DNA from: Paenibacillus sp. RC67 | Lineage (GTDB): Bacteria > Bacillota > Bacilli > Paenibacillales > NBRC-103111 | Length of the DNA stretch: 64,000 nucleotides | Assembly: GCF_030020805.1 (NCBI RefSeq) | Contig: NZ_CP125098.1 | Span: 1,096,001 to 1,160,000, forward strand | Reading direction: 5' to 3' | Shown here: piece after piece, positions 1 through 64,000 of the stretch | Numbering within the stretch: the first letter of the stretch is position 1 | Layout of the letters: every line of letters begins with the position of its first letter | Notes under the pieces: generated by a model | Seen by the model: only the letters and a program-made list of their open reading frames with translations | Database searches by the model: none | Told to the model about the DNA's origin: nothing | Position numbers and translations under genes: made by a program

Positions 1-282
1 TCAATCTTTTATGGTCTGGACTGGATTGCCACTGTGCCGCCAACCGTGAAGCTCGCTACCAAAGAATTCGGCAAGGAGAAATCCGGTATGATCTTCGGAT
101 GGGTTGTTGTAGCACATCAGGTTGGTGCTTCAGTAGCTGCTTATAGTGCGGGAGCGATGAGAGAATGGTTCGGCAGCTACACCATTTCTTTTGTCGCGGC
201 AGGCTTCGTCTGTTTGTTCGCAGCTATGATGGCCATTCGGATTTCAAAGGCAGGCAATGCGCTTCATCAAGCTCAGGCATGA
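1..282 (+). CDS. MFS transporter, C-terminal part (runs off left edge)
   Basis: The frame is open from base 1 and ends with TGA at 280-282, giving 93 residues of the end of a longer protein. It begins SIFYGLDWIATVPPTVKL, a segment seen in OFA/monocarboxylate-like major facilitator permeases, and then has two hydrophobic stretches that read as the last two membrane helices, separated by a short loop (REWFG). The protein is a cytoplasmic-membrane carrier; the substrate cannot be told from this fragment. A strong hairpin terminator follows directly, so it ends its own transcription unit and is not in an operon with the sulfatase downstream. The start lies outside the window. Confidence 0.75.
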   Translation, partial: SIFYGLDWIATVPPTVKLATKEFGKEKSGMIFGWVVVAHQVGASVAAYSAGAMREWFGSYTISFVAAGFVCLFAAMMAIRISKAGNALHQAQA

Positions 283-342
283 AAAATTAAGCTTGAGTTA
301 TACATGCCAACGAGAAGAACGGACGAATTTCATCAAGAGGGA

Positions 343-381
343 GAAAAAGCGTATGTTGCCTTAGGCAATGTACGCTTTTTT
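343..381 (+). terminator. Rho-independent terminator after MFS gene
   Basis: AAAAAGCGTA...TTGCC and GGCAA...TACGCTTTTTT form a stem of about 17 base pairs with two imperfect positions and a 3-base loop, ending in a T run. Confidence 0.8.
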
Positions 382-524
382 GCATGGAGGGAAATGTGTG
401 AGCCGGACTTTGCATCGTAAGATTTGTCAAAAAAAGAGAAGTCTAAGCCATGGGAGAGAGGCAGGCCTCATGCTATGATGCAGGGAAGAACACTTTAGTA
501 ACAGGCCGAGGGAGGAAACGGTTA

Positions 525-2009
525 ATGCCACAGTCACAAAGCAAAGAGAATCAACAGCCTAATATTATCTACATCTTGGCGGATGATATGGGTTACGGGG
601 ACGTAAGCAGCTTAAATCCGGATTCGAAAATTCATACTACGCATTTGGACCAAATGGCCGAAGCAGGGATGAGGTTTACAGACGGTCATTCCAGTTCAGC
701 GGTATGCACGCCGTCGAGATACAGTATTTTGACAGGCAGATACAATTGGCGATCCCAGTTGAAGAGTGGAGTGATGAACGGGTATTCGCGTCCTCTCATC
801 GAGGAAGGCAGAATGACTACGGCTTCTCTATTGAAGCAGGCAGGGTACCGAACGGCATGCGTCGGCAAATGGCATTTGGGTCTCGAATGGGTGAAGCAGG
901 GTGAAGATCCTGCGGATGTAGACTTTACAAAGCCTATTACAAATGGACCAACCTCGCATGGCTTCGATTACTATTACGGAATTAGCGCTTCACTGGATAT
1001 GGCCCCTTATGTCTATATTGAGAATGATCGGGTAACTTCTCTTCCGGATCGGATTACGGTCGGGGACGAAGAAATGGGCTTTTGGCGAAAAGGTCCGACA
1101 GGTGCGGATTTTCATCATGAAGAGGTGCTGCCGAAATGTACGGAGAAAGTGTTAGAGATCATTGAGGGCTCGCGTAACGAACCATTCTTCATTTATTTCC
1201 CGCTGCCGGCACCTCATACTCCGATTCTGCCTGCAGCTGAATTTCTGGGGAAATCAGGAACGAACCTGTACGGGGACTTCGTCTTGATGTGCGATGATGT
1301 CGTCGGGCAAATTGTCAGCAAGCTGGAGGAATGCGGGTTAAACGACAATACGATTGTTATTTTTACAAGCGACAATGGATGCTCGCCAAAGGCTAACTAT
1401 GAAGAGCTGGCACAATTAGGGCATAATCCAAGCTACGTATTCCGAGGTCAAAAAGCGGATATTTACGAAGGCGGGCACCGCGTTCCGTTATTGGTCAAAT
1501 GGCCGCAAAGCATTAAAGCAGGTTCCGTGTCGGATGAGCCCGTATGCTTGGTTGATTTGTTGGCGACGGTTGCTGAGCTGGTAGGAGTGACTCTACCTGA
1601 TGAGGCCGGTGAAGACAGCGTGAGTAATCTAGCTGTATGGCAGGGTCGTGAACTTGCTGAACCGCTGAGAGAGGCCCTTGTTCATCATTCTATTAATGGC
1701 TCGTTCTCCATTCGTAAAGGCAGCTGGAAGCTGGAGCTGTGCCCTGGATCAGGGGGCTGGAGCAGCCCAAGACCAGGCCAAGAGCCTGAGGGAGCGTCAC
1801 CCATTCAATTGTATGACTTGACCCGAGACATCGGAGAGAGGGAGAATGTGCAGGAACATTATCCGGAAGTGGTAGAGGAGCTGACTCAACTGCTCATAGC
1901 CTACGTACGGAATGGCCGAAGCACACCAGGTGCATTTCAATCCAATGCAGGCGGAGTGAAGTGGGAGCAGGAGCTCACATGGATGAATGAAGCTGAAAGC
2001 TTGTCCTAA
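525..2009 (+). CDS. Arylsulfatase A-family sulfatase
   Basis: A 494-residue type I sulfatase that hydrolyses sulfate esters. The N-terminal metal-binding aspartates are D20-D21 (YILADDMGYGD), the formylglycine signature is C61-T-P-S-R65, and a second metal motif is D283-N284 (TSDNG). Family members need C61 oxidised to formylglycine by a maturase, which is not in this window. There is no signal peptide, so the enzyme is probably cytoplasmic and needs imported substrate; the upstream MFS carrier could supply it, but that is inference. The ATG at 525 is preferred over the in-frame ATG at 450 because GGGAGG sits 9 bases before it and the first 25 residues of the longer form are not family-like. 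An AraC regulator follows 80 bases downstream. The natural substrate is unknown. Confidence 0.88.
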   Translation: MPQSQSKENQQPNIIYILADDMGYGDVSSLNPDSKIHTTHLDQMAEAGMRFTDGHSSSAVCTPSRYSILTGRYNWRSQLKSGVMNGYSRPLIEEGRMTTASLLKQAGYRTACVGKWHLGLEWVKQGEDPADVDFTKPITNGPTSHGFDYYYGISASLDMAPYVYIENDRVTSLPDRITVGDEEMGFWRKGPTGADFHHEEVLPKCTEKVLEIIEGSRNEPFFIYFPLPAPHTPILPAAEFLGKSGTNLYGDFVLMCDDVVGQIVSKLEECGLNDNTIVIFTSDNGCSPKANYEELAQLGHNPSYVFRGQKADIYEGGHRVPLLVKWPQSIKAGSVSDEPVCLVDLLATVAELVGVTLPDEAGEDSVSNLAVWQGRELAEPLREALVHHSINGSFSIRKGSWKLELCPGSGGWSSPRPGQEPEGASPIQLYDLTRDIGERENVQEHYPEVVEELTQLLIAYVRNGRSTPGAFQSNAGGVKWEQELTWMNEAESLS

Positions 2010-2021
2010 TACCGTATTTCA

Positions 2022-2050
2022 TACTCAAGGCTCGTCTCTTACGTTATAAT
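2022..2050 (+). promoter_or_regulatory. Candidate promoter of the AraC gene
   Basis: A perfect TATAAT lies at 2045-2050, about 40 bases before the start codon. The matching -35 position (TACTCA, 2022-2027) is poor, as expected for an activator-dependent promoter, but this is a weak call. Confidence 0.35.
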
Positions 2051-2091
2051 AGATCTGTTTCACTCTAAGCTTGCTTAGGAGGTTGAACGGA

Positions 2092-3012
2092 ATGTTTACG
2101 TTAAAAGACGAGCAGTTTTATATCGATTATTTAAAATTCCGGGTCCGTTGGATTCGCGATATGGCTAAGTCCACCACCTATTCCATTTCACAGTTGAAGC
2201 TTCCGTATACACTGTTCTGGCTTGTTCTTGAGGGAAAGCTGGAGCTGATAATACAAGGGAAAAAGCATCAGGTATCCACGGGGGATATCGTAATATTTCC
2301 TCCTAATACATTATTCAGCTTGCTTCCGCAGCAGGAGGAGGAGCGGCCTATTCGTTATATATCGCTGTGCGGGGATTTGAAGATTGGAAATTTGGATCTT
2401 GTTACGGTATATGACCTTCCCTTCATAACTCATTTAGCGTCTTCCACAGGTCTAAGCAAGCTTGTTTCTGTCTGGGAAACGGCTTTGGAAGCTTTCGAGC
2501 AGTTAGGGGAGCTAATCAAGGAGGACAAGCCTCGTTCTGAGATCGATGCTCCGCATACGCATCTTATACGGACGGATATTTCCATGCAATTTTTAGGTAT
2601 GCAGGGCTGGCTCTATCAATGGCTTCAGTACTTTCTGTCCGTCATGCGAGAGCAGCTGCCTGTTGAACCGCTTCGGTTTGAAGAGAGAGTCATGAAGGTG
2701 TGCCAGTTTGTTCAGCATCATATCGGCAGTCCGTTATGCTTGCAGGATTTGGCTGATCATGTGTACTTAAGTCCCGGCTATTTAAGCCATTTGTTTCTGC
2801 AAAGTCTCGGCATGCCACCCATGGAGTATGTCAGACAGGTACGGATTCAAACAGCCAAAACGCTGCTGATGGACTCCTCATACTCGATCAAGGAAATTGC
2901 AGAGAAAGTAGGGTACGAGGAACAAAGCCAATTGAGCCGAGCTTTTCGCCAAGCGGAAGGCATCAGTCCCTTTCAATACAGACAAAGCATTCAAGCATCG
3001 ATCACGATATAA
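2092..3012 (+). CDS. AraC-family transcriptional regulator with cupin sensor domain
   Basis: A 306-residue regulator. Residues about 15-110 look like an AraC-type cupin ligand-binding domain (SQLKLPYTLFW, VSTGDIVIFPPNTLF). The last 100 residues are a double helix-turn-helix AraC domain with typical elements (LQDLADHVYLSPGYLSHLF and IKEIAEKVGYEEQSQLSRAF). The ATG at 2092 has AGGAGG ten bases upstream; an in-frame TTG at 2071 lies before that site and is rejected. It most likely responds to a sugar or sulfated-sugar derivative and controls the sulfatase just upstream, judged only from position. Confidence 0.85.
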   Translation: MFTLKDEQFYIDYLKFRVRWIRDMAKSTTYSISQLKLPYTLFWLVLEGKLELIIQGKKHQVSTGDIVIFPPNTLFSLLPQQEEERPIRYISLCGDLKIGNLDLVTVYDLPFITHLASSTGLSKLVSVWETALEAFEQLGELIKEDKPRSEIDAPHTHLIRTDISMQFLGMQGWLYQWLQYFLSVMREQLPVEPLRFEERVMKVCQFVQHHIGSPLCLQDLADHVYLSPGYLSHLFLQSLGMPPMEYVRQVRIQTAKTLLMDSSYSIKEIAEKVGYEEQSQLSRAFRQAEGISPFQYRQSIQASITI

Positions 3013-3212
3013 AATAAACGATATGAGCAGGGCGGAGCCGATGCGTACCATTAAGGATGCAGGAGGTGCGCCTTTTTTGCCTTTTCTGAAAAAACGCAGG
3101 AGTCGTATTACGGGCGTCTTCTCCGATGCTTCCTTAACTGCCAATGTGTGGTATCTCAATATAACAGCCCAACACGTATTGTATTCGAACAACCTATCGG
3201 AGATAATATACC

Positions 3213-3226
3213 TATACCGGTATAAT
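3213..3226 (+). promoter_or_regulatory. Palindromic operator overlapping -10 of the CsoR-family gene
   Basis: TATACCGGTATA (3213-3224) is a perfect 12-base palindrome with the central ACCGGT seen in CsoR/CstR-type operators. It overlaps a TATAAT (3221-3226) 18 bases before the start codon, so binding would block the promoter. Autoregulation by the adjacent repressor is inferred. Confidence 0.6.
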
Positions 3227-3243
3227 GGAAAGGATGAATCCAC

Positions 3244-3510
3244 ATGTCCATGAAATATGATGATGATGTGAAAAAAAGATTAAAGCGAATGGAAGGCCAA
3301 ATACGCGGCATATTGAAGATGATGGAAGAGGAGCAGGACTGCAAGGATGTCGTGAGTCAAATTTCAGCCGTCCGAAGCGCCGCGGATAAAGCCATAGCCT
3401 ACATTGTGGCTGTGAATTTGGAGCAATGTATCATTGAGGAAAAAGAAGCGGGCAGAGATTCCAGCAAAGTCGTCAAGCAAGCGGTGGAGCTCTTGGTCAA
3501 AAGCCGTTAA
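3244..3510 (+). CDS. CsoR/FrmR/CstR-family metal- or persulfide-sensing repressor
   Basis: An 88-residue all-helical repressor of the DUF156 family (RLKRMEGQIRGILKMMEE and AVRSAADKAIAYIVAVNLEQC). The two conserved cysteines are C33 and C62. The copper-binding histidine of true CsoR, four residues before the second cysteine, is N58 here. That pattern fits the persulfide sensor CstR better than a copper sensor, and the next gene is a rhodanese, which supports sulfane-sulfur sensing. The gene has its own palindromic operator across the -10 element. Family assignment is firm; the CstR subtype is inference. Confidence 0.85.
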   Translation: MSMKYDDDVKKRLKRMEGQIRGILKMMEEEQDCKDVVSQISAVRSAADKAIAYIVAVNLEQCIIEEKEAGRDSSKVVKQAVELLVKSR

Positions 3511-3534
3511 AAATAGCGGAAAAGAGGTTAAGTC

Positions 3535-3921
3535 ATGGATGTACAGCTTATTATAAAAATCATTGCCGTTGCATTTTTGCTATGGTTCCTCTACTCACGT
3601 TTTGCCGGTGTCAGAGGATTGAAAACATTGACTACTGACCTGTTTCAGCAGGAGCTGAAGGACAATCCGAGTGCGCTGTTGGTTGACGTGCGTGAGCCTG
3701 GGGAGGTCAAGCAAGGATATATTCCCGGTGCTGTGAATATTCCTTTATCCCAGTTGAGCAGAAGATGGGGGGAAATCCCTCGCGATAAAAGTGTATATTT
3801 GTACTGCCGAAGCGGGATGAGAAGCAAGCAGGCGGCGCGAGTATTGCTTAAAAACGGGTTGCATGATGTATCACATTTACAGGGCGGAGTGGCTGCTTGG
3901 AAAGGCAAGCTGGTTGAATAG
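3535..3921 (+). CDS. Membrane-anchored rhodanese-domain sulfurtransferase
   Basis: 128 residues. An N-terminal hydrophobic helix (residues about 4-21) anchors a single rhodanese domain with LLVDVREPGE at 49-57 and the active-site loop C91-R-S-G-M-R-S. Rhodaneses carry a persulfide on that cysteine and transfer sulfane sulfur. The gene starts 24 bases after the CstR-like repressor and shares its promoter, giving a two-gene sulfide/persulfide-detoxification unit. The acceptor is unknown. A hairpin terminator follows at 4011. Confidence 0.85.
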   Translation: MDVQLIIKIIAVAFLLWFLYSRFAGVRGLKTLTTDLFQQELKDNPSALLVDVREPGEVKQGYIPGAVNIPLSQLSRRWGEIPRDKSVYLYCRSGMRSKQAARVLLKNGLHDVSHLQGGVAAWKGKLVE

Positions 3922-3950
3922 ACGTTTTTTTAATTCCAAATCATGAAAAA

Positions 3951-4008
3951 TATCCCCTTCAAGGACAATGCAAGTGTCGATATTCTTATTGATAGCCTGA
4001 AGGGGATA
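3951..4008 (+). repeat. Perfect 11-bp inverted repeat ahead of the terminator
   Basis: TATCCCCTTCA (3951-3961) is exactly repeated as its reverse complement at 3998-4008 with a 36-base loop. It lies in the 3' region of the rhodanese transcript, directly before the terminator. Function unknown; possibly a 3'-end stabiliser. Confidence 0.5.
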
Positions 4009-4010
4009 CG

Positions 4011-4033
4011 AACCGTCCTCGGACGGTTTTTTT
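4011..4033 (+). terminator. Terminator of the repressor-rhodanese unit
   Basis: ACCGTCC and GGACGGT pair around a 2-base TC apex and are followed by seven T residues. Confidence 0.8.
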
Positions 4034-4064
4034 GTTACTTTTTTACTCTACTTTAATCAGTTCA

Positions 4065-4211
4065 TTAGTTGGTTACAATTCCGGTGCCTGCATATTGGGT
4101 GACTGTTGTCGGGATGCTGGACGCGCTATCTACCGAGTAAGAATAAGGAGCGGACGTGAAAGAACCTGTGCGTGAAATTTTGTTGGCTCCGCTGTTTACG
4201 TACACATTATT
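4065..4211 (-). pseudogene. Displaced C-terminal 48 codons of the pectate lyase
   Basis: In a second minus-strand frame this stretch encodes NNVYVNSGANKISRTG and ends YAGTGIVTN before TAA at 4065. This is what a PL1 pectate lyase should have after the point where the main frame stops. It joins the main frame if the A6 run (T6 at 4210-4215 on the plus strand) is read as A5. It is not a separate gene. Confidence 0.8.
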
Positions 4212-5049
4212 TTTTCTCGTTAATGTAGCCGTCGGTGCTGCTGTCTACATTATTTTGAATAGGTGTGGATACAGTGTCGAAGTAGTTGCTCTCAACAAGC
4301 ATTTGAGCATTCATGCGGGAGTGAGCGCCGGTTGAAGCGTTTTTGATGTAGTTGTTGTATACGTGGCCGGTTCCGAAGCGTAAGCTTGGAATACGTGAAT
4401 TGACATTGACGAAGGAATTATGATGGTAGGTCACTTTCAGGTGGCCGGTATCTTCGGAGCTGTTGTTGTCGCTGTGACCGACTAAGGAACCTTTGTAGTG
4501 GTCGTGGAACTTGTTCCAGGATACCGTCACATAGTCAGAGCCGTGGCTAATGTCGAGCAGGCCATCGTAGTAGTCCTTGTCATGAGTTAAATCGCTGGAG
4601 AGGTCGTTATGATCGATCCAGATATGATCGGAGCTATCAATGCTGATGGCATCTGTACCTACAGCCTTAGCGATTTTTAAGTTTTTAATGATAACGTTGC
4701 TGCTGCCTTTGACGCGCAAGCCGCCCCCTGTGAAGCCGGAGTTGGAGCCTACGCCCAGAATCGTTTTGTTGGACTTCACATCCACTTGTCCAGACAGGCT
4801 GAAGTTGCCGTTAACTTTAATAATATATTTGCTGCTAGAAGATGCATACGTTTTGAAATCAGTCAGGTTGGTTACTGTTACTGTTGTACCGCCGGCTCCT
4901 CCTGTAGTTGTTCCATTGACATTGGCATATCCGACCAGACTGTAGTTAGGTGCAGCAGATGCAGCGCCAAAAGAGAATGAGGATACAACAACAGCCAAGC
5001 AAGTAGCTAAAAGTGAATTGCGGATGGACTTTTTCATAAATAGATTCAT
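4207..5049 (-). CDS. Secreted pectate lyase, family PL1 (3' end frameshifted)
   Basis: Cleaves polygalacturonate by beta-elimination outside the cell. A signal peptide (residues 1-32, ending ASA) precedes a Pec_lyase_C right-handed beta-helix with I144-W-I-D-H, DISHGSDYVTVSWNKFHDHYK, and the catalytic-arginine region R219-I-P-S-L-R224. The frame stops at 4207 just after GYINEKK because of an extra A in an A6 run. The missing 48 residues are present in the next frame, so one base restores a full-length enzyme. The AAGGAGG site is 1 base from the first ATG (5049) and 13 from an in-frame ATG at 5037 giving MKKSIRNS; the latter is the likelier start. It converges on the rhodanese unit. Confidence 0.85.
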   Translation of the reverse strand: MNLFMKKSIRNSLLATCLAVVVSSFSFGAASAAPNYSLVGYANVNGTTTGGAGGTTVTVTNLTDFKTYASSSSKYIIKVNGNFSLSGQVDVKSNKTILGVGSNSGFTGGGLRVKGSSNVIIKNLKIAKAVGTDAISIDSSDHIWIDHNDLSSDLTHDKDYYDGLLDISHGSDYVTVSWNKFHDHYKGSLVGHSDNNSSEDTGHLKVTYHHNSFVNVNSRIPSLRFGTGHVYNNYIKNASTGAHSRMNAQMLVESNYFDTVSTPIQNNVDSSTDGYINEKK

Positions 5050-5234
5050 TCCTCCTTATTTTGGATAAAGCATGAATGGGTATTACGGAGTGTGTTCTTT
5101 CGTCTCCTTTCTATGTTAGAGTCATGCATCCAACAACTCTCTCCACGTTCTTCATGCACGTCAGAGCTGTTGTATGAAGCTGCATCATCATGCAAGTGTG
5201 TGCAAAAACTCCTGCGTGGTGATGCAACACCTTC

Positions 5235-5263
5235 ATAATCATGGAATCCAAAGTAACTATCAA
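5235..5263 (-). promoter_or_regulatory. Candidate sigma-A promoter of the pectate lyase
   Basis: On the minus strand TTGATA (5263-5258), a 17-base spacer and GATTAT (5240-5235) fit a housekeeping promoter. It would give a leader of about 180 bases. The rest of 5050-5490 shows no gene that I can support. Confidence 0.45.
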
Positions 5264-5495
5264 TCGGCTTTTTTTAACTTGATGCGTGATGCACTGATAC
5301 TAAGGAATAAAATACTTTGACTGTGTAGCACCAGGTAAGCTATTGATTGACAATAGGTGGAGACAGCAGAAACAGGGATTAGTGAACAAGAAGTAGTGGA
5401 ATGGTCATGGCAAGGCAGACAGAGACTAATGATTATTAGGGAGAGACTTGTGATATGGCTGGAAGGAACGATGGCTTTAAACAGAAAGCTAAAGT

Positions 5496-5535
5496 GGAAA
5501 AGAAAGATCGCCCTCCCATGGAAGGCGATCTTTTC
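5496..5535 (-). terminator. Terminator of the tetR gene
   Basis: AAAGATCGCC (5503-5512) and GGCGATCTTT (5524-5533) form a perfect 10-bp stem with an 11-base loop. On the minus strand it is followed by CTTTTCC, just after the tetR stop. Confidence 0.7.
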
Positions 5536-5563
5536 CTTGCTATGAACTGAGCGGGGAAGCATC

Positions 5564-6160
5564 TTAGCGACCGGTAACTATCCGGAGTAAAACGTCAATC
5601 TCAGGCTTTGTGTAGCTAGAGCCCTCTTGGGCGTTCAAGACCATGAGACCCGAGAGGACCGATAAATAGGAGGAAATCAAATTCTCCAGATTACCTGCGG
5701 CAATATCTCCTGCCTGCTGCCCCTCTATAAATAACGGAAGCAGCTGATCGACAAAAGTCTTCATAGAGTATTGTTCAACCAGCTGCCGTGCTTTATCGGG
5801 AACGCCATCTGATGTACGAGCCTGATGAATCAGCATGAAGTAGGGTGCGCCACTATCATCCAGAATTTCTTCCGTCAAAGCTCTAATTTTATCGATCGCA
5901 GAGCCTGGAAGATCGTAAAGACTGCGCATTGCAGCTTGTGATTCTATCATGGCCCCTTGAACAAGCGTATTAAATAGTTCTTCCTTCGATTTGAAGTAAT
6001 GATACAGTAAACCGTGGCTAATACCGGCTTCGGCTGCGATCATACTCATTTTGGTTCCTATGATGCCCCTTCGTGCAAAGACCTTAAGGGCGGCCGCTAT
6101 GATTTGATCTTTACGTTCATCGCGAATTTGATGTAATTGTTCATCGTTTAAAGGCGCCAA
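5564..6160 (-). CDS. TetR-family transcriptional repressor
   Basis: 198 residues with an N-terminal TetR helix-turn-helix (IIAAALKVFARRGIIGTKMS, then AGISHGLLYHYFKSKEELF) and a variable C-terminal ligand-binding domain. Translation starts at TTG (6160): it is the first possible start after an in-frame TGA, with AAAGGA 12 bases upstream, and both nearby ATGs open frames that stop within 9 codons. The gene lies 97 bases after the FAD oxidoreductase in the same direction. Two copies of a 25-base operator-like repeat precede that oxidoreductase, so the repressor probably controls it and itself. The ligand is unknown. Confidence 0.85.
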   Translation of the reverse strand: MAPLNDEQLHQIRDERKDQIIAAALKVFARRGIIGTKMSMIAAEAGISHGLLYHYFKSKEELFNTLVQGAMIESQAAMRSLYDLPGSAIDKIRALTEEILDDSGAPYFMLIHQARTSDGVPDKARQLVEQYSMKTFVDQLLPLFIEGQQAGDIAAGNLENLISSYLSVLSGLMVLNAQEGSSYTKPEIDVLLRIVTGR

Positions 6161-6257
6161 TTGTCATTCATTCCTTTGCCTGAATTGGGCTAGTTACATG
6201 GATAAGTTGATGTGTATGAGATGAGTATATCATTTTTGCCGCCATCTTTTAAGACGA

Positions 6258-7754
6258 TTATTTATTGGTTTGCGCTGGATGTGATGAGTGCTGTACAAAG
6301 GTAGCTTGAGTAAAATGTGGAAGGAGCTGATCCAAGGCTTGTTCTAGGGAATTGCCGTAGAGCTGGTTTAGCTCATCGAGCAGCTGCTTGCCTTCTTCCG
6401 AAGCACTAAGCACGGTCTTTACTATTTCGGGTTTCATAATTTCTGTTGGTGAAACGGATAACGTATTGACCGCCCAATACAATCCGTACTGCTCCCAGTT
6501 TTGTGTTGTTGTCGCTAACTGAAGATACAGGTCCATATATTTTTGACCAAACGTTATTCCTTTCAACGGCTCCGCACTGATGTATTCAACACCTTCCCAT
6601 TGCAAATCATTAGAGCAATTCAGCCACCAGGCAGGTTCAATGACACCCTGTATGGTTTGAAGCACTCTCTGTTCAAAATGGGGTTGAGGGTCATCCCACT
6701 GCTGCCGCAGACAGTTTTCCAACGCCTCCGCTTCGATAGCAGCGACGGTCATACCTTGACCGAAAATAGGATCGTAGATGCAGAATGCATCTCCTAACAC
6801 CAACAAGCCGCCAGGCCATTGCTGCATTCTTTCATAATGATGACGGTACAGCTTCGGCACACGGAAACCTCTTGGAGGACCCAGCGGCTCAAGCTGCTGT
6901 AAGATGTCGGAGATGATTGGGCTAGAGAGCCCTCTAATCGCTTGTTCGAATTGCTCTTCATCTGTAGGAGGAAAATGTCCACCCGGTCGGTAAAGCAGCA
7001 TTTCCGCTATATTATTTTCAATAAAGGAAAAACAGCCAGAGAAAGTTCCAGCGGCAGGTTGGCCTGCCATAACTATGGCATCCCATTCCTCCCCTATATG
7101 TGCTAGCTTGGTAGGTAGTTTGTAACGGCGTGTACTGTAGCCGATATCGACCTTCAGAAAGTCCGGAGCGGGGACATGATAACCCATCTGTTCTAACCAT
7201 ACAGATAGTTTGGAAGCACGGCCGCTTGTATCAAACACCATATCGGCAAATAATGTTGTTTCCTCACCCAGTTGTCCGCGATCCCGGACTTGAACCCCAG
7301 TAACTGCGGTGCGGTCTGATGTTGTCACCAGTTGGAGCACATCATGATCCGGGAGGAAACGAACATTAGCAATCTGTTTCACACGTTCGCGAAGTACCCA
7401 CTCCAACACGGCTCTGCTGAACTTGATATCATTCCTTGGATATTTTCCAACCATGCTTCCGTATTGATTCATATTGTGGATGGTCTTATTCAGCGATGAG
7501 GGGGAGCCTTGTGCCAATAAATCCTCTTCATAACCAGGAAAGAGACGTGCTGTTATGGTCTTGCCGCGATTTGTGAAACGATGGGGATGATAGGCTTGCG
7601 GTGTACAGTTACGTTCTTGAGGCTGTTTAGGAAAATGATCTTTGTCTACGATGAGAACTTCTTCGTAATAATCGGAAACGACTCTAGCGGTCAGCAAGCC
7701 CGCAATACTTCCTCCGATGATAACAACTTTGCCTTTTTGTTGAATGCCATTCAT
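6258..7754 (-). CDS. FAD-dependent oxidoreductase (monooxygenase/halogenase-like)
   Basis: 498 residues. The N-terminal dinucleotide-binding motif is VVIIGGSIAGLLTA followed by the acidic strand end VLIVDKD; the second flavin motif is GDAFCIYDPIFGQGMTVA about three-quarters along. This is the layout of p-hydroxybenzoate-hydroxylase and tryptophan-halogenase-type flavoproteins. I do not see the halogenase lysine motif clearly, so a hydroxylase or epoxidase is equally possible. AAAGGAG is 8 bases before the ATG at 7754; the open frame runs much further upstream, but that part is AT-rich promoter DNA containing the operator repeats. It is co-directional with tetR, so expression is probably induced by its own substrate. 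Confidence 0.75.
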   Translation of the reverse strand: MNGIQQKGKVVIIGGSIAGLLTARVVSDYYEEVLIVDKDHFPKQPQERNCTPQAYHPHRFTNRGKTITARLFPGYEEDLLAQGSPSSLNKTIHNMNQYGSMVGKYPRNDIKFSRAVLEWVLRERVKQIANVRFLPDHDVLQLVTTSDRTAVTGVQVRDRGQLGEETTLFADMVFDTSGRASKLSVWLEQMGYHVPAPDFLKVDIGYSTRRYKLPTKLAHIGEEWDAIVMAGQPAAGTFSGCFSFIENNIAEMLLYRPGGHFPPTDEEQFEQAIRGLSSPIISDILQQLEPLGPPRGFRVPKLYRHHYERMQQWPGGLLVLGDAFCIYDPIFGQGMTVAAIEAEALENCLRQQWDDPQPHFEQRVLQTIQGVIEPAWWLNCSNDLQWEGVEYISAEPLKGITFGQKYMDLYLQLATTTQNWEQYGLYWAVNTLSVSPTEIMKPEIVKTVLSASEEGKQLLDELNQLYGNSLEQALDQLLPHFTQATFVQHSSHPAQTNK

Positions 7755-7790
7755 GTTCATCTCTCCTTTGAATTTGGGATTTCTCCATTT

Positions 7791-7815
7791 TAGATTGATT
7801 AGGTCAGTCAATATT
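7791..7815 (-). promoter_or_regulatory. Operator-like repeat, copy 1
   Basis: Core TTGATTAGGTCAGTCAA, an imperfect palindrome (TTGACTGA/TAATCAA on the other strand). It is the proximal of two near-identical 25-base copies in front of the FAD oxidoreductase gene and a likely TetR site. Confidence 0.6.
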
Positions 7816-7844
7816 CGAACAAAAAAATATAGTGAATAAAAATG

Positions 7845-7869
7845 TAGATTGATCAGATCAGTCAATATT
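7845..7869 (-). promoter_or_regulatory. Operator-like repeat, copy 2
   Basis: Core TTGATCAGATCAGTCAA, differing from copy 1 at 2 of 25 positions and starting 54 bases away (about five helical turns). On the minus strand it contains TTGACT, which could serve as a -35 element. Confidence 0.6.
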
Positions 7870-7925
7870 AAAATAAACCATGATTTTGAAACTGTCAATA
7901 GGTAAATGACTAAGAAAAGGTTCAT

Positions 7926-7956
7926 GTAATACTTGGATGGAAGAATGCGCATATTA
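7926..7956 (+). promoter_or_regulatory. Candidate sigma-G promoter of cdaS
   Basis: GTAATA (7926-7931), 18 bases, then CATATTA (7950-7956). The -10 matches the sigma-G CATnnTA pattern and the -35 has one mismatch. B. subtilis cdaS is transcribed in the forespore by sigma-G, so the match makes biological sense. Confidence 0.4.
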
Positions 7957-8015
7957 TGGTTGAGCATTTAGCAAGGATTTCTAAGAGTTCAATATGGAGT
8001 ATTGAGGTGGTTTGA

Positions 8016-8660
8016 ATGCTGCAAATTAATTGTGATGTATCCCCTATGAAAGAACAGCTTGAGCTGCATTTACATCATATCGCGGATAAAATCCAACGCA
8101 GCTTGGAAGATATTAATAACGAGAACCATTGTTTGCTGAGCCAATTCGATGAAATACAGGAAGCGTTTAATAAAGTGGAGTCGATAGCGGCCTCCTTTTA
8201 TTTGCAATGCTATTTGTCTTCATTTACGAACAATTATTTGGACTTGTCCATTAGTATTCAGCATCTGTCTGAACGCAGACATGGGGCGCTGATTGTGGTG
8301 GAAAGGGAGGATGAGCTGGGTTCGTTCGTACACTCAGGTATCCCGTTGGAAGCGACCTTGACCAGCTCGCTGCTGGAATCGGTGTTTTACCCGGGAAGTC
8401 CGCTCCATGACGGAGCTGTGCTCGTTCGGTCTGATCGGATTGTATCGGCTGCGAATGTCTTACCCGTATCCCATGCGACAGTAGAGGATAAAAAGCTGGG
8501 CACTCGGCACCGTGCGGCAATAGGATTGACAGAGCTAACAGATGCTTTAGTGCTTGTCGTATCCGAGGAAACAGGGAAAAGTTCGTTTGCGTTTAAAGGA
8601 CAGCTGCACCCCATTAATGCGGTAGATGCTATTGTAGAGATGGAGGCGGCAAATCGTTAA
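8016..8660 (+). CDS. cdaS: Diadenylate cyclase CdaS (sporulation type)
   Basis: Makes c-di-AMP from two ATP. 214 residues: an N-terminal helical YojJ-type autoinhibitory segment (residues about 10-80) and a DAC domain with L130-H-D-G-A (DGA at 132-134) and G-T-R-H-R (RHR at 164-166), the two catalytic motifs. There is no membrane segment and no DisA-type C-terminal DNA-binding part, so this is the CdaS class rather than CdaA or DisA. GAGGTGG lies upstream of the ATG. In B. subtilis this enzyme acts in the developing spore. A c-di-AMP riboswitch lies 28 kb further on in this window. Confidence 0.9.
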   Translation: MLQINCDVSPMKEQLELHLHHIADKIQRSLEDINNENHCLLSQFDEIQEAFNKVESIAASFYLQCYLSSFTNNYLDLSISIQHLSERRHGALIVVEREDELGSFVHSGIPLEATLTSSLLESVFYPGSPLHDGAVLVRSDRIVSAANVLPVSHATVEDKKLGTRHRAAIGLTELTDALVLVVSEETGKSSFAFKGQLHPINAVDAIVEMEAANR

Positions 8661-8679
8661 TCGTGAGATAAGCATCAAA

Positions 8680-8722
8680 AAAACATCCCATGCACGCCGA
8701 AGGGCGGGCATGGGATGTTTGC
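8680..8722. terminator. Bidirectional terminator between cdaS and the DUF6526-like gene
   Basis: AACATCCCATGC (8682-8693) and GCATGGGATGTT (8708-8719) form a perfect 12-bp stem. The T run is long on the minus strand (7 T) and short on the plus strand, so it serves the minus-strand gene best. Confidence 0.75.
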
Positions 8723-8782
8723 GTATTAGCGCAAGCTTCCAAAATGCATGAGGTGATCCGGCTTATGGAATGTAGGATCGAG

Positions 8783-9205
8783 CTACACCCGCAGAGAATC
8801 GGGTCTCCATTTTTTAATGGTCTTCTTAATATCGTCGGGCTTCAAGCTTTCAGCTGCAGTTTTTTGGCAAAGGCTGGGGAACTGATCGTCGCTTGCAAAA
8901 CGAAGCGCTACAATTTGTCCAGTAGTAAGACGAGGATTTAACGGCTCTCCAGTAAGCAGATAATGACGGAAGTTCTCTTCGCCGCGGATGATGCGGTCCT
9001 GGAGCTTTGTCGCGTATGTCCGCACGAGGACAATGGAAACCATCAAGCAGATGGAGCCGATGACCGCCAGCACGGAAATCCAGGAGAACGATGCAAACAA
9101 ATAAACAACCGTACCGATAAATGTAATAAGCGCTAAAGGCATGCCGATAAAGTGGAATAGCGGATGAAATCTTGCATGGTTTTTGTAATTTTGCTCTTGT
9201 GTCAT
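8783..9205 (-). CDS. Small two-helix membrane protein, DUF6526-like
   Basis: 140 residues starting MTQEQNYKNHARFHPLFHF, a beginning I recognise from DUF6526 proteins of Firmicutes. Two hydrophobic segments (residues about 20-37 and 42-62) are followed by a charged cytoplasmic part (TKLQDRIIRGEENFRHYLLTG). The function of the family is unknown. GGGAG lies 8 bases before the ATG. It stands alone and converges on cdaS. Another minus-strand frame overlaps its first half but has no start signal or family likeness. Confidence 0.7.
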   Translation of the reverse strand: MTQEQNYKNHARFHPLFHFIGMPLALITFIGTVVYLFASFSWISVLAVIGSICLMVSIVLVRTYATKLQDRIIRGEENFRHYLLTGEPLNPRLTTGQIVALRFASDDQFPSLCQKTAAESLKPDDIKKTIKKWRPDSLRV

Positions 9206-9353
9206 GAATGGACTCCCTTTCCCAAATAAAATTGGACAACGAGTAAATATGTAAGCTTCTATATTCTATTTCTAGCACCCGGATAATATATCCTTCTGGG
9301 GAGTGGTTTTACCAAGTTGCAAAAAATTATATAAAATAAATGAATTCCTTATA

Positions 9354-9382
9354 TGTTAATATCTTTTCTCCCATTATATACT
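9354..9382 (+). promoter_or_regulatory. Candidate promoter of the xylanase gene
   Basis: TATACT at 9377-9382 as the -10, with TGTTAA 17 bases upstream as a weak -35. It places the cre site just downstream of the transcription start. Confidence 0.4.
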
Positions 9383-9394
9383 AATCTCGCATAA

Positions 9395-9410
9395 TTGAAA
9401 GCGCTTCAAT
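9395..9410 (+). promoter_or_regulatory. cre site (CcpA operator) before the xylanase
   Basis: TTGAAAGCGCTTCAAT matches the catabolite-responsive element WTGNAANCGNWNNCAW at all but one position and is nearly palindromic. It lies between the promoter and the ribosome binding site, the usual place for roadblock repression by CcpA when glucose is present. Confidence 0.75.
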
Positions 9411-9424
9411 ATAAGGAGGGCGTT

Positions 9425-11407
9425 ATGAAAATGATACAACGAAAAAGCTTCCGAAACCTGTTCATGTTCGTGTTATGCCTGCTAATTGCATTATCGGTAA
9501 CGCTGTGTTATCCAAAGGAATATTTCGCAGATTCATCGGGTATTTCTTTACTGCCAGATGATGCTCTCACCAAGATGAATTTGATCGGGCCTAGCTATGC
9601 AAGTATGCAGATGGTTCCTGTCGAAGGTCAACCGTTTAGCCAAGCGATCCGGGCCAGAACGTCAGTAGACCCGCAGGGAAGTCATCTAGCCCAATTGAGA
9701 ATTAATATTGCACCGGCAGTCGCTAAGGATGATGTATTATTCGCCAGCTTCTACGTACGAGCCATAGAGCTCCCCAGCGGATCGGATGTGGCCAGGACAG
9801 AGGTAGCCTTTGAAAATAAAGTATCCTACGAAAAATCCACAACGACCGGAGTATATATCGGGACCGATTGGAAGAAAGTAGAGATCCCTTTCGTATCGTA
9901 TATGGACCATCCCGAAGGAGGATCTCAAATGCTTCTGCGCATCGGTTTTCCACCACAGGTTATTGAAATCGGGGGACTTCAGCTTATCAATTATCAAAAA
10001 ACGTTGCAGGTAAGCGATCTGCCGAAAACCGGGATTGGTTATGAGGGCTACGAAGGCAGAGAAGAGAACGCCCAATGGCGTCAGGATGCTCTACAGCGGA
10101 TCGAACAAATTCGTAAGGCCGATTTGACCGTTCAAGTGCAAGATAAAGACGGACAAAATGTGCAGAACGCGTCTGTCGAAGTTAAGATGCTGAATCATGA
10201 GTTTATGTGGGGGACGGCTGTTACCGCTACGAGATTGCTCGGAACGAATGCAGATAGTGACAAATATAGGCAAGCGGTGACGGAATTGTTTAACAGCGCC
10301 GTTCCTGAAAATGAGTTGAAGATGACCACTTGGGATACTGCCAATCGTTCGAATGGTTCTAAAGTGGTCAACTGGTTGAATGAACGAGGACTTCGAGTAC
10401 GCGGTCATACGCTCGTTTGGCAAAAGGAAACGTTAATGCCCGTCACGGCGAATGAGCTGAAATATTACCCGGTACTGTATCGCAATAGAGTTCGCGATTA
10501 TGTGAATGAAGAAGCTGATTTTTTCAAAGGCCAGTTCGTCGATTGGGATGTGGTGAACGAACCGAAAGATAACCATTTATTAACCGATTCGTTCGGAATG
10601 TCTGAGAGCGCTCAATGGTATAATCAAGTTCGTCAAATCGAAGGCAGCAGCGGCGCTAATATGTATTTGAATGAAACTGGCGTTGAAGGAGGAAACCCGG
10701 ATAATATCAACAGGTTTATTAAAGTGCTGGATGACATGCAGAACCATGGAGTGTCGATTGATGGCATCGGCTTGCAATCTCATTTTGGCCAGTATCCGGG
10801 CAGCATGAATCGATACTTGAGCATGTTTGACAAGTATGCAACCTATGCCGACAATCTGGAAATTACAGAATTTGACCATGCAACGGCCGACGAGAACTTG
10901 CAGGCCGATTTCATGCGGGATTATATGACCGCTGCGTTCAGTCATCCGGCGATGAAAGGCTTCCTGATTTGGGGATTTTGGGATTCGGCCAATTGGAGAA
11001 GCAATGCGCCTATCTATCGCAAAGACTGGAGCTTGAAGCCAAGTGGTCAAGTGTGGAAAGATCTGGTGTTTGATCAATGGTGGACGAACGAAGCAGGCTC
11101 CACAGATGCTCAAGGTAAATTTTCAATACGAGGATTTTTGGGGGATTATGAAGTCAAAGTGAATTATCAAGGCCATAGCCAAACCTTCAAGACGAAGCTA
11201 GGCAGTGGCGGTACTCAGGAGATCGTTATCATCGATAGTGAGCTGAGCGGGGACTCCACTTTGCAGCAGTTAGCTGTGGGGGGAGTACGGTTCAAGGGTT
11301 TTCCCCTAACCAGAATCAATACGTTGTTCAAGTACCTCGCATGCCCTATGGCGAAACGACAGTACCGGGTGTTACGGCGAGAGCAACCGACAAACAGGCT
11401 GCATTGA
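9425..11407 (+). CDS. Secreted modular GH10 endo-xylanase, N-terminal portion up to a frameshift
   Basis: Cuts the beta-1,4-xylan backbone outside the cell. Order: signal peptide (to about residue 36), a carbohydrate-binding beta-sandwich (about 40-190), a GH10 barrel (about 235-550) with acid/base E379 in WDVVNEP and nucleophile E482 in LEITEFD, an Ig-like linker domain, and the start of a cadherin-like module (STLQQLAVGG). From about 11299 the frame is wrong: GFPLTRINTLF replaces GFSPNQNQYVVQ because one T is missing from the T4 run at 11299-11302. The true product continues in the next frame to 12177. The start is the ATG at 9425, 5 bases after AAGGAGGG; a TTG at 9395 lies inside the cre site. 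Confidence 0.88.
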   Translation: MKMIQRKSFRNLFMFVLCLLIALSVTLCYPKEYFADSSGISLLPDDALTKMNLIGPSYASMQMVPVEGQPFSQAIRARTSVDPQGSHLAQLRINIAPAVAKDDVLFASFYVRAIELPSGSDVARTEVAFENKVSYEKSTTTGVYIGTDWKKVEIPFVSYMDHPEGGSQMLLRIGFPPQVIEIGGLQLINYQKTLQVSDLPKTGIGYEGYEGREENAQWRQDALQRIEQIRKADLTVQVQDKDGQNVQNASVEVKMLNHEFMWGTAVTATRLLGTNADSDKYRQAVTELFNSAVPENELKMTTWDTANRSNGSKVVNWLNERGLRVRGHTLVWQKETLMPVTANELKYYPVLYRNRVRDYVNEEADFFKGQFVDWDVVNEPKDNHLLTDSFGMSESAQWYNQVRQIEGSSGANMYLNETGVEGGNPDNINRFIKVLDDMQNHGVSIDGIGLQSHFGQYPGSMNRYLSMFDKYATYADNLEITEFDHATADENLQADFMRDYMTAAFSHPAMKGFLIWGFWDSANWRSNAPIYRKDWSLKPSGQVWKDLVFDQWWTNEAGSTDAQGKFSIRGFLGDYEVKVNYQGHSQTFKTKLGSGGTQEIVIIDSELSGDSTLQQLAVGGVRFKGFPLTRINTLFKYLACPMAKRQYRVLRREQPTNRLH

Positions 11408-12177
11408 AAATTACGAATACAACGGCAGTTCCGGGAGCGGCGAACGTCCAAGTAACCGCTCATAACGGTACCCAAACGACGTATACGGTGCAGCTCGTAT
11501 TTGAGCCTTTAAAGCCGATCTCCGGAATCAAGCTGGATGCAAGCAACGTTACCGCAAGCGTGTACGGAAGCGTTTATGGGGTTGGTCCAGGCAATGTCAT
11601 TGACAACAATCCGCTCACTTCCTGGGTAGGGACGGAGAAGAATCAATGGATCAAGCTTGACTTGGGAGAGATACGCAATGTGGATGGCTTAAAAATCGCT
11701 TGGGAGCAAGGAAGTACGCGCTCGAACACGTTCGATATAGAAGTATCCGTGATCGGTAATAATTGGCGTAAAGTATACGGAACAACCAGCACAGGGACAA
11801 CATCGGGTCTGGAGCCGTATACGTTCAGAGAATCGCCAGCCCGGTATATAAGGGTGAAGAATGCAGGCAATCAACCCATGGCTATTACCGAGATTGAAGT
11901 CTACGGACAATGGTTGACTACGGATATGTCTTTGCAAAGCATTAAGGTAAATAATGTCGAGCAGCAAGGGTTTAACGCGGAGCAACTGGAATATACGGTG
12001 CCTGTAGCTGCCGGAGATGCCGTTCCAACGATACATGCGGTTTCTACAGCACCTGCAGAACGCACACTAATACTAGTGAAACCAGCTGTGGCTGTCCCTG
12101 GCACTACCGAACTGGTGGTGACGTCGGAGAATGCGGCAACCCGGACGTATAAAGTGAATTTTGTTGCCGGGAACTAA
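11302..12177 (+). pseudogene. C-terminal part of the GH10 xylanase (cadherin-like, discoidin, cadherin-like)
   Basis: In the frame one base off the main xylanase frame, 291 codons continue the protein. They cover the rest of the first cadherin-like beta-sandwich (SPNQNQYVVQVPRMPYG to TYTVQLVF), an F5/8 type C (CBM32-like) domain (DNNPLTSWVGTEKNQWIKLD to ITEIEVYGQ), and a second cadherin-like domain ending VNFVAGN. It has no start signal of its own. Adding one T at 11299-11302 fuses it to the catalytic part as one protein of about 917 residues. The modules would bind polysaccharide or tether the enzyme to it. Confidence 0.8.
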
Positions 12178-12245
12178 AGCAAGATGAGTTGAGTAGTTTA
12201 GCGAGGATTAGACCATGGCTGATCCAACGCATGTGAACAGTAGAG

Positions 12246-12277
12246 CTACTGGTGATTTCACCAGTAGTTCTTTGTTT
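12246..12277 (+). terminator. Terminator after the xylanase
   Basis: CTACTGGTG and CACCAGTAG form a 9-bp stem with a 4-base loop followed by TTCTTTGTTT. Confidence 0.7.
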
Positions 12278-12326
12278 AATCGTATTTGCACCCTCATTTC
12301 CATAGCGCCAAACGGGTATGTGCCCC

Positions 12327-13109
12327 CTACACCCTGTGGGTTTTTCTAAACTTGGAGGGATTCAGGTTCGTTTGCTGGGTAAACACTTTGGACATGTAAA
12401 AGCCGTTCTGAAAACCGTTCAATTGAGCTATAGTATCGATGGTGTAATCCGTATGAATCAGCATTTCTTTAATGTTGTGGACCCGGACTGAGATGAGGTA
12501 TTGCTGTGGTCCTTTCTGATAGGCGTCTTGAAATCTTCGCGTAAATTGTGAGGGACTTAGCCCGTGTTCTCGTGCAATATCTTCCATTTTCATAGGTTTA
12601 GAGGCATTTTCTTCGATATAGGCTGCAACTTTTCGAATGGTAATATCAATTGGCTTCTGGACCTCCTCTACCGATCGAACGGAATTCAGACAAAGAAGAA
12701 GCAGATCAACCACATAATGAGCCGTTAAATCTTTATCCGTAGATGCCTGTTTTAAATATTGAAAATTCGAGAGGAGTCTTTGTTCATCCGTGATGGCAAC
12801 AGCGCCGGAAGGTATTGCTTTCGTTTTTACAGATGGGGGCAGCTCCTGTTCAGACCATTTAAATTCGATAAAATGAAATGAAAACATTGAAGAGTTCACC
12901 TTCCGGTGCAGCGTCTGTCCAGGTGGACATAAGACAATTTGGCCGAACCCTACTTCTCCTTGCTCATCCCCGATCGCATAGTGAAATGTCCCTTCTTCAG
13001 CAGCCAGTATCACCCAGTGTGCATAGGTATCCGACTCCCGAATAAACTGTGTTTTCGACTCTCCCCAGTAGTAATGCACAATTTTATGAGATTCCGTCTT
13101 GTCCCACAT
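12327..13109 (-). CDS. AraC-family transcriptional regulator
   Basis: 260 residues: a cupin-like N-terminal half (HWVILAAEEGTFHYAIGDE, VLCPPGQTLHRKV) and a C-terminal AraC domain (MEDIAREHGLSPSQFTRRFQ and IDTIAQLNGFQNGFYMSKVF). The ATG at 13109 follows GAGGGGTG; the frame stays open 17 codons further upstream, without a start signal. It is transcribed away from the SDR-RraA-enolase-GH26 set from a shared 102-base region, the classic arrangement for a regulator of the neighbouring catabolic genes. The inducer is unknown. Confidence 0.85.
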   Translation of the reverse strand: MWDKTESHKIVHYYWGESKTQFIRESDTYAHWVILAAEEGTFHYAIGDEQGEVGFGQIVLCPPGQTLHRKVNSSMFSFHFIEFKWSEQELPPSVKTKAIPSGAVAITDEQRLLSNFQYLKQASTDKDLTAHYVVDLLLLCLNSVRSVEEVQKPIDITIRKVAAYIEENASKPMKMEDIAREHGLSPSQFTRRFQDAYQKGPQQYLISVRVHNIKEMLIHTDYTIDTIAQLNGFQNGFYMSKVFTQQTNLNPSKFRKTHRV

Positions 13110-13211
13110 GAAGGACACCCCTCTGCAAAAATGTATATAAAATATTATAATATCCTGCATTCATTCTTGTATAGGCATCTCTTACAATGAATACCAAAGG
13201 AGGGGAAACGA

Positions 13212-13967
13212 TTGGAGTTGAGTGGGAAAGTTGCGGTTGTCACCGGTGGGACACGAGGAATAGGAAGAGCCATTACTGCTGCCTTTGCGGCGAGTGGGGC
13301 ACAAGTTGCCGTTATCCATAATGACAGTGAGCCGCCGCAGTATATTCCGTGTTCCCACGTTTCGGGAAAAGAAGAACGGATTGTAGAGCTGAAGGGGGAC
13401 ATATCCGAAGCCGATCAAGTCCGGCATTGCTTCGGGCAAATCGGAGAACGCTGCGCAAGAGTGGATATTCTCGTCAATTGTGCCGGAATGACGGAACGAT
13501 TGCCGCTGATGCATATGAGCGAAGTATCTTGGGAGCGCACCATAGCTGTGAATTTAACAGGGCACTATCTGTGCACTAAGGAAGCAGTAAAGTATATGAG
13601 CAGTGGAGGTGGCGGAAGTATCATCAATGTTTCCTCGGTTCGAGCCCGGCGAGGTTATGCCTGTGATAGCAGCTATATTGCTGCAAAGGGAGGCATTGAG
13701 GCGTTTACCCGAGCTATGGCGGTAGAGCTTGCTGAATATCGGATTCGAGTGAATTGCATCGCGCCGGGTGCGATTGAGACGGATTTTAACCGTGACCGAT
13801 TGCAAGACCCCGTGATTCGTGAGAAGACGATTCAGTCGATTCCGCTCGCCCGAATCGGGGTGCCTGAGGATGTTGCCGGTATCGCCGTATTCCTGGCGTC
13901 CGAGCAATCCGCTTATATTACGGGTGTAACGATCCCGGTCGACGGGGGCCAAATGATTAAAGGTTAA
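13212..13967 (+). CDS. SDR-family oxidoreductase
   Basis: 251 residues, NAD(P)-dependent. TGGTRGIG is the cofactor loop, NCAG the structural motif, and the catalytic serine (NVSSVRARRGY) and S-Y-I-A-A-K are all present. PVDGGQ at the C-terminus is typical of the classical FabG/glucose-dehydrogenase-like branch. Translation starts at TTG (13212), preceded by AAAGGAGGGG. It is the first gene of a five-gene run with an RraA-like protein, an enolase-superfamily dehydratase, a GH26 glycosidase and a sugar-binding lipoprotein, so oxidation of a sugar or sugar acid is the likely job. The exact substrate is unknown. Confidence 0.88.
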   Translation: MELSGKVAVVTGGTRGIGRAITAAFAASGAQVAVIHNDSEPPQYIPCSHVSGKEERIVELKGDISEADQVRHCFGQIGERCARVDILVNCAGMTERLPLMHMSEVSWERTIAVNLTGHYLCTKEAVKYMSSGGGGSIINVSSVRARRGYACDSSYIAAKGGIEAFTRAMAVELAEYRIRVNCIAPGAIETDFNRDRLQDPVIREKTIQSIPLARIGVPEDVAGIAVFLASEQSAYITGVTIPVDGGQMIKG

Positions 13968-14011
13968 CCTAAAAAATAAGAAATACTATCTTTCTTAAAG
14001 GGAGTGCTACT

Positions 14012-14719
14012 ATGGATTGGAAAGAAAATTATGAGTATGGAATACCGGTAACAGAGCTTATTGAAAGATACAAGGAATTATATACGGGTGCCGTATACGA
14101 TGTACTGGATCATTTGGGATACCCCAATCAGGCTCTTGCGCACGGGGTAAAGCCAATTCGACAGGACATGGTGCTGGCGGGACCGGCCTTTACCATTAAA
14201 GGCATTCCCGACATTAAGGGCGACGAAGACTTGCGCACTCGCCGTATTCATTTGTTTAACGATATGAGAGCGATCGGCTGCCCGCTTATCGATACGAGAG
14301 ATTGCAGCATGGATAATCAGGCTGCTCATTACGGTGAGATGAATGCCGTGCTCGGCAAGGCATCCGGTGTTGTCGGTACGGTTGTTGATGGAGGATGTCG
14401 TGATACTGGATTTTTGCTAAAGGATAACTTCCCGGTATTTTGCCAATATCAGACTCCGGTGGAAGCCTTTATGCGCTGGAGCTACTACGACTGGCAAATG
14501 CCGATCGGGCTTCGGGGTGCGTTATCTTCGATCGTTTCAGTTCATCCTGGGGATTTTCTCTTCGGGGACCTAGACGGCGTCGTGGTTATTCCGCGTGCAC
14601 TCGTTGTCGAGGTGCTGGAAAAAACCGAAGAGCTTGTCCGAGTCGAGAACAATGCACGTGCTGAATTTGCAACTGGTGAGGACCCGGTGGAAATATACAA
14701 AAAATACGGAAAACTGTGA
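14012..14719 (+). CDS. RraA-like protein / 4-hydroxy-4-methyl-2-oxoglutarate aldolase family
   Basis: 235 residues of the RraA fold. Landmarks are the N-terminal ELYTGAVYDVLDHLGYPNQAL, the central VVDGGCRDTG (metal and substrate-binding region with the G-x-R-D signature), and FGDLDGVVVIP. Members near sugar genes usually act as retro-aldolases or decarboxylases on 2-oxo acids, not as RNase E inhibitors. Beside a glucarate-dehydratase-like enzyme, which would make a 2-keto-3-deoxy acid, an aldolase role makes sense. AAAGGGAG precedes the ATG. It lies 44 bases after the SDR gene. Confidence 0.82.
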   Translation: MDWKENYEYGIPVTELIERYKELYTGAVYDVLDHLGYPNQALAHGVKPIRQDMVLAGPAFTIKGIPDIKGDEDLRTRRIHLFNDMRAIGCPLIDTRDCSMDNQAAHYGEMNAVLGKASGVVGTVVDGGCRDTGFLLKDNFPVFCQYQTPVEAFMRWSYYDWQMPIGLRGALSSIVSVHPGDFLFGDLDGVVVIPRALVVEVLEKTEELVRVENNARAEFATGEDPVEIYKKYGKL

Positions 14720-14747
14720 TCTGTGTTTTATAAAGGAGGAGTACCCT

Positions 14748-15938
14748 TTGAAAATTATAGACATGCGCACAAGATGTGTCGCCATCCCGACAACAGCGCA
14801 ATTGAGACATAGCACAGGGGTCCATCCCGGTTATTTTCTTCGTACCGTATTGGAGTTGATTACGGATGAAGGCATCGTCGGTCTGGGTGAAGTGGGTGGA
14901 GGAGATGCGCGCGGAGCTCTGCAGAAGCTGAAGCCGAGAATCGTTGGGCTGGACCCATTCGAATTGGAATTAATTAAATTAAAGGTGCTTCGCAGCATCT
15001 ACTACATGTCGAATGCCAGGCTTTATGCAGCCATTGAAATGGCATGTCTGGATATTCAGGGCAAAGTGCTGGGGCGGCCGCTCAACGTTTTGCTGGGAGG
15101 TAAAGTTCGGGACGAAGTGCCGATGATAGGGTACTTGTTTTGGAGGTATGACCGTCTCAATGGCGGCGACGACCGAAGTGCAGAAGATATGGCAGATTAT
15201 TGCGAACAGCTATATCATGAATTAGGTATTACATCTATGAAATTGAAAGCAGGTGTTATGCAGCCTGAAGAAGAAGTAAGAGTGCTCGAGCTATGCCGCA
15301 AGCGGCTCGGCGATTCGTTCGGCCTAAGGATCGATCCGAACGGAGCCTGGTCGGTTCCTACAGCGATCCGGATGGGACACCGATTGGAAGCACTCGGCTT
15401 GGAATATTACGAAGACCCTGCCTGGGGCTTGGAAGGTAATGCCGCTGTACGCAATCAAGTGAGGATTCCTATTGCAACGAATATGTATCCGAACAAGTTT
15501 GACGATTTGGGACCTGCGATCCGCATGGGAGCGGTAGACATCATACTGACAGATATTCATTATTGGGAAGGACCTCGAGGTGTAAAGGACCTTGTTGCCA
15601 TCTGCAATACGTTTAATATGGGGGTTGCTATGCATAGCGGGGTGGAATTTGGCATCGAGCTGGCTGCCATGCTTCATACAGCGTCAACTATTCCTGCGAT
15701 GATCTTTGCTGGAGATGCCCATTATCACTACTTAACGGATGATATTATAGCGGGTGGATTAATGAGATATGAAAACGGTTGCATTAGCGTTCCAACGGGA
15801 CCAGGTCTGGGCGTGGAGCTTGACGAAGAGAAGATGGCGAAGTATGAGCGCTATTATGAAGAGAAGGGCGACTATTATGCCCGGTTCCACCAAGATCCGC
15901 GACGGCCGGAATGGTATCCGACCATTGGAGGTTATTAA
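14748..15938 (+). CDS. Enolase-superfamily dehydratase, glucarate-dehydratase-like (MR/MLE)
   Basis: 396 residues with the acid-sugar dehydratase architecture. Visible active-site residues are K165-L-K167, metal ligands D196, E222 and N245, and the D269/H296 dyad. Asn as the third metal ligand is characteristic of the glucarate dehydratase subgroup, whereas mandelate racemase has Glu there. The product would be a 2-keto-3-deoxy sugar acid. The start is TTG at 14748, giving MKIIDMRTRC, with AAAGGAGGAG just upstream; an open frame extends 51 codons further, but inside the previous gene. The next gene begins 15 bases downstream. Confidence 0.87.
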   Translation: MKIIDMRTRCVAIPTTAQLRHSTGVHPGYFLRTVLELITDEGIVGLGEVGGGDARGALQKLKPRIVGLDPFELELIKLKVLRSIYYMSNARLYAAIEMACLDIQGKVLGRPLNVLLGGKVRDEVPMIGYLFWRYDRLNGGDDRSAEDMADYCEQLYHELGITSMKLKAGVMQPEEEVRVLELCRKRLGDSFGLRIDPNGAWSVPTAIRMGHRLEALGLEYYEDPAWGLEGNAAVRNQVRIPIATNMYPNKFDDLGPAIRMGAVDIILTDIHYWEGPRGVKDLVAICNTFNMGVAMHSGVEFGIELAAMLHTASTIPAMIFAGDAHYHYLTDDIIAGGLMRYENGCISVPTGPGLGVELDEEKMAKYERYYEEKGDYYARFHQDPRRPEWYPTIGGY

Positions 15939-15953
15939 TAGGAGGGTTATAGC

Positions 15954-16997
15954 ATGACAGTACAAATGCCATGTGATTCATTCGCCGCCCCTTGTGTTCG
16001 GGAACTGCTGGAGTGGTTTAAGTCGTTGACCGATCAGGTGGACCGGCGTGTGGTTATAGGTCAATACATTACCCGCAATGCAAATAATTCGAATTCATAC
16101 GATGCCCATCAAGCATGGGAGCGATTTTATCTGGACGTATTTCGCTTGTCGGGCGAGTTTCCAGGCTTGGTCGGATTTGACGTCAGCGGGCGTAATGTGG
16201 TTGGAGCAGGTAATGAGAACCGTCCCTCCGACTCCAATTGGAGAGAGTACGCTTTACAGCATCATGAGCAAGGCGGTTTATTGCGATTGATGTGGCATGC
16301 CAGCAATCCATGGACCCTGGAAACGTCGTGGTCTTCCATACCCGAAGGCCATCAATTGGAGGAGCTGATTACACCGGGCAATTCTGTGTATGAACGATGG
16401 AATGATTGGCTCAGCGTAATCGCGGATATTATAGCGCAATATGCAGAGAAGGACATTCCTGTCATCTGGGGACCGCTGCATGAAATGAACGGCAGGTGGT
16501 TTTGGTGGGGCACAGGAGCAACGGACCAGCTTTTATCCGTATGGCAGCACATGTTCCGGTATTTTACCGAGACGAGGGGCTTGCACAATGTACTGTGGAT
16601 GTTTTGTCCTGATGCAAAAGCTTCCTTACAGCGCGCATTGGAACAATATCCTGGCAATGAGTATGTGGATATTATCGCTCCCGATCTATATTACGATTCT
16701 GATGACGTACCCGCGAATTCGCAACTCTATGATGAATTTTCGGACCCCAAATACGGCAAAGTGCTCGGCTGGGGAGAAGTAGGAATCAATATGGAGACAC
16801 CGATCGATAACCTCAAATATTTGGATGACATTCGCAGCAGGTTTCCGCTCGTGACTCTTTATATGCAGTGGGGGGATGTGGTTTCTGGTCAGATTAACAA
16901 GCGATATGCCCTGACGTCCAATAACCATATCGTGGAAGTGATGTCTGATCCATGGGCAATCACGAGAAGTGAGCTTGTGAAACTAAAGAGCCTATGA
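15954..16997 (+). CDS. GH26-family glycoside hydrolase (beta-mannanase-like), cytoplasmic
   Basis: 347 residues. GH26 hallmarks are the acid/base E177 in PLHEMNGRWFWWG and the nucleophile E275 in GWGEVGINM, plus the N-terminal region VVIGQYITRN. GH26 enzymes hydrolyse beta-1,4-mannan or related glycans with retention. No signal peptide is present, so it probably works inside the cell on short oligosaccharides brought in by a transporter. GGAGG precedes the ATG. It is the fourth gene of the run and is followed by a sugar-binding lipoprotein. Confidence 0.85.
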   Translation: MTVQMPCDSFAAPCVRELLEWFKSLTDQVDRRVVIGQYITRNANNSNSYDAHQAWERFYLDVFRLSGEFPGLVGFDVSGRNVVGAGNENRPSDSNWREYALQHHEQGGLLRLMWHASNPWTLETSWSSIPEGHQLEELITPGNSVYERWNDWLSVIADIIAQYAEKDIPVIWGPLHEMNGRWFWWGTGATDQLLSVWQHMFRYFTETRGLHNVLWMFCPDAKASLQRALEQYPGNEYVDIIAPDLYYDSDDVPANSQLYDEFSDPKYGKVLGWGEVGINMETPIDNLKYLDDIRSRFPLVTLYMQWGDVVSGQINKRYALTSNNHIVEVMSDPWAITRSELVKLKSL

Positions 16998-17081
16998 TGC
17001 CTTAGCTAAGCGGTGTGTCGAGAAACTCATATACGTAACGTAATCGGGGAACGAAACTAGAAGAAGGAGAGGTAATACCAG

Positions 17082-18398
17082 ATGACCCATAGAGTCAGGC
17101 TTATTTTAAAAGTCAGCACAGCCAGTCTGTTGGCATTGTCGATAACTGCTTGCAGCGCAAGTGGGAAAACCAATACGAACACGAGCGCCAACGTCAACGT
17201 GAGCAATCAGACTGCTTCAGAGAAAACGAATGAACCGGTAGAGCTTGTTATTTATTCCGAAAGCGGCTGGTCCCAAGAAGAATTTAATGAGCGGTTCGGA
17301 GATTCCATCCGCAAAAAGTTCCCTCAGCATACCTTCAAATATATTACCAAGCAGGGAGCGGGACCGCTGTTGCCTGAAGTAGTCGCTTCAGGAACGAACA
17401 TCGACATTTATTGGGACGCTGTATCCAAAATTTTTACGAACTTAAAAGATATGAAGCTTGAGTATGATATGTCGGACATGATTAAGAAACGGCAAATGGA
17501 TTTGAACAAGCTAGAACCGTCCACAGTAGAGTACGCAAAGCAAAGCTCAGACGGCAAAATGTACGCTCTTCCTGTCGTTATCAACACACAAGCCTTGTAT
17601 TATAACAAAGATATATTTGATAGGTTCGGGGTCCCGTACCCTAAGGATGGCATGACGTGGGATGAAATTCTAGATTTAGGAAAAAAGTTTAATAAAGTGG
17701 ACGGAGGCACCGAATATTATGGAATAGGCTTATATAACAACCAGTATCTTGTTTTGAATCCATTTTCTTTATCGTATGTGGATCCTAAAACAGAGAAAGC
17801 CACGATTCAAAATGAAAAATGGAAGCCGGTTTACGACGTTCTTACGAAAATATATCAGACAGCCGGAAATAAAATGCGTTCACCGACTTTTTTTACAAAG
17901 GATAAAAATATTGCAATGACGGTTGCTTTAGGCAATTATTTCTTGACCCCGCCTATGGCGGATATGAATTGGGATATCGTGTCGTTCCCTAAATATAAGG
18001 AAGCGCCGAATTTGGGTCCGCAAACCTTGCCAACGTACTTCAGCATCACCTCGACGAGCAAACACAAGGAACTGGCGATGGATGTCATTCAGCATATATT
18101 AAGTGATGAAAAGCAAACGGAGTTGTCACGTAAAGGAATTATTCCAGTGCTGACCGATCAGAACATTAAGAAACAGTTCGGCGAGAGCAGTCCACATAAA
18201 GGGAAAAATCTGCAAACCATTGTGAATCAAAACTATTCATCAGTCGCTCCGAAAACAAAATATGATACCAATGCAGAAAAAATATATCTCAAATATGATG
18301 CGGATCTTGCGACAGGCAAAATGGATCTGAATACGGCTTTCCGTCAAATAGAGGAAGAAACGAACAATATGATTGCAAAAGAAAAAGGGGTTAAGTAA
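17082..18398 (+). CDS. Sugar ABC transporter substrate-binding lipoprotein (family 1)
   Basis: 438 residues. A lipoprotein signal ends at LSITAC (lipid-carrying C24), followed by an extracellular solute-binding family 1 fold (VELVIYSESGWSQEEF, ALPVVINTQALYYNKDIFDRFG). It is anchored outside the membrane and would capture oligosaccharides for import. No permease or ATPase genes follow; instead a terminator comes 20 bases after the stop. It must therefore use MsmX-like shared ATPases and permeases encoded elsewhere, or be an orphan. GAAGGAGAGG precedes the ATG. Confidence 0.85.
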   Translation: MTHRVRLILKVSTASLLALSITACSASGKTNTNTSANVNVSNQTASEKTNEPVELVIYSESGWSQEEFNERFGDSIRKKFPQHTFKYITKQGAGPLLPEVVASGTNIDIYWDAVSKIFTNLKDMKLEYDMSDMIKKRQMDLNKLEPSTVEYAKQSSDGKMYALPVVINTQALYYNKDIFDRFGVPYPKDGMTWDEILDLGKKFNKVDGGTEYYGIGLYNNQYLVLNPFSLSYVDPKTEKATIQNEKWKPVYDVLTKIYQTAGNKMRSPTFFTKDKNIAMTVALGNYFLTPPMADMNWDIVSFPKYKEAPNLGPQTLPTYFSITSTSKHKELAMDVIQHILSDEKQTELSRKGIIPVLTDQNIKKQFGESSPHKGKNLQTIVNQNYSSVAPKTKYDTNAEKIYLKYDADLATGKMDLNTAFRQIEEETNNMIAKEKGVK

Positions 18399-18417
18399 GT
18401 ATTGACTAGTTCATAAG

Positions 18418-18457
18418 CCACAGTACGGAAAAATCCGAACTGTGGTTATTCGTTTTT
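18418..18457 (+). terminator. Terminator after the sugar-binding lipoprotein gene
   Basis: CCACAGT-A-CGGA and TCCG-A-ACTGTGG pair across a 4-base loop with one A-A mismatch, then TTATTCGTTTTT. Confidence 0.7.
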
Positions 18458-18642
18458 CTAGGAAGTTACCGCTGAAACTATCTGGAGGGATACCCAACGC
18501 TGTATTTTGCCATATAGACTCTAAAATAGGATCTGTTAATTTATGTAAATATCATGTAAATTGTATGTGATACAAAATTGAAAGGTGCTATGAATGGTTG
18601 ATGCCCACGTAATTATTTAATTTTAAAGGAGGTATTGATCCC

Positions 18643-18948
18643 TTGGTTCCAATTTATTTAAACGAAATACCAAATGAGTTTAATCATTACTTAGGTAGTA
18701 TTAAAGACATCACATTTCCAAGGCAGGGCCATACTTCTGATGTTGGAATCATTCAAAGCGAACATGGCAAGTTTGTTCTAAAAAGAACAAAAGGCGAGCA
18801 GTATTCTACCTGGCTCTCTGAGGAAGTAGGTGTTTTAAAGAGTCTTTCTGTAGCGCCGTTATCAACTCCAAAGGTATATCATTTTGTGGAACAAAAAAGT
18901 GAAGATCAAGCTTGGGCTTTGATGGAATTTTTGAAGGAGATACACTAA
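18643..18948 (+). pseudogene. Aminoglycoside phosphotransferase homologue, N-terminal part before frameshift
   Basis: 101 codons starting at TTG (18643), with AAAGGAGG ten bases upstream. They encode the kinase N-lobe (FPRQGHTSDVGIIQ, FVLKRTKGEQYSTWLSEE, WALMEFL). The frame then runs into a stop at 18946 because the T5 run at 18928-18932 lacks one T. Read with one T more it continues FEGDTLRSTLS in the next frame. The family transfers phosphate from ATP to small hydroxylated substrates; many such chromosomal copies are not resistance genes. Confidence 0.75.
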
Positions 18949-19433
18949 GATCCACCTTAAGTAATGAAAATAATAGGGATAGAAAGCATGAATTAATATA
19001 TAAATTTGGGCAAGCTTTGTTTCAAATTCATTCGACACCCTGTCCAAGAGCTCTAGTTAAAGATGGATTGTGGCTGGATGAGATGCTGCGACGAGCGGAA
19101 ATTAATCTACAAAAATATAAGGTTGACGGCACGGAAGATTTATTACAATTTTTGAAAAATAATAAGCCAGCGCCGGTAGAGAATACACTCATTCATGGTG
19201 ACTTTACAATTGATAATGTATTGGTTCATGAAGGAGAAATTACAAGTGTGATAGATTGGAGCGGGGGAGCATTAGGCGACCCACGTTATGATGTGTGTTT
19301 GGCAATACGACCAAAGCCGAACATCTTTGAAGAGGAATCCGAGGTTCATACATTCTTCGAAGGCTATGGCAAGCGGAGCATAGGAGAGAGCGAATTTCAT
19401 TATTTTGAAAAAGGACTCTATGCCTTTTTTTGA
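18930..19433 (+). pseudogene. Aminoglycoside phosphotransferase homologue, C-terminal part
   Basis: This continues the previous entry in another frame, from EGDTLRSTLS to the end GLYAFF. It holds the catalytic loop HGDFTIDNVLV (catalytic Asp, then Asn) and the metal-binding DWSGGALGDPRYD. Together with the first part it gives a protein of about 263 residues, normal for the family. Without the first part it lacks the ATP-binding N-lobe and would be inactive. Confidence 0.75.
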
Positions 19434-19482
19434 TTTGGCTTCGGTTGATAAATAAAAACAGTCATTTAAGGAGCAACCATTC

Positions 19483-20007
19483 ATGATAGATGATCGCAAA
19501 TATTTACTCGAGGCCTTTATGGAAGCTGAAAAAGCCAAGGATGAAGGGACTTACCCTATAGGGGCTATTATAGTAGATTCTGACGGTGTGATTATTAGCA
19601 GAGGCCGTAACAGAGTATTTTCGGAGGCAGATACAACAGCACATGCAGAGGTTGACGCTATTAGAAATGCGGGATCAACCATGGTCGATTTGGAGAATAA
19701 AAAACTGCTGAAAAGAAGCTATACACTGTACACGACATGTGAGCCTTGTCCGATGTGCAGCTGCACGATTTTGTTATCATTTAGTATTAAAAGGGTAGTT
19801 TGGGCTGCAAACGATATGGAGATAGGAGCTATGAGGAAGTTTAAGGAAGGGCCTCATTTCTTGGATCGTTTTAATAAAATTTCTTTTGACGCCGCTCCTT
19901 TTAGGGATTTAGAAATGCGTCAGAGAAAAATGCTCGCCGAGTGGTCCAGCCAGCGTGGGTATGTAGACAACCACTGGCAAAATGATATGGATACCTTGAT
20001 GGAATGA
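19483..20007 (+). CDS. Nucleoside/cytosine deaminase family protein
   Basis: 174 residues of the zinc-dependent CDA fold: H54-A-E56 (zinc His and proton-shuttling Glu) and P88-C89-P-M-C92 (two zinc cysteines). It resembles guanine/cytosine deaminases and tRNA-specific adenosine deaminases; the extended C-terminus (MRQRKMLAEWSSQRG) is unlike TadA, so a free base or nucleoside substrate is more likely. AAGGAGC precedes the ATG. It stands alone between a broken kinase gene and an SDR gene. Confidence 0.83.
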   Translation: MIDDRKYLLEAFMEAEKAKDEGTYPIGAIIVDSDGVIISRGRNRVFSEADTTAHAEVDAIRNAGSTMVDLENKKLLKRSYTLYTTCEPCPMCSCTILLSFSIKRVVWAANDMEIGAMRKFKEGPHFLDRFNKISFDAAPFRDLEMRQRKMLAEWSSQRGYVDNHWQNDMDTLME

Positions 20008-20094
20008 CGGAACAAGTTGGTTTCCAAGATAGCAATTTATAAGAAACCACATTATAGATCATCTGGTATATTTAAGAAAAAGGAGGTTAGAACT

Positions 20095-20892
20095 ATGCGG
20101 CTCAAAAACAAGAACGCGGTGATTTACGGAGGGGGCGGTGCGATCGGCAGTGCGGTTGCTCGTGCTTTTGCCCTAGAGGGAGCAAGGGTTTACCTCGCAG
20201 GCCCTACGCTTCAAAAACTAGATGCGGTAGCTAGTGAAATAACTGCTTCAGGGGGAATTGTCGATATAGCTCAAGTCGATGCTCTTGACGAACAGTCAGT
20301 GGCGAGGCATTCTGATGCTGTAGCGGCGAAGGCAGGTGGCATCGACATTGCGCTGAATGCAGTAGGTTTTGTTCATGTACAGGGGACGCCGTTCGCCGAA
20401 CTTTCTCTTGAGGACTTTGAGTACCCGGTCGCACGTTACATTCGGACAAATTATATTACTGCAAAGGCTGCGGCGCGGCACATGGTGAAGAATAAATCGG
20501 GAGTCATTCTCACGCTCTCGACTCCAGCGTCTCTTATGCCGGGACCAGGCTATATGGGACACAGTGTCGCCTGTGCCGGGGTCGAAGCTTTTTCCCGCCA
20601 TCTGGCGGGTGAGCTTGGGCAGCAAGGGATTCGGGTTATTTGCATCAGGTCCCATATGATTCCCGAGACGGTAGAAGCAGGTTCCCACAGCCGGGAAATC
20701 TTCAGTCATAATGCAGAGCTCGCTGGGATTAAGCTTGAAGAAATGCTGGCGGGGGCGGCGGGCAGCACGCTGCTGAAGCGACTTCCCACGCTTGCTGAGG
20801 TTGCGAACACAGCTGTTTTTATGGCATCGGAACAAGCTGGAGCAATGACAGGTACAGTGGCTAACTTAACCTCCGGCTTTATTTTGGATTAA
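20095..20892 (+). CDS. SDR-like protein lacking the catalytic Tyr-Lys pair
   Basis: 265 residues with a Rossmann fold: YGGGGAIGSAVA (residues 11-22) as the cofactor loop and a conserved C-terminal part (LPTLAEVANTAVFMASEQA). The catalytic YxxxK expected after strand 5 is absent: the region reads S142-T-P-A-S-L-M-P-G-P-G-Y-M-G-H-S-V-A-C-A-G with no lysine. It may bind NAD(P) without classical SDR catalysis or use other residues. AAAGGAGG lies 9 bases before the ATG at 20095. An in-frame upstream extension has no start signal. Substrate unknown. Confidence 0.78.
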   Translation: MRLKNKNAVIYGGGGAIGSAVARAFALEGARVYLAGPTLQKLDAVASEITASGGIVDIAQVDALDEQSVARHSDAVAAKAGGIDIALNAVGFVHVQGTPFAELSLEDFEYPVARYIRTNYITAKAAARHMVKNKSGVILTLSTPASLMPGPGYMGHSVACAGVEAFSRHLAGELGQQGIRVICIRSHMIPETVEAGSHSREIFSHNAELAGIKLEEMLAGAAGSTLLKRLPTLAEVANTAVFMASEQAGAMTGTVANLTSGFILD

Positions 20893-20976
20893 TCGATAGC
20901 CTTTAAACTATAAAAGACATGAGCTGAGACTAGGACGGAAACCTCAAAAGACCAACCATGATTATAAACATTCAAG

Positions 20977-21006
20977 AACGCCCTATGGCGTTTTTTTTTT
21001 TTTTTT
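20977..21006 (+). terminator. Terminator after the SDR-like gene
   Basis: AACGCC-CTAT-GGCGTT followed by an unusually long run of about 16 T. Confidence 0.85.
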
Positions 21007-21023
21007 GATTTTTTTCCACTTAG

Positions 21024-21055
21024 TTCATAATCAGTTCATATTAGCAAGGTATGAT
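21024..21055 (+). promoter_or_regulatory. Direct-repeat operator and promoter of the two-component genes
   Basis: TTCATA at 21024-21029 and again at 21035-21040 (11-base period, the pattern for tandem OmpR/PhoB-type binding), then 9 bases, then TATGAT (21050-21055). The same arrangement recurs before the RND gene at 23282, which points to autoregulation by the response regulator. Confidence 0.6.
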
Positions 21056-21174
21056 AAAATAGGATAAGAATGCGTTCAGGTATACATAACGTTTAAATCA
21101 CGGAAGTACTCAAGCTGGCTAATGGTCCAAGAGATGTCACCGAGCCGCTTGGTGTGTCAACGAAAGAAGGAACG

Positions 21175-21855
21175 ATGATGACCAAAGTGTTAATTGTGGA
21201 CGATGATCCTTTTATAAGACAACTGATCAAGCTAGCTCTACGAAACGATGAGATGCAGCTGCTCGACAGCAGCAACGGGCTTGAGGCTCTGGAATTGCTG
21301 GATCGGACAAGAGTCGACCTGGTCATTCTCGATATAATGATGCCGCTGATGGATGGCTGGGAGCTGTGCAAGGAAGTTCGCAGCCGGTATCCTGATCTTC
21401 CGCTGCTGATGGTGACTGCCAAAAGTGAGCCTGCGCATAAGGTGAAGGGGTTCCAGCTAGGCACCGACGATTATGTAGTTAAGCCGTTTGACCCGATGGA
21501 GCTGGCGATGCGGGTCAAGGCGCTGATGAAGCGATACCGGATCAATACTTCCCAAGTCATGCTGATCGGAGATACGGAATTGAACCGGAAAAACCTTGAA
21601 GTGAGCCGTCACGGCAACCGACAGACCCTTCCTTTAAAGGAATTTGAGCTGCTGTTTACCCTGGCTGGGCATCCGAATCAGGTGTTTACGCGACATCAGC
21701 TGGTGGACCAAATATGGGGGATGGATTACGAAGGGGAAGAGCGCACGGTGGATGTTCATATTAAGAGGCTTAGAGAACGATTTGCTGAGGATGCATCTGA
21801 TTTTTCAATTATTACGGTACGAGGATTAGGTTACAAATTGGAGCTTAAGGTATGA
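21175..21855 (+). CDS. OmpR/PhoB-family response regulator
   Basis: 226 residues: a receiver domain with acidic pocket (IVDDDPF), phosphorylated D53 (VILDIMMPLMDG) and the conserved K in DYVVKPFDPMEL, then a winged-helix DNA-binding domain (TLPLKEFELLFTLAGHPNQV to RTVDVHIKRLRERF). AGAAGGA precedes the ATG at 21175; a GTG at 21154 is less well placed. Its stop overlaps the kinase start by four bases. A TTCATA direct repeat lies before this gene and before the RND operon, so the regulator probably controls both. Confidence 0.92.
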   Translation: MMTKVLIVDDDPFIRQLIKLALRNDEMQLLDSSNGLEALELLDRTRVDLVILDIMMPLMDGWELCKEVRSRYPDLPLLMVTAKSEPAHKVKGFQLGTDDYVVKPFDPMELAMRVKALMKRYRINTSQVMLIGDTELNRKNLEVSRHGNRQTLPLKEFELLFTLAGHPNQVFTRHQLVDQIWGMDYEGEERTVDVHIKRLRERFAEDASDFSIITVRGLGYKLELKV

Positions 21856-23225
21856 TCCGGTCTCTCTATGTTCGAGTCGCACTGACGTTTATCGTTTCGG
21901 TCATTTTGAGCTTGTTCATTGCCTTCTACGCTGCCAACTATTGGTTTAGGGATTTGTTCGAATCGGAGATGCAGAAGGATTTATATAATGCGTCGGAGGA
22001 CATCGTCGCGATTTTTCAGGAAATGAAGGGAACCGATATGGAGACCTATTTACATAACCTTCATTGGGCCAGGCGATACAATATCACGCTGTACGATTCT
22101 AATTTGAACAAGAGTGTGTTTGGACCTCAGCAGGATAGAACGATGATTCTGGATTCGACGGTGGAGCAAGTGTTGAAGGGCCAGGTTGAGAGGCAAGCCG
22201 GAAAGCCCTTCGAGCAATATGTTGGGTATCCTTTTAAAATAAAGGACCAAAGCTATGCCGTGTTCGTACGACCGGTAATGCGAAATACGGAAGATAATTT
22301 CAATTATATTTTGTTTACCGTTCTAGCCATCACCTTGATAATGGGAAGCGCGGTTGTGCTTATTGCGGCGCGTTATTTGGTCAAGCCTCTTAAATTAATG
22401 ACGCAGGCTACCCAGCGTATATCCAAGGGGGATTTTGACATTACCTTCAGTTGGTTGAAACGCAAGGACGAGGTCGGAGATCTGGCCCGAAGCTTCAGTC
22501 ATATGGCGGGAGAGCTCAAGCAGCTTGAGCTGATGCGGCAGGATTTTGTGTCCAGCGTGTCCCATGAGATTCAGTCGCCGCTGACGTCGATTGCCGGGTT
22601 TTCCAAGCTCATCCGGTATACGGAGCTGCCTGAAGAGGAACGCCATCAGTATTTGGAAATCATCATGACCGAGTCAGAGCGCTTGTCCCGCCTTAGCGAT
22701 AATTTGCTTAGTTTGGCCTCCTTGGAATCGGAGCATCATCCGTTTCACCCCGCATCCTACCGTCTGGATGAACAAATACGCCGGATTATCGTATCCCAGG
22801 AACCGATCTGGTCCGCCAAGCAGTTGGAGATGGAGCTGACATTACCGCCGGTGATGATCGTTGGAGATGAGGACCAGCTCAGCCAGGTATGGATCAATTT
22901 GCTTAGCAATGCGATCAAGTTTACGCCACAGGGCGGCAAAATTAAGGTCAGGCTGGAGTCGATGATCGATCGTGTGCAGGTTTTGGTGCATGATTCGGGA
23001 ATAGGCATATCTCAGGATGAAATCCATCATATATTTGATCGCTTCTATAAAGCAGATCATTCCAGGCAGCGAGAGATAGGCGGCAACGGTTTGGGGCTTT
23101 CTATAGTAAGAAAGATTGTGGAGCTGCATCAAGGCGTTATTACGGTGGATAGCAAGCTGGGTAAAGGGTCAGTGTTTAAAGTGCTGCTCCCTGGTGTGAT
23201 GAAGAAAAAAGCGTTAAATTCATAA
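21852..23225 (+). CDS. Membrane sensor histidine kinase
   Basis: 457 residues: transmembrane helix 1 (about 8-28), an extracellular sensor of about 120 residues (31-150), helix 2 (about 152-174), HAMP (LVKPLKLMTQATQRISKGDF), HisKA with H238 in SVSHEIQSPLTS, and HATPase_c (LLSNAIKFTPQGG, DSGIGI, GGNGLGLSIV). Its ATG overlaps the regulator stop (ATGA), so the pair is translationally coupled. The neighbouring RND exporter suggests it senses membrane-active compounds or envelope stress; that is inference. Confidence 0.92.
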   Translation: MIRSLYVRVALTFIVSVILSLFIAFYAANYWFRDLFESEMQKDLYNASEDIVAIFQEMKGTDMETYLHNLHWARRYNITLYDSNLNKSVFGPQQDRTMILDSTVEQVLKGQVERQAGKPFEQYVGYPFKIKDQSYAVFVRPVMRNTEDNFNYILFTVLAITLIMGSAVVLIAARYLVKPLKLMTQATQRISKGDFDITFSWLKRKDEVGDLARSFSHMAGELKQLELMRQDFVSSVSHEIQSPLTSIAGFSKLIRYTELPEEERHQYLEIIMTESERLSRLSDNLLSLASLESEHHPFHPASYRLDEQIRRIIVSQEPIWSAKQLEMELTLPPVMIVGDEDQLSQVWINLLSNAIKFTPQGGKIKVRLESMIDRVQVLVHDSGIGISQDEIHHIFDRFYKADHSRQREIGGNGLGLSIVRKIVELHQGVITVDSKLGKGSVFKVLLPGVMKKKALNS

Positions 23226-23238
23226 GGAATAATTAAGG

Positions 23239-23277
23239 GAGCGGGTATCCGATGATAGGGTGCCGGCTTTTTTTCGT
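23239..23277 (+). terminator. Terminator between kinase and RND genes
   Basis: AGCGGGTATCC and GGGTGCCGGCT form an imperfect 11-bp stem with wobble pairs, followed by eight T. It separates the two units, so each is driven by its own promoter. Confidence 0.6.
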
Positions 23278-23281
23278 ATTA

Positions 23282-23313
23282 TTCATATTGAGTTCATATT
23301 GCCATATTATGCT
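23282..23313 (+). promoter_or_regulatory. Direct-repeat operator and promoter of the RND operon
   Basis: TTCATA at 23282-23287 and 23293-23298, 11 bases apart, then 9 bases, then TATGCT (23308-23313). Spacing is identical to the copy before the response regulator gene. Confidence 0.6.
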
Positions 23314-23376
23314 AGATTTTGTACATAAAAAAATAGCCGAAAGACAAATCAGGAAAGGACCGAGGGGAGTGCTGAA

Positions 23377-26300
23377 ATGAACCGAATAACCCAGTTTTCC
23401 ATGAAAAATGTGTCGGCCTTGTTCATTATCATGATTCTTTTGTTCGGAAGCGGCGTTTTTGCGACGAGCAAGCTCAAGGTAGAGAACATGCCGAACGTAT
23501 CGTTCCCTGTTGTAATGGTAAGTGCGACCTATACGGGTTCGCCGAAGGACGTCATGGAACAAGTGACAGAGCCATTGGAGAAGAAGCTGGCCAATATCGA
23601 GGATCTCGATTCCATGAGATCAACTTCGAGTGAAAATAATGCCAGAATTATGCTGCAGTTTAAGCAAAACGTAGATACCGAGAAAAAGAAACAGGACGTC
23701 GAGAGCCTGCTGCAGGAAGTCATGCTTCCGGATTCAGCAGGTACTCCTAAGGCTTCGACCTTCGGAGCGGCTTCAATGCCTTCTATTTATTTGGTAGCTA
23801 ACGCAGAGAATGGGATGAGTCAGACAGAGCTGGACAAGCTCTATGAAGATACGATTAAACCGGATTTGGAATCGGTCAAAGGGATTGACCATTTGGATTC
23901 CATCGGTGTTCGGGATACTAGCTTGGATATCGAATTGGATGCTGACGCCTTGAATGCGTACAGCTTGACTCCGACCCAAGTCACCTCGGCAATACGTGCT
24001 GCTGTGACCAAAAGTCCGATCGGAACCGTGCAGGTCAGCGGCAACGATAAGAGCGCTCGCGTTACTGGCGATATTAAAAGCGTATACGATATCGAACAAA
24101 TTGAACTAACGGGCGGCAAAGGAAACATCATTACGCTGGACCGTGTTGCCAAGGTCAAATCGATTACGGAATCCGATTTTGTCGGGCGCTTTAACGGCAA
24201 ACCGGCGATCTCAATGATTTTGTACAAAACGGGTAACGCCAATGCGGTTGATTTTTCGGATTCCGTTGAGAAATTAAAGGAACAATGGAAAACGACGATG
24301 CCGAATGCGGTTTTCAAAACGACCTACGATAGTGCGGACGAAATCAGAGAATCCATTAACGGCATGCTGCGCGAAGGCGTGGTTGGTGCGCTGCTGGCTT
24401 CGTTTATGATTTTGCTGTTCCTTCGCAATGTGCGGATGACCTTGATCGTACTCGTATCGATTCCGCTTTCGATTCTCATCACGCTGCTGCTGATGTGGGA
24501 GCTTGGGTTAACGTTGAATACGATGACGCTCGGCGGGATGTTCATAGCCGTCGGACGTGTAGTGGATGATTCCATCGTTGTTATTGAAAATATATATACG
24601 ACGCTCGAGAAGGCGCAAAAGCGTAATGAATCCGTCATTATGCTGGCGACCAAGCAAGTATCCATGGCGATCACCTCATCAACGCTGGCTACAGTAGGCG
24701 TTTTTGCGCCGATTGGTATGGTAAGCGGTGTGGTAGGCGGGTTCTTCAAGCCGTTTGCCATTACATTGGCATGCGCATTGTTGTCTTCCTTGCTGGTAGC
24801 CCTTACCGTTATTCCGATGTTGGCCAAGCTGCTGGTGCTCAAAGGAAAGCCCGGCAAAGGCCACTCGTCACATGAGGATGCGCCTCAGGGCAAATTTATG
24901 CAAACCTACGAGAATATTTTACATTGGTCGTTGAAACACCGGATCAAATCACTGCTATTGGCTGGACTATTGTTTGTAGTCACCTTGGCTGCTACAATCC
25001 CAGCGTTAAGTGTATCCTTTCTTCCGGATGGTAAGCCCTCCCGAACGATGTATTTCGTGATGAAGCTGCCTAATGAAACAGCATTCGAAGCTACGACTGC
25101 GAAGACTCAGGAGCTGGAGCAGCTGCTGATGAACGAGAAGGATAGCCAAGGCAATCCGCTGTTCACCTATGTAGAAGGCTTGGCTGGGTATAACGGCAAC
25201 GGTACCGATCGGGTAACCTACGCTTCCCAAATCTATGTTGAGGTCAATGAGCAAGTAGATCCCGATAAAGTGAAGGAGCAGGTGAAGCAGTTTATCCTCT
25301 CTGAGCTTCCTGCAGGCTCTGAAGTACAGCCGAGAGGTGTAGGCGGCGGTAACGGGGTGTCGAGCACGGACTTCTCCTACAATCTGAAGGGTGAGGATCA
25401 AGATCGCTTGGAACAGGCTGCAGCCATTGTCAAAACGAAGCTGCAGGAGTTCGAGGAGTTAAGCGAGATAGAGGATAGCTTGAGCGACGGGAAAACAGAG
25501 GTTGAAATTGCCGTTGATCAGAAAAAGGCTCGCGCCTTCGGGTTGACTGCATCCACTGTCCGTGAAGCGGCGAGCAACTGGGTTCAAAAGCAAAAGCTCG
25601 GCGACTTAAAGCTGGATGGAGTCACGTATACGACGACGGTATCTATGGATAAGTCAGATAAAAACTCGCTTGAGAAGCTCGGCAATATTCCTTTGAGCGG
25701 TACGAACGGTTCTGTCGTGTATTTAAAAGAGGTAGCCAAGATCAGCCTTGTTGCGGGTGCCGTATCCTTGGGGCGTGACGATCAGAAGCAGCTCGTAAGG
25801 GTAACTGCAAAGATTAAAGCGGAAAACAAGAACGCGGTTAGTGCCAAGGTTTCTGCTGCACTGCGAACGGTTGAGCTTCCAGATGGCGTAACTCGCGAGG
25901 TCAGAGGGGTTAATCAGGATATTAATGAAAGCTTCTCGCAATTATTCATGGCTATGGGCGTTGCCGTCTTCATGGTATATCTCGTCATGGTGCTTGCCTT
26001 CGGTAATGCAGCTGCACCATTCGCCATCTTGTTCTCGCTTCCGTTAGCGGCGATCGGCGGTTTAATCGGGCTGGTCATTACAAGGCAAGCTCTTAATGTC
26101 ACCTCCATGATTGGCTTTATGATGCTTATTGGTATTGTTGTCACGAATGCCATCGTGTTGATCGACCGTGCCCAGCAGCTGCGTGAGGAAGGTTATACGG
26201 TTCGCCATGCCTTGATTGAGGCAGGTAAAGTCCGTTTCAGACCTATCATCATGACGGCGGGTGCAACCATCATGGCACTGTTTCCGCTGGCTCTAGGCTT

Positions 26301-26493
26301 GTCCGGTGAAGGAGCTTTGATCGGTAAAGGCCTTGGCGTTGTGGTTATCGGCGGATTGACGACATCGACGATTCTCACACTGATTGTCGTGCCGATCATT
26401 TATGAGCTTATAGAGGAAGTGAAGGCTTATATTTCCCGGAAGATCCATAGAAAGAATCCCCCAATGAATCACGAAGGTACTCTTGAGGGATAG
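23377..26493 (+). CDS. RND-family efflux transporter (SwrC/AcrB-like)
   Basis: 1038 residues, a normal full-length RND proton antiporter: 12 membrane helices with two large extracytoplasmic loops (about residues 35-330 and 555-870). The helix-4 region reads GGMFIAVGRVVDDSIVVIENIY with the proton-relay acidic residues. It starts MNRITQFSMKNVSALF, typical of Firmicute SwrC/YerP-type pumps, which export surfactin-like lipopeptides and other amphiphiles. GGGGAG lies 7 bases before the ATG. The next gene encodes its membrane-fusion partner. A preceding TTCATA direct repeat suggests control by the adjacent two-component system. Confidence 0.92.
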   Translation: MNRITQFSMKNVSALFIIMILLFGSGVFATSKLKVENMPNVSFPVVMVSATYTGSPKDVMEQVTEPLEKKLANIEDLDSMRSTSSENNARIMLQFKQNVDTEKKKQDVESLLQEVMLPDSAGTPKASTFGAASMPSIYLVANAENGMSQTELDKLYEDTIKPDLESVKGIDHLDSIGVRDTSLDIELDADALNAYSLTPTQVTSAIRAAVTKSPIGTVQVSGNDKSARVTGDIKSVYDIEQIELTGGKGNIITLDRVAKVKSITESDFVGRFNGKPAISMILYKTGNANAVDFSDSVEKLKEQWKTTMPNAVFKTTYDSADEIRESINGMLREGVVGALLASFMILLFLRNVRMTLIVLVSIPLSILITLLLMWELGLTLNTMTLGGMFIAVGRVVDDSIVVIENIYTTLEKAQKRNESVIMLATKQVSMAITSSTLATVGVFAPIGMVSGVVGGFFKPFAITLACALLSSLLVALTVIPMLAKLLVLKGKPGKGHSSHEDAPQGKFMQTYENILHWSLKHRIKSLLLAGLLFVVTLAATIPALSVSFLPDGKPSRTMYFVMKLPNETAFEATTAKTQELEQLLMNEKDSQGNPLFTYVEGLAGYNGNGTDRVTYASQIYVEVNEQVDPDKVKEQVKQFILSELPAGSEVQPRGVGGGNGVSSTDFSYNLKGEDQDRLEQAAAIVKTKLQEFEELSEIEDSLSDGKTEVEIAVDQKKARAFGLTASTVREAASNWVQKQKLGDLKLDGVTYTTTVSMDKSDKNSLEKLGNIPLSGTNGSVVYLKEVAKISLVAGAVSLGRDDQKQLVRVTAKIKAENKNAVSAKVSAALRTVELPDGVTREVRGVNQDINESFSQLFMAMGVAVFMVYLVMVLAFGNAAAPFAILFSLPLAAIGGLIGLVITRQALNVTSMIGFMMLIGIVVTNAIVLIDRAQQLREEGYTVRHALIEAGKVRFRPIIMTAGATIMALFPLALGLSGEGALIGKGLGVVVIGGLTTSTILTLIVVPIIYELIEEVKAYISRKIHRKNPPMNHEGTLEG

Positions 26494-26565
26494 GCTATCA
26501 TACTAAGTCCAATAATGTGGTTCTAATAGATTAGAGATATGCAAAAGCATGGAGGAGGCAAAACA

Positions 26566-27891
26566 ATGAAAAGGATGAGCACGGGCAATAGAAAAATAAC
26601 CATTCGCCCTGTACGCATATTGGCTGTTATGACTCTGGCAGCGGTTGTGGCGGCCATGGCTGCCGGCTGTTCGGCTCCCGGTGGACCCAAGGGAATGGCT
26701 GAGGCACAGCTCAAAGTCAGAGCGCTGAAGACGGAGGCAATCACGAAGCAGCGCATCGCAGATCCGACCGAGCAGGTTGCGGACATTTCTGCAGGAACCG
26801 CCATCGATATCGTCACGAAAGCGAATGGAGAAGTTATCGAGGTATTGAAGAAGCGCGGTGATTACGTGGAGAAGGGAGACATTTTATTCCGGATTGACAG
26901 CCGGGATGCGGAATCAACCAGACGGAAAAATGAGCTTTCTGTAAGAAGCTCTCAGGAATCACTGCAAAAGGCGAAGGACGATCAGGTTAATAACCGTAAG
27001 GATTTGGCTGACGCCGTGCAGAAGGCGGAGGTAGCGTTGAAAAATGCAGAGCAGGACTATAACAAGATGCACAATGATTATGATTCCGGTTCCGCAACAG
27101 ATCATCAGCTGGAGCAAGCACAGCAGCAGGTGGATAATGCGCGCATGAGCCTGGAGTCGGCGAAGAACAAGCTTGCCGCCAACGATAATAACAACACGAT
27201 AGCCTCAGTCCAAACGCAGGCCGAAACGAATCAGTTGGCTCTGGAGGACTCGATCCGATCCTTAGATAATTACAATGTCAAAGCTCCGGTCAGCGGTATT
27301 TTGACGGATTTCACACCGGAAGCAGGGCAAACCATAAGCTCGTCCTCCAAGCTCGGACAAGTGCTTCAGGTCGACCCAGTTAAGATCAAAACCGAGCTGA
27401 GCGAGACGAATATGCAGCTCGTGAAAAATAAAAAAGAGCTTGTGTATTACAGCACGGACGATCCCGATCATAAAGGGACGGCCCAAATCAGTTATTTGGC
27501 GCCGGTCATGAGCGCTCAGACCAAAACGTATACGCTGGAGCTGGAGGTAGCTAACCCGGATCATCGAATCACTCCCGGCACTCGTGCAATGGTTCAGCTG
27601 ACCTCGGAAGAGGAAGCTAAGGTTGTCGTTGTACCTACCTTAAGCATTATCAGGGAAGAAGGCGGAACCTATGTCTTCGTTCTTCAAGGGGATACATACC
27701 AGAAGCGTAAAATTAAGCTCGGCAGAATCAATGGTTCTTATCAGGAAGTGCTTGATGGAGTGAAGGAAGGCGAGAAGCTCGTCACCACAGGTCAGCATCA
27801 GCTTAAGGATGGTCAAAAAGTCGAAGCGGCGTCTTCGGCCTCACCGGCACCTGCAGGTGCGACTCCTGCTGATCAGAAGAAAGAGAAATAA
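26566..27891 (+). CDS. RND efflux adaptor (HlyD/membrane-fusion) lipoprotein
   Basis: 441 residues. A lipoprotein signal ends AAMAAGC (C35), followed by a split biotinyl-lipoyl domain (IDIVTKANGEVIEVLKKRGDYVEKGD and YNVKAPVSGILTDFTPEAGQ), a long coiled coil between them (residues about 125-235), and a beta-barrel domain with a C-terminal membrane-proximal domain (VPTLSIIREEGGTYVFV). As a lipoprotein it sits on the outer face of the membrane beside the pump. GGAGGAGG is 7 bases before the ATG at 26566. It follows the pump gene by 72 bases in one operon. Confidence 0.9.
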   Translation: MKRMSTGNRKITIRPVRILAVMTLAAVVAAMAAGCSAPGGPKGMAEAQLKVRALKTEAITKQRIADPTEQVADISAGTAIDIVTKANGEVIEVLKKRGDYVEKGDILFRIDSRDAESTRRKNELSVRSSQESLQKAKDDQVNNRKDLADAVQKAEVALKNAEQDYNKMHNDYDSGSATDHQLEQAQQQVDNARMSLESAKNKLAANDNNNTIASVQTQAETNQLALEDSIRSLDNYNVKAPVSGILTDFTPEAGQTISSSSKLGQVLQVDPVKIKTELSETNMQLVKNKKELVYYSTDDPDHKGTAQISYLAPVMSAQTKTYTLELEVANPDHRITPGTRAMVQLTSEEEAKVVVVPTLSIIREEGGTYVFVLQGDTYQKRKIKLGRINGSYQEVLDGVKEGEKLVTTGQHQLKDGQKVEAASSASPAPAGATPADQKKEK

Positions 27892-27914
27892 TCCGAAGGC
27901 GAGGAAAAGACAAG

Positions 27915-29666
27915 ATGAGCAAACGATGGAAAACGACGCTGACGTCTGTTGTGCTGGGAACAGCTATCATCATGCAGGGAGGCATCAGTCTTCCTGCTGC
28001 TGCGGCGGATTCCGCTGCTTCGGTTGAGGAGGCGGTGAGCAATCATTTGACGGAGGCGATCCAAGCCGCCATTAAAGGCGTTTCAGTGGAATCAACCCCG
28101 GATGGAAGCCGGGTTGCTGTTACCGTGCGGCTGTACAACGGCAGCTCCATGAAGCAGCGTATACCGGACTATGAGCTGCGCGTACAGACTCAGGATGGTG
28201 TGGAATATGCTCTAGATGCCAGCTCCGACAATAAGAAGGCACTCAAGCCTATGGAAATCGGCGAATTGGTTTATATGAGCACGGTCGATAGCAAGACTTC
28301 GATGAAGCTGGCCGGATTGACCTTCGTTAAGGTCGATCCATACGCTTACCCGAAGACGGAGACGGTATTGCTAGGCCTTCCGCTCGGTTCGGAGGTTTGG
28401 TACGCTTCTAGTGGAACCGCGCTTCCGAGCAAGGAAGTGGCATGGGCGGAAGCTTTCACCATTCCTGGCATAAACTCAGATCTGACCTACACGCCGATCG
28501 GGTATGAGAAGCAGAACACGGATAAAGGTCCGATTGGAGTCGTGACTCTGTTGGCCTATAATCCTGCAAGCGGCAGGGAAACGATTCCTGATTTCCGTAT
28601 CGATGCCCGTGCTGAGCAGAAGACATATATCGGTGCTCGGACGGAAAAGGATACCATTTCGCTTGAAGCTGGCGAGAAGAAATATATTCATTTTGCGATT
28701 CCGCTCGAAAATAATGTTGTACCGAGTCGTTTGCTGGTAATGACCAGCGACACATTCTTGTCCGGCAGCTCTCAGGCTGGAGGAACAACAGCTTCAGCAG
28801 CAAGCGGCAAAGCGGGTGTTGCTATTGACGTAGGCAGAGTAGCCGTTGCGCTGCCTAACGCCAATCAGGCTGATCCTGCGGCTATGTCCGGTTATTCCAT
28901 GGGCACCCCAATCGCAGTGGATCCTCTCTCAAAAATAATGGACAATACCCAAGTAGCCCTTGTGGAGCTTCATATGAGCCAAAATCCGGGTGAGGGCTAT
29001 AAAACGGCCATAGGAAAGTTCATTCTTACCAATAAGGGCGACAAGCCTATCCCTACTCCTGCCTTTGATACGGAGCTTGTGGGCAGTGGTGGAGCGACCT
29101 ATTCAGGTGTACGACAAACGAATGTATCGGCTTCGCTGAACCCGGGACTCAGCTATGTTGTGAGCTACGTGTTTAACGTGCCTCAAACCGAAACTGGTGA
29201 GGGACTCTTCTTAAGGCTGCTCGATAGCCAAATGGCAGCTCCATACAAAGTCGCTGTCGCTTCCGTACCAACAGTGCTCCAGAAGGAAACGGATTCCGAT
29301 ACGTTACAACTGTATCCTTTCGACATCAAGCTTGTGAACTCAACAGTAGGCACAAACTATGCAGCTACTAACAGCGCCTATTCCTATAAGATGAAGCTGG
29401 AGCTGGACATCAAGCAGGCGGACAATGTGGTTGTGGATCAAAGCTTCTCGAAGCTGCATTTTGAAGTCGTGGACAAGCTGGGCCGCGTATTGGGAACGGC
29501 CGATGGAAGCTTTACCGGAGCGCAGAGACTGGTAAGCGGTACTCAGACCATAGTAACCAATAATATCCAGAGCGAACAATTTGAGTTCCCGATTTCGGTG
29601 AACGTATACGAACTGTTCGAAACGCCTAATGGTCAAGCCAAACGGTTCTTAAAAACACTGAATTAA
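27915..29666 (+). CDS. Secreted protein of unknown function in the RND operon
   Basis: 583 residues with a Sec signal peptide (residues 1-31, ending PAAAA) and otherwise beta-rich sequence without membrane helices. At least two copies of an Ig-like unit can be seen (VAVTVRLYNGSSMKQRIPDYELRV near 60 and GVVTLLAYNPASGRETIPDF near 200, with a third at YKTAIGKFILTNKGDKPIPT near 365), similar in style to DUF4352 extracellular domains. I do not recognise the family. The gene begins 23 bases after the adaptor gene and ends at a terminator, so it is a fixed third member of the export operon and could be an extracellular partner or substrate handler of the pump. Confidence 0.75.
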   Translation: MSKRWKTTLTSVVLGTAIIMQGGISLPAAAADSAASVEEAVSNHLTEAIQAAIKGVSVESTPDGSRVAVTVRLYNGSSMKQRIPDYELRVQTQDGVEYALDASSDNKKALKPMEIGELVYMSTVDSKTSMKLAGLTFVKVDPYAYPKTETVLLGLPLGSEVWYASSGTALPSKEVAWAEAFTIPGINSDLTYTPIGYEKQNTDKGPIGVVTLLAYNPASGRETIPDFRIDARAEQKTYIGARTEKDTISLEAGEKKYIHFAIPLENNVVPSRLLVMTSDTFLSGSSQAGGTTASAASGKAGVAIDVGRVAVALPNANQADPAAMSGYSMGTPIAVDPLSKIMDNTQVALVELHMSQNPGEGYKTAIGKFILTNKGDKPIPTPAFDTELVGSGGATYSGVRQTNVSASLNPGLSYVVSYVFNVPQTETGEGLFLRLLDSQMAAPYKVAVASVPTVLQKETDSDTLQLYPFDIKLVNSTVGTNYAATNSAYSYKMKLELDIKQADNVVVDQSFSKLHFEVVDKLGRVLGTADGSFTGAQRLVSGTQTIVTNNIQSEQFEFPISVNVYELFETPNGQAKRFLKTLN

Positions 29667-29675
29667 TACGAGTCG

Positions 29676-29716
29676 CAAGAGGCAGTCTCTACTAAGAGAG
29701 GCTGCTTCTTTTTTTA
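29676..29716 (+). terminator. Terminator of the RND operon
   Basis: GCAGTCTCT and AGAGAGGCTGC form an imperfect stem around a 4-base loop, then TTCTTTTTTT. Confidence 0.7.
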
Positions 29717-29779
29717 TAGTAATTGGGCGACACGGCCCCATCCTACGGGTTGAACGTCATTGCTAATCATCGATATCAG

Positions 29780-29801
29780 TTAATAACCTTTGGTTAATTA
29801 A
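29780..29801. repeat. Near-perfect inverted repeat, operator-like
   Basis: TTAATAACC-TTT-GGTTAATTAA. It could be a protein binding site or the upstream part of the RNA candidate that follows. Confidence 0.4.
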
Positions 29802-29802
29802 A

Positions 29803-29938
29803 TCGAAATGCGAGGAAAATCAATTGGTCTGACCTCGATGTCGAATAATTGCGAAATAGGGAATTTGGGGACCTACCGAACCTTCTTTATGTGAAAATAG
29901 TTGAAAGATGTCGTTCGGTCTTTTTTTTGTGTATCTGT
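29803..29938 (+). ncRNA. Candidate structured RNA ending in a terminator
   Basis: TCGA..CGAGG and CCTCG..TCGA (29803-29844) form one stem, and ACCGAAC...GTTCGGT (about 29875-29919) with an inner TCTTT/GAAAGA forms a second stem, directly followed by eight T. No open reading frame fits. It lies about 280 bases before ehuB. It could be a small RNA or a leader attenuator; I do not recognise a known riboswitch class. Confidence 0.35.
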
Positions 29939-30171
29939 AGGCTTCAAATTGCCTTGTAAGAGTTCGTTAAACGACTCTGGAAATGATTTATCATTCCCAA
30001 TAACATAGTTCGATCTCAAGTGAAACCAGCGAGTTTGATACGATATGGCATGATTGTGGAGGAATTAGGAGCTTAGGGATGGTGAGGTCCCCTCACTCTA
30101 GGTTACAAGGGATTTACTGGAAATATGCAAGGAGGGCCTAAATGACAGCACTGGAAAAACTATGTTAGCAT

Positions 30172-30190
30172 TATAACTGTTCGCGCGAAC
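30172..30190 (+). promoter_or_regulatory. Operator-like palindrome GTTCGCGCGAAC at the ehu-ect promoter
   Basis: A perfect 12-base palindrome (30179-30190) directly follows a -10-like TATAAC (30172-30177) and lies 29 bases before the ehuB start. Its position at the transcription start suggests a repressor site for the ectoine operon. The regulator is not in the window. Confidence 0.5.
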
Positions 30191-30218
30191 GTATTCTTAA
30201 GAGAGGTTGTGATGCTGC

Positions 30219-31127
30219 TTGAGAAGGAGTTTAGCGATAGTGCTGTTTCTAACGCTTCTCACATCAGTCGTCGGTTGCGGGGAAGTCCACGAGGCCAATA
30301 CCGGAGGCGGAAATACGAGCAAACAGGAGTCTGGGGCGGGTAACGACACCTTAGCTAAGGTGAAGCAGCAAGGCTTCGTTACGGTAGGCTTTGCCAACGA
30401 GAAGCCATATGCTTACAAGACATCCGACGGTGAATTGACAGGAGAAGCAGTAGAAATTGCCCGGATTGTTCTCGACAAACTGGGTATCAAAGAAATGAAG
30501 GGTGAGCTGACAGAATTCGGATCGTTGGTCGGCGGCCTTCAAGCCAAGCGATTTGACATGGTTACGGCAGGGATGTTCATCAACGCTCAACGCTGTCAGG
30601 CGGTTCTCTTCGCTAATCCAGAGTACAGTATTGGCGAAGCCATTGCGGTTCCCACAGGGAATCCTCAAGGACTTCGCAGCTACAAGGACATTGCAGATAA
30701 GAAGGATATGAAAGTCGCCGTCATGACCGGCGCTATTGAAATCGGATATTTGGAGAAGTCAGGAGTTGCGAAGGAGCAAATGGTGCTTGTGCCGGATCAA
30801 GCTTCTGCATTAAACGCTTTACAGGCTAACCGGGCACAAGCCGTTACGATGACGGGGCCTGCACTTCAAGCGATGCTGGACTCCGCTAAAGATAGCAGTC
30901 TGGAGAGGGTCGCAGATTTTGAACAGCCCGTTATAGACTCGAAGAGCGTAAGAGGGTATGGTGCAACGGCATTTCGTCCTGAGGATAAGTCGTTTCAGGA
31001 AGCTTTTAATGCAGAGCTTAAGAAGCTTAAGGACTCAGGGGAGCTTCTTACGATACTGAAGAAATTCGGATTTACCGAGCAGGAGCTTCCTGGGGATTTG
31101 ACCTCTGAAGCTTTATGCAAGGAGTAA
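30219..31127 (+). CDS. ehuB: Ectoine/hydroxyectoine ABC transporter substrate-binding lipoprotein EhuB
   Basis: 302 residues; the lipoprotein signal ends SVVGC (C20), followed by a polar-amino-acid-type periplasmic binding fold. Segments characteristic of EhuB are GFANEKPYAYKTSDGELTGE, TEFGSLVGGLQAKRFDMVTA and FINAQRCQAVLFANP. It binds ectoine or hydroxyectoine outside the membrane for import as an osmoprotectant. Translation starts at TTG (30219), the only start after an in-frame TGA at 30210. It heads an eight-gene run in which import and synthesis genes share one direction with very small gaps, so expression is probably joint. Confidence 0.88.
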   Translation: MRRSLAIVLFLTLLTSVVGCGEVHEANTGGGNTSKQESGAGNDTLAKVKQQGFVTVGFANEKPYAYKTSDGELTGEAVEIARIVLDKLGIKEMKGELTEFGSLVGGLQAKRFDMVTAGMFINAQRCQAVLFANPEYSIGEAIAVPTGNPQGLRSYKDIADKKDMKVAVMTGAIEIGYLEKSGVAKEQMVLVPDQASALNALQANRAQAVTMTGPALQAMLDSAKDSSLERVADFEQPVIDSKSVRGYGATAFRPEDKSFQEAFNAELKKLKDSGELLTILKKFGFTEQELPGDLTSEALCKE

Positions 31128-31128
31128 T

Positions 31129-31782
31129 ATGATTACTTCTTGGATGGAATTTATCCCTCTGCTGATGCAGGGGGCTAAGATAACGGTAGAAATAGCTTTC
31201 CTTTCTTCGGTAGCTGCTGTAGTTGTTTCGCTTGTCACCGGTTTATGCAGGTTATCCAAGCTGAAGATCATACGATTTCTTGCATCGGTGTACGTCGAGT
31301 TTTTTCGGGGAAGTTCGCTGCTTATTCAATTATTTTGGATGTATTTTGCACTTCCGTTCATCGGGATTGAGCTCCCTAAGCTGATTGCTGCGGTTATTGC
31401 GTTTGGATTGAATTACGGGGCTTACGGATCGGAAATTGTGCGCAGCTCCATCGATGCAATTCCTGGTGGTCAATGGGAGGCCGGTAAAGCTCTGAACATG
31501 AAATATCGGCAAACGTTGGTCCACATCGTATTACCTCAAGCCTTCGTTAGAATGCTGCCCCCGTTCGGCAATCTGCTTATAGAACTGATTAAAGGAACAT
31601 CGCTTGTTTATTTTATTACGCTAGCGGACTTAACGTATCAAGCTATGGTGCTAAGAAATAATTACATCTCCTGGTCACCACAAATTTTGGTGCTTCTGCT
31701 TTTGATTTATTTTATTATTGCCTCTCTGGTATCCTTCGTGATGCGTTTTGCAGAACGAAAAATCGCTGCAGGGAGGATGTAA
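31129..31782 (+). CDS. ehuC: Ectoine/hydroxyectoine ABC transporter permease EhuC
   Basis: 217 residues, HisM-type permease with five hydrophobic segments and the cytoplasmic ABC-binding loop (IPGGQWEAGKALNMKYRQTL...IVLPQA). The early segment VYVEFFRGSSLLIQLFWMYF is typical of polar amino-acid permeases of the EhuC branch. Its AAGGAG ribosome site lies inside the end of ehuB, and the ATG comes one base after the ehuB stop, so the two are coupled. It pairs with EhuD to form the membrane channel. Confidence 0.87.
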   Translation: MITSWMEFIPLLMQGAKITVEIAFLSSVAAVVVSLVTGLCRLSKLKIIRFLASVYVEFFRGSSLLIQLFWMYFALPFIGIELPKLIAAVIAFGLNYGAYGSEIVRSSIDAIPGGQWEAGKALNMKYRQTLVHIVLPQAFVRMLPPFGNLLIELIKGTSLVYFITLADLTYQAMVLRNNYISWSPQILVLLLLIYFIIASLVSFVMRFAERKIAAGRM

Positions 31783-31788
31783 AATCGT

Positions 31789-32508
31789 ATGTGGAACTGG
31801 AATTATGCGCTTCAAATCTTGCCTGAGCTTCTAAAAGCATTACAGGTCACGCTACTTGCTACTTGCTGCGGCTTTGCTATTGCTTGTATCGGAGGATTGC
31901 TTCTTGCTCTGGCTGCAGCTTCAAGATGGTTTTTGCTGTCGACCGTATCGCGTTGGCTAGTGGAATTTATTCGCAGCACACCGTTACTGGTACAAATCTT
32001 TTTCTTGTATTATACCCTCCCTAAAATTGCGAATATTTCTTTACCTGCTTTTGCTGTGGGGATCATAGGATTGGGACTGCATTACAGCACTTATATGTCA
32101 GAGGTATATCGCTCCGGAATCGAAGCCGTACCTAAGGGACAATGGGAAGCGGCAGTGGCCTTGAATTTTCCGAAAGTAAAAACATGGGTAACGATTATTT
32201 TACCTCAAGCCATTCCGCCTATTATTCCCGTGATGGGAAACTACTTGCTGGTCATGTTCAAAGAGACCCCTGTTCTATCTGCCATTACCTTGGTTGAAAT
32301 GCTACTCACCGCTAAAAATATCGTATCCGAATCATACCGGGTATTCGAGCCTTATACCATGGTAGGTATTCTATTCTTAATTATTAGTTATCCTGCATCT
32401 GTCCTTATTCGTGTATTGGAAAAACGTTTGAATCTTCAACCGGGTCAACGTTCTACAGGTAAGCAAGCACAAGAAAGCTTAAGCTCTAAGAAGGAGGTGG
32501 GAGCTTGA
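31789..32508 (+). CDS. ehuD: Ectoine/hydroxyectoine ABC transporter permease EhuD
   Basis: 239 residues, the second HisM-type permease: FIRSTPLLVQIFFLYYTLP in the first half and the coupling loop VPKGQWEAAVALNFPKVKTW...IILPQAIPP. Six bases separate it from ehuC, and its stop overlaps the ehuA TTG start (TTGA). The C-terminus carries an unusual polar tail (QPGQRSTGKQAQESLSSKK). Subunit partner of EhuC. Confidence 0.87.
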   Translation: MWNWNYALQILPELLKALQVTLLATCCGFAIACIGGLLLALAAASRWFLLSTVSRWLVEFIRSTPLLVQIFFLYYTLPKIANISLPAFAVGIIGLGLHYSTYMSEVYRSGIEAVPKGQWEAAVALNFPKVKTWVTIILPQAIPPIIPVMGNYLLVMFKETPVLSAITLVEMLLTAKNIVSESYRVFEPYTMVGILFLIISYPASVLIRVLEKRLNLQPGQRSTGKQAQESLSSKKEVGA

Positions 32509-33275
32509 AGCCTATAGTGAAATATTCCGAAGTAAGCAAGTCATTCGGGGATTTGGAAGTATTGAAACAAATTGATTTGGAAATCGCGCCAGGAGAGAAG
32601 CTTGCCATGATCGGTCCAAGCGGTTCAGGGAAAACAACACTGGGAAGAATGCTCATGACCTTGGAGGAACCGACTTCTGGAACGATTGAATTGGATGGAG
32701 AAATGCTCTGGCATATGCAGATCCGTGATCAGCTGATCCGAGCCAACGAAAAGCACCTGCATCGTATGAGGGGAAAAGTGGGGATGGTGTTTCAGCATTT
32801 TAATTTATTTCCTCATATGAATGTACTGCGCAATGTGACGGAGGCTCCGCGTAAGGTGCTGGGGTTGTCCAAGGAAGAAGCAGAAGACAGGGCTGTGACG
32901 ATGCTTGGCAAGGTGGGGCTTCAAGATAAGCTTCATGTGTATCCCGCTCAGCTATCCGGCGGCCAAAAGCAGCGGGTTGCTATAGCGCGAGCTCTAGTCA
33001 TGCGTCCTATGGTCATGGTGTTCGACGAAGTCACCTCGGCTCTGGACCCGGAGCTGGTCGGTGAAGTGCTTGAGGTCATTCGTGAGATTGCAGAAGAGGG
33101 CGACATGGCGATGATGCTGATCACCCATGAGATGGATTTTGCCAAGGAGATAGCTGATCGAGTCGTCTTCGGAGCGGAAGGACGTATCGTTGAACAGGGC
33201 CCTCCTGAGGCTATTTTCGAAAATCCGCAAAGCGAGAGGCTGCAATCTTTTCTCAAAAGATTCCGTTCATCTTAA
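32505..33275 (+). CDS. ehuA: Ectoine/hydroxyectoine ABC transporter ATPase EhuA
   Basis: 256 residues, a complete ABC ATPase: Walker A GPSGSGKTT, Q-loop VFQHFNLFPHM, signature LSGGQKQRVAIARAL, Walker B MVMVFDEVTSALDPE, and H-loop ITHEM. It is of the polar amino-acid class. Translation starts at TTG (32505), eight bases after AAGGAGGTGG, and overlaps the end of ehuD by four bases. It powers ectoine import. Confidence 0.9.
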   Translation: MKPIVKYSEVSKSFGDLEVLKQIDLEIAPGEKLAMIGPSGSGKTTLGRMLMTLEEPTSGTIELDGEMLWHMQIRDQLIRANEKHLHRMRGKVGMVFQHFNLFPHMNVLRNVTEAPRKVLGLSKEEAEDRAVTMLGKVGLQDKLHVYPAQLSGGQKQRVAIARALVMRPMVMVFDEVTSALDPELVGEVLEVIREIAEEGDMAMMLITHEMDFAKEIADRVVFGAEGRIVEQGPPEAIFENPQSERLQSFLKRFRSS

Positions 33276-33305
33276 AAAAACGAGCAGAAAGGAGTGTCCT
33301 GTTCG

Positions 33306-33803
33306 ATGAGTACAGAAGCGGAGATTCGTTATCGCAAGCCTGTCCAAGAGGACGGGAGACACGTGTGGAAGCTTGTAAAGCAAACGGAAACACTCGACGT
33401 TAATTCAGTCTATTGTTATATCCTGCTGTGTGATTATTTCAAGGATAGCTGTATCGTAGCTGAGGATGAGGACGGTATCGTAGGCTTTGTGTCTGCTTTC
33501 CGAACACCGGAGAAGCCCGAGCTTCTGTTTATTTGGCAGATTGCGGTTGCTCCGGATAAGCAAAGAAGAGGGATAGGCAAGAAGCTGCTCAGCGAGCTGC
33601 TGTTAGCGGAATGCTGCAGAGGAATTCGTTATTTGGAAACGACAATCAGCCCGTCGAACCTAGCTTCAAGGGGATTATTTCTGGAGCTGGCCCAACAACG
33701 CGGGCTCGAATGCCGCTTATCTCAAGGATATCCGGCATCCTCATTTCCACAGGAGCACCACCATGAGGAAGAAATTTTGTTTTGTATAGGACCGATATCG
33801 TAG
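33306..33803 (+). CDS. ectA: L-2,4-diaminobutyrate acetyltransferase EctA
   Basis: 165 residues, GNAT fold. It acetylates diaminobutyrate with acetyl-CoA, the second step of ectoine synthesis. EctA-specific features are the N-terminal RKPVQEDGRHVWKLVKQTETLDVNSVYCYILLCDYF (read in parts: residues about 9-45), the acetyl-CoA loop VAPDKQRRGIGKKLL, and TTISPSNLASRGLF. The ATG at 33306 lies 11 bases after AAAGGAG; a GTG at 33294 overlaps that site. It follows ehuA by 30 bases and precedes ectB. Confidence 0.92.
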   Translation: MSTEAEIRYRKPVQEDGRHVWKLVKQTETLDVNSVYCYILLCDYFKDSCIVAEDEDGIVGFVSAFRTPEKPELLFIWQIAVAPDKQRRGIGKKLLSELLLAECCRGIRYLETTISPSNLASRGLFLELAQQRGLECRLSQGYPASSFPQEHHHEEEILFCIGPIS

Positions 33804-33847
33804 AACAGATGTGAACGAAAAAATACATGGATTCTGGGAGGAAACCG

Positions 33848-35140
33848 ATGAAAATGCCTACGCTGGAAATGCCCTCAATGAAAGTTTTTGATGAAATGGA
33901 ATCCGAGGTTCGCAGTTACTGTCGCAGCTTTACAACGGTTTTCGAAAAAGCTAAAAATGCCAAGCTATGGGATAAAAACGGAAATGAATACATTGATTTT
34001 TTTGCTGGCGCAGGAGCATTGAATTACGGGCATAACAATGATCGGATCCGTGAGAAGCTGCTCGACTACTTACTGAAGGATGGAGTTACGCACAGTCTGG
34101 ATATGGCGACAAGCGCCAAGGAGCATTTTTTAACCCGGTTTAACGAGGTGATTCTTAAGCCAAGAAAGTTAAGCTATAAGGTGATGTTTCCAGGACCGAC
34201 AGGTACGAATGCAGTAGAGAGTGCGCTCAAAATCGCTCGTAAGGTGACAGGACGAACAAGCGTAATTTGTTTTACTAACGCGTTTCACGGGATGTCGCTA
34301 GGATCGCTTGCGATAACAGGCAACTCGTTCAAACGTAAAGGTGCTGGCGTGGAGCTAGGGAATGCTGTATTCATGCCGTATGATGGCTACTTTGGCGAAG
34401 GGATGGACACCTCTCGTTACATAGAGAAGCTGCTGGACGATCCGGGGAGCGGAATTAGCTTGCCTGCTGCGGTCATACTCGAAACGGTGCAAGGAGAAGG
34501 CGGACTAAACGTTGCAAGTCAAAAGTGGCTTAGAAGTATAGAAGCGCTGTGCAGAAAAAGAGGGATTTTACTCATCGTGGATGACGTTCAAATGGGATGC
34601 GGACGTACAGGGACTTTCTTCAGCTTTGATGGATCGGGTCTGGAGCCGGATATCGTGTGTCTGTCAAAATCGATAGGAGGATATGGGCTGCCTATGGCAC
34701 TGACGCTGCTAAAACCGGATATCGATCAGTGGAGTCCTGGCGAACACAACGGTACCTTTCGTGGGAACAACCTTGGATTCGTGGCTGCCACTGAGGCGCT
34801 TCGGTATTGGGAAGATGATAGGCTTAACCAAGAGATCGCGATGAAAAGCAGGCTTATACGTACATCCTTGGAGAACATGCTGGCAAGTCGCCCTGAGCTG
34901 CAAGGGGAAATTCGTGGTAAAGGGATGATTCAAGGAATCGCTTTTCGACAGGACGGTATGGCGGAACGGTTGTGTGAACGCGTATTTGCCAGAGGATTAA
35001 TCATGGAAACGTCCGGTCCCCGCAGTGAAGTGGCGAAGCTCATGCCTCCATTGACGATCGGGGGAGAAGAGCTGGATAAGGGGCTGCGCATACTTGCTGA
35101 AGTAATGTCTCAATTGCCGGTTGTTGATGAGAATAAGTGA
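33848..35140 (+). CDS. ectB: Diaminobutyrate--2-oxoglutarate transaminase EctB
   Basis: 430 residues, class III aminotransferase that makes L-2,4-diaminobutyrate from aspartate semialdehyde, the first step of ectoine synthesis. Visible are the family opening [37 protein letters not shown], the PLP-phosphate and ring region ([12 protein letters not shown]), and the PLP lysine K274 in [16 protein letters not shown] is 6 bases before the ATG at 33848. The aspartate semialdehyde comes from general amino-acid metabolism; no dedicated aspartokinase (ask_ect) is present here. Confidence 0.93.
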
Positions 35141-35174
35141 ACCATAATCTTGGATAACAAGGAGCGGATAACCT

Positions 35175-35558
35175 ATGATTGTTAAACATTTGGATCAATT
35201 GGTCAATACAAGAGACGATGTGGATACAACAACCTGGAACTCAAGGAGACTGCTGCTGCGCAAGGATGGCATGGGGTTTTCGATGAATGATACATTAATT
35301 AAAGCGGGTACGGAAACGCTGATTTGGTATCAAAATCATGTGGAGGCAGTCTATTGTGTAGAAGGTGAAGGAGAGATTGAGGTTATCGGCGGGGAAACAT
35401 ACGAGATTAAGCCGGGTATGCTGTACGCACTTGACGGACATGAGAGGCATTTTTTACGAGCGAAATCCCAAATGAGAATGATCTGCGTATTCAATCCACC
35501 GCTAGTCGGGCAGGAAGTACATGATGAAAGCGGAACGTACCCATTAATCAAGGACTAA
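35175..35558 (+). CDS. ectC: Ectoine synthase EctC
   Basis: 127 residues, the usual length. A small cupin enzyme that closes N-acetyl-diaminobutyrate to ectoine with loss of water. It starts MIVKHLDQLVNTRDDV and has the cupin segments WYQNHVEAVYCVEGEGEIEV and IKPGMLYALDGHERHFLRA with the iron-binding Glu, Tyr and His positions of the family. AAGGAGC lies upstream. It follows ectB by 34 bases and ectD by position is next after 13 bases. Confidence 0.94.
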   Translation: MIVKHLDQLVNTRDDVDTTTWNSRRLLLRKDGMGFSMNDTLIKAGTETLIWYQNHVEAVYCVEGEGEIEVIGGETYEIKPGMLYALDGHERHFLRAKSQMRMICVFNPPLVGQEVHDESGTYPLIKD

Positions 35559-35571
35559 GGGAGGAAATCAA

Positions 35572-36477
35572 ATGAAGAGCATGAATGCTGTAAGTGATAC
35601 GAATCAAAGACAGGACCTCTACCCTTCACGAATTTCTGAACGACCTGTCATTATTGAACGTAAAGACCCCGTCGTGTATTCTAAGTGGAGCCCGGCGAGT
35701 GGCATCAGCCAAGAACAGTCGGATTTTTATCATCAGCAGGGTTATTTATTTATTGAATCCTTTTTTACGCCTTCTGAGGTAAAAGAGTATCGAGATGAGC
35801 TGAAGCAACTATGGGCAACGAGTCGTCAATCCGATGCGAGCGAGGTCATTCGGGAACCGGATAGCGAAGAAGTTAGATCCATATTCAACGTTCATCGTAG
35901 CAACGATGTGTTTCAGGCTTTATCAACTCATTCGAAGCTCAAAAACATTGTCGATTATATCCTTGGAAGTCCAACCTATATCCATCAATCTCGAATAAAC
36001 TTTAAACCGGGTTTTACAGGCAAGGAATTTTACTGGCATTCTGATTTTGAAACATGGCACGTCGAGGACGGGATGCCCCGAATGAGGGCTCTGAGTTGTT
36101 CGATTGCGCTGGAAGATAATTATCCGTTTAACGGGCCGCTCATGGTAGTCCCTGGTTCCCATAAGGATTTCGTCGCTTGCGTCGGTCAGACACCGGATGA
36201 TCATTACAAAGATTCGCTTCGGCGTCAGCAATACGGCGTACCTGATCAGGACAGTCTCACTGCATTAGTGAAACAATATGGGATTGAGACTCCTGTGGGC
36301 AAAGCAGGTTCCATCGTCTTATTCGATTGCAACATTATGCACGGGTCGAGCAGCAACATCTCGCCAATGCCGAGAAGCAATGTGTTTTTAGTATATAACA
36401 GTGTTGAAAACAAACTGCAATCGCCTTATTCAGGCCAGCAGCCTAGACCGGAATTTATCGCATCGCGAGATGAATAA
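35572..36477 (+). CDS. ectD: Ectoine 5-hydroxylase EctD
   Basis: 301 residues, Fe(II)/2-oxoglutarate dioxygenase that turns ectoine into 5-hydroxyectoine. The EctD signature is intact: F-Y-W-H156-S-D158-F-E-T-W-H-V-E-D-G-M-P with the two iron ligands, and the third ligand H257 in CNIMHGSSSN. Hydroxyectoine production is usually linked to stationary phase and heat or desiccation tolerance. GGGAGG precedes the ATG. It is the last gene of the ehu-ect run; no terminator is obvious right after it, and the c-di-AMP riboswitch begins about 70 bases downstream. Confidence 0.94.
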   Translation: MKSMNAVSDTNQRQDLYPSRISERPVIIERKDPVVYSKWSPASGISQEQSDFYHQQGYLFIESFFTPSEVKEYRDELKQLWATSRQSDASEVIREPDSEEVRSIFNVHRSNDVFQALSTHSKLKNIVDYILGSPTYIHQSRINFKPGFTGKEFYWHSDFETWHVEDGMPRMRALSCSIALEDNYPFNGPLMVVPGSHKDFVACVGQTPDDHYKDSLRRQQYGVPDQDSLTALVKQYGIETPVGKAGSIVLFDCNIMHGSSSNISPMPRSNVFLVYNSVENKLQSPYSGQQPRPEFIASRDE

Positions 36478-36549
36478 TCGTTAGATCAATCTAAATAAAT
36501 AATTTCTTGATACAAATTGACGCATCCCTGACCGTAGTGTATGATAATA

Positions 36550-36668
36550 ATACGCTTAATTTCCGGTTTATTTATCGGAAAGCGGGGGAACCACTTTTTG
36601 GGGCGAATCATGAAGTATATGTAGGGAACCATCTTTCCCGAGCCCGGCAGCTAACCTCGTCAGCAGTG
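36550..36668 (+). promoter_or_regulatory. c-di-AMP riboswitch aptamer (ydaO-yuaA class)
   Basis: The sequence carries the conserved blocks of the ydaO RNA in order: CGCTTAATTT near the 5' end, AAAGCGGGGGAACCA, TTTGGGGCGAATC, AGTATATGTAGGG, CCCGAGCCC, and CAGCTAACCTCGTCAGC near the 3' end. In known examples c-di-AMP binding causes transcription termination of genes for potassium uptake, osmolyte handling or cell-wall hydrolysis. Here it is followed by terminator hairpins and then a KamA-family aminomutase gene. The aptamer call is from motif recognition and was not folded. Confidence 0.88.
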
Positions 36669-36671
36669 GAT

Positions 36672-36733
36672 GGGTCAACGTTTTTTTATGCATCATTATT
36701 GCATTCATTGACCCGTATTCCGGGTCTTTTTTT
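36672..36733 (+). terminator. Riboswitch expression platform: antiterminator and terminator
   Basis: GGGTCAA (36672-36678) can pair with TTGACCC (36708-36714). The overlapping GACCCG (36710-36715) can instead pair with CGGGTC (36721-36726), which is followed by eight T. The two are mutually exclusive, the expected on/off design. Confidence 0.75.
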
Positions 36734-36746
36734 ATATTGTTGGACG

Positions 36747-36833
36747 GACCCGGTTGATAGCAATTGGACGCCTACGCTGGACTGTGTATTACGGTCGCGG
36801 TGTTATGGCCCTGTTGCTGAACGGGTCTTTTTG
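36747..36833 (+). terminator. Second terminator-like hairpin downstream of the riboswitch
   Basis: GACCCG-GTT..AGCAA (36747-36763) pairs with TTGCT-GAA-CGGGTC (36814-36827), then TTTTTG. The GACCCG/CGGGTC ends repeat those of the first terminator, so the halves could also exchange. Confidence 0.5.
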
Positions 36834-37025
36834 TTGTCGTAATAACCAATAATTATAATTTATTACTTTTTTTGTAATTTGAATCATCATACTAAAGATG
36901 AAGGAGTGATGTGGCAACCCCTTTGAGGGCCTATGATGAGCAGTTCGACGATGAAGTATAGCTCGTGGGAAAAGTAAGGTGAACGTTGTAGTCAAAAAAA
37001 TCTGTCATTCCAAGGAGGATCATCA

Positions 37026-38201
37026 ATGCCGCAACCGAAATATATTACCGATATTAATAAAATCCAGGAAATACCTGAGCAGGACAGAATAAAGCTGCAG
37101 CAAATAACGGATAAGTTCGTGTTTCGCGTGAACGATTATTACCTGAAGCTGATAGATTGGAACGATCCCAACGATCCTATCAAGAAGCTGGTCATTCCGA
37201 ACGAAGGTGAGCTATCTGAATACGGCCGATGGGATGCGTCTGACGAAGATACGAACTACGTAGTGCCTGGATGCCAGCATAAATATAAGACGACGGCGCT
37301 ACTTATTGTATCAGAAGTGTGCGGCGCCTATTGTCGTTACTGCTTCCGCAAACGCTTATTTCGGAATGATGTCAAAGAAGCGATGTCGGATGTCAACCCG
37401 GGGCTAGAGTATATTGCAGAGCACTCTGAAATCAATAATGTGTTGTTGACGGGCGGAGATAGCTTGATTCTTGCAACATCCAAGCTTGCCTCCATATTGG
37501 AAAGACTAAGAGCAATTGAGCATGTGAAAATTATCCGACTAGGTTCAAAGATCCCTGTGTTTAATCCGATGCGAATTTATGAAGATGAGCAGCTGCTCGA
37601 AACCATGCGTAAATATTCCACCGCTGACAAGCGCATTTATGTCATGGCCCACATTAACCACCCGCGCGAAATAACAGAGGAAGCGAAGCGAGGCTTCGAG
37701 GCGCTGCATCAGGCGGGTGCCATTGTAGTCAATCAAACCCCGATTCTCAGAGGTATCAACGACAATCCAACCATATTGGCCGAGCTGCTCGACAAGCTAT
37801 CTTGGGCGGGGGTTACTCCTTATTATTTCTTTATTAATCGTCCCGTTGCGGGGAACCGTGATTTTGTCCTTCCATTATCGGAAGTGTACCGTATTGTAGA
37901 GCAGGCCAAGGCGAGAACCTCCGGCTTAGGCAAAAGAATCCGTTTATCTATGAGCCATACGTCGGGGAAAATCGAGATTCTGGCGATCGAGAATGGCAAA
38001 GCTTATTTGAAATATCATCAATCCCGTGAGGATCATTATGGCAAATTTATGATTATGGATTGCCCGAAGGATGCGGCTTGGTTCGATGATTTGCCTGGAA
38101 GTGAACAACATTGGAAACAACCGACGAAAAGATCGGATACTATAATATCTGTTAACGAGCTTCCCGATATGCCGCAAGGCAGAAGCTTGACCCTCAGCTG
38201 A
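37026..38201 (+). CDS. KamA-family radical SAM aminomutase (lysine 2,3-aminomutase-like)
   Basis: 391 residues. The radical SAM cluster motif is C99-G-A-Y-C103-R-Y-C106, followed by LLTGGDSL. A likely PLP lysine is K315 (HTSGKIEIL). Family enzymes shift an amino group from C2 to C3 of an amino acid. Of the two aspartates that hold the lysine side chain in lysine 2,3-aminomutase, the first appears kept (D246, RGIND) but the second position is R272 (FINRPVAG), so the substrate may not be lysine. AAGGAGG precedes the ATG. Its leader contains the c-di-AMP riboswitch and it follows the ectoine operon, which suggests synthesis of a beta-amino-acid osmolyte; that is inference. Confidence 0.85.
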   Translation: MPQPKYITDINKIQEIPEQDRIKLQQITDKFVFRVNDYYLKLIDWNDPNDPIKKLVIPNEGELSEYGRWDASDEDTNYVVPGCQHKYKTTALLIVSEVCGAYCRYCFRKRLFRNDVKEAMSDVNPGLEYIAEHSEINNVLLTGGDSLILATSKLASILERLRAIEHVKIIRLGSKIPVFNPMRIYEDEQLLETMRKYSTADKRIYVMAHINHPREITEEAKRGFEALHQAGAIVVNQTPILRGINDNPTILAELLDKLSWAGVTPYYFFINRPVAGNRDFVLPLSEVYRIVEQAKARTSGLGKRIRLSMSHTSGKIEILAIENGKAYLKYHQSREDHYGKFMIMDCPKDAAWFDDLPGSEQHWKQPTKRSDTIISVNELPDMPQGRSLTLS

Positions 38202-38222
38202 AGCAGCTTCGCTGAGATGTAA

Positions 38223-38256
38223 GGAGGTACCTTCCATGAGAGGGTACCTCTTTTTG
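38223..38256 (+). terminator. Terminator after the KamA-like gene
   Basis: GAGGTACC (38224-38231) and GGTACCTC (38243-38250) form a perfect 8-bp stem followed by five T. Confidence 0.8.
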
Positions 38257-38402
38257 TTGGATGAAAGAAGGTCTCCGAAATCGACCGTGAAGCTGCTGAA
38301 GAAACTCTGATCACTTTGCAAAAAAAAGATAATCACGTTATAATATAGAAACATACGTTCTTATTTGGTCTGGTTTGTGATGGTGAAGGGAGGATGAGGA
38401 CT

Positions 38403-39113
38403 ATGTTCTTGCGAAGTGTGCAGATCATGAAGCAGCAATTTCCTAATCAAACGGCTTATCCGTTTTCAATATCCGCGTTAAATGGAGTAGAATCGATCAA
38501 CCTCCAAGGCAATGTTACCTTCTTTGTCGGTGAGAATGGTTCAGGTAAATCCACCATTTTGGAAGCTATCGCATACCAATGCGGTTTTAATACGGCGGGA
38601 GGGGGAAGGAACAACTATTTTGAGGTTGATGCATCCAGTTCCTCTTTAGGCAATTATATAAGGCTGTCGTGGATGCCCAAACTTACGAACGGTTTCTTCC
38701 TGAGGGCAGAAACGTTCTATCAGTTTGCCAGCCATATTGACGAGATGCCGGAAAGCCTCCAATATTATGGAGGACGCTCCTTGCATGCGCAATCCCACGG
38801 AGAAGCGTTCTTATCTTTGTTTCAACACCGATTCGGCAAAAAAGCTATCTATCTTCTCGATGAGCCCGAGGCTGCGTTATCGCCTGCCCGGCAGCTCGCG
38901 CTGCTGAGGATTATGAAGGATTTGGAGAGAGAAGCACAATTCATTGTGGCTACTCACTCTCCGATTTTACTCGGCTATCCCGATGCTCAAATATTGAATT
39001 TCGACCAGTCTCCTATTGAATCCATCCGGTATGAGGATACGCTGCATTATATCGTTACCCGACGCTTTCTGGAAAATAAAAAAGCGGTTTTGGCGGAGCT
39101 ATTCAGTGAGTAA
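38403..39113 (+). CDS. AAA-family ATPase (ABC-type, SMC-like small ATPase)
   Basis: 236 residues: Walker A GENGSGKST, a Walker B with LLDEPEAALSP, and the H-loop region IVATHSPILLGYPDAQI. This is the compact family of soluble ATPases related to RecF/SMC heads and to YcgA-like proteins, with no membrane or transporter partner next to it. The ABC signature is weakly recognisable near SLHAQSHGEAFLSLF. The ATG at 38403 lies 9 bases after GGGAGG; the ATG at 38394 touches that site. Biological role unknown. Confidence 0.82.
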   Translation: MFLRSVQIMKQQFPNQTAYPFSISALNGVESINLQGNVTFFVGENGSGKSTILEAIAYQCGFNTAGGGRNNYFEVDASSSSLGNYIRLSWMPKLTNGFFLRAETFYQFASHIDEMPESLQYYGGRSLHAQSHGEAFLSLFQHRFGKKAIYLLDEPEAALSPARQLALLRIMKDLEREAQFIVATHSPILLGYPDAQILNFDQSPIESIRYEDTLHYIVTRRFLENKKAVLAELFSE

Positions 39114-39289
39114 AATGATATCATTTTATATTTTCTTCTATACCACAATGCCCGATTGTGGGAGATGTTCATTCATTAAAGTGAAAAAGAGAGGTAAGTC
39201 GACAAAATTAAGGTTGAAATAACATTGCTTTCATCTGGCTTTAATATTCCTCATCTAATATTATAAGTGACCCCCTTAATATAGATTGC

Positions 39290-39314
39290 TGCCCACAGCA
39301 TATGGCTGTGGGCA
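39290..39314. repeat. Perfect hairpin without T run
   Basis: TGCCCACAGC-ATATG-GCTGTGGGCA, a 10-bp perfect stem directly before the terminator below. It may stabilise the 3' end of the ATPase transcript. Confidence 0.5.
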
Positions 39315-39325
39315 GCGCTGATTTT

Positions 39326-39370
39326 AGGCTAACCGAAGCAGTGTTCGGTTAGCCTATTTTATTTTTTGTT
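39326..39370 (+). terminator. Strong terminator after the AAA ATPase gene
   Basis: AGGCTAACCGAA (39326-39337) and TTCGGTTAGCCT (39344-39355) form a perfect 12-bp stem followed by ATTTTATTTTTTG. Confidence 0.85.
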
Positions 39371-39373
39371 AGA

Positions 39374-39425
39374 AAAAGGTTGAAAATAGTTCAACCTTTT
39401 GAGAGCGGCGCCACTCCCCTATAAT
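39374..39425 (+). promoter_or_regulatory. Promoter with overlapping palindromic operator before the second sulfatase
   Basis: AAAAGGTTGAA (39374-39384) and TTCAACCTTTT (39390-39400) are perfect 11-base inverted arms with a 5-base centre. The right arm runs into a possible -35 (TTTTGA, 39397-39402), 17 bases before TATAAT (39420-39425). This looks like a repressor site covering the -35 element. Confidence 0.55.
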
Positions 39426-39471
39426 AACATTATCTCGCAAACGAATGATTAGACAGGAGGTAAGCGCATTC

Positions 39472-40932
39472 ATGAGAATCATCTATTTGGACATCGATTC
39501 GCTTAGACCGGATCATATGGGCTGCTACGGCTACAACCGGAACACAACCCCTAACATTGATAAAATTGCCTCGGAGGGTGTAAGGTTCAACGACTGCTAC
39601 TGCGCATCATCCCCTTGTGTACCTTCGCGCGGAAGCTTTGTATCTGGGCGCTTTGGCATTCATCATGGAGCCTTGACGCATTGGGGACCAGGCGGAGAAT
39701 TCCAGTACCCGGAAGGAGACGGACACAGCAAGGAGATTCCCTTTTTTACCCGGTATTTACGTGAAGCAGGAATGAAAACGGTTACGTTCTCATCCTTTGG
39801 AGATCGCCATCACGCCTGGTGGTATTTTGCAGGGTGGAACGAGGTCCATACTCATACCTTGAGAGAAGGCAATGAAAATGCCGATGAGGTCAATGCCTCC
39901 GTCATTCCTTGGTTGAAACAGCACGGTACAGAAGACAATTATTTCTTACACATCCAGTACTGGGACCCGCATACGTTCTATACGTACCCTATCGAATATA
40001 TGGAGCAGTGGAAAGATGCACCGGTTAAGGCTTTCCCTGATGAGGCTACGATAGCTTCGCAGCAGGAGCACAGCTTCCCTCGCTCAGCCTCCTTCTTGCA
40101 CTGGGGAGACAAATACCCGGCAACCATGCCTGGTCAAATCTCGAACCGCAGCGATTTCAAACATGCGGTAGACGGTTATGACGGCGGGATTAGCTATATG
40201 GATAAACACGTTGGACAACTGCTGGATACACTTCGCGAATTAGGCATCGAAGACCAGGTCTGCTTCATCATTAGTGCGGATCATGCCGAATCCATGGGTG
40301 AGCAGGGCATTTATCTCGAACATGCAAGCGCTACCGAAGCGGTTCACCATCTGCCGCTGATCATCAAGGTTCCTGGAATGCCGAATCAAGGAACGGCAAT
40401 CGACGGTTTTGTCTACAATGTGGATGTCATCGCGACCATTGCTGATATGGCGGGATTGAAGGTGCCGTCCGGTTGGGACGGGAATTCATTCCTTCCTGCA
40501 CTGCAAGGTGAGCATTGGCAGGGACGAGATTACCTAGTGATGGATCATGCGCTATATGTATGTCAAAGAGCTGTACGCGATGATAAGTGGTACTTCATTC
40601 GCACATACCATCCGGGCTTATACCTTCATTTCGATGAAGTCACACTGTACGATATGGTTAACGATCCGAACCAAACAACGAATGTGGCCGAGCAGTATCC
40701 CGATATCGTCAAGGAGATGGATCACCGACTATCCGAGTGGCAGCATGAGCAAGCCCGCAAGCCTGGCTACAAGGTCGATCCGCTTCAAAAAGTAATAGAG
40801 ACAGGTCCTTGGAAATATTTAAGCGTCGACGATTGGATTCGTAGGCTGAATCAGAAGGGCTGGAGCGAGGCGGCTAACCAGCTTCGTACGACTTACTGCC
40901 GGGAAGCCGTTCAGCCGGCTTACGATGGATAA
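39472..40932 (+). CDS. Sulfatase (cytoplasmic) in an SsuCBA-type transporter operon
   Basis: 486 residues, type I sulfatase with D7-I-D9-S metal site, formylglycine motif C49-V-P-S-R (SSPCVPSRGSF) and a C-terminal metal motif ISADHAESMGEQG. There is no signal peptide, so it acts inside the cell. AGGAGG precedes the ATG at 39472. A permease, an ATPase and a binding lipoprotein of the sulfonate/sulfate-ester class follow, which makes sense as import of a small sulfate ester and intracellular release of sulfate as a sulfur source. It is only distantly like the sulfatase at 525. The substrate is unknown. Confidence 0.87.
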   Translation: MRIIYLDIDSLRPDHMGCYGYNRNTTPNIDKIASEGVRFNDCYCASSPCVPSRGSFVSGRFGIHHGALTHWGPGGEFQYPEGDGHSKEIPFFTRYLREAGMKTVTFSSFGDRHHAWWYFAGWNEVHTHTLREGNENADEVNASVIPWLKQHGTEDNYFLHIQYWDPHTFYTYPIEYMEQWKDAPVKAFPDEATIASQQEHSFPRSASFLHWGDKYPATMPGQISNRSDFKHAVDGYDGGISYMDKHVGQLLDTLRELGIEDQVCFIISADHAESMGEQGIYLEHASATEAVHHLPLIIKVPGMPNQGTAIDGFVYNVDVIATIADMAGLKVPSGWDGNSFLPALQGEHWQGRDYLVMDHALYVCQRAVRDDKWYFIRTYHPGLYLHFDEVTLYDMVNDPNQTTNVAEQYPDIVKEMDHRLSEWQHEQARKPGYKVDPLQKVIETGPWKYLSVDDWIRRLNQKGWSEAANQLRTTYCREAVQPAYDG

Positions 40933-40985
40933 GGTTATAGAGACAACGTAGCAAGGCTTTCTGTTGCAAAGCTCTGCAATGTGCT

Positions 40986-41139
40986 GTGAATAAGCAGTGG
41001 AGCGGCGGGATCGTTCTGGAGAAGCGTTAGCGTTCGCCTTTGTCCACGGATTTCAACTAATAAGGTGGAGAAATTCAAGAAATCCGTGGACAACAGTGAT
41101 CGGAAGAATGATCCGCTCGTGCAACGGCGAGCTATTCAC
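40986..41139. repeat. Long palindromic intergenic element (REP/MITE-like)
   Basis: Nested inverted arms: GTGAATA (40986-40992) with TATTCAC (41133-41139); AGCG..GATCGTTCT (41001-41017) with AGAATGATC-CGCT (41105-41117); and a perfect 14-base pair TGTCCACGGATTTC (41041-41054) with GAAATCCGTGGACA (41079-41092). The sequence style resembles dispersed structured repeats I associate with Paenibacillus intergenic regions. It lies between the sulfatase and the permease of the same unit. Confidence 0.6.
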
Positions 41140-41190
41140 CGTTTTTAACGAAGTTGAGCTTTCTCACGAAAGCTCTTAGGAGGTTACATC

Positions 41191-41952
41191 ATGAAAAAAT
41201 TACCACACTGGATGCTTACTTTTATCTCCATAGTGATTGGGATAGCTCTATGGTATCTACTGTCTGCGATACCGGCGGTAGGCGCAATTATTACTAACCC
41301 GACCATCGTCATCAAAACGTTCCTGTCTGAAGCGGCTAGCGGAAGAATGTGGACAAACATAGGAGCGAGCTTGTTCCGGGTATTGGGCGGCTTCTCTCTC
41401 GGCCTGATCGTAGCGATTCCTGTTGCCTTTTTGATGGGCTGGTACAGTGTCATCCGATCAGTCGTGGAGCCGTGGATTCAATTCTTCCGCACGATCCCGC
41501 CTATCGCTCTTATTCCGTTGGTCATTGTAGCTCAAGGGGTAGGCGAATCAGCCAAAATCACCGTTATTTTCGTTTCGACGTTTCTGGTCATGGTTATCTC
41601 GATCTTTCAAGGTGTCCGCAACGTTGATCCAACGTTGATCCGAGCTTCCCGGGTATTGGGAGCGAGAGACAGGGATATTTTCTTTGAGGTTATCGTACCT
41701 GCTTCGTTTCCTTACATTCTGGTCGGCGTCCGGCTCGGTCTTGCAGCTGCCTGGACGACTCTCGTAGCGGCCGAGCTGACAGGTGCGAACAAGGGGCTTG
41801 GCAATATGATTATGGAAGCGAGTCTGTATTTCCGTATGGAGGTCGTTATTCTCGGAATTATCGTTATCGGAATTATCGGCTTGGCAATGGATAAATTGGT
41901 GCTCTTTTTAGAAAGGAGGCTAACCGGATGGCAGGAAGTACGCAACACCTAG
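41191..41952 (+). CDS. ABC transporter permease, sulfonate/nitrate/taurine type (SsuC-like)
   Basis: 253 residues with six hydrophobic segments and the cytoplasmic coupling loop DPTLIRASRVLGARDRDIFFEVIVPASFPY. FFRTIPPIALIPLVIVAQG is the typical central segment of SsuC/TauC/NrtB permeases. GGAGG precedes the ATG. The gene overlaps the ATPase gene by 25 bases. With the cytoplasmic sulfatase upstream, a sulfate ester or sulfonate is the likely cargo, though thiamine-precursor and nitrate uptake use the same family. Confidence 0.87.
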   Translation: MKKLPHWMLTFISIVIGIALWYLLSAIPAVGAIITNPTIVIKTFLSEAASGRMWTNIGASLFRVLGGFSLGLIVAIPVAFLMGWYSVIRSVVEPWIQFFRTIPPIALIPLVIVAQGVGESAKITVIFVSTFLVMVISIFQGVRNVDPTLIRASRVLGARDRDIFFEVIVPASFPYILVGVRLGLAAAWTTLVAAELTGANKGLGNMIMEASLYFRMEVVILGIIVIGIIGLAMDKLVLFLERRLTGWQEVRNT

Positions 41953-42755
41953 ACAAGCAGAGCCATGGAATATCGACAGCGCGCCCCAAAATCGAGATTA
42001 GCCAACTATCGAAAATATATAAGGGGCGAACGGGGGATGTCACGGCATTACAAAATACCGATCTGACGATCGGGCAAAATGAGTTCGTCTGCGTAGTAGG
42101 TCCAAGTGGCTGCGGCAAAACGACTTTGCTCAATATTATCGCGGGACTTGAGGATGCTACGTCCGGTTCTGTGAAGGTGGATGGAGTGGAAGTCAAAGGA
42201 CCTGGTAAGGAGCGCGGTGTCGTATTCCAGCAGTATGCGCTGTTCCCTTGGAAGACCGTACTGAAAAATGTAGAGTTCGGCTTGAAGCTTCGCGGCCTTA
42301 ACAAAGTGGAACGAAGAGAGACGGCGGAAAGATATTTAGAAATCGTCGGGCTCAAAGATTTTGCACACGCTTACCCTAAGGAGTTATCCGGAGGGATGAA
42401 GCAGAGGGTAGCTATCGCGAGAGCTTATGCGGTACAGCCGGAAGTATTATTGATGGATGAACCGTTCGGCGCATTGGATGCACAGACAAGAGCACAGCTT
42501 CAGGAAGAGCTGCTCAAAACATGGCAAACGGAGAAAAAGACCTGCTTCTTCATCACTCATGACGTAGAGGAAGCGGTCATACTTGCTCAAAAGGTCATTA
42601 TTATGAGCGCACGTCCGGGTCGGATCAAGGAAATTATCGATGTGGATATTCCCTACCCAAGAGATCAAGCAACGAAGCTCGACGAACGATTTGTTCAGAT
42701 CAAGAACGAGATATGGTCCAAAGTGTATCGCGAATACCTGGAAGTGGCAAAATAA
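41928..42755 (+). CDS. ABC transporter ATPase, SsuB/TauB type
   Basis: 275 residues: Walker A GPSGCGKTT, Q-loop VFQQYALFPWKTV, signature LSGGMKQRVAIARAY, Walker B LLMDEPFGALD, H-loop ITHDVEEAV. The MSARPGRI segment near the C-terminus is typical of the nitrate/sulfonate/taurine ATPases. An N-terminal polar extension of about 20 residues precedes the domain. Its GGAGG ribosome site and start lie inside the permease gene, so translation is coupled. Confidence 0.9.
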   Translation: MAGSTQHLDKQSHGISTARPKIEISQLSKIYKGRTGDVTALQNTDLTIGQNEFVCVVGPSGCGKTTLLNIIAGLEDATSGSVKVDGVEVKGPGKERGVVFQQYALFPWKTVLKNVEFGLKLRGLNKVERRETAERYLEIVGLKDFAHAYPKELSGGMKQRVAIARAYAVQPEVLLMDEPFGALDAQTRAQLQEELLKTWQTEKKTCFFITHDVEEAVILAQKVIIMSARPGRIKEIIDVDIPYPRDQATKLDERFVQIKNEIWSKVYREYLEVAK

Positions 42756-42776
42756 TTGTATAAAGGAGAGGTTCCT

Positions 42777-43829
42777 ATGTTTCTGAAACGGAAATCATCA
42801 ATTCCTGTTCTGTCCGCTGTGCTCGGCTTAACCCTCTTGCTCGCTGCATGTTCTTCAGGTGGTGCAGGCAGCACTTCTCCGGCTCAAGCTCCTGAGCCTA
42901 ACAAGCCAAGTGGTAAAACACCGACGATCAACGTTGCTTATATGCCCGATATGAATGGTGCAACGCCTATCGTGATCGGGGAGGAGAAAGGCTTCTTTAA
43001 GGAAGCAGGCATTAACGTCAATGCGGTTAAATTTCTGAGCGGTCCTCCGGAATTTCAAGCTATGGCCTCGGGCGATATCGATATTGCTTACATTGGTCCA
43101 GGCGCAACCTTTCTAGCTGCACAAGGCAAAGGACACATCATTGATATTGTTAGCCTTGGCAAAAGTGATATGGTGTTCGCAACGAAAAAGTCCGGAATCA
43201 AGGAATGGAAGGACTTGAAAGGCAAAACCGTTGGTGTACCTAAAGGAACCTCTGGCGAAATGGTGTTGAATCTAGGTCTGGAAAAAGGTGGCCTTAAGCC
43301 TGGGGACGTAAACATTGTCAATATGGATGTAGCAGGAGCCGTATCTGCTTATGTTGCTGGTAAAGTAGATGCTGTTGCCATCTGGTCTCCGTATACGCTT
43401 GAAATCGAGAAGCAGGTCGGCAAGGAAAACATGGTGAAGCTTGGGGATAACAGCGATTTCTTCCCAGATTACATTTTCCCAGCGAGCTGGGTTGTTAATC
43501 CGAAGTTTTTGCAGGAGAAGCCTGAGTTAGTAGAGAGCTTCCTGAAAGCGATTGCCAAAACCACCGACTATAAAATTAAAAATAAAGATGAAGCGGTTAA
43601 AATGACGGCGGCTTATACACAGGTACCTGAGGAGTCATTAAAAATGCAGCTGGATGCTCTGGAGTGGCTCGACAACAAGCGGGTAGCGGATGCATTCAAA
43701 GACGGCTCAGCGAAAAAATGGTACGAAAACCTGGAAAAGCTGTTTGTACAAAATGGCAGCTTGAAGGAAATTACACCGGCCGACAAGTTTTTGATGACGG
43801 CTCCATTTCTTAAAGCTACAGGACAATAA
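42777..43829 (+). CDS. ABC transporter substrate-binding lipoprotein, SsuA/NMT1 type
   Basis: 350 residues. The lipoprotein signal ends LLLAAC, a low-complexity linker follows, then a type II binding fold (INVAYMPDMNGATPIVIGEE, FKEAGINVNAVKFLSGPP, DLKGKTVGVPKGTSGEM). The class binds sulfonates, sulfate esters, nitrate or pyrimidine precursors. AAAGGAGAGG precedes the ATG at 42777, 21 bases after the ATPase stop. It is the last gene of the sulfatase-transporter unit. Confidence 0.88.
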   Translation: MFLKRKSSIPVLSAVLGLTLLLAACSSGGAGSTSPAQAPEPNKPSGKTPTINVAYMPDMNGATPIVIGEEKGFFKEAGINVNAVKFLSGPPEFQAMASGDIDIAYIGPGATFLAAQGKGHIIDIVSLGKSDMVFATKKSGIKEWKDLKGKTVGVPKGTSGEMVLNLGLEKGGLKPGDVNIVNMDVAGAVSAYVAGKVDAVAIWSPYTLEIEKQVGKENMVKLGDNSDFFPDYIFPASWVVNPKFLQEKPELVESFLKAIAKTTDYKIKNKDEAVKMTAAYTQVPEESLKMQLDALEWLDNKRVADAFKDGSAKKWYENLEKLFVQNGSLKEITPADKFLMTAPFLKATGQ

Positions 43830-43838
43830 GGATAGTTG

Positions 43839-43868
43839 AAAAAGGAGGGGCGTTCCCCTCCTTTTTGT
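43839..43868. terminator. Terminator shared by the convergent transporter and IMPDH-like genes
   Basis: AAAAAGGAGGGG and CCCCTCCTTTTT form a perfect 12-bp stem with loop CGTT; both strands end in a T run. Confidence 0.9.
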
Positions 43869-43887
43869 TGTACCAGTTCTATATAAA

Positions 43888-45393
43888 TTAATGACTTTCT
43901 TCCGACAGGCTGCTTTCCTTCAGGATAACATCGTGCGCTCCGCCCTCAACGAGACTTGTCGCCGAGACGAGAGTAATTCTCGCTACACGCTGCAGCTCCT
44001 CGATACTCGTGGCACCGCAGTTGCACATGGTGGATTTGATTTTGCCAATCGTTTTATCCAAGTTTTCCTGCAGGCTGCCGGCATAAGGCACGTACGAATC
44101 AACGCCTTCCTCGAACAAAAGGTTGCTTTTCCCGCCAGTGTCATACCGCTGCCAATTGCGAGCACGATTGGAGCCTTCGCCCCAGAATTCTTTAACAAAA
44201 TTGTTGCCTACTCTCAGCTTGCGCGTAGGGCTTTCATCGAAGCGGGCAAAATACCTTCCCATCATGACAAAGTCGGCCCCCATAGCTAAAGCCAGCGTGA
44301 TGTGATAGTCGTGAACGATACCGCCATCCGAGCATATAGGTACATAAATGCCCGTTTCCTTGAAGTATTGATCTCTCGCTTCCACGACCTCCATGATCGC
44401 TGAGGCTTGTCCGCGGCCGATTCCTTTTTGTTCCCTGGTAATACAAATAGAGCCTCCACCAATGCCAACTTTAACGAAATCAGCTCCGGATTCAACCAGG
44501 TATAGGAACCCTTCACGGTCGACGACATTGCCTGCGCCAATTTTGACGTCAAAATTCGCTTTAACGTATTGCACTGTTTCTCGCTGCCACTCGCTGTATC
44601 CATCAGAAGAGTCGATAACGAGAGCATCCACACCGGCCTCTACAAGAGCAGGAACGCGTTCCATGTAGTCCTTTGTATTGATCCCTGCGCCTACAATATA
44701 GCTTTTGTTTCCGTCCAGCAGCTCAAGAGGATTCTCTTTATGGGCGTCATAGTCTTTGCGGAATACGAGATATTCCAGGTTCTGCTGATCATTCACAATC
44801 GGCAAGCAGTTCAGCTTATGCTCCCAGATCAAATTGTTCGCTTCCGATAGCGAAATGCCGGATTGACCATAAATCAGCGTGGAGAAAGGCGTCATAAATT
44901 CGTGGATTGGCTTCGTCAGGGGGTCGCGGCTGATACGGTAATCACGGCTGGTGACAATACCTAGCAGCTTGCCGCTGGCTGTACCATCCTCTGTAATAGC
45001 CACAGTGGAATGAGAGGTTTTTTCTTTTAAATCTAGCACATCCTGAAGGGTGTGTTGGGGAGTCAAATTGGAGCGGCTAACGACAAAGCCAGCTTTGTAT
45101 CCTTTGACTTTGCGAACCATTTGCGTTTGTTCCTCTATGGATTGGGAGCCGAAGATGAATGAAATGCCTCCGCACCGGGCTAGAGCGATCGCCATCCCAT
45201 GATCGGATACGGCCTGCATGACGGCTGATGAGAATGGAATATTGAGCGATATTGCCGGCTCTTCACCTTCCTTAAACTTCACGAGCGGTGTTTTCAAACG
45301 AACATTTGCCGGTGTGCATTCCTTGGTCGTCAGATTAGGAATTAACAAAAATTCACTGAAGGTGCGGGATGGTTCCAGGTAATACGTGGCCAC
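43888..45393 (-). CDS. IMP dehydrogenase / GMP reductase family protein with CBS pair
   Basis: 501 residues. A TIM barrel carries the catalytic loop [20 protein letters not shown] with the nucleophilic cysteine, interrupted by two CBS units (about residues 95-215: [22 protein letters not shown]). IMPDH makes XMP from IMP and NAD. This branch, beginning [21 protein letters not shown], differs from the main guaB of Firmicutes and may be a paralogue. Start: AAGGAGG is only 1 base from an ATG at 45402 but 10 from an in-frame GTG at 45393, which also fits the family N-terminus, so the GTG is chosen. It is a single-gene unit. Confidence 0.82.
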
Positions 45394-45493
45394 TTCATTC
45401 ATTCCTCCTTGGTTTGTATAAGATATTGAAAGCTGTAGGTAAATTTTTTCAATCTTATCACTGAACCGCATTTTGGGTCAATAAATTTTTTGT

Positions 45494-45522
45494 AAAAAAA
45501 GAAAACAGCCGTTTTCGGCTGT
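45494..45522 (-). terminator. Terminator of the minus-strand two-component operon
   Basis: ACAGCCG-TTTT-CGGCTGT is a perfect 7-bp hairpin that on the minus strand is followed by TTTCTTTTTTT. Confidence 0.8.
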
Positions 45523-45571
45523 GTATAATGTTAAGAAACCTATAAAACTTGAAATATTGCTAGTATACTCC

Positions 45572-45682
45572 AGTGGGGTATGCCCCTCCAGCCGCTGTTG
45601 AAACCCGTGAATGTGATTAGAATTAGTGGTATATTCACGGATTTCAAAGGCGGACGTAAACTCCTCCGATGCATACCCCACT
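45572..45682. repeat. Long nested inverted repeat of unknown nature
   Basis: Outer arms AGTGGGGTATGC (45572-45583) and GCATACCCCACT (45671-45682) are perfect. Inner arms (45598-45612 and 45633-45647) match at 14 of 15 bases around a 20-base loop. CCGC and GCGG between them can also pair. A 67-codon minus-strand frame across it (45478-45681) has a weak likeness to the end of IS3-type transposases (FQQRLEGHTPLEY), so this could be a decayed mobile element. Confidence 0.5.
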
Positions 45683-45766
45683 TACCAATATAGCAAATTT
45701 CACGAAGAAACGGTTCCTTGACAATCTCAAAGCCGATTCCGGCTGTTTAAGCGCTGCTAGAGGTAG

Positions 45767-46459
45767 CTAATTATTGCCTCTTACTTTATGAATGAGATGC
45801 TGCACATTCAAATCGCGAAGCATAGCGGTGACTTCTTTGGACCTTTTTTTGTTAAACTTTTTCAGAATCATATTGATCTGCGTTTTGATGGTGGACAGCT
45901 CGACTTGGCGGTGCTTGGCGACTTCGGCAATTTTCATATCTTTCAATAGAAGCTCTAATATTTCTAGTTCGGTCGGCGTCATTTGGGACAATATGATGGT
46001 GGCTTGGAGCAGGCTTTCTTCATTGCGGCGAATACGTGAAAATTCATTTTTAATTTTGTATGAGAACTCCGGTCTAATTTGAACAATCCCGTTGTACGAA
46101 TTGCGTATGCTGGAGATGATGACCTCGGGAGAGCTGGTTTTGAGCACATAATCGACAGCACCAGTTTCAAAAGCGTTAAATACGGTTTCGTCATCCTCAT
46201 GCACCGTCAGAAAAATAATTTTCATATGAGGGTACTGCATAAGCACCTTCTCAGCCGTAATAATCCCGTCGTTCTTCATATCCATTTCAATATCCATGAC
46301 GACGATATCGGCCTGATGCTCCTGCAAATGCTGTAATACTTGTTTCCCGCTTGAGGCTTGTGCGACAACAATCATATCATCCTCACGGCCGATCAACAGG
46401 CAGAAATGCTCACGCAACACATCCAAATCCTCCGCCACAATAATTCGTATCGGGTTCAT
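45767..46459 (-). CDS. NarL/LuxR-type response regulator
   Basis: 230 residues: receiver domain with AEDLDVL acidic pocket, phosphorylated D56 (VVMDIEMDM) and the lysine in DYVLKTSSPEV, then a LuxR helix-turn-helix (MTPTELEILELLLKDMKIAEVAKHRQVELSTIKTQI, read in parts). ATG at 46459 is preferred; a TTG at 46477 directly abuts the kinase stop, and neither has a strong ribosome site. It is cotranscribed with the kinase upstream. Targets are unknown; the next minus-strand unit is separated by a terminator. Confidence 0.88.
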   Translation of the reverse strand: MNPIRIIVAEDLDVLREHFCLLIGREDDMIVVAQASSGKQVLQHLQEHQADIVVMDIEMDMKNDGIITAEKVLMQYPHMKIIFLTVHEDDETVFNAFETGAVDYVLKTSSPEVIISSIRNSYNGIVQIRPEFSYKIKNEFSRIRRNEESLLQATIILSQMTPTELEILELLLKDMKIAEVAKHRQVELSTIKTQINMILKKFNKKRSKEVTAMLRDLNVQHLIHKVRGNN

Positions 46460-46477
46460 ACGGACACCAACTTTCAA

Positions 46478-47977
46478 TTAGGATTTCAACACGTATAGCG
46501 GAACAATGATTTGAAATGTGCTTCCCTCGCCTGGTTTACTATCGAGATGGATGCGGCCATAATGACCTAACACGATATGCTTGCTGAAGGAAAGTCCGAC
46601 GCCCCAGTTTCTGGTCGTATTCTTGTTCGTATAGAAGGGATCAAAGATCGTTTCTTGAAGCTCTGGTTCGATACCGGGACCTTCGTCGATGATTTGGATA
46701 ATGACCCAGTTTTCCTCTACATAGCTATTAAGCAGCACGACGCCTCCAATATCTTCGTTAATGGCTTCGATAGCGTTAATCAATAAGTTGTACAAAGCTT
46801 CCGACAAATGCTCCAAATCCGCCAGTACCATACAGTCGCTGTCAGGAATGTCGGCCTGTAGATCAACATGCTCGGGGATCACCTTCAATCGTTCCAATGT
46901 CAGTTCTACAAGGGTCTGAACGGCAACGGGTCTTAGATGAAGCTGATTGGTCTTGAATGAATCGTAGAGCTGATCCAGTCTCCCGAGCGTCTGGGTTACA
47001 ATATCGCCCGCTTTGGTAAGCGGTTGCATAGGATCGTTAGGTTGAAGCGCTCCTTGAGCCGCACCTTGCTCTTTGGCCTGCTGAATAAGCAGTTGGATCA
47101 TGAGCAGTTGATTCTTGATGGCATGCGTAAATACTCGCGCTCCCATGTTGGCTGTGTTCAGCTTGCGCTGAAGCTGCAGATCGCTTTTGCCCATCATTTT
47201 CTCCACTTCGGTATATCGCCAAATCGAAAGGATACTTACAAGCGACAAAATACCGGTAAAACCAATGCTGGCATACCAACCGAATAACGAGAGAGGGGGA
47301 TTGAAATTGGAAAAGTCTGAATAAAGCACATAGTAGGTTCGTACGTCGAATACCTGCAGCGGTCCCATAAACCCGAGGTAAAAATAAAATAGCACCAGGG
47401 AAACAACGCCATACAAAATATGCTTGCTTTGCTTTTTGACCCAGGGGATCGTCATTTTACGATACTTGCCGATCATAAGCGCCAAGGCTACAAGAAGTGA
47501 GACTACGAGCCAACCACGGGTGATCCAACCAATAATATACGTAACGTTGCGATCAAGGACGGAAAGAGCCCATTTATAAATAATCGGATCATAAAAGATA
47601 ATGTTAGCAATGGGAAGCAGGGTGTTAAGGGCAAAAATTTTCCATAACTGCTTAAAGGGGCGGTAGTAGAAAAGCGAAACGGAAAGCCCGATTAGACTGA
47701 AGACAAACAAAGACCTGCCTATTGTGATCATGCGGCTGATGCCTTCGATCTTGATAGGCAAAACCAGCAAAAAATTACGGATACTGTCATTGAAGAACAG
47801 CACAATATTAACCTTATAATAAAATCCGCCGTATTTAGCTATGAACAGGATCAATCCAGCCATACTAAGAAACCAGCCGACCAGAACAAAGCCCATCCAG
47901 TATGCAGAAGGATTATGCGACTTGGTAATAAACAGAACGATCGCAGCAATCATGAGCACAATAAGTAGAATAGTCAT
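46478..47977 (-). CDS. Multi-pass membrane sensor histidine kinase
   Basis: 499 residues. The N-terminal 255 residues contain about eight hydrophobic helices and no large external loop, so it may sense within the membrane. The cytoplasmic part has an unusual phosphorylation region (TANMGARVFTHAIKNQLLMI with candidate H in FTHAIKNQ) and a HATPase_c domain (EALYNLLINAIEA, DEGPGI, NWGVGLSFSK). It adjoins the LuxR-type regulator without a gap. The stimulus is unknown. A cluster of DnaA-box-like sites lies just upstream. Confidence 0.87.
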   Translation of the reverse strand: MTILLIVLMIAAIVLFITKSHNPSAYWMGFVLVGWFLSMAGLILFIAKYGGFYYKVNIVLFFNDSIRNFLLVLPIKIEGISRMITIGRSLFVFSLIGLSVSLFYYRPFKQLWKIFALNTLLPIANIIFYDPIIYKWALSVLDRNVTYIIGWITRGWLVVSLLVALALMIGKYRKMTIPWVKKQSKHILYGVVSLVLFYFYLGFMGPLQVFDVRTYYVLYSDFSNFNPPLSLFGWYASIGFTGILSLVSILSIWRYTEVEKMMGKSDLQLQRKLNTANMGARVFTHAIKNQLLMIQLLIQQAKEQGAAQGALQPNDPMQPLTKAGDIVTQTLGRLDQLYDSFKTNQLHLRPVAVQTLVELTLERLKVIPEHVDLQADIPDSDCMVLADLEHLSEALYNLLINAIEAINEDIGGVVLLNSYVEENWVIIQIIDEGPGIEPELQETIFDPFYTNKNTTRNWGVGLSFSKHIVLGHYGRIHLDSKPGEGSTFQIIVPLYVLKS

Positions 47978-48140
47978 ACAATCACCCTCGTGAGGAAGTA
48001 CACCTATTTTAACATAAATAGCGATGTCATTCGCGTTTTTTCGACATCATCTCCGATGCCTGTGTACAGCAAAATTTAGCTTTTCAAATGAGGTGGTTTT
48101 GTAATATAATGATACCTCGTCTGTATCGAGGAAAAGATGG

Positions 48141-48255
48141 TTATCAACAATATTATCCACATTATCAACAGCATCCAAAGCTAAGCTGTGCATAAATCGG
48201 AGTTTACTTATAAACATATCCACAGTGTGGGTTATCCCCAACTTTTTCATCCACA
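48141..48255. promoter_or_regulatory. Cluster of seven DnaA-box-like sites
   Basis: One perfect DnaA box TTATCCACA (48153-48161) and six one-mismatch sites: TTATCAACA at 48141 and 48162, TGTGCATAA (reverse) at 48187, ATATCCACA at 48216, TTATCCCCA at 48232, TCATCCACA at 48247. Three are packed in 30 bases. There is no dnaA, dnaN or rpmH nearby, so this is not the chromosomal origin but could be a DnaA-titrating or regulatory cluster. The stretch 47990-48270 holds no gene I can support. Confidence 0.6.
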
Positions 48256-48269
48256 GGATGGATGCAACA

Positions 48270-48302
48270 AAAAAAGCAGAATGCCGTAGCAATCTGCTTC
48301 TT
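48270..48302 (-). terminator. Terminator of the amidase-GerMN unit
   Basis: On the minus strand AAGCAGA..TGC and GGCA..TCTGCTT pair around a short loop, followed by seven T. Confidence 0.7.
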
Positions 48303-48313
48303 TCGTGGTGCTA

Positions 48314-48889
48314 TTAACGCTTAATAGGATGAGGTAGATCCATATGACCCATTAGCGAGTCAACAGCCTTGCCGTCAACCAAGATATCGATGGATTCCAC
48401 TTCCGGGAATTGAAATAACGTTTTCTGAATCGCTTGCAGCAGCATAGACTCCCCTGGAGCGCCGAGACGCCCTTCGTTGGACATTGTCATGTCCAGTGTG
48501 AGCTTACCTTCCTTAAGGACAGCGGATTTAAATCCAAGCGCTTGAGCCAGAGGAATAAGATTGCTGTTCTCGGGAGCTTTCTTCAAAGTCCAAAGAGAAG
48601 CGGTATACTTGTCCTTATCCTCGTTGTAGTTGATAGTGACTTCCTTCTCAACCAGCTTCTCTGCCTGATCATCCCCGTAATAAGCTTTGATTTGTTTGGT
48701 TAGGGGCTCCTTCTTAGCATTTTGCGGAGCTTCCGAAGGTGTAGGAGTTGGAGTTGCCTGGCTGTTGACAGCAGAGTTCTCGGAGCCTTGAGAGGCTCCT
48801 CCATTGCTTAACGGCTTTTGACCGCATCCGGACAAAACCAATGCAACGGCACCCGTAAGAATCAAACCGCGTACGATATGTTTTTTCAT
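48314..48889 (-). CDS. GerMN-domain lipoprotein
   Basis: 191 residues. The lipoprotein signal ends ALVLSGC, a Ser/Thr/Pro-rich linker follows, then a GerMN (sporulation/spore germination) domain: ITKQ-like strand KQIKAYYGDDQAEKLVEKEV, LIPLAQALGFKSAVLKEGKL, GESMLLQAIQKTLFQFPEV and the closing IDILVDGKAV. GerMN proteins act at the outer membrane face in sporulation or cell-wall assembly. The ATG at 48889 has AAGGCGGTGAT 7 bases upstream; the GTG at 48901 lies inside that site. It follows the amidase gene by 24 bases in the same unit, which fits a role in peptidoglycan handling. Confidence 0.85.
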   Translation of the reverse strand: MKKHIVRGLILTGAVALVLSGCGQKPLSNGGASQGSENSAVNSQATPTPTPSEAPQNAKKEPLTKQIKAYYGDDQAEKLVEKEVTINYNEDKDKYTASLWTLKKAPENSNLIPLAQALGFKSAVLKEGKLTLDMTMSNEGRLGAPGESMLLQAIQKTLFQFPEVESIDILVDGKAVDSLMGHMDLPHPIKR

Positions 48890-48913
48890 TTTAAAAATCA
48901 CCGCCTTTTACCC

Positions 48914-50308
48914 TTACTGAATGTTGAGCTGCTCTTTGATTCCTGCCACGATGGCTTCGGCAACCCGGTTTTGGAATGCTTCATCAAACAGAGTCGCGCT
49001 TTCCTTCGGATTCGACAGGTAACCGATTTCCAACAGCAAAGCGGGCATGTTTGTTATTTTTACCACGCGGAACGCTTCTTGACGCACTCCACGGTCCGGC
49101 AATCCGGTTGCAGCGGCCAAATGATTGTGCATGATATTAGCAAACTCAACACTGTCCGACTTGTAATAATACGTTTCCGTTCCTGTTGAAGTTGCTATAT
49201 AGCTGTTGCCATGAATGGAAACGAAAATGTCGGCGTTCAGGTCATTGGCGAACTTGCCGCGGTCATCGAGCGGAATAAACGTGTCGTCATTGCGCGTCAT
49301 CAAGGGCTGGATTTGCGGCTCTTTTTGGAGCAGGTTGTACACTTTTGTCCCCATCATAAGATTGAATTCTTTCTCAGTGCGGCCATTCGCCGCTTTTGCC
49401 CCTGGATCTTGGTCTCCGTGGCCTGGATCGATGACAACCTTATACTTGGCTTTATTGAGCACACCGACAAGCGAGGATGTGTTCAGTCCGGATTCCCACT
49501 TCAGGTCGATAGAGTCCTTCATATCCAATACGACGCGGACAGAATAGGGATTGTTGTTAAATAAAGAATAGCGAACACTTGATACATAAACGCTGTTAGA
49601 TACAGTATCACCGCTCTTAGACGCTTCATTTTTGTATAAGGACGGGTTCAAAACGGCATTAGGAATATCGATAACAATTCGATTAGGATCACGCAGTGAA
49701 AACATAGTAGGCTGAAGCGCTCCGGAATCTGCTTTAATAAGCAGCTGGGTAGGAGTCATTTCAATCGATTGAATGACAGGCAGCGGATTTCCGTTGGCGT
49801 CGGTAGCAGGCTTGTCCGTTTTATCAGGTTGTCCCGTTGGAGGCAGCACCGTTTCCGTTGTTCCTGTCTTGTCTTTCAAATATACTGCACGGGCTACATC
49901 GTTCCAGTTGACCTCAATGCCCATATTCTCGGCAATAAAGCGAACAGGGAGCAACGTATTTCCATCAATCAACAATGGAGCAGAATCCAAAGGAAGCTTA
50001 GTGCCATTCACAGTTGCTGAAGGCTTGTCGATAACCATTTGTATGTTCATCGAATCCTTGGTAATTGTAACTTGTTGTTGTGCTTGATTCCACGTTACCT
50101 TGGAGCCCAGCTCCTCAGCAATGATGCGTACGGGAACCATGGTCACATCTTTAATAATTCGTGGTGCAACCTCGGGATTCAATTGCTTCCCATTAAAATA
50201 TAAAGGTATGCCTACGGCCGAACCTTGAGGAGCGGCAGATGCGAAGGCAGGGATCAGCAGGGCGATAAGCAGCAGCGATAATAATGTAGTAACTAACCTT
50301 AACTTCAT
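48914..50308 (-). CDS. N-acetylmuramoyl-L-alanine amidase with stalk and AMIN domains
   Basis: 464 residues, exported. A signal peptide (1-25, ending ASA) is followed by a copper-amine-oxidase N-type stalk domain (IPLYFNGKQLNPEVAPRI...VPVRIIAEELG, then LLPVRFIAENMG), an AMIN domain (about 170-285, RIVIDIPNAVLNP) and a C-terminal Amidase_3 domain with zinc ligands in VVIDPGHGDQDPGA and E-K-E-F, SIHGNS, and the catalytic Glu in LLLEIGYLSN. It splits the bond between MurNAc and L-Ala in peptidoglycan. AGAGGTGA precedes the ATG. The stalk-AMIN-amidase layout is common in Paenibacillaceae. Its partner gene downstream encodes a GerMN lipoprotein. Confidence 0.92.
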   Translation of the reverse strand: MKLRLVTTLLSLLLIALLIPAFASAAPQGSAVGIPLYFNGKQLNPEVAPRIIKDVTMVPVRIIAEELGSKVTWNQAQQQVTITKDSMNIQMVIDKPSATVNGTKLPLDSAPLLIDGNTLLPVRFIAENMGIEVNWNDVARAVYLKDKTGTTETVLPPTGQPDKTDKPATDANGNPLPVIQSIEMTPTQLLIKADSGALQPTMFSLRDPNRIVIDIPNAVLNPSLYKNEASKSGDTVSNSVYVSSVRYSLFNNNPYSVRVVLDMKDSIDLKWESGLNTSSLVGVLNKAKYKVVIDPGHGDQDPGAKAANGRTEKEFNLMMGTKVYNLLQKEPQIQPLMTRNDDTFIPLDDRGKFANDLNADIFVSIHGNSYIATSTGTETYYYKSDSVEFANIMHNHLAAATGLPDRGVRQEAFRVVKITNMPALLLEIGYLSNPKESATLFDEAFQNRVAEAIVAGIKEQLNIQ

Positions 50309-50654
50309 TGTTCACCTCTAAAAAATAATCGTTGTAAGGAACCCGTTGGGAGGGGGACAGCATTTCCTTCGTTGTCAGCGCTCTCCGCAAAAACCAGTAA
50401 ATATGTAGACACTATAACCCCCTTTTCGACAGAGTACATGTTATTAGACTCATGCCTATGCGAAATGTTGCATTTTTCCAAGGCCTATTTCTTAGATTGG
50501 GTCTATGGACGCAGTAACGTGCTGCTGTATGGTTTGGGTGGATGTGAACTGAATTGAAGGTTTTTTGATAAGTGAAAGCCGTTCAGGAAATAAATGTTAA
50601 ATATCAATTAACTTTAGTGTATACTAGAAGATAAAACTAATTGGAGTGAAGGTA

Positions 50655-50705
50655 ATGAGTCTAGAGGAGAAATTCATACAAGATTTATCGAACAAAGGAT
50701 ATTAA
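50655..50705 (+). CDS. Possible leader peptide (16 codons)
   Basis: MSLEEKFIQDLSNKGY, preceded by GGAGTGAAGG. It ends two bases before a terminator hairpin and 71 bases before the metallophosphoesterase start. It could be a leader peptide of an attenuator or the remnant of a longer gene. There are no runs of one amino acid that would point to a specific signal. Confidence 0.35.
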   Translation: MSLEEKFIQDLSNKGY

Positions 50706-50738
50706 GACATCAGGTTTAAGTGAACTTGATGTTTTTTA
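50706..50738 (+). terminator. Terminator/attenuator before the metallophosphoesterase gene
   Basis: ACATCAGGTT (50707-50716) and AACTTGATGT (50723-50732) form a 10-bp stem with one G-T pair and a 6-base loop, followed by T residues. Confidence 0.6.
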
Positions 50739-50776
50739 TTATTCTAAGTTGGAGGAAAGCTTTGGAGGTGGATATT

Positions 50777-51463
50777 ATGTATATCACAGGGGACATACAT
50801 GGGTACGGTGATATAAGTAAATTAAATTCCAAACAATTTCGTCAGAGCAGAAACTTAACTAAAGAGGATTTTGTGTTAATTGCAGGAGACTTTGGACTGG
50901 TATGGGATAATCAAAATGACGAGATATACTGGCGTAAATGGTTACTAAATAAGAATTTTACAACTCTTTTCATTGATGGAAACCATGAGAATTTTGATTT
51001 GCTTGAAAGCTATCCGGTGGACAACTGGAATGGTGGGAAAGTACACGTAATTAACGAGAGTATTATGCATTTGATGAGAGGGCAGGTATTTACAATCAAT
51101 GGATTTAAGTTCTTCACATTTGGAGGGGCTCGATCTCATGATAAAGAATTTAGGAAAGAGAACATCAACTGGTGGGCAAGAGAAATGCCAAGTAATGAAG
51201 AATATTTAGAAGGACTAAGGAATCTAGAAAAGCACGATTGGAATGTAGATTTTGTTGTAACTCATACTTGCCCAGCATCTACAATTGAGTTACTTAGGCA
51301 AGACTTAAGCTTAAACATTGAAATAGATGAGTTGAATACATATTTAGACAATATTAAAGAACGATTAAACTACAAATGCTGGTATTTCGGTCATTTTCAT
51401 AATGATATTAAATTGCCAAACAATCAAACTTTAATTTTTAATAGAGTAGAAGAGCTAATTTAA
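50777..51463 (+). CDS. Calcineurin-like metallophosphoesterase
   Basis: 228 residues with all blocks of the family: G-D6-I-H8-G, LIAGDFGLVWD, GNHENFD, VVTHTCPAS and YFGHFHND, which bind two metal ions. Substrates in the family range from phosphoproteins to nucleotides; nothing here decides. The sequence is richer in A+T than its neighbours and has phage- or plasmid-like relatives in style, so recent acquisition is possible. GGAGGTGGAT precedes the ATG at 50777; the frame is open 19 codons further upstream, through the hairpin, and that part is rejected. No partner genes are adjacent. Confidence 0.85.
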   Translation: MYITGDIHGYGDISKLNSKQFRQSRNLTKEDFVLIAGDFGLVWDNQNDEIYWRKWLLNKNFTTLFIDGNHENFDLLESYPVDNWNGGKVHVINESIMHLMRGQVFTINGFKFFTFGGARSHDKEFRKENINWWAREMPSNEEYLEGLRNLEKHDWNVDFVVTHTCPASTIELLRQDLSLNIEIDELNTYLDNIKERLNYKCWYFGHFHNDIKLPNNQTLIFNRVEELI

Positions 51464-51686
51464 TATTCTTATATACATGACATCTAGGGTGCTGGTTGTA
51501 ACACCACTCAGCATAATTATAAATCTTATCTTGCTCTCTTTCTCTTAAATCACTATTTCTATGGGCTTTGACAAGCCTTTCTCTTAAAAAGATTAATAAA
51601 GAATAGATTGAATCATCTCTCTGAATAAACTGGAACCTTAGATCATAAAACAATTCAAGTGCAATTCTTCTCCAAGAACAATGTTA
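51438..51686 (-). pseudogene. Possible remnant of a small conserved protein (C-terminal fragment)
   Basis: In the minus strand an open stretch reads CSWRRIALELFYDLRFQF, then LRERLVKAHRN, then IYNYAEWCYNQHP. The ending IYxxAEWCxxQ recalls the C-termini of small uncharacterised DUF7674-like proteins. An in-frame stop lies just upstream of the first segment and no start signal is present, so it is at best a truncated relic. The rest of 51690-51910 shows nothing I can name. Confidence 0.3.
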
Positions 51687-51915
51687 ATAACCTCCTATTT
51701 AAAGGCCTCACAAGATTGTCTGTTTGATACGACTTCCTTGGGTTAATGTTTATCTATTTGAGGACCTTATTTGAATGGATGTTGCGAAAAGACGAGGAGA
51801 GTTATAAACAAGTTAGTAAGAGAATATAACAGCATTAATAACACGAGCTTTGAATACTAAGTACTTACAATGAACTGAATAATAAAGTGTAATTCCCTTT
51901 TTACCGTACAAATTT

Positions 51916-51963
51916 TAAAAAGCCTATCTTCGTCAGGGGAATACCCTTCAGGAGATAGGCCTT
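51916..51963 (-). terminator. Terminator of the beta-helix protein gene
   Basis: AGCCTATCT (51921-51929) and AGATAGGCC on the other side, with CAGGGG/CCCTTCAGG paired inside, followed by TTTTTAAAATTT on the minus strand. Confidence 0.7.
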
Positions 51964-51981
51964 ATTTCGTGTTACAACCGA

Positions 51982-53481
51982 TTAATTGGCGTAGACTTCA
52001 AATTCGTTGACGTTCGCTTCATCGGAAGCGGATACGACATTCAAGCGGATGTAGCGTGATGTCACAGGAGAGAACGTGATCGTTTTCGAAGCACCAATTG
52101 TTGTGCCGCTTGTAATGTCAGTGAACGTGGAGCCGTCATTGGAAGATTGCAGCTTGAACGATGTGATATTAGCAAAGTTCGTCTCTTGGATAACGACTTT
52201 GCTGTAAGTTTGGCTGGAGCCGAGGTCGACTCTCAGCCATTGCCCAGCATTCGTTCCGGAAGCGGAAGCCCAGCGAGTGCTCGTCGTACCGTCAAATGCT
52301 TTACCGGCTGCATAAGTGGCGCTCCATTCGGTCGATGCGGTAGCCGTTTTATTCAGCGCCAGATTGGTGGGGGTAGGTGTAGTGCCACCGCTGTAAGTAT
52401 CTCCGCCCTCACCGCTCCAAGTTTTTTCAACAAAAGACGATGGACTTGCAGATGTGGCTGTTTTGGAGCCGGACGCATACAGCCCGCCTGCTACGTTGGT
52501 GGAAGTATAATCAGAATATAATGTATTGTTGGTGAAGCTGCTGTAAATCAGGGAGCCAGTTAAATTGTTCCCTGTTAAAGCTTTCAATTCCAAATTGCTG
52601 CCGTAGGAGTTGTTATCCGAGGCTGTCATTTTGTTGGCACGGACTCCTTGCCCTGGGCCAGCGTTATTTTTGATCGTTGTGTTGATGACCTGCACGTTGT
52701 TAGCGCGGATGAACAACCCATTATTGCCCACGGTCTCCTCAGGTACAGTATTTTGGAAATCGATGTTGGCGCCGATCACTTTAATGTCATGGGTGCCTTC
52801 CTTGAAATCGAAGCCGTCATTTTTCGTTTGAATGGCGCTGCAGTTAAGGAACGTAATATAACCGCTTTGGTCGGCATTCGGCGCGGTAGTCCAATTTTGA
52901 TCTGCATCCCCAACATAGAAACCTTCGCCAAACTTGCCGCTTTGTCCCGTATATTGGGCAGAGCAATTCTGCAGCAGCCAGTATTGGCTGTTTTTACGGA
53001 TTTTGAAGCCTTCAGCTAACGTGTTTTTTACGGTGACATTCGTTACGTAGCCATGGGATGCTTCGATTAAGAGCCCTTTATTGGAATTCGAATTGGAGTT
53101 GATCGTCAGGTTCTCCAGCTTGTAATAGTTATGTTTAATATACACAGAGGAATTACCGGCCGAAGCCGTGAAGTTAAAAGTAGCGCCGCTACCCGTTCCG
53201 CGAATCGTAATATAGTTACCGCTGGAACCGCTTACAGAAGTGCTTATCGTACCGTCGGAAACATTATAGGTTCCGGAAACTTCAATAATATCTCCTGGTT
53301 GTGCGCTGGCTAAGTAACTGCGAAGCGTTGCAACATCTCCGGCGGGCACGGTTTTAGTTGCAGCAAAGGCTGTGGAGACAGCAAAAAAAGGAACCAACGT
53401 GAAGCATAGTAGAAATAATACCGATACGGACATGGTGCGACTTCTTAGCCAACCGAATGGTGTTCTTGAGCTTTTCTTCAT
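51982..53481 (-). CDS. Secreted right-handed beta-helix protein with discoidin (CBM32) domain
   Basis: 499 residues, exported (signal peptide 1-41, ending AFA). Residues about 45-345 form a right-handed beta-helix of polysaccharide-lyase type (IEVSGTYNVSDGTIS, ITIRGTGSGATFNF, repeats of the form GYVTNVTVKNTLAEGFKIR). After a PTPT linker comes an F5/8 type C domain (NLALNKTATASTEWS, AFDGTTSTRWAS, WLRVDLGSSQ, FEVYAN) that binds glycans. Likely a pectin- or other polyuronate-degrading enzyme akin to PL9, but catalytic residues cannot be assigned from sequence alone. GGAGG is 7 bases before the ATG at 53481. Confidence 0.82.
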   Translation of the reverse strand: MKKSSRTPFGWLRSRTMSVSVLFLLCFTLVPFFAVSTAFAATKTVPAGDVATLRSYLASAQPGDIIEVSGTYNVSDGTISTSVSGSSGNYITIRGTGSGATFNFTASAGNSSVYIKHNYYKLENLTINSNSNSNKGLLIEASHGYVTNVTVKNTLAEGFKIRKNSQYWLLQNCSAQYTGQSGKFGEGFYVGDADQNWTTAPNADQSGYITFLNCSAIQTKNDGFDFKEGTHDIKVIGANIDFQNTVPEETVGNNGLFIRANNVQVINTTIKNNAGPGQGVRANKMTASDNNSYGSNLELKALTGNNLTGSLIYSSFTNNTLYSDYTSTNVAGGLYASGSKTATSASPSSFVEKTWSGEGGDTYSGGTTPTPTNLALNKTATASTEWSATYAAGKAFDGTTSTRWASASGTNAGQWLRVDLGSSQTYSKVVIQETNFANITSFKLQSSNDGSTFTDITSGTTIGASKTITFSPVTSRYIRLNVVSASDEANVNEFEVYAN

Positions 53482-53704
53482 CAAGCATCCTCCTTCATTT
53501 TATGTTGCTGGTGCAGCAAATCAATGACTGCCGCACTACGCTGAGCGCCAGACTTTCACCTCCCGTTCTGTAATTAAGACGCCCGCCATGCGTAGATGAT
53601 ATTGCGAGCGTTACTTCTAAGCTTAGCGAAATTAATCTAGTCCCAACATAGCTAAAACTCACATTATTTTCGCGAAAACTAACGAGATTACTACTTCAAA
53701 AGGG

Positions 53705-53754
53705 TTGACGAAAGGGGCAAATTCCTCTACACTAGCATTTGGTTAGTTGACTAA
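53705..53754 (+). promoter_or_regulatory. Promoter and MarR operator before the marR-type gene
   Basis: TTGACG (53705-53710), 17 bases, TACACT (53728-53733), then the palindrome TTAGTTGACTAA (53743-53754) at about +4. The palindrome resembles SlyA/MarR sites (TTAG-N4-CTAA) and would allow autorepression. Confidence 0.65.
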
Positions 53755-53773
53755 TTAAAAGGTGGGGTCGGTA

Positions 53774-54208
53774 ATGAATTTCCAACATACGGATGCTCTG
53801 ACGCGTCTTATGAAGCATGTGTTGAAGCTTCATAGACAGAGTGTCGATAAGCTGATCCAAGAATATGAAGTGTATCCAGGTCAACCCCCGCTGCTGCTAA
53901 GACTGGCAGAGCAGGATGGCCAAATCCAGAAGGAGCTTGCCTCGAATATTCATATTCAACCGGCGACACTTACCGTCATGATAACACGCATGGAAAAGGT
54001 AGGGTTGGTCGAAAGAAGAGCTGATTCAGCCGATCAGCGCATATCCAGAGTGTATCTTACGGATAAGGGGCGCTTTGCCGCGGAGAAAGTAAAGGAAGCA
54101 CTGAGTATCATTGAAGAACAATGCTTTCAGCATTTTAGTTTGGAGGAAAAGATGCTATTTCGTCGATTACTGCTGCAAATGCATAGCGATTTGGAGGCAC
54201 TGCAGTAA
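53774..54208 (+). CDS. MarR-family transcriptional regulator
   Basis: 144 residues, winged helix. DNA-recognition part QKELASNIHIQPATLTVMITRMEKVGLVERRADSADQRISRVYLTDKG is complete (residues about 56-104; shown in the family order of recognition helix then beta wing). AAAGGTGGGG precedes the ATG at 53774. TTAG-N4-CTAA palindromes lie before this gene and again between it and the MFS gene, so it probably represses both. Inducers of such regulators are usually phenolic or other toxic compounds exported by the linked pump. Confidence 0.87.
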   Translation: MNFQHTDALTRLMKHVLKLHRQSVDKLIQEYEVYPGQPPLLLRLAEQDGQIQKELASNIHIQPATLTVMITRMEKVGLVERRADSADQRISRVYLTDKGRFAAEKVKEALSIIEEQCFQHFSLEEKMLFRRLLLQMHSDLEALQ

Positions 54209-54213
54209 TGTGA

Positions 54214-54225
54214 TTAGCTAGCTAA
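54214..54225 (+). promoter_or_regulatory. Second MarR-type palindrome, before the efflux gene
   Basis: TTAGCTAGCTAA is a perfect palindrome differing by one base from the SlyA consensus TTAGCAAGCTAA. It lies 25 bases before the MFS start codon. Confidence 0.6.
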
Positions 54226-54250
54226 TAAAAATAAAGAAAGGATTGATCCC

Positions 54251-55492
54251 ATGACAGATCATCATAATGATGCCTTACCGTCGACCGCTCCTTCGCGGCG
54301 GTTGTGGATGGCACTGGTGCTGGGAGCGCTGGCATCCTTCGGCCCGCTGTCCATCGATATGTATTTACCGGCGTTACCTACACTCGCGGACGATCTTCAT
54401 ACAACGACTTCACTAGCTCAGCTTAGTCTCACCTTTTGCTTGCTTGGGCTTTCGCTCGGACAGCTGCTGGCTGGTCCCTTAAGTGATGTTAGAGGTCGTC
54501 GCATGCCGCTTATTGCCGGATTGCTAGTCTATACAGTTGCTTCGCTTTTGTGTGCTTTTAGTCCGTCCATCTGGGCATTGATTGTGCTTCGATTTATTCA
54601 AGGCTTTGCCGGCGCAGCTGGTATTGTAATCTCTCGCGCGGTCGTACGCGATATGTACTCGGGAACGGAATTGACGAAATTTTTCTCCCTATTAATGCTT
54701 GTTAACGGGGTTGCACCTATTTTCGCTCCTATTGCCGGAGGACAGCTGCTTCGTGCCACGGCTTGGCCTGGCGTTTTCGTCGTATTAAGTATATTCGGAG
54801 TACTCATGCTGATTGCGGTCCTATTCGGCCTGCCAGAAACGTTGCCTGTCCAACGACGCTCCAAGGGAGGCATTGCCAATACGTTAAAAACGTTCCGAAG
54901 CTTGGCGAGCGACCGAATGTTCATGGGCTATGCGCTATCACAAGGCTTGGTTATTGCAGCCATGTTCGCGTATATATCTGGCTCTCCATTTGTCATTCAA
55001 AATATTTTCGGCGCTTCGCCGCAAATGTATAGTATGTTTTTTGCCATTAACGGACTTGGCATTATTATTGCAGGCCAAGTTACGGGTAGACTGGCTGGCA
55101 AACTTGGCGAGAAGAAGCTGCTCGTCAGCGGTCTTGTCCTGGCTATGCTTGGGGGCGTTACCCTGCTTGCCATGATTCTTGTCGGTGCTGGGCTGTACGC
55201 GATTCTGGTGCCGCTGTTCTTTGTCGTATCGAGCGTAGGGATCGTCAGTGCAACATCGTTCGCTCTGGCGATGCAGAATCAAGCGCAGGCAGCGGGAAGC
55301 GCATCAGCTCTTCTCGGATTGTTATCCTTCATTGCCGGTGGCGTTGTAGCTCCGCTTGTCGGCCTTGGCGGTAGTGGAACGGCTGTACCCATGGGAATCG
55401 TTATTGCGGTAGCGGATGTCGGTGCTGTCGTATGTTATCTATTGATGATACGGCGTAAGAAAGCTTCTGCGGTCTATTCAGCCAGTGCGTAA
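54251..55492 (+). CDS. Bcr/CflA-family multidrug efflux MFS transporter
   Basis: 413 residues with twelve hydrophobic segments. It opens ALVLGALASFGPLSIDMYLPALPTLA, the Bcr/CflA signature, and has the MFS motif A region GPLSDVRGRRMPLI and motif C-like FIQGFAGAAGIVISRAVVRD. It exports drugs or metabolites against protons. AAAGGA precedes the ATG. It follows the MarR regulator by 42 bases, with a second operator between them, so induction by its own cargo is likely. No terminator hairpin is evident after the stop. Confidence 0.9.
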   Translation: MTDHHNDALPSTAPSRRLWMALVLGALASFGPLSIDMYLPALPTLADDLHTTTSLAQLSLTFCLLGLSLGQLLAGPLSDVRGRRMPLIAGLLVYTVASLLCAFSPSIWALIVLRFIQGFAGAAGIVISRAVVRDMYSGTELTKFFSLLMLVNGVAPIFAPIAGGQLLRATAWPGVFVVLSIFGVLMLIAVLFGLPETLPVQRRSKGGIANTLKTFRSLASDRMFMGYALSQGLVIAAMFAYISGSPFVIQNIFGASPQMYSMFFAINGLGIIIAGQVTGRLAGKLGEKKLLVSGLVLAMLGGVTLLAMILVGAGLYAILVPLFFVVSSVGIVSATSFALAMQNQAQAAGSASALLGLLSFIAGGVVAPLVGLGGSGTAVPMGIVIAVADVGAVVCYLLMIRRKKASAVYSASA

Positions 55493-55541
55493 AAAGTTTT
55501 TTTCATCATTTATGATTTGATGTCACAAAACGGCTTCTCAA

Positions 55542-55565
55542 TTGTCTTAATTAGTGTAAAGACAA
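55542..55565. promoter_or_regulatory. Inverted repeat before the AhpD-like gene
   Basis: TTGTCTT (55542-55548) and AAGACAA (55559-55565) are perfect arms around 10 bases, 40 bases before the start codon. Possible operator. Confidence 0.4.
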
Positions 55566-55604
55566 AACAATCCTGTACGAACGGGATATGAGGAGGCCAT
55601 TTAG

Positions 55605-56042
55605 ATGAAAACAAGATTATTTATGAACCAAGCCGCTCCAGAGGGTTATCAAGCGATGCTAGGGCTCGAACAATATGTGGTGGGCACAAGTATTGATAAA
55701 AAACTGAAGGAACTCATCAAAATTCGCGCTTCCCAAGTGAACTCATGCGCATTTTGTATCGATATGCACACCAAGGAAGCCCGCAAGCTGGGTGAAACGG
55801 AGCAGCGGATTTATGCTTTGAGCGCTTGGAGAGAGACACCATTCTTTACGGATGCGGAGCGCGCAGTGCTAGCTCTCACGGAATCGATCACCTTGCTTGC
55901 TGAGACTCATGTCCCAGACGAGGTGTACGATGAATTGGAGAACTTCTTTAATGAGAAACAAATCGCCGAAATCATTATGCAGATCGTAACGATCAATGCA
56001 TGGAACCGAATCGGCGTAGCGACCCGCTTAATGCCTCAATAA
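55605..56042 (+). CDS. Carboxymuconolactone decarboxylase / AhpD-family protein
   Basis: 145 residues, AhpD-like helical fold with the redox pair C48-A-F-C51 followed by H55 (CAFCIDMHTKEARKLGE). Proteins of this type act as alkylhydroperoxidases or related thiol-dependent enzymes, and the CxxC-xxx-H pattern argues for redox activity over decarboxylation. TGAGGAGGCC precedes the ATG. It is a single-gene unit with an inverted repeat at its promoter and a strong terminator. Confidence 0.87.
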   Translation: MKTRLFMNQAAPEGYQAMLGLEQYVVGTSIDKKLKELIKIRASQVNSCAFCIDMHTKEARKLGETEQRIYALSAWRETPFFTDAERAVLALTESITLLAETHVPDEVYDELENFFNEKQIAEIIMQIVTINAWNRIGVATRLMPQ

Positions 56043-56060
56043 GCAAGAGAAACCAAGCAG

Positions 56061-56099
56061 GCCCTGTTATGGCTCAAAGTCATAGCAGGGCTTTTTTTT
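56061..56099 (+). terminator. Terminator after the AhpD-like gene
   Basis: GCCCTGTTATG and CATAGCAGGGC form an 11-bp stem with one G-T pair, then eight T. The following 56100-56430 holds no gene or signal I can name apart from the cysK leader. Confidence 0.85.
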
Positions 56100-56443
56100 G
56101 CTACATTGGAAAGAATAACTTCACTAAAACATGATCGTAGAGAAGAACTTTCTATTGGCTGCTAAGCGTGGTCTCGCATCTAGGAAGGACATCGAGATTT
56201 TTATCATATAACATTATATGACAGAAGTTTTTGTGTGAACGGTAAAAAGATGGGGGCTGTATGTAACTCGAATCTAGCAGAGCTTACCCAATGTGTCCCT
56301 GATTGCTTTAAAAATGGCGAAAATAGCTATATCATCCGTTTGTGTCTTAGCTGCGTTATTTTACTTTCTATTTTTTTGGTGATAAGATTTGAATACTAAG
56401 TGATAGGGAATCATATCATTATTGTTTCACAGGAGGGGTTTAT

Positions 56444-57373
56444 ATGCCAAATATAGCTAACAACTTGACTGATCTTATAGGAAATACACCATTGCTCCAG
56501 CTTGCCAAATTCGGCCAAACGCATCAACTAGAAGCGACAGTGATTGCTAAGCTGGAATACTTCAACCCGGCTGGAAGCGTGAAGGATCGTATTGGATATG
56601 CGATGATCAAGGATGCAGAGGAACGAGGACTACTGCAAAAGGATTCCGTCATTATTGAGCCAACTAGCGGGAATACCGGGATCGGACTTGCTTTCGCTGC
56701 CGTGGCATTAGGATATAAGCTTATCATTACATTGCCCGAATCTTTCAGTATCGAGCGTAGAAAAATTTTACAAGCACTTGGAGCAGAGCTTGTTCTTACT
56801 CCTGCAGCGGAAGGGATGCCAGGGGCGATGCGTAAAGCGGAGGAATTAGCCGCGGAGATCCCCCATTCATTTATCCCTCAGCAGTTCGATAACCCTGCGA
56901 ATCCACAGATACACAGAGTAACTACGGCTGAGGAAATCTGGCGTGACACAGATGGCGGCGTAGACATCTTCGTTGCTGGCGTTGGAACAGGCGGAACGGT
57001 AACAGGCGTTGGCGAAGTGTTGAAGCAGAAAAAACCTTCTGTACAGATTGTCGCGGTAGAACCTTTCGATTCAGCGGTTTTATCGGGAGGCAAGCGCGGC
57101 GCTCACCAACTGCAAGGTCTTGGTGCAGGGTTTGTACCTAGTGTGTTCAATCGAGACATTGTTGATGAAATCTTTAAGGTGAAAAATGACCAAGCTTTCC
57201 AAACGACGCGCGAGTTGGCGAAAACGGAAGGCTTACTGGTGGGAATTTCTTCTGGTGCTGCTGCATTTGCAGCTGTCCAGCTTGCCAAGCGTCCTGAGAA
57301 TAAAGGTAAGAATATCGTTGTGATTATGCCGGATAACGGCGAGCGTTACTTATCGACACCGTTGTTTGACTAG
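56444..57373 (+). CDS. cysK: Cysteine synthase A (O-acetylserine sulfhydrylase)
   Basis: 309 residues, full length. PLP-dependent enzyme that makes cysteine from O-acetylserine and sulfide. The PLP lysine is K47 ([12 protein letters not shown]), the substrate loop TSGNTGIG and the phosphate-binding GTGGTVTG are intact, and [10 protein letters not shown] near the C-terminus is standard. AGGAGG precedes the ATG. Single-gene unit ending in a terminator. The long 5' region of about 340 bases suggests regulation, but I see no T-box or S-box. Confidence 0.93.
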
Positions 57374-57383
57374 AAATGAAAGG

Positions 57384-57410
57384 CACCCTGAAAAGGGTGT
57401 TTTTTATTTT
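57384..57410 (+). terminator. Terminator after cysK
   Basis: CACCCT-GAAA-AGGGTG followed by TTTTTTATTTT. Confidence 0.8.
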
Positions 57411-57438
57411 ATTCACAAGATGGTCATACAAAAAGACA

Positions 57439-57494
57439 TTGACAACTTTGTACGGTTCAAGTACTATTATCGATGTGAATGAGAATCATTATCA
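57439..57494 (+). promoter_or_regulatory. Promoter with Fur box before the siderophore-binding protein gene
   Basis: TTGACA (57439-57444), 17 bases, TACTAT (57462-57467), then a Fur-type 7-1-7 palindrome TGAGAAT-C-ATTATCA (57480-57494). Position at the transcription start implies repression by Fur when iron is plentiful. Confidence 0.8.
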
Positions 57495-57525
57495 TATGTA
57501 ACGGACTTGGGAGGTCAAGACAGAA

Positions 57526-58530
57526 ATGTATTTTAAGAACGAATCCTTTCGAATAAGATCAGCGGCTTTGCTTGCTGTCATATTAATGCTGACAGTGTTT
57601 TTAGCTGCTTGCGGCGGGAAACAACAGGCACAGCCGGGCGCTGCTGATAGTAAAGCAAGTGCAGGCAATGCTACGGCAGATGCTCCACGTAAAGTTACGC
57701 ATGCTATGGGCGATTCCGAAGTACCTGCTCATCCGCAAAAAGTTATCATTTTGACAAACGAAGGAACAGAAGCTTTGCTAGCCCTTGGTGTTAAACCTGT
57801 TGGCGCTGTTGAATCATACACAGGAAAGCCTTGGTTCGATCATATTAAAGCGGATATGGCCGGCGTAACAACGGTCGGAACGGAATCCCAACCTAACCTT
57901 GAAATTATCGCTTCCTTGAAGCCTGACTTGATCATTGGTAACAAAATGCGTCATGAGAAAATTTATGATCAACTAAAAGCTATCGCACCAACCGTATATT
58001 CCGAAACCTTGCGCGGAGAATGGAAAAGCAACTTCACATTGTATGCTGACGCTTTGAATAAAAAGAAAGAAGGAGAGCAAGTTATCTCTGCCTTCGATAA
58101 GCGTATTGAAGACTTCAAAAGTAAAGCTGGCGACAAGCTGAAAGAGAAAGTAGCCGTTGTTCGTTTCATGGGCGGCAAAACTAGATTCTATTATGGCAAC
58201 ATGTTTACAGGGGTTATTTTCCAACAAATTGGTATTCCTCGCTCCGACCCTAAGAGTGATGAGAAATCATTCGAAGACATCACCAAGGAACGCCTGCCTG
58301 AACTGGATGCCGCTGACCGCGTCTTCTACTTTACTTATGAAACTGGAGACGGCAAAGGAACGCAGCAGGAAAAAGAATGGATGAACGATCCATTGTGGAA
58401 AAACCTGAAAGTAGTTAAAAACAACAAGCTGATTAAAGTAGACGATACGACTTGGAATACAGCTGGTGGCGTAAAAGCTGCAAACCTCATGCTGGATGAC
58501 ATGTACAAAATCTATGACGTAAAACCTTAA
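57526..58530 (+). CDS. Iron(III)-siderophore ABC transporter substrate-binding lipoprotein
   Basis: 334 residues; the lipoprotein signal ends VFLAAC (C29), then a type III periplasmic binding fold (KVIILTNEGTEALLALGVKPVG, LEIIASLKPDLIIGNKMRHE, VVRFMGGKTRFYYGNMFTG). It resembles the YfiY/YfmC/FhuD-type siderophore receptors. Permease and ATPase genes are not adjacent, so it relies on partners elsewhere. GGGAGGTC precedes the ATG, and a Fur box overlaps the promoter. Confidence 0.9.
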   Translation: MYFKNESFRIRSAALLAVILMLTVFLAACGGKQQAQPGAADSKASAGNATADAPRKVTHAMGDSEVPAHPQKVIILTNEGTEALLALGVKPVGAVESYTGKPWFDHIKADMAGVTTVGTESQPNLEIIASLKPDLIIGNKMRHEKIYDQLKAIAPTVYSETLRGEWKSNFTLYADALNKKKEGEQVISAFDKRIEDFKSKAGDKLKEKVAVVRFMGGKTRFYYGNMFTGVIFQQIGIPRSDPKSDEKSFEDITKERLPELDAADRVFYFTYETGDGKGTQQEKEWMNDPLWKNLKVVKNNKLIKVDDTTWNTAGGVKAANLMLDDMYKIYDVKP

Positions 58531-58543
58531 ACCAAAATGACGA

Positions 58544-58579
58544 AGCCGAGAGTTCCTTTGAGAACTTTCGGCTTTTTTT
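58544..58579 (+). terminator. Terminator after the siderophore-binding protein gene
   Basis: AGCCGAGAGTTC and GAACTTTCGGCT form a 12-bp stem with one G-T pair, then seven T. Confidence 0.85.
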
Positions 58580-58706
58580 GTATTGTAAAAAACATATTCT
58601 GACATTATTTTTCATGTTTTTAGGAACTTTTTCCATAATTTTCTCGTCTATGTAATAAATAAGCTACTATAGATGGGTGAAATCAATGGAGGGACGAGTA
58701 AACGCA

Positions 58707-61208
58707 ATGCAAACACAAACGAAGTACCGCAGTAGAGGAGTAGGACTAAAGCAAGACAAGAAGGAACAAAGCGCGGTGATGCACGGGTTACTTTTTCTGT
58801 TTGTTACGGTGTATTTGCTTTTAGTTCCCTACCTTAGGGGATTGTTTTTGTCTGCCAGGATCGATGGAGATCCAAGATCGAATATCTCTTATGAGCTGCC
58901 GATCCAAAGCATGCTTCTGCTTGCATCCTTTTTTCTTCTAATGATGGCAGTTTATATTGTGAAATACCACGAACAGTGGAGGGATCACGGCATAACGCTC
59001 GGGCTCGTTTGGCTTATGCCTATCAGTGCCATATTGTCATACATACATGCTGTATCCGTACACTATGCCTTTTTGCTTATTCAGATTCAATTGTTCTACG
59101 CGATGATGTTTTTATTGGGAATGTTCATTACGCTACATCCTTCGGGACGCAGGCTGCTGCCTCAGCTTATTGTGGCGAGCGCTTATATCGTGACTTTGTA
59201 CGGACTTCTTAATTTATTCGGGAATGCGCACTATTTATCGGCGGTTGTCGTAGAATCCTATGGTTTGCGGTTAAACTCCGTCTTTCAGTATCCGAACGCC
59301 AATGCAGGATTTCTGCTGGTCATTATCGCTTGCGCTGCCTATGGTACGGTAACTGCGAGAAACAAGGCCGTGTCACTTGTTCATGCATTCATGCTTGTTC
59401 CAGCTATGCTGTCACTCTTGCTTACTTTGTCACGCGGAGCGCTATTGATGCTGCCGCTTATCGTTCTATTGCTCATGCTGCTTGTAACGATGGCTAGACA
59501 ATGGATGCTTCTTCTTCACCTGCTGCTGGCGGGATTGGGCACTTTAGCGATATTGACGCCAATGACGGAAACGGCTTTGGCTGTGCAGAAGAATCAAGCG
59601 GCAGCTTCGATATGGGAAGGCTGGGGACTGCTGCTTGCCGTCTCTATGGGCGCTGCTCTGATTGGTTGGTCGCTTCAGCATTTTGTTCTGCTGCGTGATA
59701 GGAAAGAGGAGCGTCAGGACGCAGGAACGCGTAGGGGAACATCGAGATTGTGGACAAGACGTTGGGTCCTTCCATCTGGTCTGGTACTTATCGGTCTGCT
59801 TGTCTTTGGTATTGTCGCTATGGACAGTCCGCTATTGACTCTGCTGCCGCAAACATTGGAGCAAAGAATTCGGAGTATTAACTTTGAGCAGCACAGCGTT
59901 CTGGAACGCGGAGTGTTCTACTTGGATTCTTTAAAAATGATTAAGGATTATCCGATACTCGGGGCGGGCGGTGGAGCGTGGTCATCCTTGTACCCAACGT
60001 ATCAGAGCTATCCGTACACAAGTCGGCAGGCACATAATTTTATATTGCAGCTTTGGATTGAACAGGGAACCGTCGGTCTCCTTTCTTTTATCGTGCTGCT
60101 TGGTTATGTATCCTTCCGTTATATTCGAGCCCTGGTTCGGACGAATGTGAAGTCGGAGCCTCATGTGCTGTACGTCATTGTTGCTGGGGCTCTGTTGATG
60201 CACAGTCTGATGGATTTTGATTTAAGCTTTGTTTATTTGGCATCGCTCGTCTATCTTTGTTTGGGAGGTATGGCGGCTGTTGGAGCGGAGAGGGTGGCCG
60301 AGACGGGCAATCCTGTCAACATAAACAAAAAGCGCTCCTGGAGCTTGGTAAACATCAAGTCCGCTACGCTTTATGGGACGCTTCTATCCGCAGCAGCAAT
60401 CTTCCTGATGATCACAGGGGCATTATATGTTTCAGGCGGACGAACGATGCAAAATGCGGTGAAATCCATGTACGAGCAGCAAGAAGTGGATCTCCAGGAA
60501 ACAACCGGATGGATGCAGGAAGCGTTGAACAAGCAGCCGGACAATCCCGGCTATATGCTGCTATTAATAAACCTTTGGAGATCGGGCTTTAGCCAAACAA
60601 AGGATGAACGCTTCGATCAGGAAGCATTGAAGCTGGAGGAACGGCTGCAGAAGGTAGAGCCATGGTCAAGAGAGCTTGTGGAAGAAAAATGGATAAGAGC
60701 TATAAGAAAGCAGGATTATCAGGCGGCCTTGACAGTGCTGCAGGATGCTTTAGACAAGTTTCCGTGGGAACAAATGCTGTATGAACGCTCGCTTTCTGTA
60801 CGGTTCCAGCTAAGCCAAAAAGCGGAGCTTGCACATGACTCGAAGGCCGCAGCTATGCATCGCAGCGAAGGAATACAGTTGTTCAATCATTTTCTGGAAA
60901 AGCGCAAGCAGCTCGATGCGATGCCTAAAACGATCAATTTGGGAGCACCGTTCGCTGTTACTCCGGAAATGGCTATATCCGCGGGTCAAATGCTGTATAT
61001 AGAAGGACGCTATGATGAAGCTGCAGCAGCCTTAAAGCTGGGCATCAATGGTCGGTTGGACGAGCAAGTGCAGCAAATTATGGCTCGATGGTATTTAGCC
61101 TCGCTTGCCAAATCGGGCAAGGAAGACAAAGAGCTGTACGAGAAGCTGATTCAGAAAAATCCTGAGGAAAAGCAGTTTATCGAGCAGCTGCAGCATGCAT
61201 CCTATTAA
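58707..61208 (+). CDS. O-antigen-ligase-like membrane protein with C-terminal TPR region
   Basis: 833 residues. About eleven hydrophobic helices span residues 30-580. The Wzy_C (O-antigen ligase) segment reads FYLDSLKMIKDYPILGAGGG...AHNFILQLWIEQGTVGLLSF. The last 240 residues are soluble and helical in a TPR-like pattern (DYQAALTVLQDALDKFP, ALKLGINGRLDEQVQQIMARW). Family members polymerise or transfer surface polysaccharides or attach sugars to proteins. No glycan cluster surrounds it here. The start is uncertain: GTG 58677, ATG 58686 or ATG 58707, the last following GGAGGG at 13 bases. Confidence 0.8.
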   Translation: MQTQTKYRSRGVGLKQDKKEQSAVMHGLLFLFVTVYLLLVPYLRGLFLSARIDGDPRSNISYELPIQSMLLLASFFLLMMAVYIVKYHEQWRDHGITLGLVWLMPISAILSYIHAVSVHYAFLLIQIQLFYAMMFLLGMFITLHPSGRRLLPQLIVASAYIVTLYGLLNLFGNAHYLSAVVVESYGLRLNSVFQYPNANAGFLLVIIACAAYGTVTARNKAVSLVHAFMLVPAMLSLLLTLSRGALLMLPLIVLLLMLLVTMARQWMLLLHLLLAGLGTLAILTPMTETALAVQKNQAAASIWEGWGLLLAVSMGAALIGWSLQHFVLLRDRKEERQDAGTRRGTSRLWTRRWVLPSGLVLIGLLVFGIVAMDSPLLTLLPQTLEQRIRSINFEQHSVLERGVFYLDSLKMIKDYPILGAGGGAWSSLYPTYQSYPYTSRQAHNFILQLWIEQGTVGLLSFIVLLGYVSFRYIRALVRTNVKSEPHVLYVIVAGALLMHSLMDFDLSFVYLASLVYLCLGGMAAVGAERVAETGNPVNINKKRSWSLVNIKSATLYGTLLSAAAIFLMITGALYVSGGRTMQNAVKSMYEQQEVDLQETTGWMQEALNKQPDNPGYMLLLINLWRSGFSQTKDERFDQEALKLEERLQKVEPWSRELVEEKWIRAIRKQDYQAALTVLQDALDKFPWEQMLYERSLSVRFQLSQKAELAHDSKAAAMHRSEGIQLFNHFLEKRKQLDAMPKTINLGAPFAVTPEMAISAGQMLYIEGRYDEAAAALKLGINGRLDEQVQQIMARWYLASLAKSGKEDKELYEKLIQKNPEEKQFIEQLQHASY

Positions 61209-61381
61209 GTCCTCGGATGGGTACAAAGCCGAAAAGGAGTTTGTTTAATGGTGGAGAATGAATAAATAGCCATGATAACAGGGGAAATGAGAACCATTGG
61301 AAGCGAAACTAACGTTTGATCAAAAAATCCAGCTGCCAAAATGGGGTATGGTAAAAGTTTTATTGAAAATTCTCTTGATTA

Positions 61382-61408
61382 TGTCGATTTAACTCTAGTG
61401 TATTCGTC
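61382..61408 (+). promoter_or_regulatory. ECF42-type promoter 1 (YCII-sigma operon)
   Basis: TGTCGA (61382-61387), 17 bases ending in TT, CGTC (61405-61408; extended CGTCGT). This matches the ECF42 recognition pattern and is identical to two further copies at 63291 and 63791. Confidence 0.85.
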
Positions 61409-61492
61409 GTCCATATAGAGCTTCCGATTATCGTTTCATTCAGAAAGGATAGACGCGGACTCGCCAATAATAATTTCGGAGGGAAAACCATT

Positions 61493-61927
61493 ATGCGATT
61501 CATGATGATTGTCAAAGCGACTAAAGATTCCGAGGCGGGCGTTATGCCTAGTCAAGAGCTGATCGAAGCAATGCAGCGCTATAACGAGGAGCTGGTAAAG
61601 GCAGGTGTTCTGCTTGCTGCCGATGGGCTGCAAGCAAGCTCGAATGCTATTCGAATCTCCTATCCCGAGCCTGGCGGTAAGCCGAAGGTTATAGATGGTC
61701 CTTTCACCGAGGCCAAAGAGTTAATCGCCGGATACACGCTTATTGAAGTCAAGTCAAGAGAAGAAGCTATCGAATGGGCTATGCGCATGCCGGATCCCCA
61801 TGGATATGGCGAAGGACAAATTGAGCTCCGACAAGTGTTCGAGGCGCCAGAGCTGACTCAAAATCCTGAATCGCTGGCTAAGGAAGCTGCGCTTCGTGAA
61901 GAACTGGAGAGGCTCAGAAAATCGTGA
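61493..61927 (+). CDS. YCII/DGPF-family protein
   Basis: 144 residues, alpha-beta barrel-like YCII fold with the motif D68-G-P-F71 (VIDGPFTEAKELIAGYTLIEV) and the family ending AMRMPDPHGYGEGQIELRQVFE. Such proteins are found next to ECF42 sigma factors across Gram-positive bacteria; their biochemical role is unsettled. The stop overlaps the sigma factor GTG by four bases, so the two are translationally coupled. GGAGGG precedes the ATG. Transcribed from an ECF42-type promoter. Confidence 0.88.
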   Translation: MRFMMIVKATKDSEAGVMPSQELIEAMQRYNEELVKAGVLLAADGLQASSNAIRISYPEPGGKPKVIDGPFTEAKELIAGYTLIEVKSREEAIEWAMRMPDPHGYGEGQIELRQVFEAPELTQNPESLAKEAALREELERLRKS

Positions 61928-63186
61928 CAGCTACCGCAGCTCACCGTACGATTGACGCCATCTGGCGAATCGAGTCGGCCAAGCTTATCGCAGGTTTAGC
62001 TCGAATGGTGCGAGACGTCGGCCTTGCGGAGGATCTTGCGCAGGATGCGCTTGTGATCGCATTGGAAAAATGGCCAGACAAGGGCATACCGGATAATCCG
62101 GGTGCCTGGCTGATGGCAACAGCAAAACGGCGTGCGATCGATCAGTTAAGAAGGAACAAGCTGCGCGACCGAAAGTATGAAGAGTTTGGTCGCGATAATG
62201 ATTTATACACGGAGCAAGACCTGGATATTGTGATGGACGGGGAGATCGGCGACGATCTCCTACGTTTGATCTTTACGACTTGCCACCCGATCCTTTCGCG
62301 GGATGCGCGGGTAGCTCTGACGCTCCGTTTGCTCGGAGGTCTTACTACCGACGAAATCGCCCATGCTTTTCTCGTTGCTGAATCGACGATCGCACAGCGT
62401 ATCGTACGGGCGAAGAAGACATTGAGCACAGCACAAGTTCCCTTCGAGCTTCCTGAGGGCGATGAGCTGAAGGAGCGGATAGCAACCGTACTTGAAGTTA
62501 TTTATCTAATGTTCAATGAGGGATACGCGGCGACATCGGGCAGTACTTGGATACGCCCTTTGCTTAGTCAGGAAGCTCTCCGACTCGGTCGCGTTCTTGC
62601 GGAGATTTCTCCTATGGAACCGGAGGTTCATGGGTTGGTTGCTCTGATGGAGATTCAATCGTCTCGGTTCAAAACCCGGGTAGGTCCAGCGGGTGAACCC
62701 GTGCTTCTCATGGATCAAAACCGTGCGTTATGGGATCATTTGTTAATCCGCCGGGGATTAACCTCGCTCGAACGAGTCCAAAAGCTCGGACGTCCGCTGG
62801 GTCCTTATGCTCTACAGGCCTCGATCTCCGCGTGCCACGCGCAAGCTCGAACCGCCGCGGAAACCGACTGGGTGCGTATTGCTGCTCTCTACGAAGCATT
62901 ATCGCGCGCGATGCCTTCGCCTATCGTGGAGCTTAACCGTGCGGTGGCCATTGCCATGGCCTTCGGTCCGGTATTCGGTCTGCAGATAGTCGATGAGCTA
63001 TCTGCTGAGCCGTCGTTGAAGGAGTATCACCTTCTACCAAGCGTTCGCGGCGATCTGTTAGTCAAATTGGAACGCTTCGCTGAAGCGCGTGAAGAGTTCG
63101 AACGAGCTGCAACGTTGACGCGCAACGAGAGGGAGAGAGAGCTTTTGCTAAAACGTGCCGCAGAATGCACAAATGGCCTATGCTAA
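61924..63186 (+). CDS. ECF sigma factor, group ECF42 (with C-terminal TPR-like extension)
   Basis: 420 residues. Sigma region 2 (GLARMVRDVGLAEDLAQDALVIALEKWP, PGAWLMATAKRRAIDQLRR) and region 4 (ARVALTLRLLGGLTTDEIAHAFLVAESTIAQRIVRAKKTL, in two helices) are followed by about 230 residues of helical extension (residues about 185-415) that in ECF42 proteins is needed for activity. No anti-sigma gene is present, as usual for the group. Translation starts at GTG (61924), overlapping the YCII stop. Its own operon carries the group promoter, so it is autoregulated. Confidence 0.92.
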   Translation: MTATAAHRTIDAIWRIESAKLIAGLARMVRDVGLAEDLAQDALVIALEKWPDKGIPDNPGAWLMATAKRRAIDQLRRNKLRDRKYEEFGRDNDLYTEQDLDIVMDGEIGDDLLRLIFTTCHPILSRDARVALTLRLLGGLTTDEIAHAFLVAESTIAQRIVRAKKTLSTAQVPFELPEGDELKERIATVLEVIYLMFNEGYAATSGSTWIRPLLSQEALRLGRVLAEISPMEPEVHGLVALMEIQSSRFKTRVGPAGEPVLLMDQNRALWDHLLIRRGLTSLERVQKLGRPLGPYALQASISACHAQARTAAETDWVRIAALYEALSRAMPSPIVELNRAVAIAMAFGPVFGLQIVDELSAEPSLKEYHLLPSVRGDLLVKLERFAEAREEFERAATLTRNERERELLLKRAAECTNGLC

Positions 63187-63244
63187 AGAAGATCATGAGG
63201 TTAGGGATCGGTGTTCAGAGAGGAAACCATCCGTCTGAACCGGG

Positions 63245-63284
63245 AAAACGCAAATGGATATAAGGCCCATTTGCGTTTTTTTTT
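63245..63284 (+). terminator. Terminator after the ECF42 gene
   Basis: AAAACGCAAATG (63245-63256) and CATTTGCGTTTT (63268-63279) form a perfect 12-bp stem, then more T. Confidence 0.88.
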
Positions 63285-63290
63285 ACACTC

Positions 63291-63317
63291 TGTCGATTAT
63301 TCCACTTCTCATTCGTC
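63291..63317 (+). promoter_or_regulatory. ECF42-type promoter 2 (second YCII gene)
   Basis: TGTCGA, 17 bases ending in TT, CGTC (63314-63317; extended CGTCGT). It begins 7 bases after the terminator hairpin of the sigma gene. Confidence 0.85.
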
Positions 63318-63341
63318 GTATAAGTAGAGGAGGGAAATGCA

Positions 63342-63773
63342 ATGAAATTTATGTTGATTGTTAAAGCGAGTGGGCACTCGGAGGCTGGCGTGAAGCCAAG
63401 TCGAGAGCTTATGGAGGCAATGGCGGCATATAACAAGACTTTGGACAAAGCCGGCGTGCTTCTCTCTGCAGAAGGGCTTCAGCCCAGTACTAGCGGGCTG
63501 CGGATTTCGTATCCGATTCCCGGCGGGAAGCCGAAGGTAACGGTAGGTCCTTTTGCGTGGGAGAAGCAGCTGGTTGCGGGATACACTCTGATTGAAGTGG
63601 AGTCAGAGGAAGAAGCGATTCAATGGGCCATGCGAATGCCGGATCCCCAGGGCTATGGCAATGGGGAAATTGAGCTCCGTCAACTTTTTGAGCAGGAACC
63701 AATAAGAGAGCCGAAACAGTGGGTCATGGAGGCTGATTTGCTGGACCAGATCGGTATGCTGAAAAATAGTTAA
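63342..63773 (+). CDS. YCII/DGPF-family protein, second copy
   Basis: 143 residues, clearly a paralogue of the protein at 61493 (KFMLIVKASGHSEAGVKPS, VAGYTLIEVESEEEAIQWAMRMPDPQGYGNGEIELRQLFE, shown in parts). The DGPF motif is altered to V68-G-P-F71. AGGAGG precedes the ATG. It is transcribed alone from its own ECF42-type promoter, giving two separately tunable YCII copies in one regulon. Confidence 0.88.
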   Translation: MKFMLIVKASGHSEAGVKPSRELMEAMAAYNKTLDKAGVLLSAEGLQPSTSGLRISYPIPGGKPKVTVGPFAWEKQLVAGYTLIEVESEEEAIQWAMRMPDPQGYGNGEIELRQLFEQEPIREPKQWVMEADLLDQIGMLKNS

Positions 63774-63790
63774 AAATATTTTTTAGTAGC

Positions 63791-63817
63791 TGTCGATTTG
63801 GGCATTTCCCGTTCGTC
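63791..63817 (+). promoter_or_regulatory. ECF42-type promoter 3 (DUF1801 gene)
   Basis: TGTCGA, 17 bases ending in TT, CGTC (63814-63817; extended CGTCGT), 43 bases before the next start codon. Confidence 0.85.
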
Positions 63818-63859
63818 GTGTTAATAGAAGCTGATTGAATGAAAAGGAGAATGAGAGAG

Positions 63860-64000
63860 ATGAACCCAGAGGTAACGGAATTTATTGAGGCGGTAAAGGA
63901 ACCATGGCAGAGAGAGTTGAGCTTTAGTCTTCGTGAAGCAGTTCGAAGGGCGGTTCCGGCTATTCAAGAGCGCATTCAGTACAAGAAACCCCACTTTTTG
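63860..64000 (+). CDS. DUF1801-domain protein, N-terminal part (runs off right edge)
   Basis: 47 codons visible: MNPEVTEFIEAVKEPWQREL, then VPAIQERIQYKKPHFL. This is the start of a DUF1801 (YdhG/SufE-like fold) protein, a small family of unknown function often near YCII genes. AAAAGGAG is 10 bases before the ATG at 63860; the in-frame ATG at 63851 is only one base from that site. It has its own ECF42-type promoter. Confidence 0.82.
   Translation, partial: MNPEVTEFIEAVKEPWQRELSFSLREAVRRAVPAIQERIQYKKPHFL

Follow-up and report, generated by a model that had tools for sequence, protein, structure and literature searches.

A c-di-AMP riboswitch followed by two terminator-like hairpins upstream of a KamA-family gene in Paenibacillus: a putative relayed OFF switch and a candidate beta-glutamate pathway

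Introduction

The aptamer class of c-di-AMP riboswitches is represented in Bacillus thuringiensis by the kdpFABC riboswitch, which, according to the available part of its description, turns expression off by intrinsic termination at one terminator and controls K+ uptake (PMC6488665). In Dehalobacter sp. CF, a tandem Na+-I / c-di-AMP riboswitch stands 5' of the gene (ablA) for a lysine 2,3-aminomutase (LAM), and high c-di-AMP is proposed to stop and low c-di-AMP to allow its expression; the accessible text of that report describes two aptamers and two terminators that work independently, proposes an osmolyte role for the gene, and names eam (beta-glutamate) among the genes linked to Na+ riboswitches (PMC9337991). 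A dual terminator has been described, again as far as the available text goes, for Bc1, a c-di-GMP-I riboswitch of B. thuringiensis (PMC11218506).

The locus described here lies in a 64,000-nt stretch of the genome of Paenibacillus sp. RC67 (hereafter the window, to which all positions refer). It resembles the Dehalobacter case in the predicted combination of a c-di-AMP OFF riboswitch and an intrinsic terminator on a KamA-family gene with a proposed osmolyte role, but it has one aptamer, an enzyme that by profile cut-offs is neither LAM nor glutamate 2,3-aminomutase (EAM), and terminators that share a possible coupling helix. With Bc1 it shares the succession of one aptamer and two intrinsic terminators (predicted in the window), and with the kdpFABC riboswitch the aptamer class and a predicted OFF response by intrinsic termination. 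When we searched the literature for a c-di-AMP riboswitch together with an aminomutase, PMC9337991 was the only precedent found; in that precedent both the enzyme and the platform differ from those described here. No coupled dual terminator was found among the best-ranked matches of our literature searches. The new part is the expression platform: its five segments, complementary to one another, can give rise to two terminators in succession, an arrangement that we read as a relay. Taken together, the evidence makes it somewhat probable, in our view, that c-di-AMP turns this locus off through a two-terminator platform that works as a relay, and that the KamA aminomutase so controlled probably produces beta-glutamate for use as a compatible solute.

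Results and discussion

The aptamer, its promoter and the surrounding genes

The features of the locus are listed in table 1. As a member of its class the aptamer is unremarkable: the first-pass annotation of this DNA, made from the letters alone, had called it a ydaO-class aptamer and proposed an Rfam covariance search as a check, and that search bears the assignment out with a match spanning the whole model (1–134 of 134; E 7e-18). The gene order that it gave, with the aptamer 3' of ehuBCDA-ectABCD and 5' of the KamA gene, holds as well by the same match and by the curated NCBIfam cut-offs. No second aptamer, as expected of a tandem riboswitch, was found in the leader, given that RF00379 reaches its gathering score once in the window and no other Rfam family does so there. 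The genome as a whole (7.96 Mb) contains 13 c-di-AMP riboswitches and one KamA match at E ≤ 0.001. The kamA gene may be transcribed alone, given the terminator-like hairpin after it.

Table 1. Features of the ectoine–kamA region, with positions in the window.
Feature	Positions	Strand	Basis
ehuBCDA, ectoine/hydroxyectoine ABC transporter genes	30219..33275	+	NCBIfam TIGR02995, TIGR03004, TIGR03003, TIGR03005, each above its curated cut-off
ectA, ectB, ectC, ectD, ectoine and hydroxyectoine synthesis	33294..36477	+	NCBIfam TIGR02406, TIGR02407, NF009806, TIGR02408, each above its cut-off
Sigma-A-like promoter TTGACG-17-TATGAT	36517..36545	+	pattern scan
c-di-AMP riboswitch aptamer (RF00379)	36543..36680	+	cmscan 83.3 bits, gathering score 38
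Loop ACCATC of the aptamer, complementary to GATGG at the 5' end of segment A	36628..36633	+	in all 55 kamA leaders that could be parsed (of 56)
Segment A (GATGGGTCAA), first anti-terminator arm	36669..36678	+	alignment
Segment B (TTGACCC), partner of A (read-through) or C (T1)	36708..36714	+	
T1 hairpin GACCCG/CGGGTC, followed by U-tract	36710..36726		pattern scan
Segment C (CCGGGTC), partner of B (T1) or D	36720..36726	+	
T1 U-tract	36727..36733	+	
Segment D (GGACCCGG), partner of C (blocks T1 and T2) or E (T2)	36746..36753	+	
T2, second terminator-like hairpin	36746..36828		
Segment E (ACGGGTCT), with D forms T2	36821..36828	+	
T2 U-tract	36828..36832	+	
kamA-family radical SAM gene, 391 aa	37026..38201	+	TIGR00238
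Terminator-like hairpin 3' of kamA	38238..38252	+	pattern scan

Judging from the place of the sigma-A-like promoter, the transcript would start near the first aptamer helix. A promoter-like site that agrees with the consensus at 9 or more of 12 positions occurs just 5' of the aptamer in 50 of 56 kamA leaders (the window and 55 further loci), and the best score there averages 9.3, against 3.0 in shuffled sequences. The first-pass annotation had named a kamA transcript starting below the aptamer as one observation that would count against its proposal. Scanning from the end of the second hairpin onwards, we found no conserved promoter candidate: such sites were present in 3 of 49 leaders versus 3.3 expected from shuffles, one of the three being that of the near relative L063, in a place like that of a candidate seen by eye in the window. 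The window candidate itself (TTGTTG-17-TATAAT, 36831–36859), which overlaps the T2 U-tract and falls outside the after-T2 scan, was rejected, its -10 element being altered to TATCAT in a 98% identical relative. A small mid-leader ORF with a GTG start near 36914 was also seen by eye and set aside; judged in the same way, the frames in relatives show no likeness.

The aptamer and kamA form a conserved unit

A KamA match at E ≤ 1e-20 was found in 66 of 104 genomes of the same family, many of these matches being lysine-mutase-like and 29–36% identical; across the order, matches at E ≤ 1e-60 occur in 93 of 296 genomes, a few of them fragments or 40–61% paralogues. Among the 30 best loci (own genome included), 27 have an aptamer within 1.5 kb on the 5' side of kamA; the exceptions are L024, L033 and L035. 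In a second set, which comprises the best 80 of 214 relatives and overlaps the first, a search model derived from 20 aptamers of kamA loci plus five others placed an aptamer just 5' of kamA in 56 loci, one of them (L077) truncated by the end of its contig. The riboswitch–kamA linkage, whose comparison in related genomes had been suggested along with the original proposal, is therefore kept in most loci of both sets. The 24 loci without an aptamer comprise 16 from Bacillaceae (mostly alkaliphiles, e.g. Halalkalibacter and Anaerobacillus) and eight from Paenibacillaceae, and an Rfam search of 13 of the 16 Bacillaceae loci gave no c-di-AMP riboswitch hit. Gene neighbours are otherwise poorly conserved, the largest cluster after kamA itself being present in 13 of the 80 loci. 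Since the aptamer and kamA persist while other neighbours vary, the two together constitute the conserved unit.

Two terminator-like hairpins and a helix that may couple them

Two hairpin-plus-U-tract elements, both candidate intrinsic terminators and here called T1 and T2, follow the single aptamer in the window. The exclusive terminator/antiterminator pair of the first-pass annotation is thus real as a sequence feature but incomplete, as it lacks the second hairpin and the possible pairing between the two. Our pattern parsed 52 of the 56 leaders, 42 of them as T2-bearing; T2 was recognized by eye in six more, namely L074, L083 and L107, which the pattern had classed as T2-less, and the unparsed L081, L085 and L141, so that 48 of the 56 leaders have it. 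The eight leaders without T2 are L109, L121, L127, L128, L132, L133, L137 and L116.

Segments A, C and E are alike, and so are B and D, with the consequence that complementarity of their cores alone proves little. We therefore examined the flanks of the C:D helix, i.e. the four nucleotides that precede C and the four that follow D, which were unused in locating the segments. The 42 parsed T2-bearing leaders hold 35 distinct flank combinations, and across the four positions these show 79 consecutive standard pairs versus 29.0 (sd 6.4; z 7.8) after permutation of the partners, a procedure that treats related sequences as independent. At position 2 all Watson–Crick types occur among the 35 combinations (CG 8, TA 7, GC 4, AT 4). 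Position 1 could serve to lengthen T1 as well (28 of 42 leaders), or T2 (24 of 42). When it is left out, the run of pairs is 50 versus 23.9 (sd 5.2), and when partners are permuted only within the same position-1 pair it is 50 versus 25.9 (sd 4.9); in either case 0 of 20000 permutations reach 50. The signal is weaker when only Watson–Crick pairs at positions 2–4 are counted (42 of 105 vs 27.5, p 0.0015; stratified expectation 30.0, p 0.005). The C:D helix, which would couple the two terminators, thus covaries outside the shared cores.

A duplex-energy test, which is limited by base composition, gave p ≤ 0.05 for C:D in 28 and for D:E in 25 of the 56 leaders, with 2.8 expected. Among the 55 leaders with a recognizable T1, both helices reach this level in 17, C:D in 29 and D:E in 25. 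For comparison, we examined 39 other c-di-AMP riboswitches of the family, one clipped locus having been dropped; of the 14 with a recognizable terminator none reaches it with both helices, one does so with C:D and three with D:E.

A simpler view holds that T1 is the single working terminator and T2 a passive back-up, whose likeness to T1 stems from a local duplication of the GACCC/GGGTC arms. The T1 U-tract of the window is indeed strong, T2 is missing from the eight leaders listed above, and the C:D helix is extended by at least two pairs in only 29 of the 42 parsed T2-bearing leaders, leaving 13 with one pair (10) or none (three: L069, L075 and L082); in four of these 13 (L088, L091, L098 and L123) T2 looks self-contained. 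A published parallel also exists, as the T2 of Bc1 is reported, in the accessible text, to be almost intact and to mask the ligand response, a situation from which the window would differ in that the C:D helix would couple T2 to the T1 decision (PMC11218506). Duplication, however, leaves unexplained why the C:D extension covaries beyond the shared cores and why it never exceeds one pair in leaders that lack T2 (0 or 1 in all seven T2-less leaders with a parsed D, i.e. those listed above except L116); moreover, a passive T2 would lower kamA transcription under all conditions. We regard the passive back-up as unlikely.

A relay between the two hairpins would work as follows. With c-di-AMP bound, the aptamer would hold segment A through its ACCATC loop, which could pair with the GATGG of A; this pairing is without covariation, because both sides are invariant in the kamA leaders. 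With A held, B would pair with C and form T1, and if the polymerase went past T1, C would still be occupied, so that D would be free to pair with E and form T2. When c-di-AMP is low, A:B and C:D would form, E would be left alone, neither terminator would arise and kamA would be transcribed. The occupancy of C would in this way link the two hairpins and pass the T1 decision on to T2. Both the ligand response and termination are predictions for the window system; that high c-di-AMP would stop and low c-di-AMP allow kamA expression is taken from known c-di-AMP riboswitches. Six leaders of the P. tyrfis/ehimensis group have a broken T1 U-tract (TTCGTATA or TTTCGATA) and an intact T2 U-tract, as expected if T1 there only relays the signal.

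Folding energies place the two arrangements close to each other: in the window, read-through is at -57.9 and stop at -59.9 kcal/mol, and the two lie within 8 kcal/mol in 36 of 42 leaders. In leader RNAs that begin with segment A, the value for A:B is above 0.5 in 53 of 55 cases as long as C has yet to emerge, and in 24 of 55 thereafter. When the RNA of the window begins at 36663, T1 has a value of 0.98 in equilibrium folding at the T1 point even with A free, and A:B plus C:D wins once D has been transcribed. With A held, the full window platform at equilibrium has C:D at 0.72 and T2 at only 0.27. Equilibrium folding alone did not reproduce the OFF state in the window platform, which we count as a point against the relay; the mechanism would have to be largely co-transcriptional, with kinetics doing much of the work.

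The KamA-family enzyme and its probable substrate

The 391-aa protein belongs to the KamA family, as it scores 227 bits against TIGR00238 (cut-off 199.2). Its CX3CX2C motif is C99-X3-C103-X2-C106, and K315 aligns with the PLP lysine of LAM and EAM; these four residues are invariant in 22 of 22 aligned relatives. It scores below the cut-offs of the profiles for lysine 2,3-aminomutase (TIGR03820, 214.2 bits vs 525.4), glutamate 2,3-aminomutase (TIGR04368, 224.9 vs 650), AblA_like_2 (215.9 vs 396.25), the EF-P lysylation mutase EpmB (197.0 vs 369.3) and arginine 2,3-aminomutase (196.3 vs 600). For comparison we used 12 proteins that exceed the glutamate mutase cut-off (L142–L153), to which it is 30.5–33.9% identical, and two that exceed the lysine mutase cut-off (L154 and L155). 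In the tree a long branch separates the clade of the window KamA from both EAM and LAM; for long branches the program issues a warning. The predicted structure has a mean pLDDT of 77.7 and a pTM of 0.80, with low confidence around the cluster loop, and its best fold match is the lysine 2,3-aminomutase 2a5h (E 8e-24, 31% identity).

Two Asp residues reportedly bind the side chain of lysine in LAM, and Lys and Asn are said to stand in their place in EAM. In our alignment, Asp293 and Asp330 of LAM correspond to R272 and S308 of the window protein. The motif YYIYQCD of LAM reads YYIFHAK in EAM and YYFF(I/V)NR in the window clade, and VDAP...GK of LAM corresponds to INAP or LNAP...GK in EAM and to L-(S/C)MSH...GK in the window clade, distant paralogues varying somewhat. 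At the site for the substrate side chain, R272 thus replaces the Asp of LAM and the Lys of EAM, and it shows no exception in either alignment of relatives (12 of 12 and 22 of 22). The protein resembles EAM in being a radical SAM member of the KamA family with a cationic residue at the place of the lysine-binding Asp of LAM, but it differs in having Arg for Lys and Ser or Cys for Asn, and in its separate long branch.

The candidate substrates have to be weighed against these features. The enzyme could be a lysine 2,3-aminomutase making beta-lysine or N-acetyl-beta-lysine, like the product of the gene under the Dehalobacter tandem Na+/c-di-AMP riboswitch; its family membership and the identity of its best solved relative would agree with this, and a c-di-AMP riboswitch on ablA is on record in the accessible text (PMC9337991). 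The TIGR03820 score, far short of its cut-off, speaks against it, as do the replacement of both aspartates and the absence of any ablB match in the genome, while the two LAMs of related genomes (L154 and L155) score 642.6 bits and keep the aspartates. On the same grounds we rejected N-acetyl-beta-lysine as the product, and we consider a lysine mutase highly improbable here. A cationic R272 would suit a side-chain carboxylate. Our best estimate is an acidic substrate, glutamate being the simplest choice, with beta-glutamate as the predicted product.

Another acidic or non-lysine substrate, or a role of the beta-amino acid in the cell wall or in catabolism that would make the osmolyte link indirect, appears somewhat unlikely to us. 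It would be in keeping with the failure of the protein to reach any equivalog cut-off and with the long branch that parts it from EAM and LAM. In nine of the 80 loci, all of them from alkaliphilic Bacillaceae and devoid of the aptamer, kamA lies beside a HemL-like aminotransferase gene, and several of the nine have HexR/RpiR-like and TRAP transporter genes next to it as well. Secreted proteins, moreover, follow several of the genome's other c-di-AMP riboswitches, as read from the translations. Against these points stand the suitability of R272 for a side-chain carboxylate and the genes recurring near kamA, to which we now turn.

Osmolyte genes near kamA and a candidate beta-glutamate pathway

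In 12 of the 80 loci kamA has ectoine, Opu-type or BCCT genes no more than about 5 kb away, whereas none occur in 40 control loci of similar length drawn from eight genomes with kamA (Fisher p 0.006), a comparison that favours the kamA loci in that the marker proteins were taken from them. The genes concerned are ect in L062, L064, L075, L087 and L116, ect together with Opu and BCCT in L070, Opu in L066, L104, L109 and L121, Opu with BCCT in L082, and BCCT in L125. A glutamine-synthetase-like gene follows kamA directly in four of the 80 loci (L078, L100, L079 and L096), all without the aptamer; the protein of L078 qualifies as GlnA (442 bits, cut-off 429). Both kinds of neighbour argue against a substrate or role remote from osmolytes. 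According to the available part of one review, beta-glutamine is made from beta-glutamate by glutamine synthetase in Methanohalophilus portucalensis, and beta-glutamate occurs alongside hydroxyectoine in Nocardiopsis halophila (PMC1224877).

The first-pass annotation had suggested a second osmolyte pathway under c-di-AMP control, with beta-glutamate and N-acetyl-beta-lysine as the precedents. Its general idea is strengthened by the conserved aptamer–kamA unit and by the osmolyte genes near kamA, but N-acetyl-beta-lysine is disfavoured; beta-glutamate would be the better guess because of R272 in place of Asp, the lack of ablB and the glutamine-synthetase-like gene after kamA in four relatives.

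A more specific version of the relay and beta-glutamate reading would have one aptamer control an exclusive chain of pairings (loop:A, A:B, B:C, C:D and D:E) over two terminators, and a new kind of glutamate 2,3-aminomutase give Paenibacillaceae a c-di-AMP-controlled pathway to beta-glutamate (in some species beta-glutamine) beside that to ectoine. We put this forward tentatively, its chances being somewhat below even. The first decision would then be remembered and enforced again some 100 nt later, and in some species a T1 without a U-tract would serve as a relay only. If the relay is real, a single RNA sensor could achieve a two-step, low-leak shut-off without a second aptamer, and such a relay has a clear comparative signature as well as natural variants, in which T2 is lost or T1 reduced to relaying. 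If the enzyme assignment is correct, a substrate could be named for a KamA subfamily present in roughly a third of the sampled genomes of the order, and a bacterial beta-amino acid osmolyte would join the c-di-AMP regulon.

The ect genes occur upstream of kamA, downstream of it or in divergent orientation, and this variety means that the ect–kamA association may have arisen more than once. Within the order, by a hand count that ignores kinship, kamA is present in 29 of the 56 genomes whose EctC match is strong (>180 bits) versus 64 of the 240 others, a figure that we use as supporting evidence only. A further hand count places kamA and ectC at most 10 kb apart on one contig in eight of those 29 genomes, in one of which (G048) kamA is broken.

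Sequence variation in the kamA leaders

The stretch of the leader (the RNA 5' of the aminomutase gene kamA) that separates T2, the second of its two successive terminator-like hairpins, from the gene carries shared sequence elements in some leaders. Several leaders from Cohnella (L076, L084, L102, L105 and L114) conserve a palindromic stretch there, GGATTCGTTCTCGAATTC, which lies directly 5' of the ribosome site of kamA. The P. hemerocallicola-like leaders L015, L019, L022 and L026 have in common, in the same interval, a mid-leader stretch, GGGGATCACATAGAT, which is preceded upstream by a run of C and possibly forms a further hairpin. In the P. tyrfis group (L025, L027, L028, L032, L034, L036 and L037), inspection by eye revealed a GTG in the kamA frame within the final 60 bases before the gene, preceded by a ribosome-site-like AAGGAG; this sequence pattern suggests that an N-terminally extended form of KamA may be possible in this group.

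Tandem c-di-AMP riboswitches occur in the genome of the window, where L044 (G000:C1:7215722-7216222) is such a pair, with a terminator-like hairpin discerned by eye after each member. A published study (PMC9481103) reports 77 doublets of this kind.

Paralogues, broken copies and gene neighbourhoods

Locus L163 encodes a KamA paralogue only 52% identical to the KamA of the window and has an aptamer of its own (see the table). Broken or fragmentary kamA copies were found in genomes G038, G048 and G050; in the first two the copy shares a contig with an ectoine synthase gene, and in G050 it occurs alongside a full-length kamA.

At four loci (L078, L079, L096 and L100) a glutamine-synthetase-like gene lies immediately 3' of kamA, and all four are without a c-di-AMP aptamer; a beta-glutamine operon under some other control is a possible interpretation. 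Alkaliphilic Bacillaceae present another arrangement, in which kamA has a divergent HemL-like aminotransferase gene as its neighbour; it is exemplified by L101 and encountered in like form at L106, L113, L122, L131, L135, L138, L139 and L140. Most of these loci additionally encode a regulator resembling HexR/RpiR and a TRAP transporter of the fused type, and they perhaps serve the uptake and breakdown of beta-amino acids. The sulfatase-family gene of the window and the ABC transporter that comes after it are perhaps concerned with the use of a sulfonate or sulfate ester.

Table. Positions of some of the features described.
Feature	Location	Remark
c-di-AMP aptamer of the L163 paralogue	G022:C46, 46022-46164	located ~240 nt 5' of the region that gave the match
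kamA with divergent HemL-like aminotransferase gene	L101, 2258-4547	alkaliphilic Bacillaceae
Sulfatase-family gene, then ABC transporter with NMT1/OpuAC-like binding protein	window, 39445-43829
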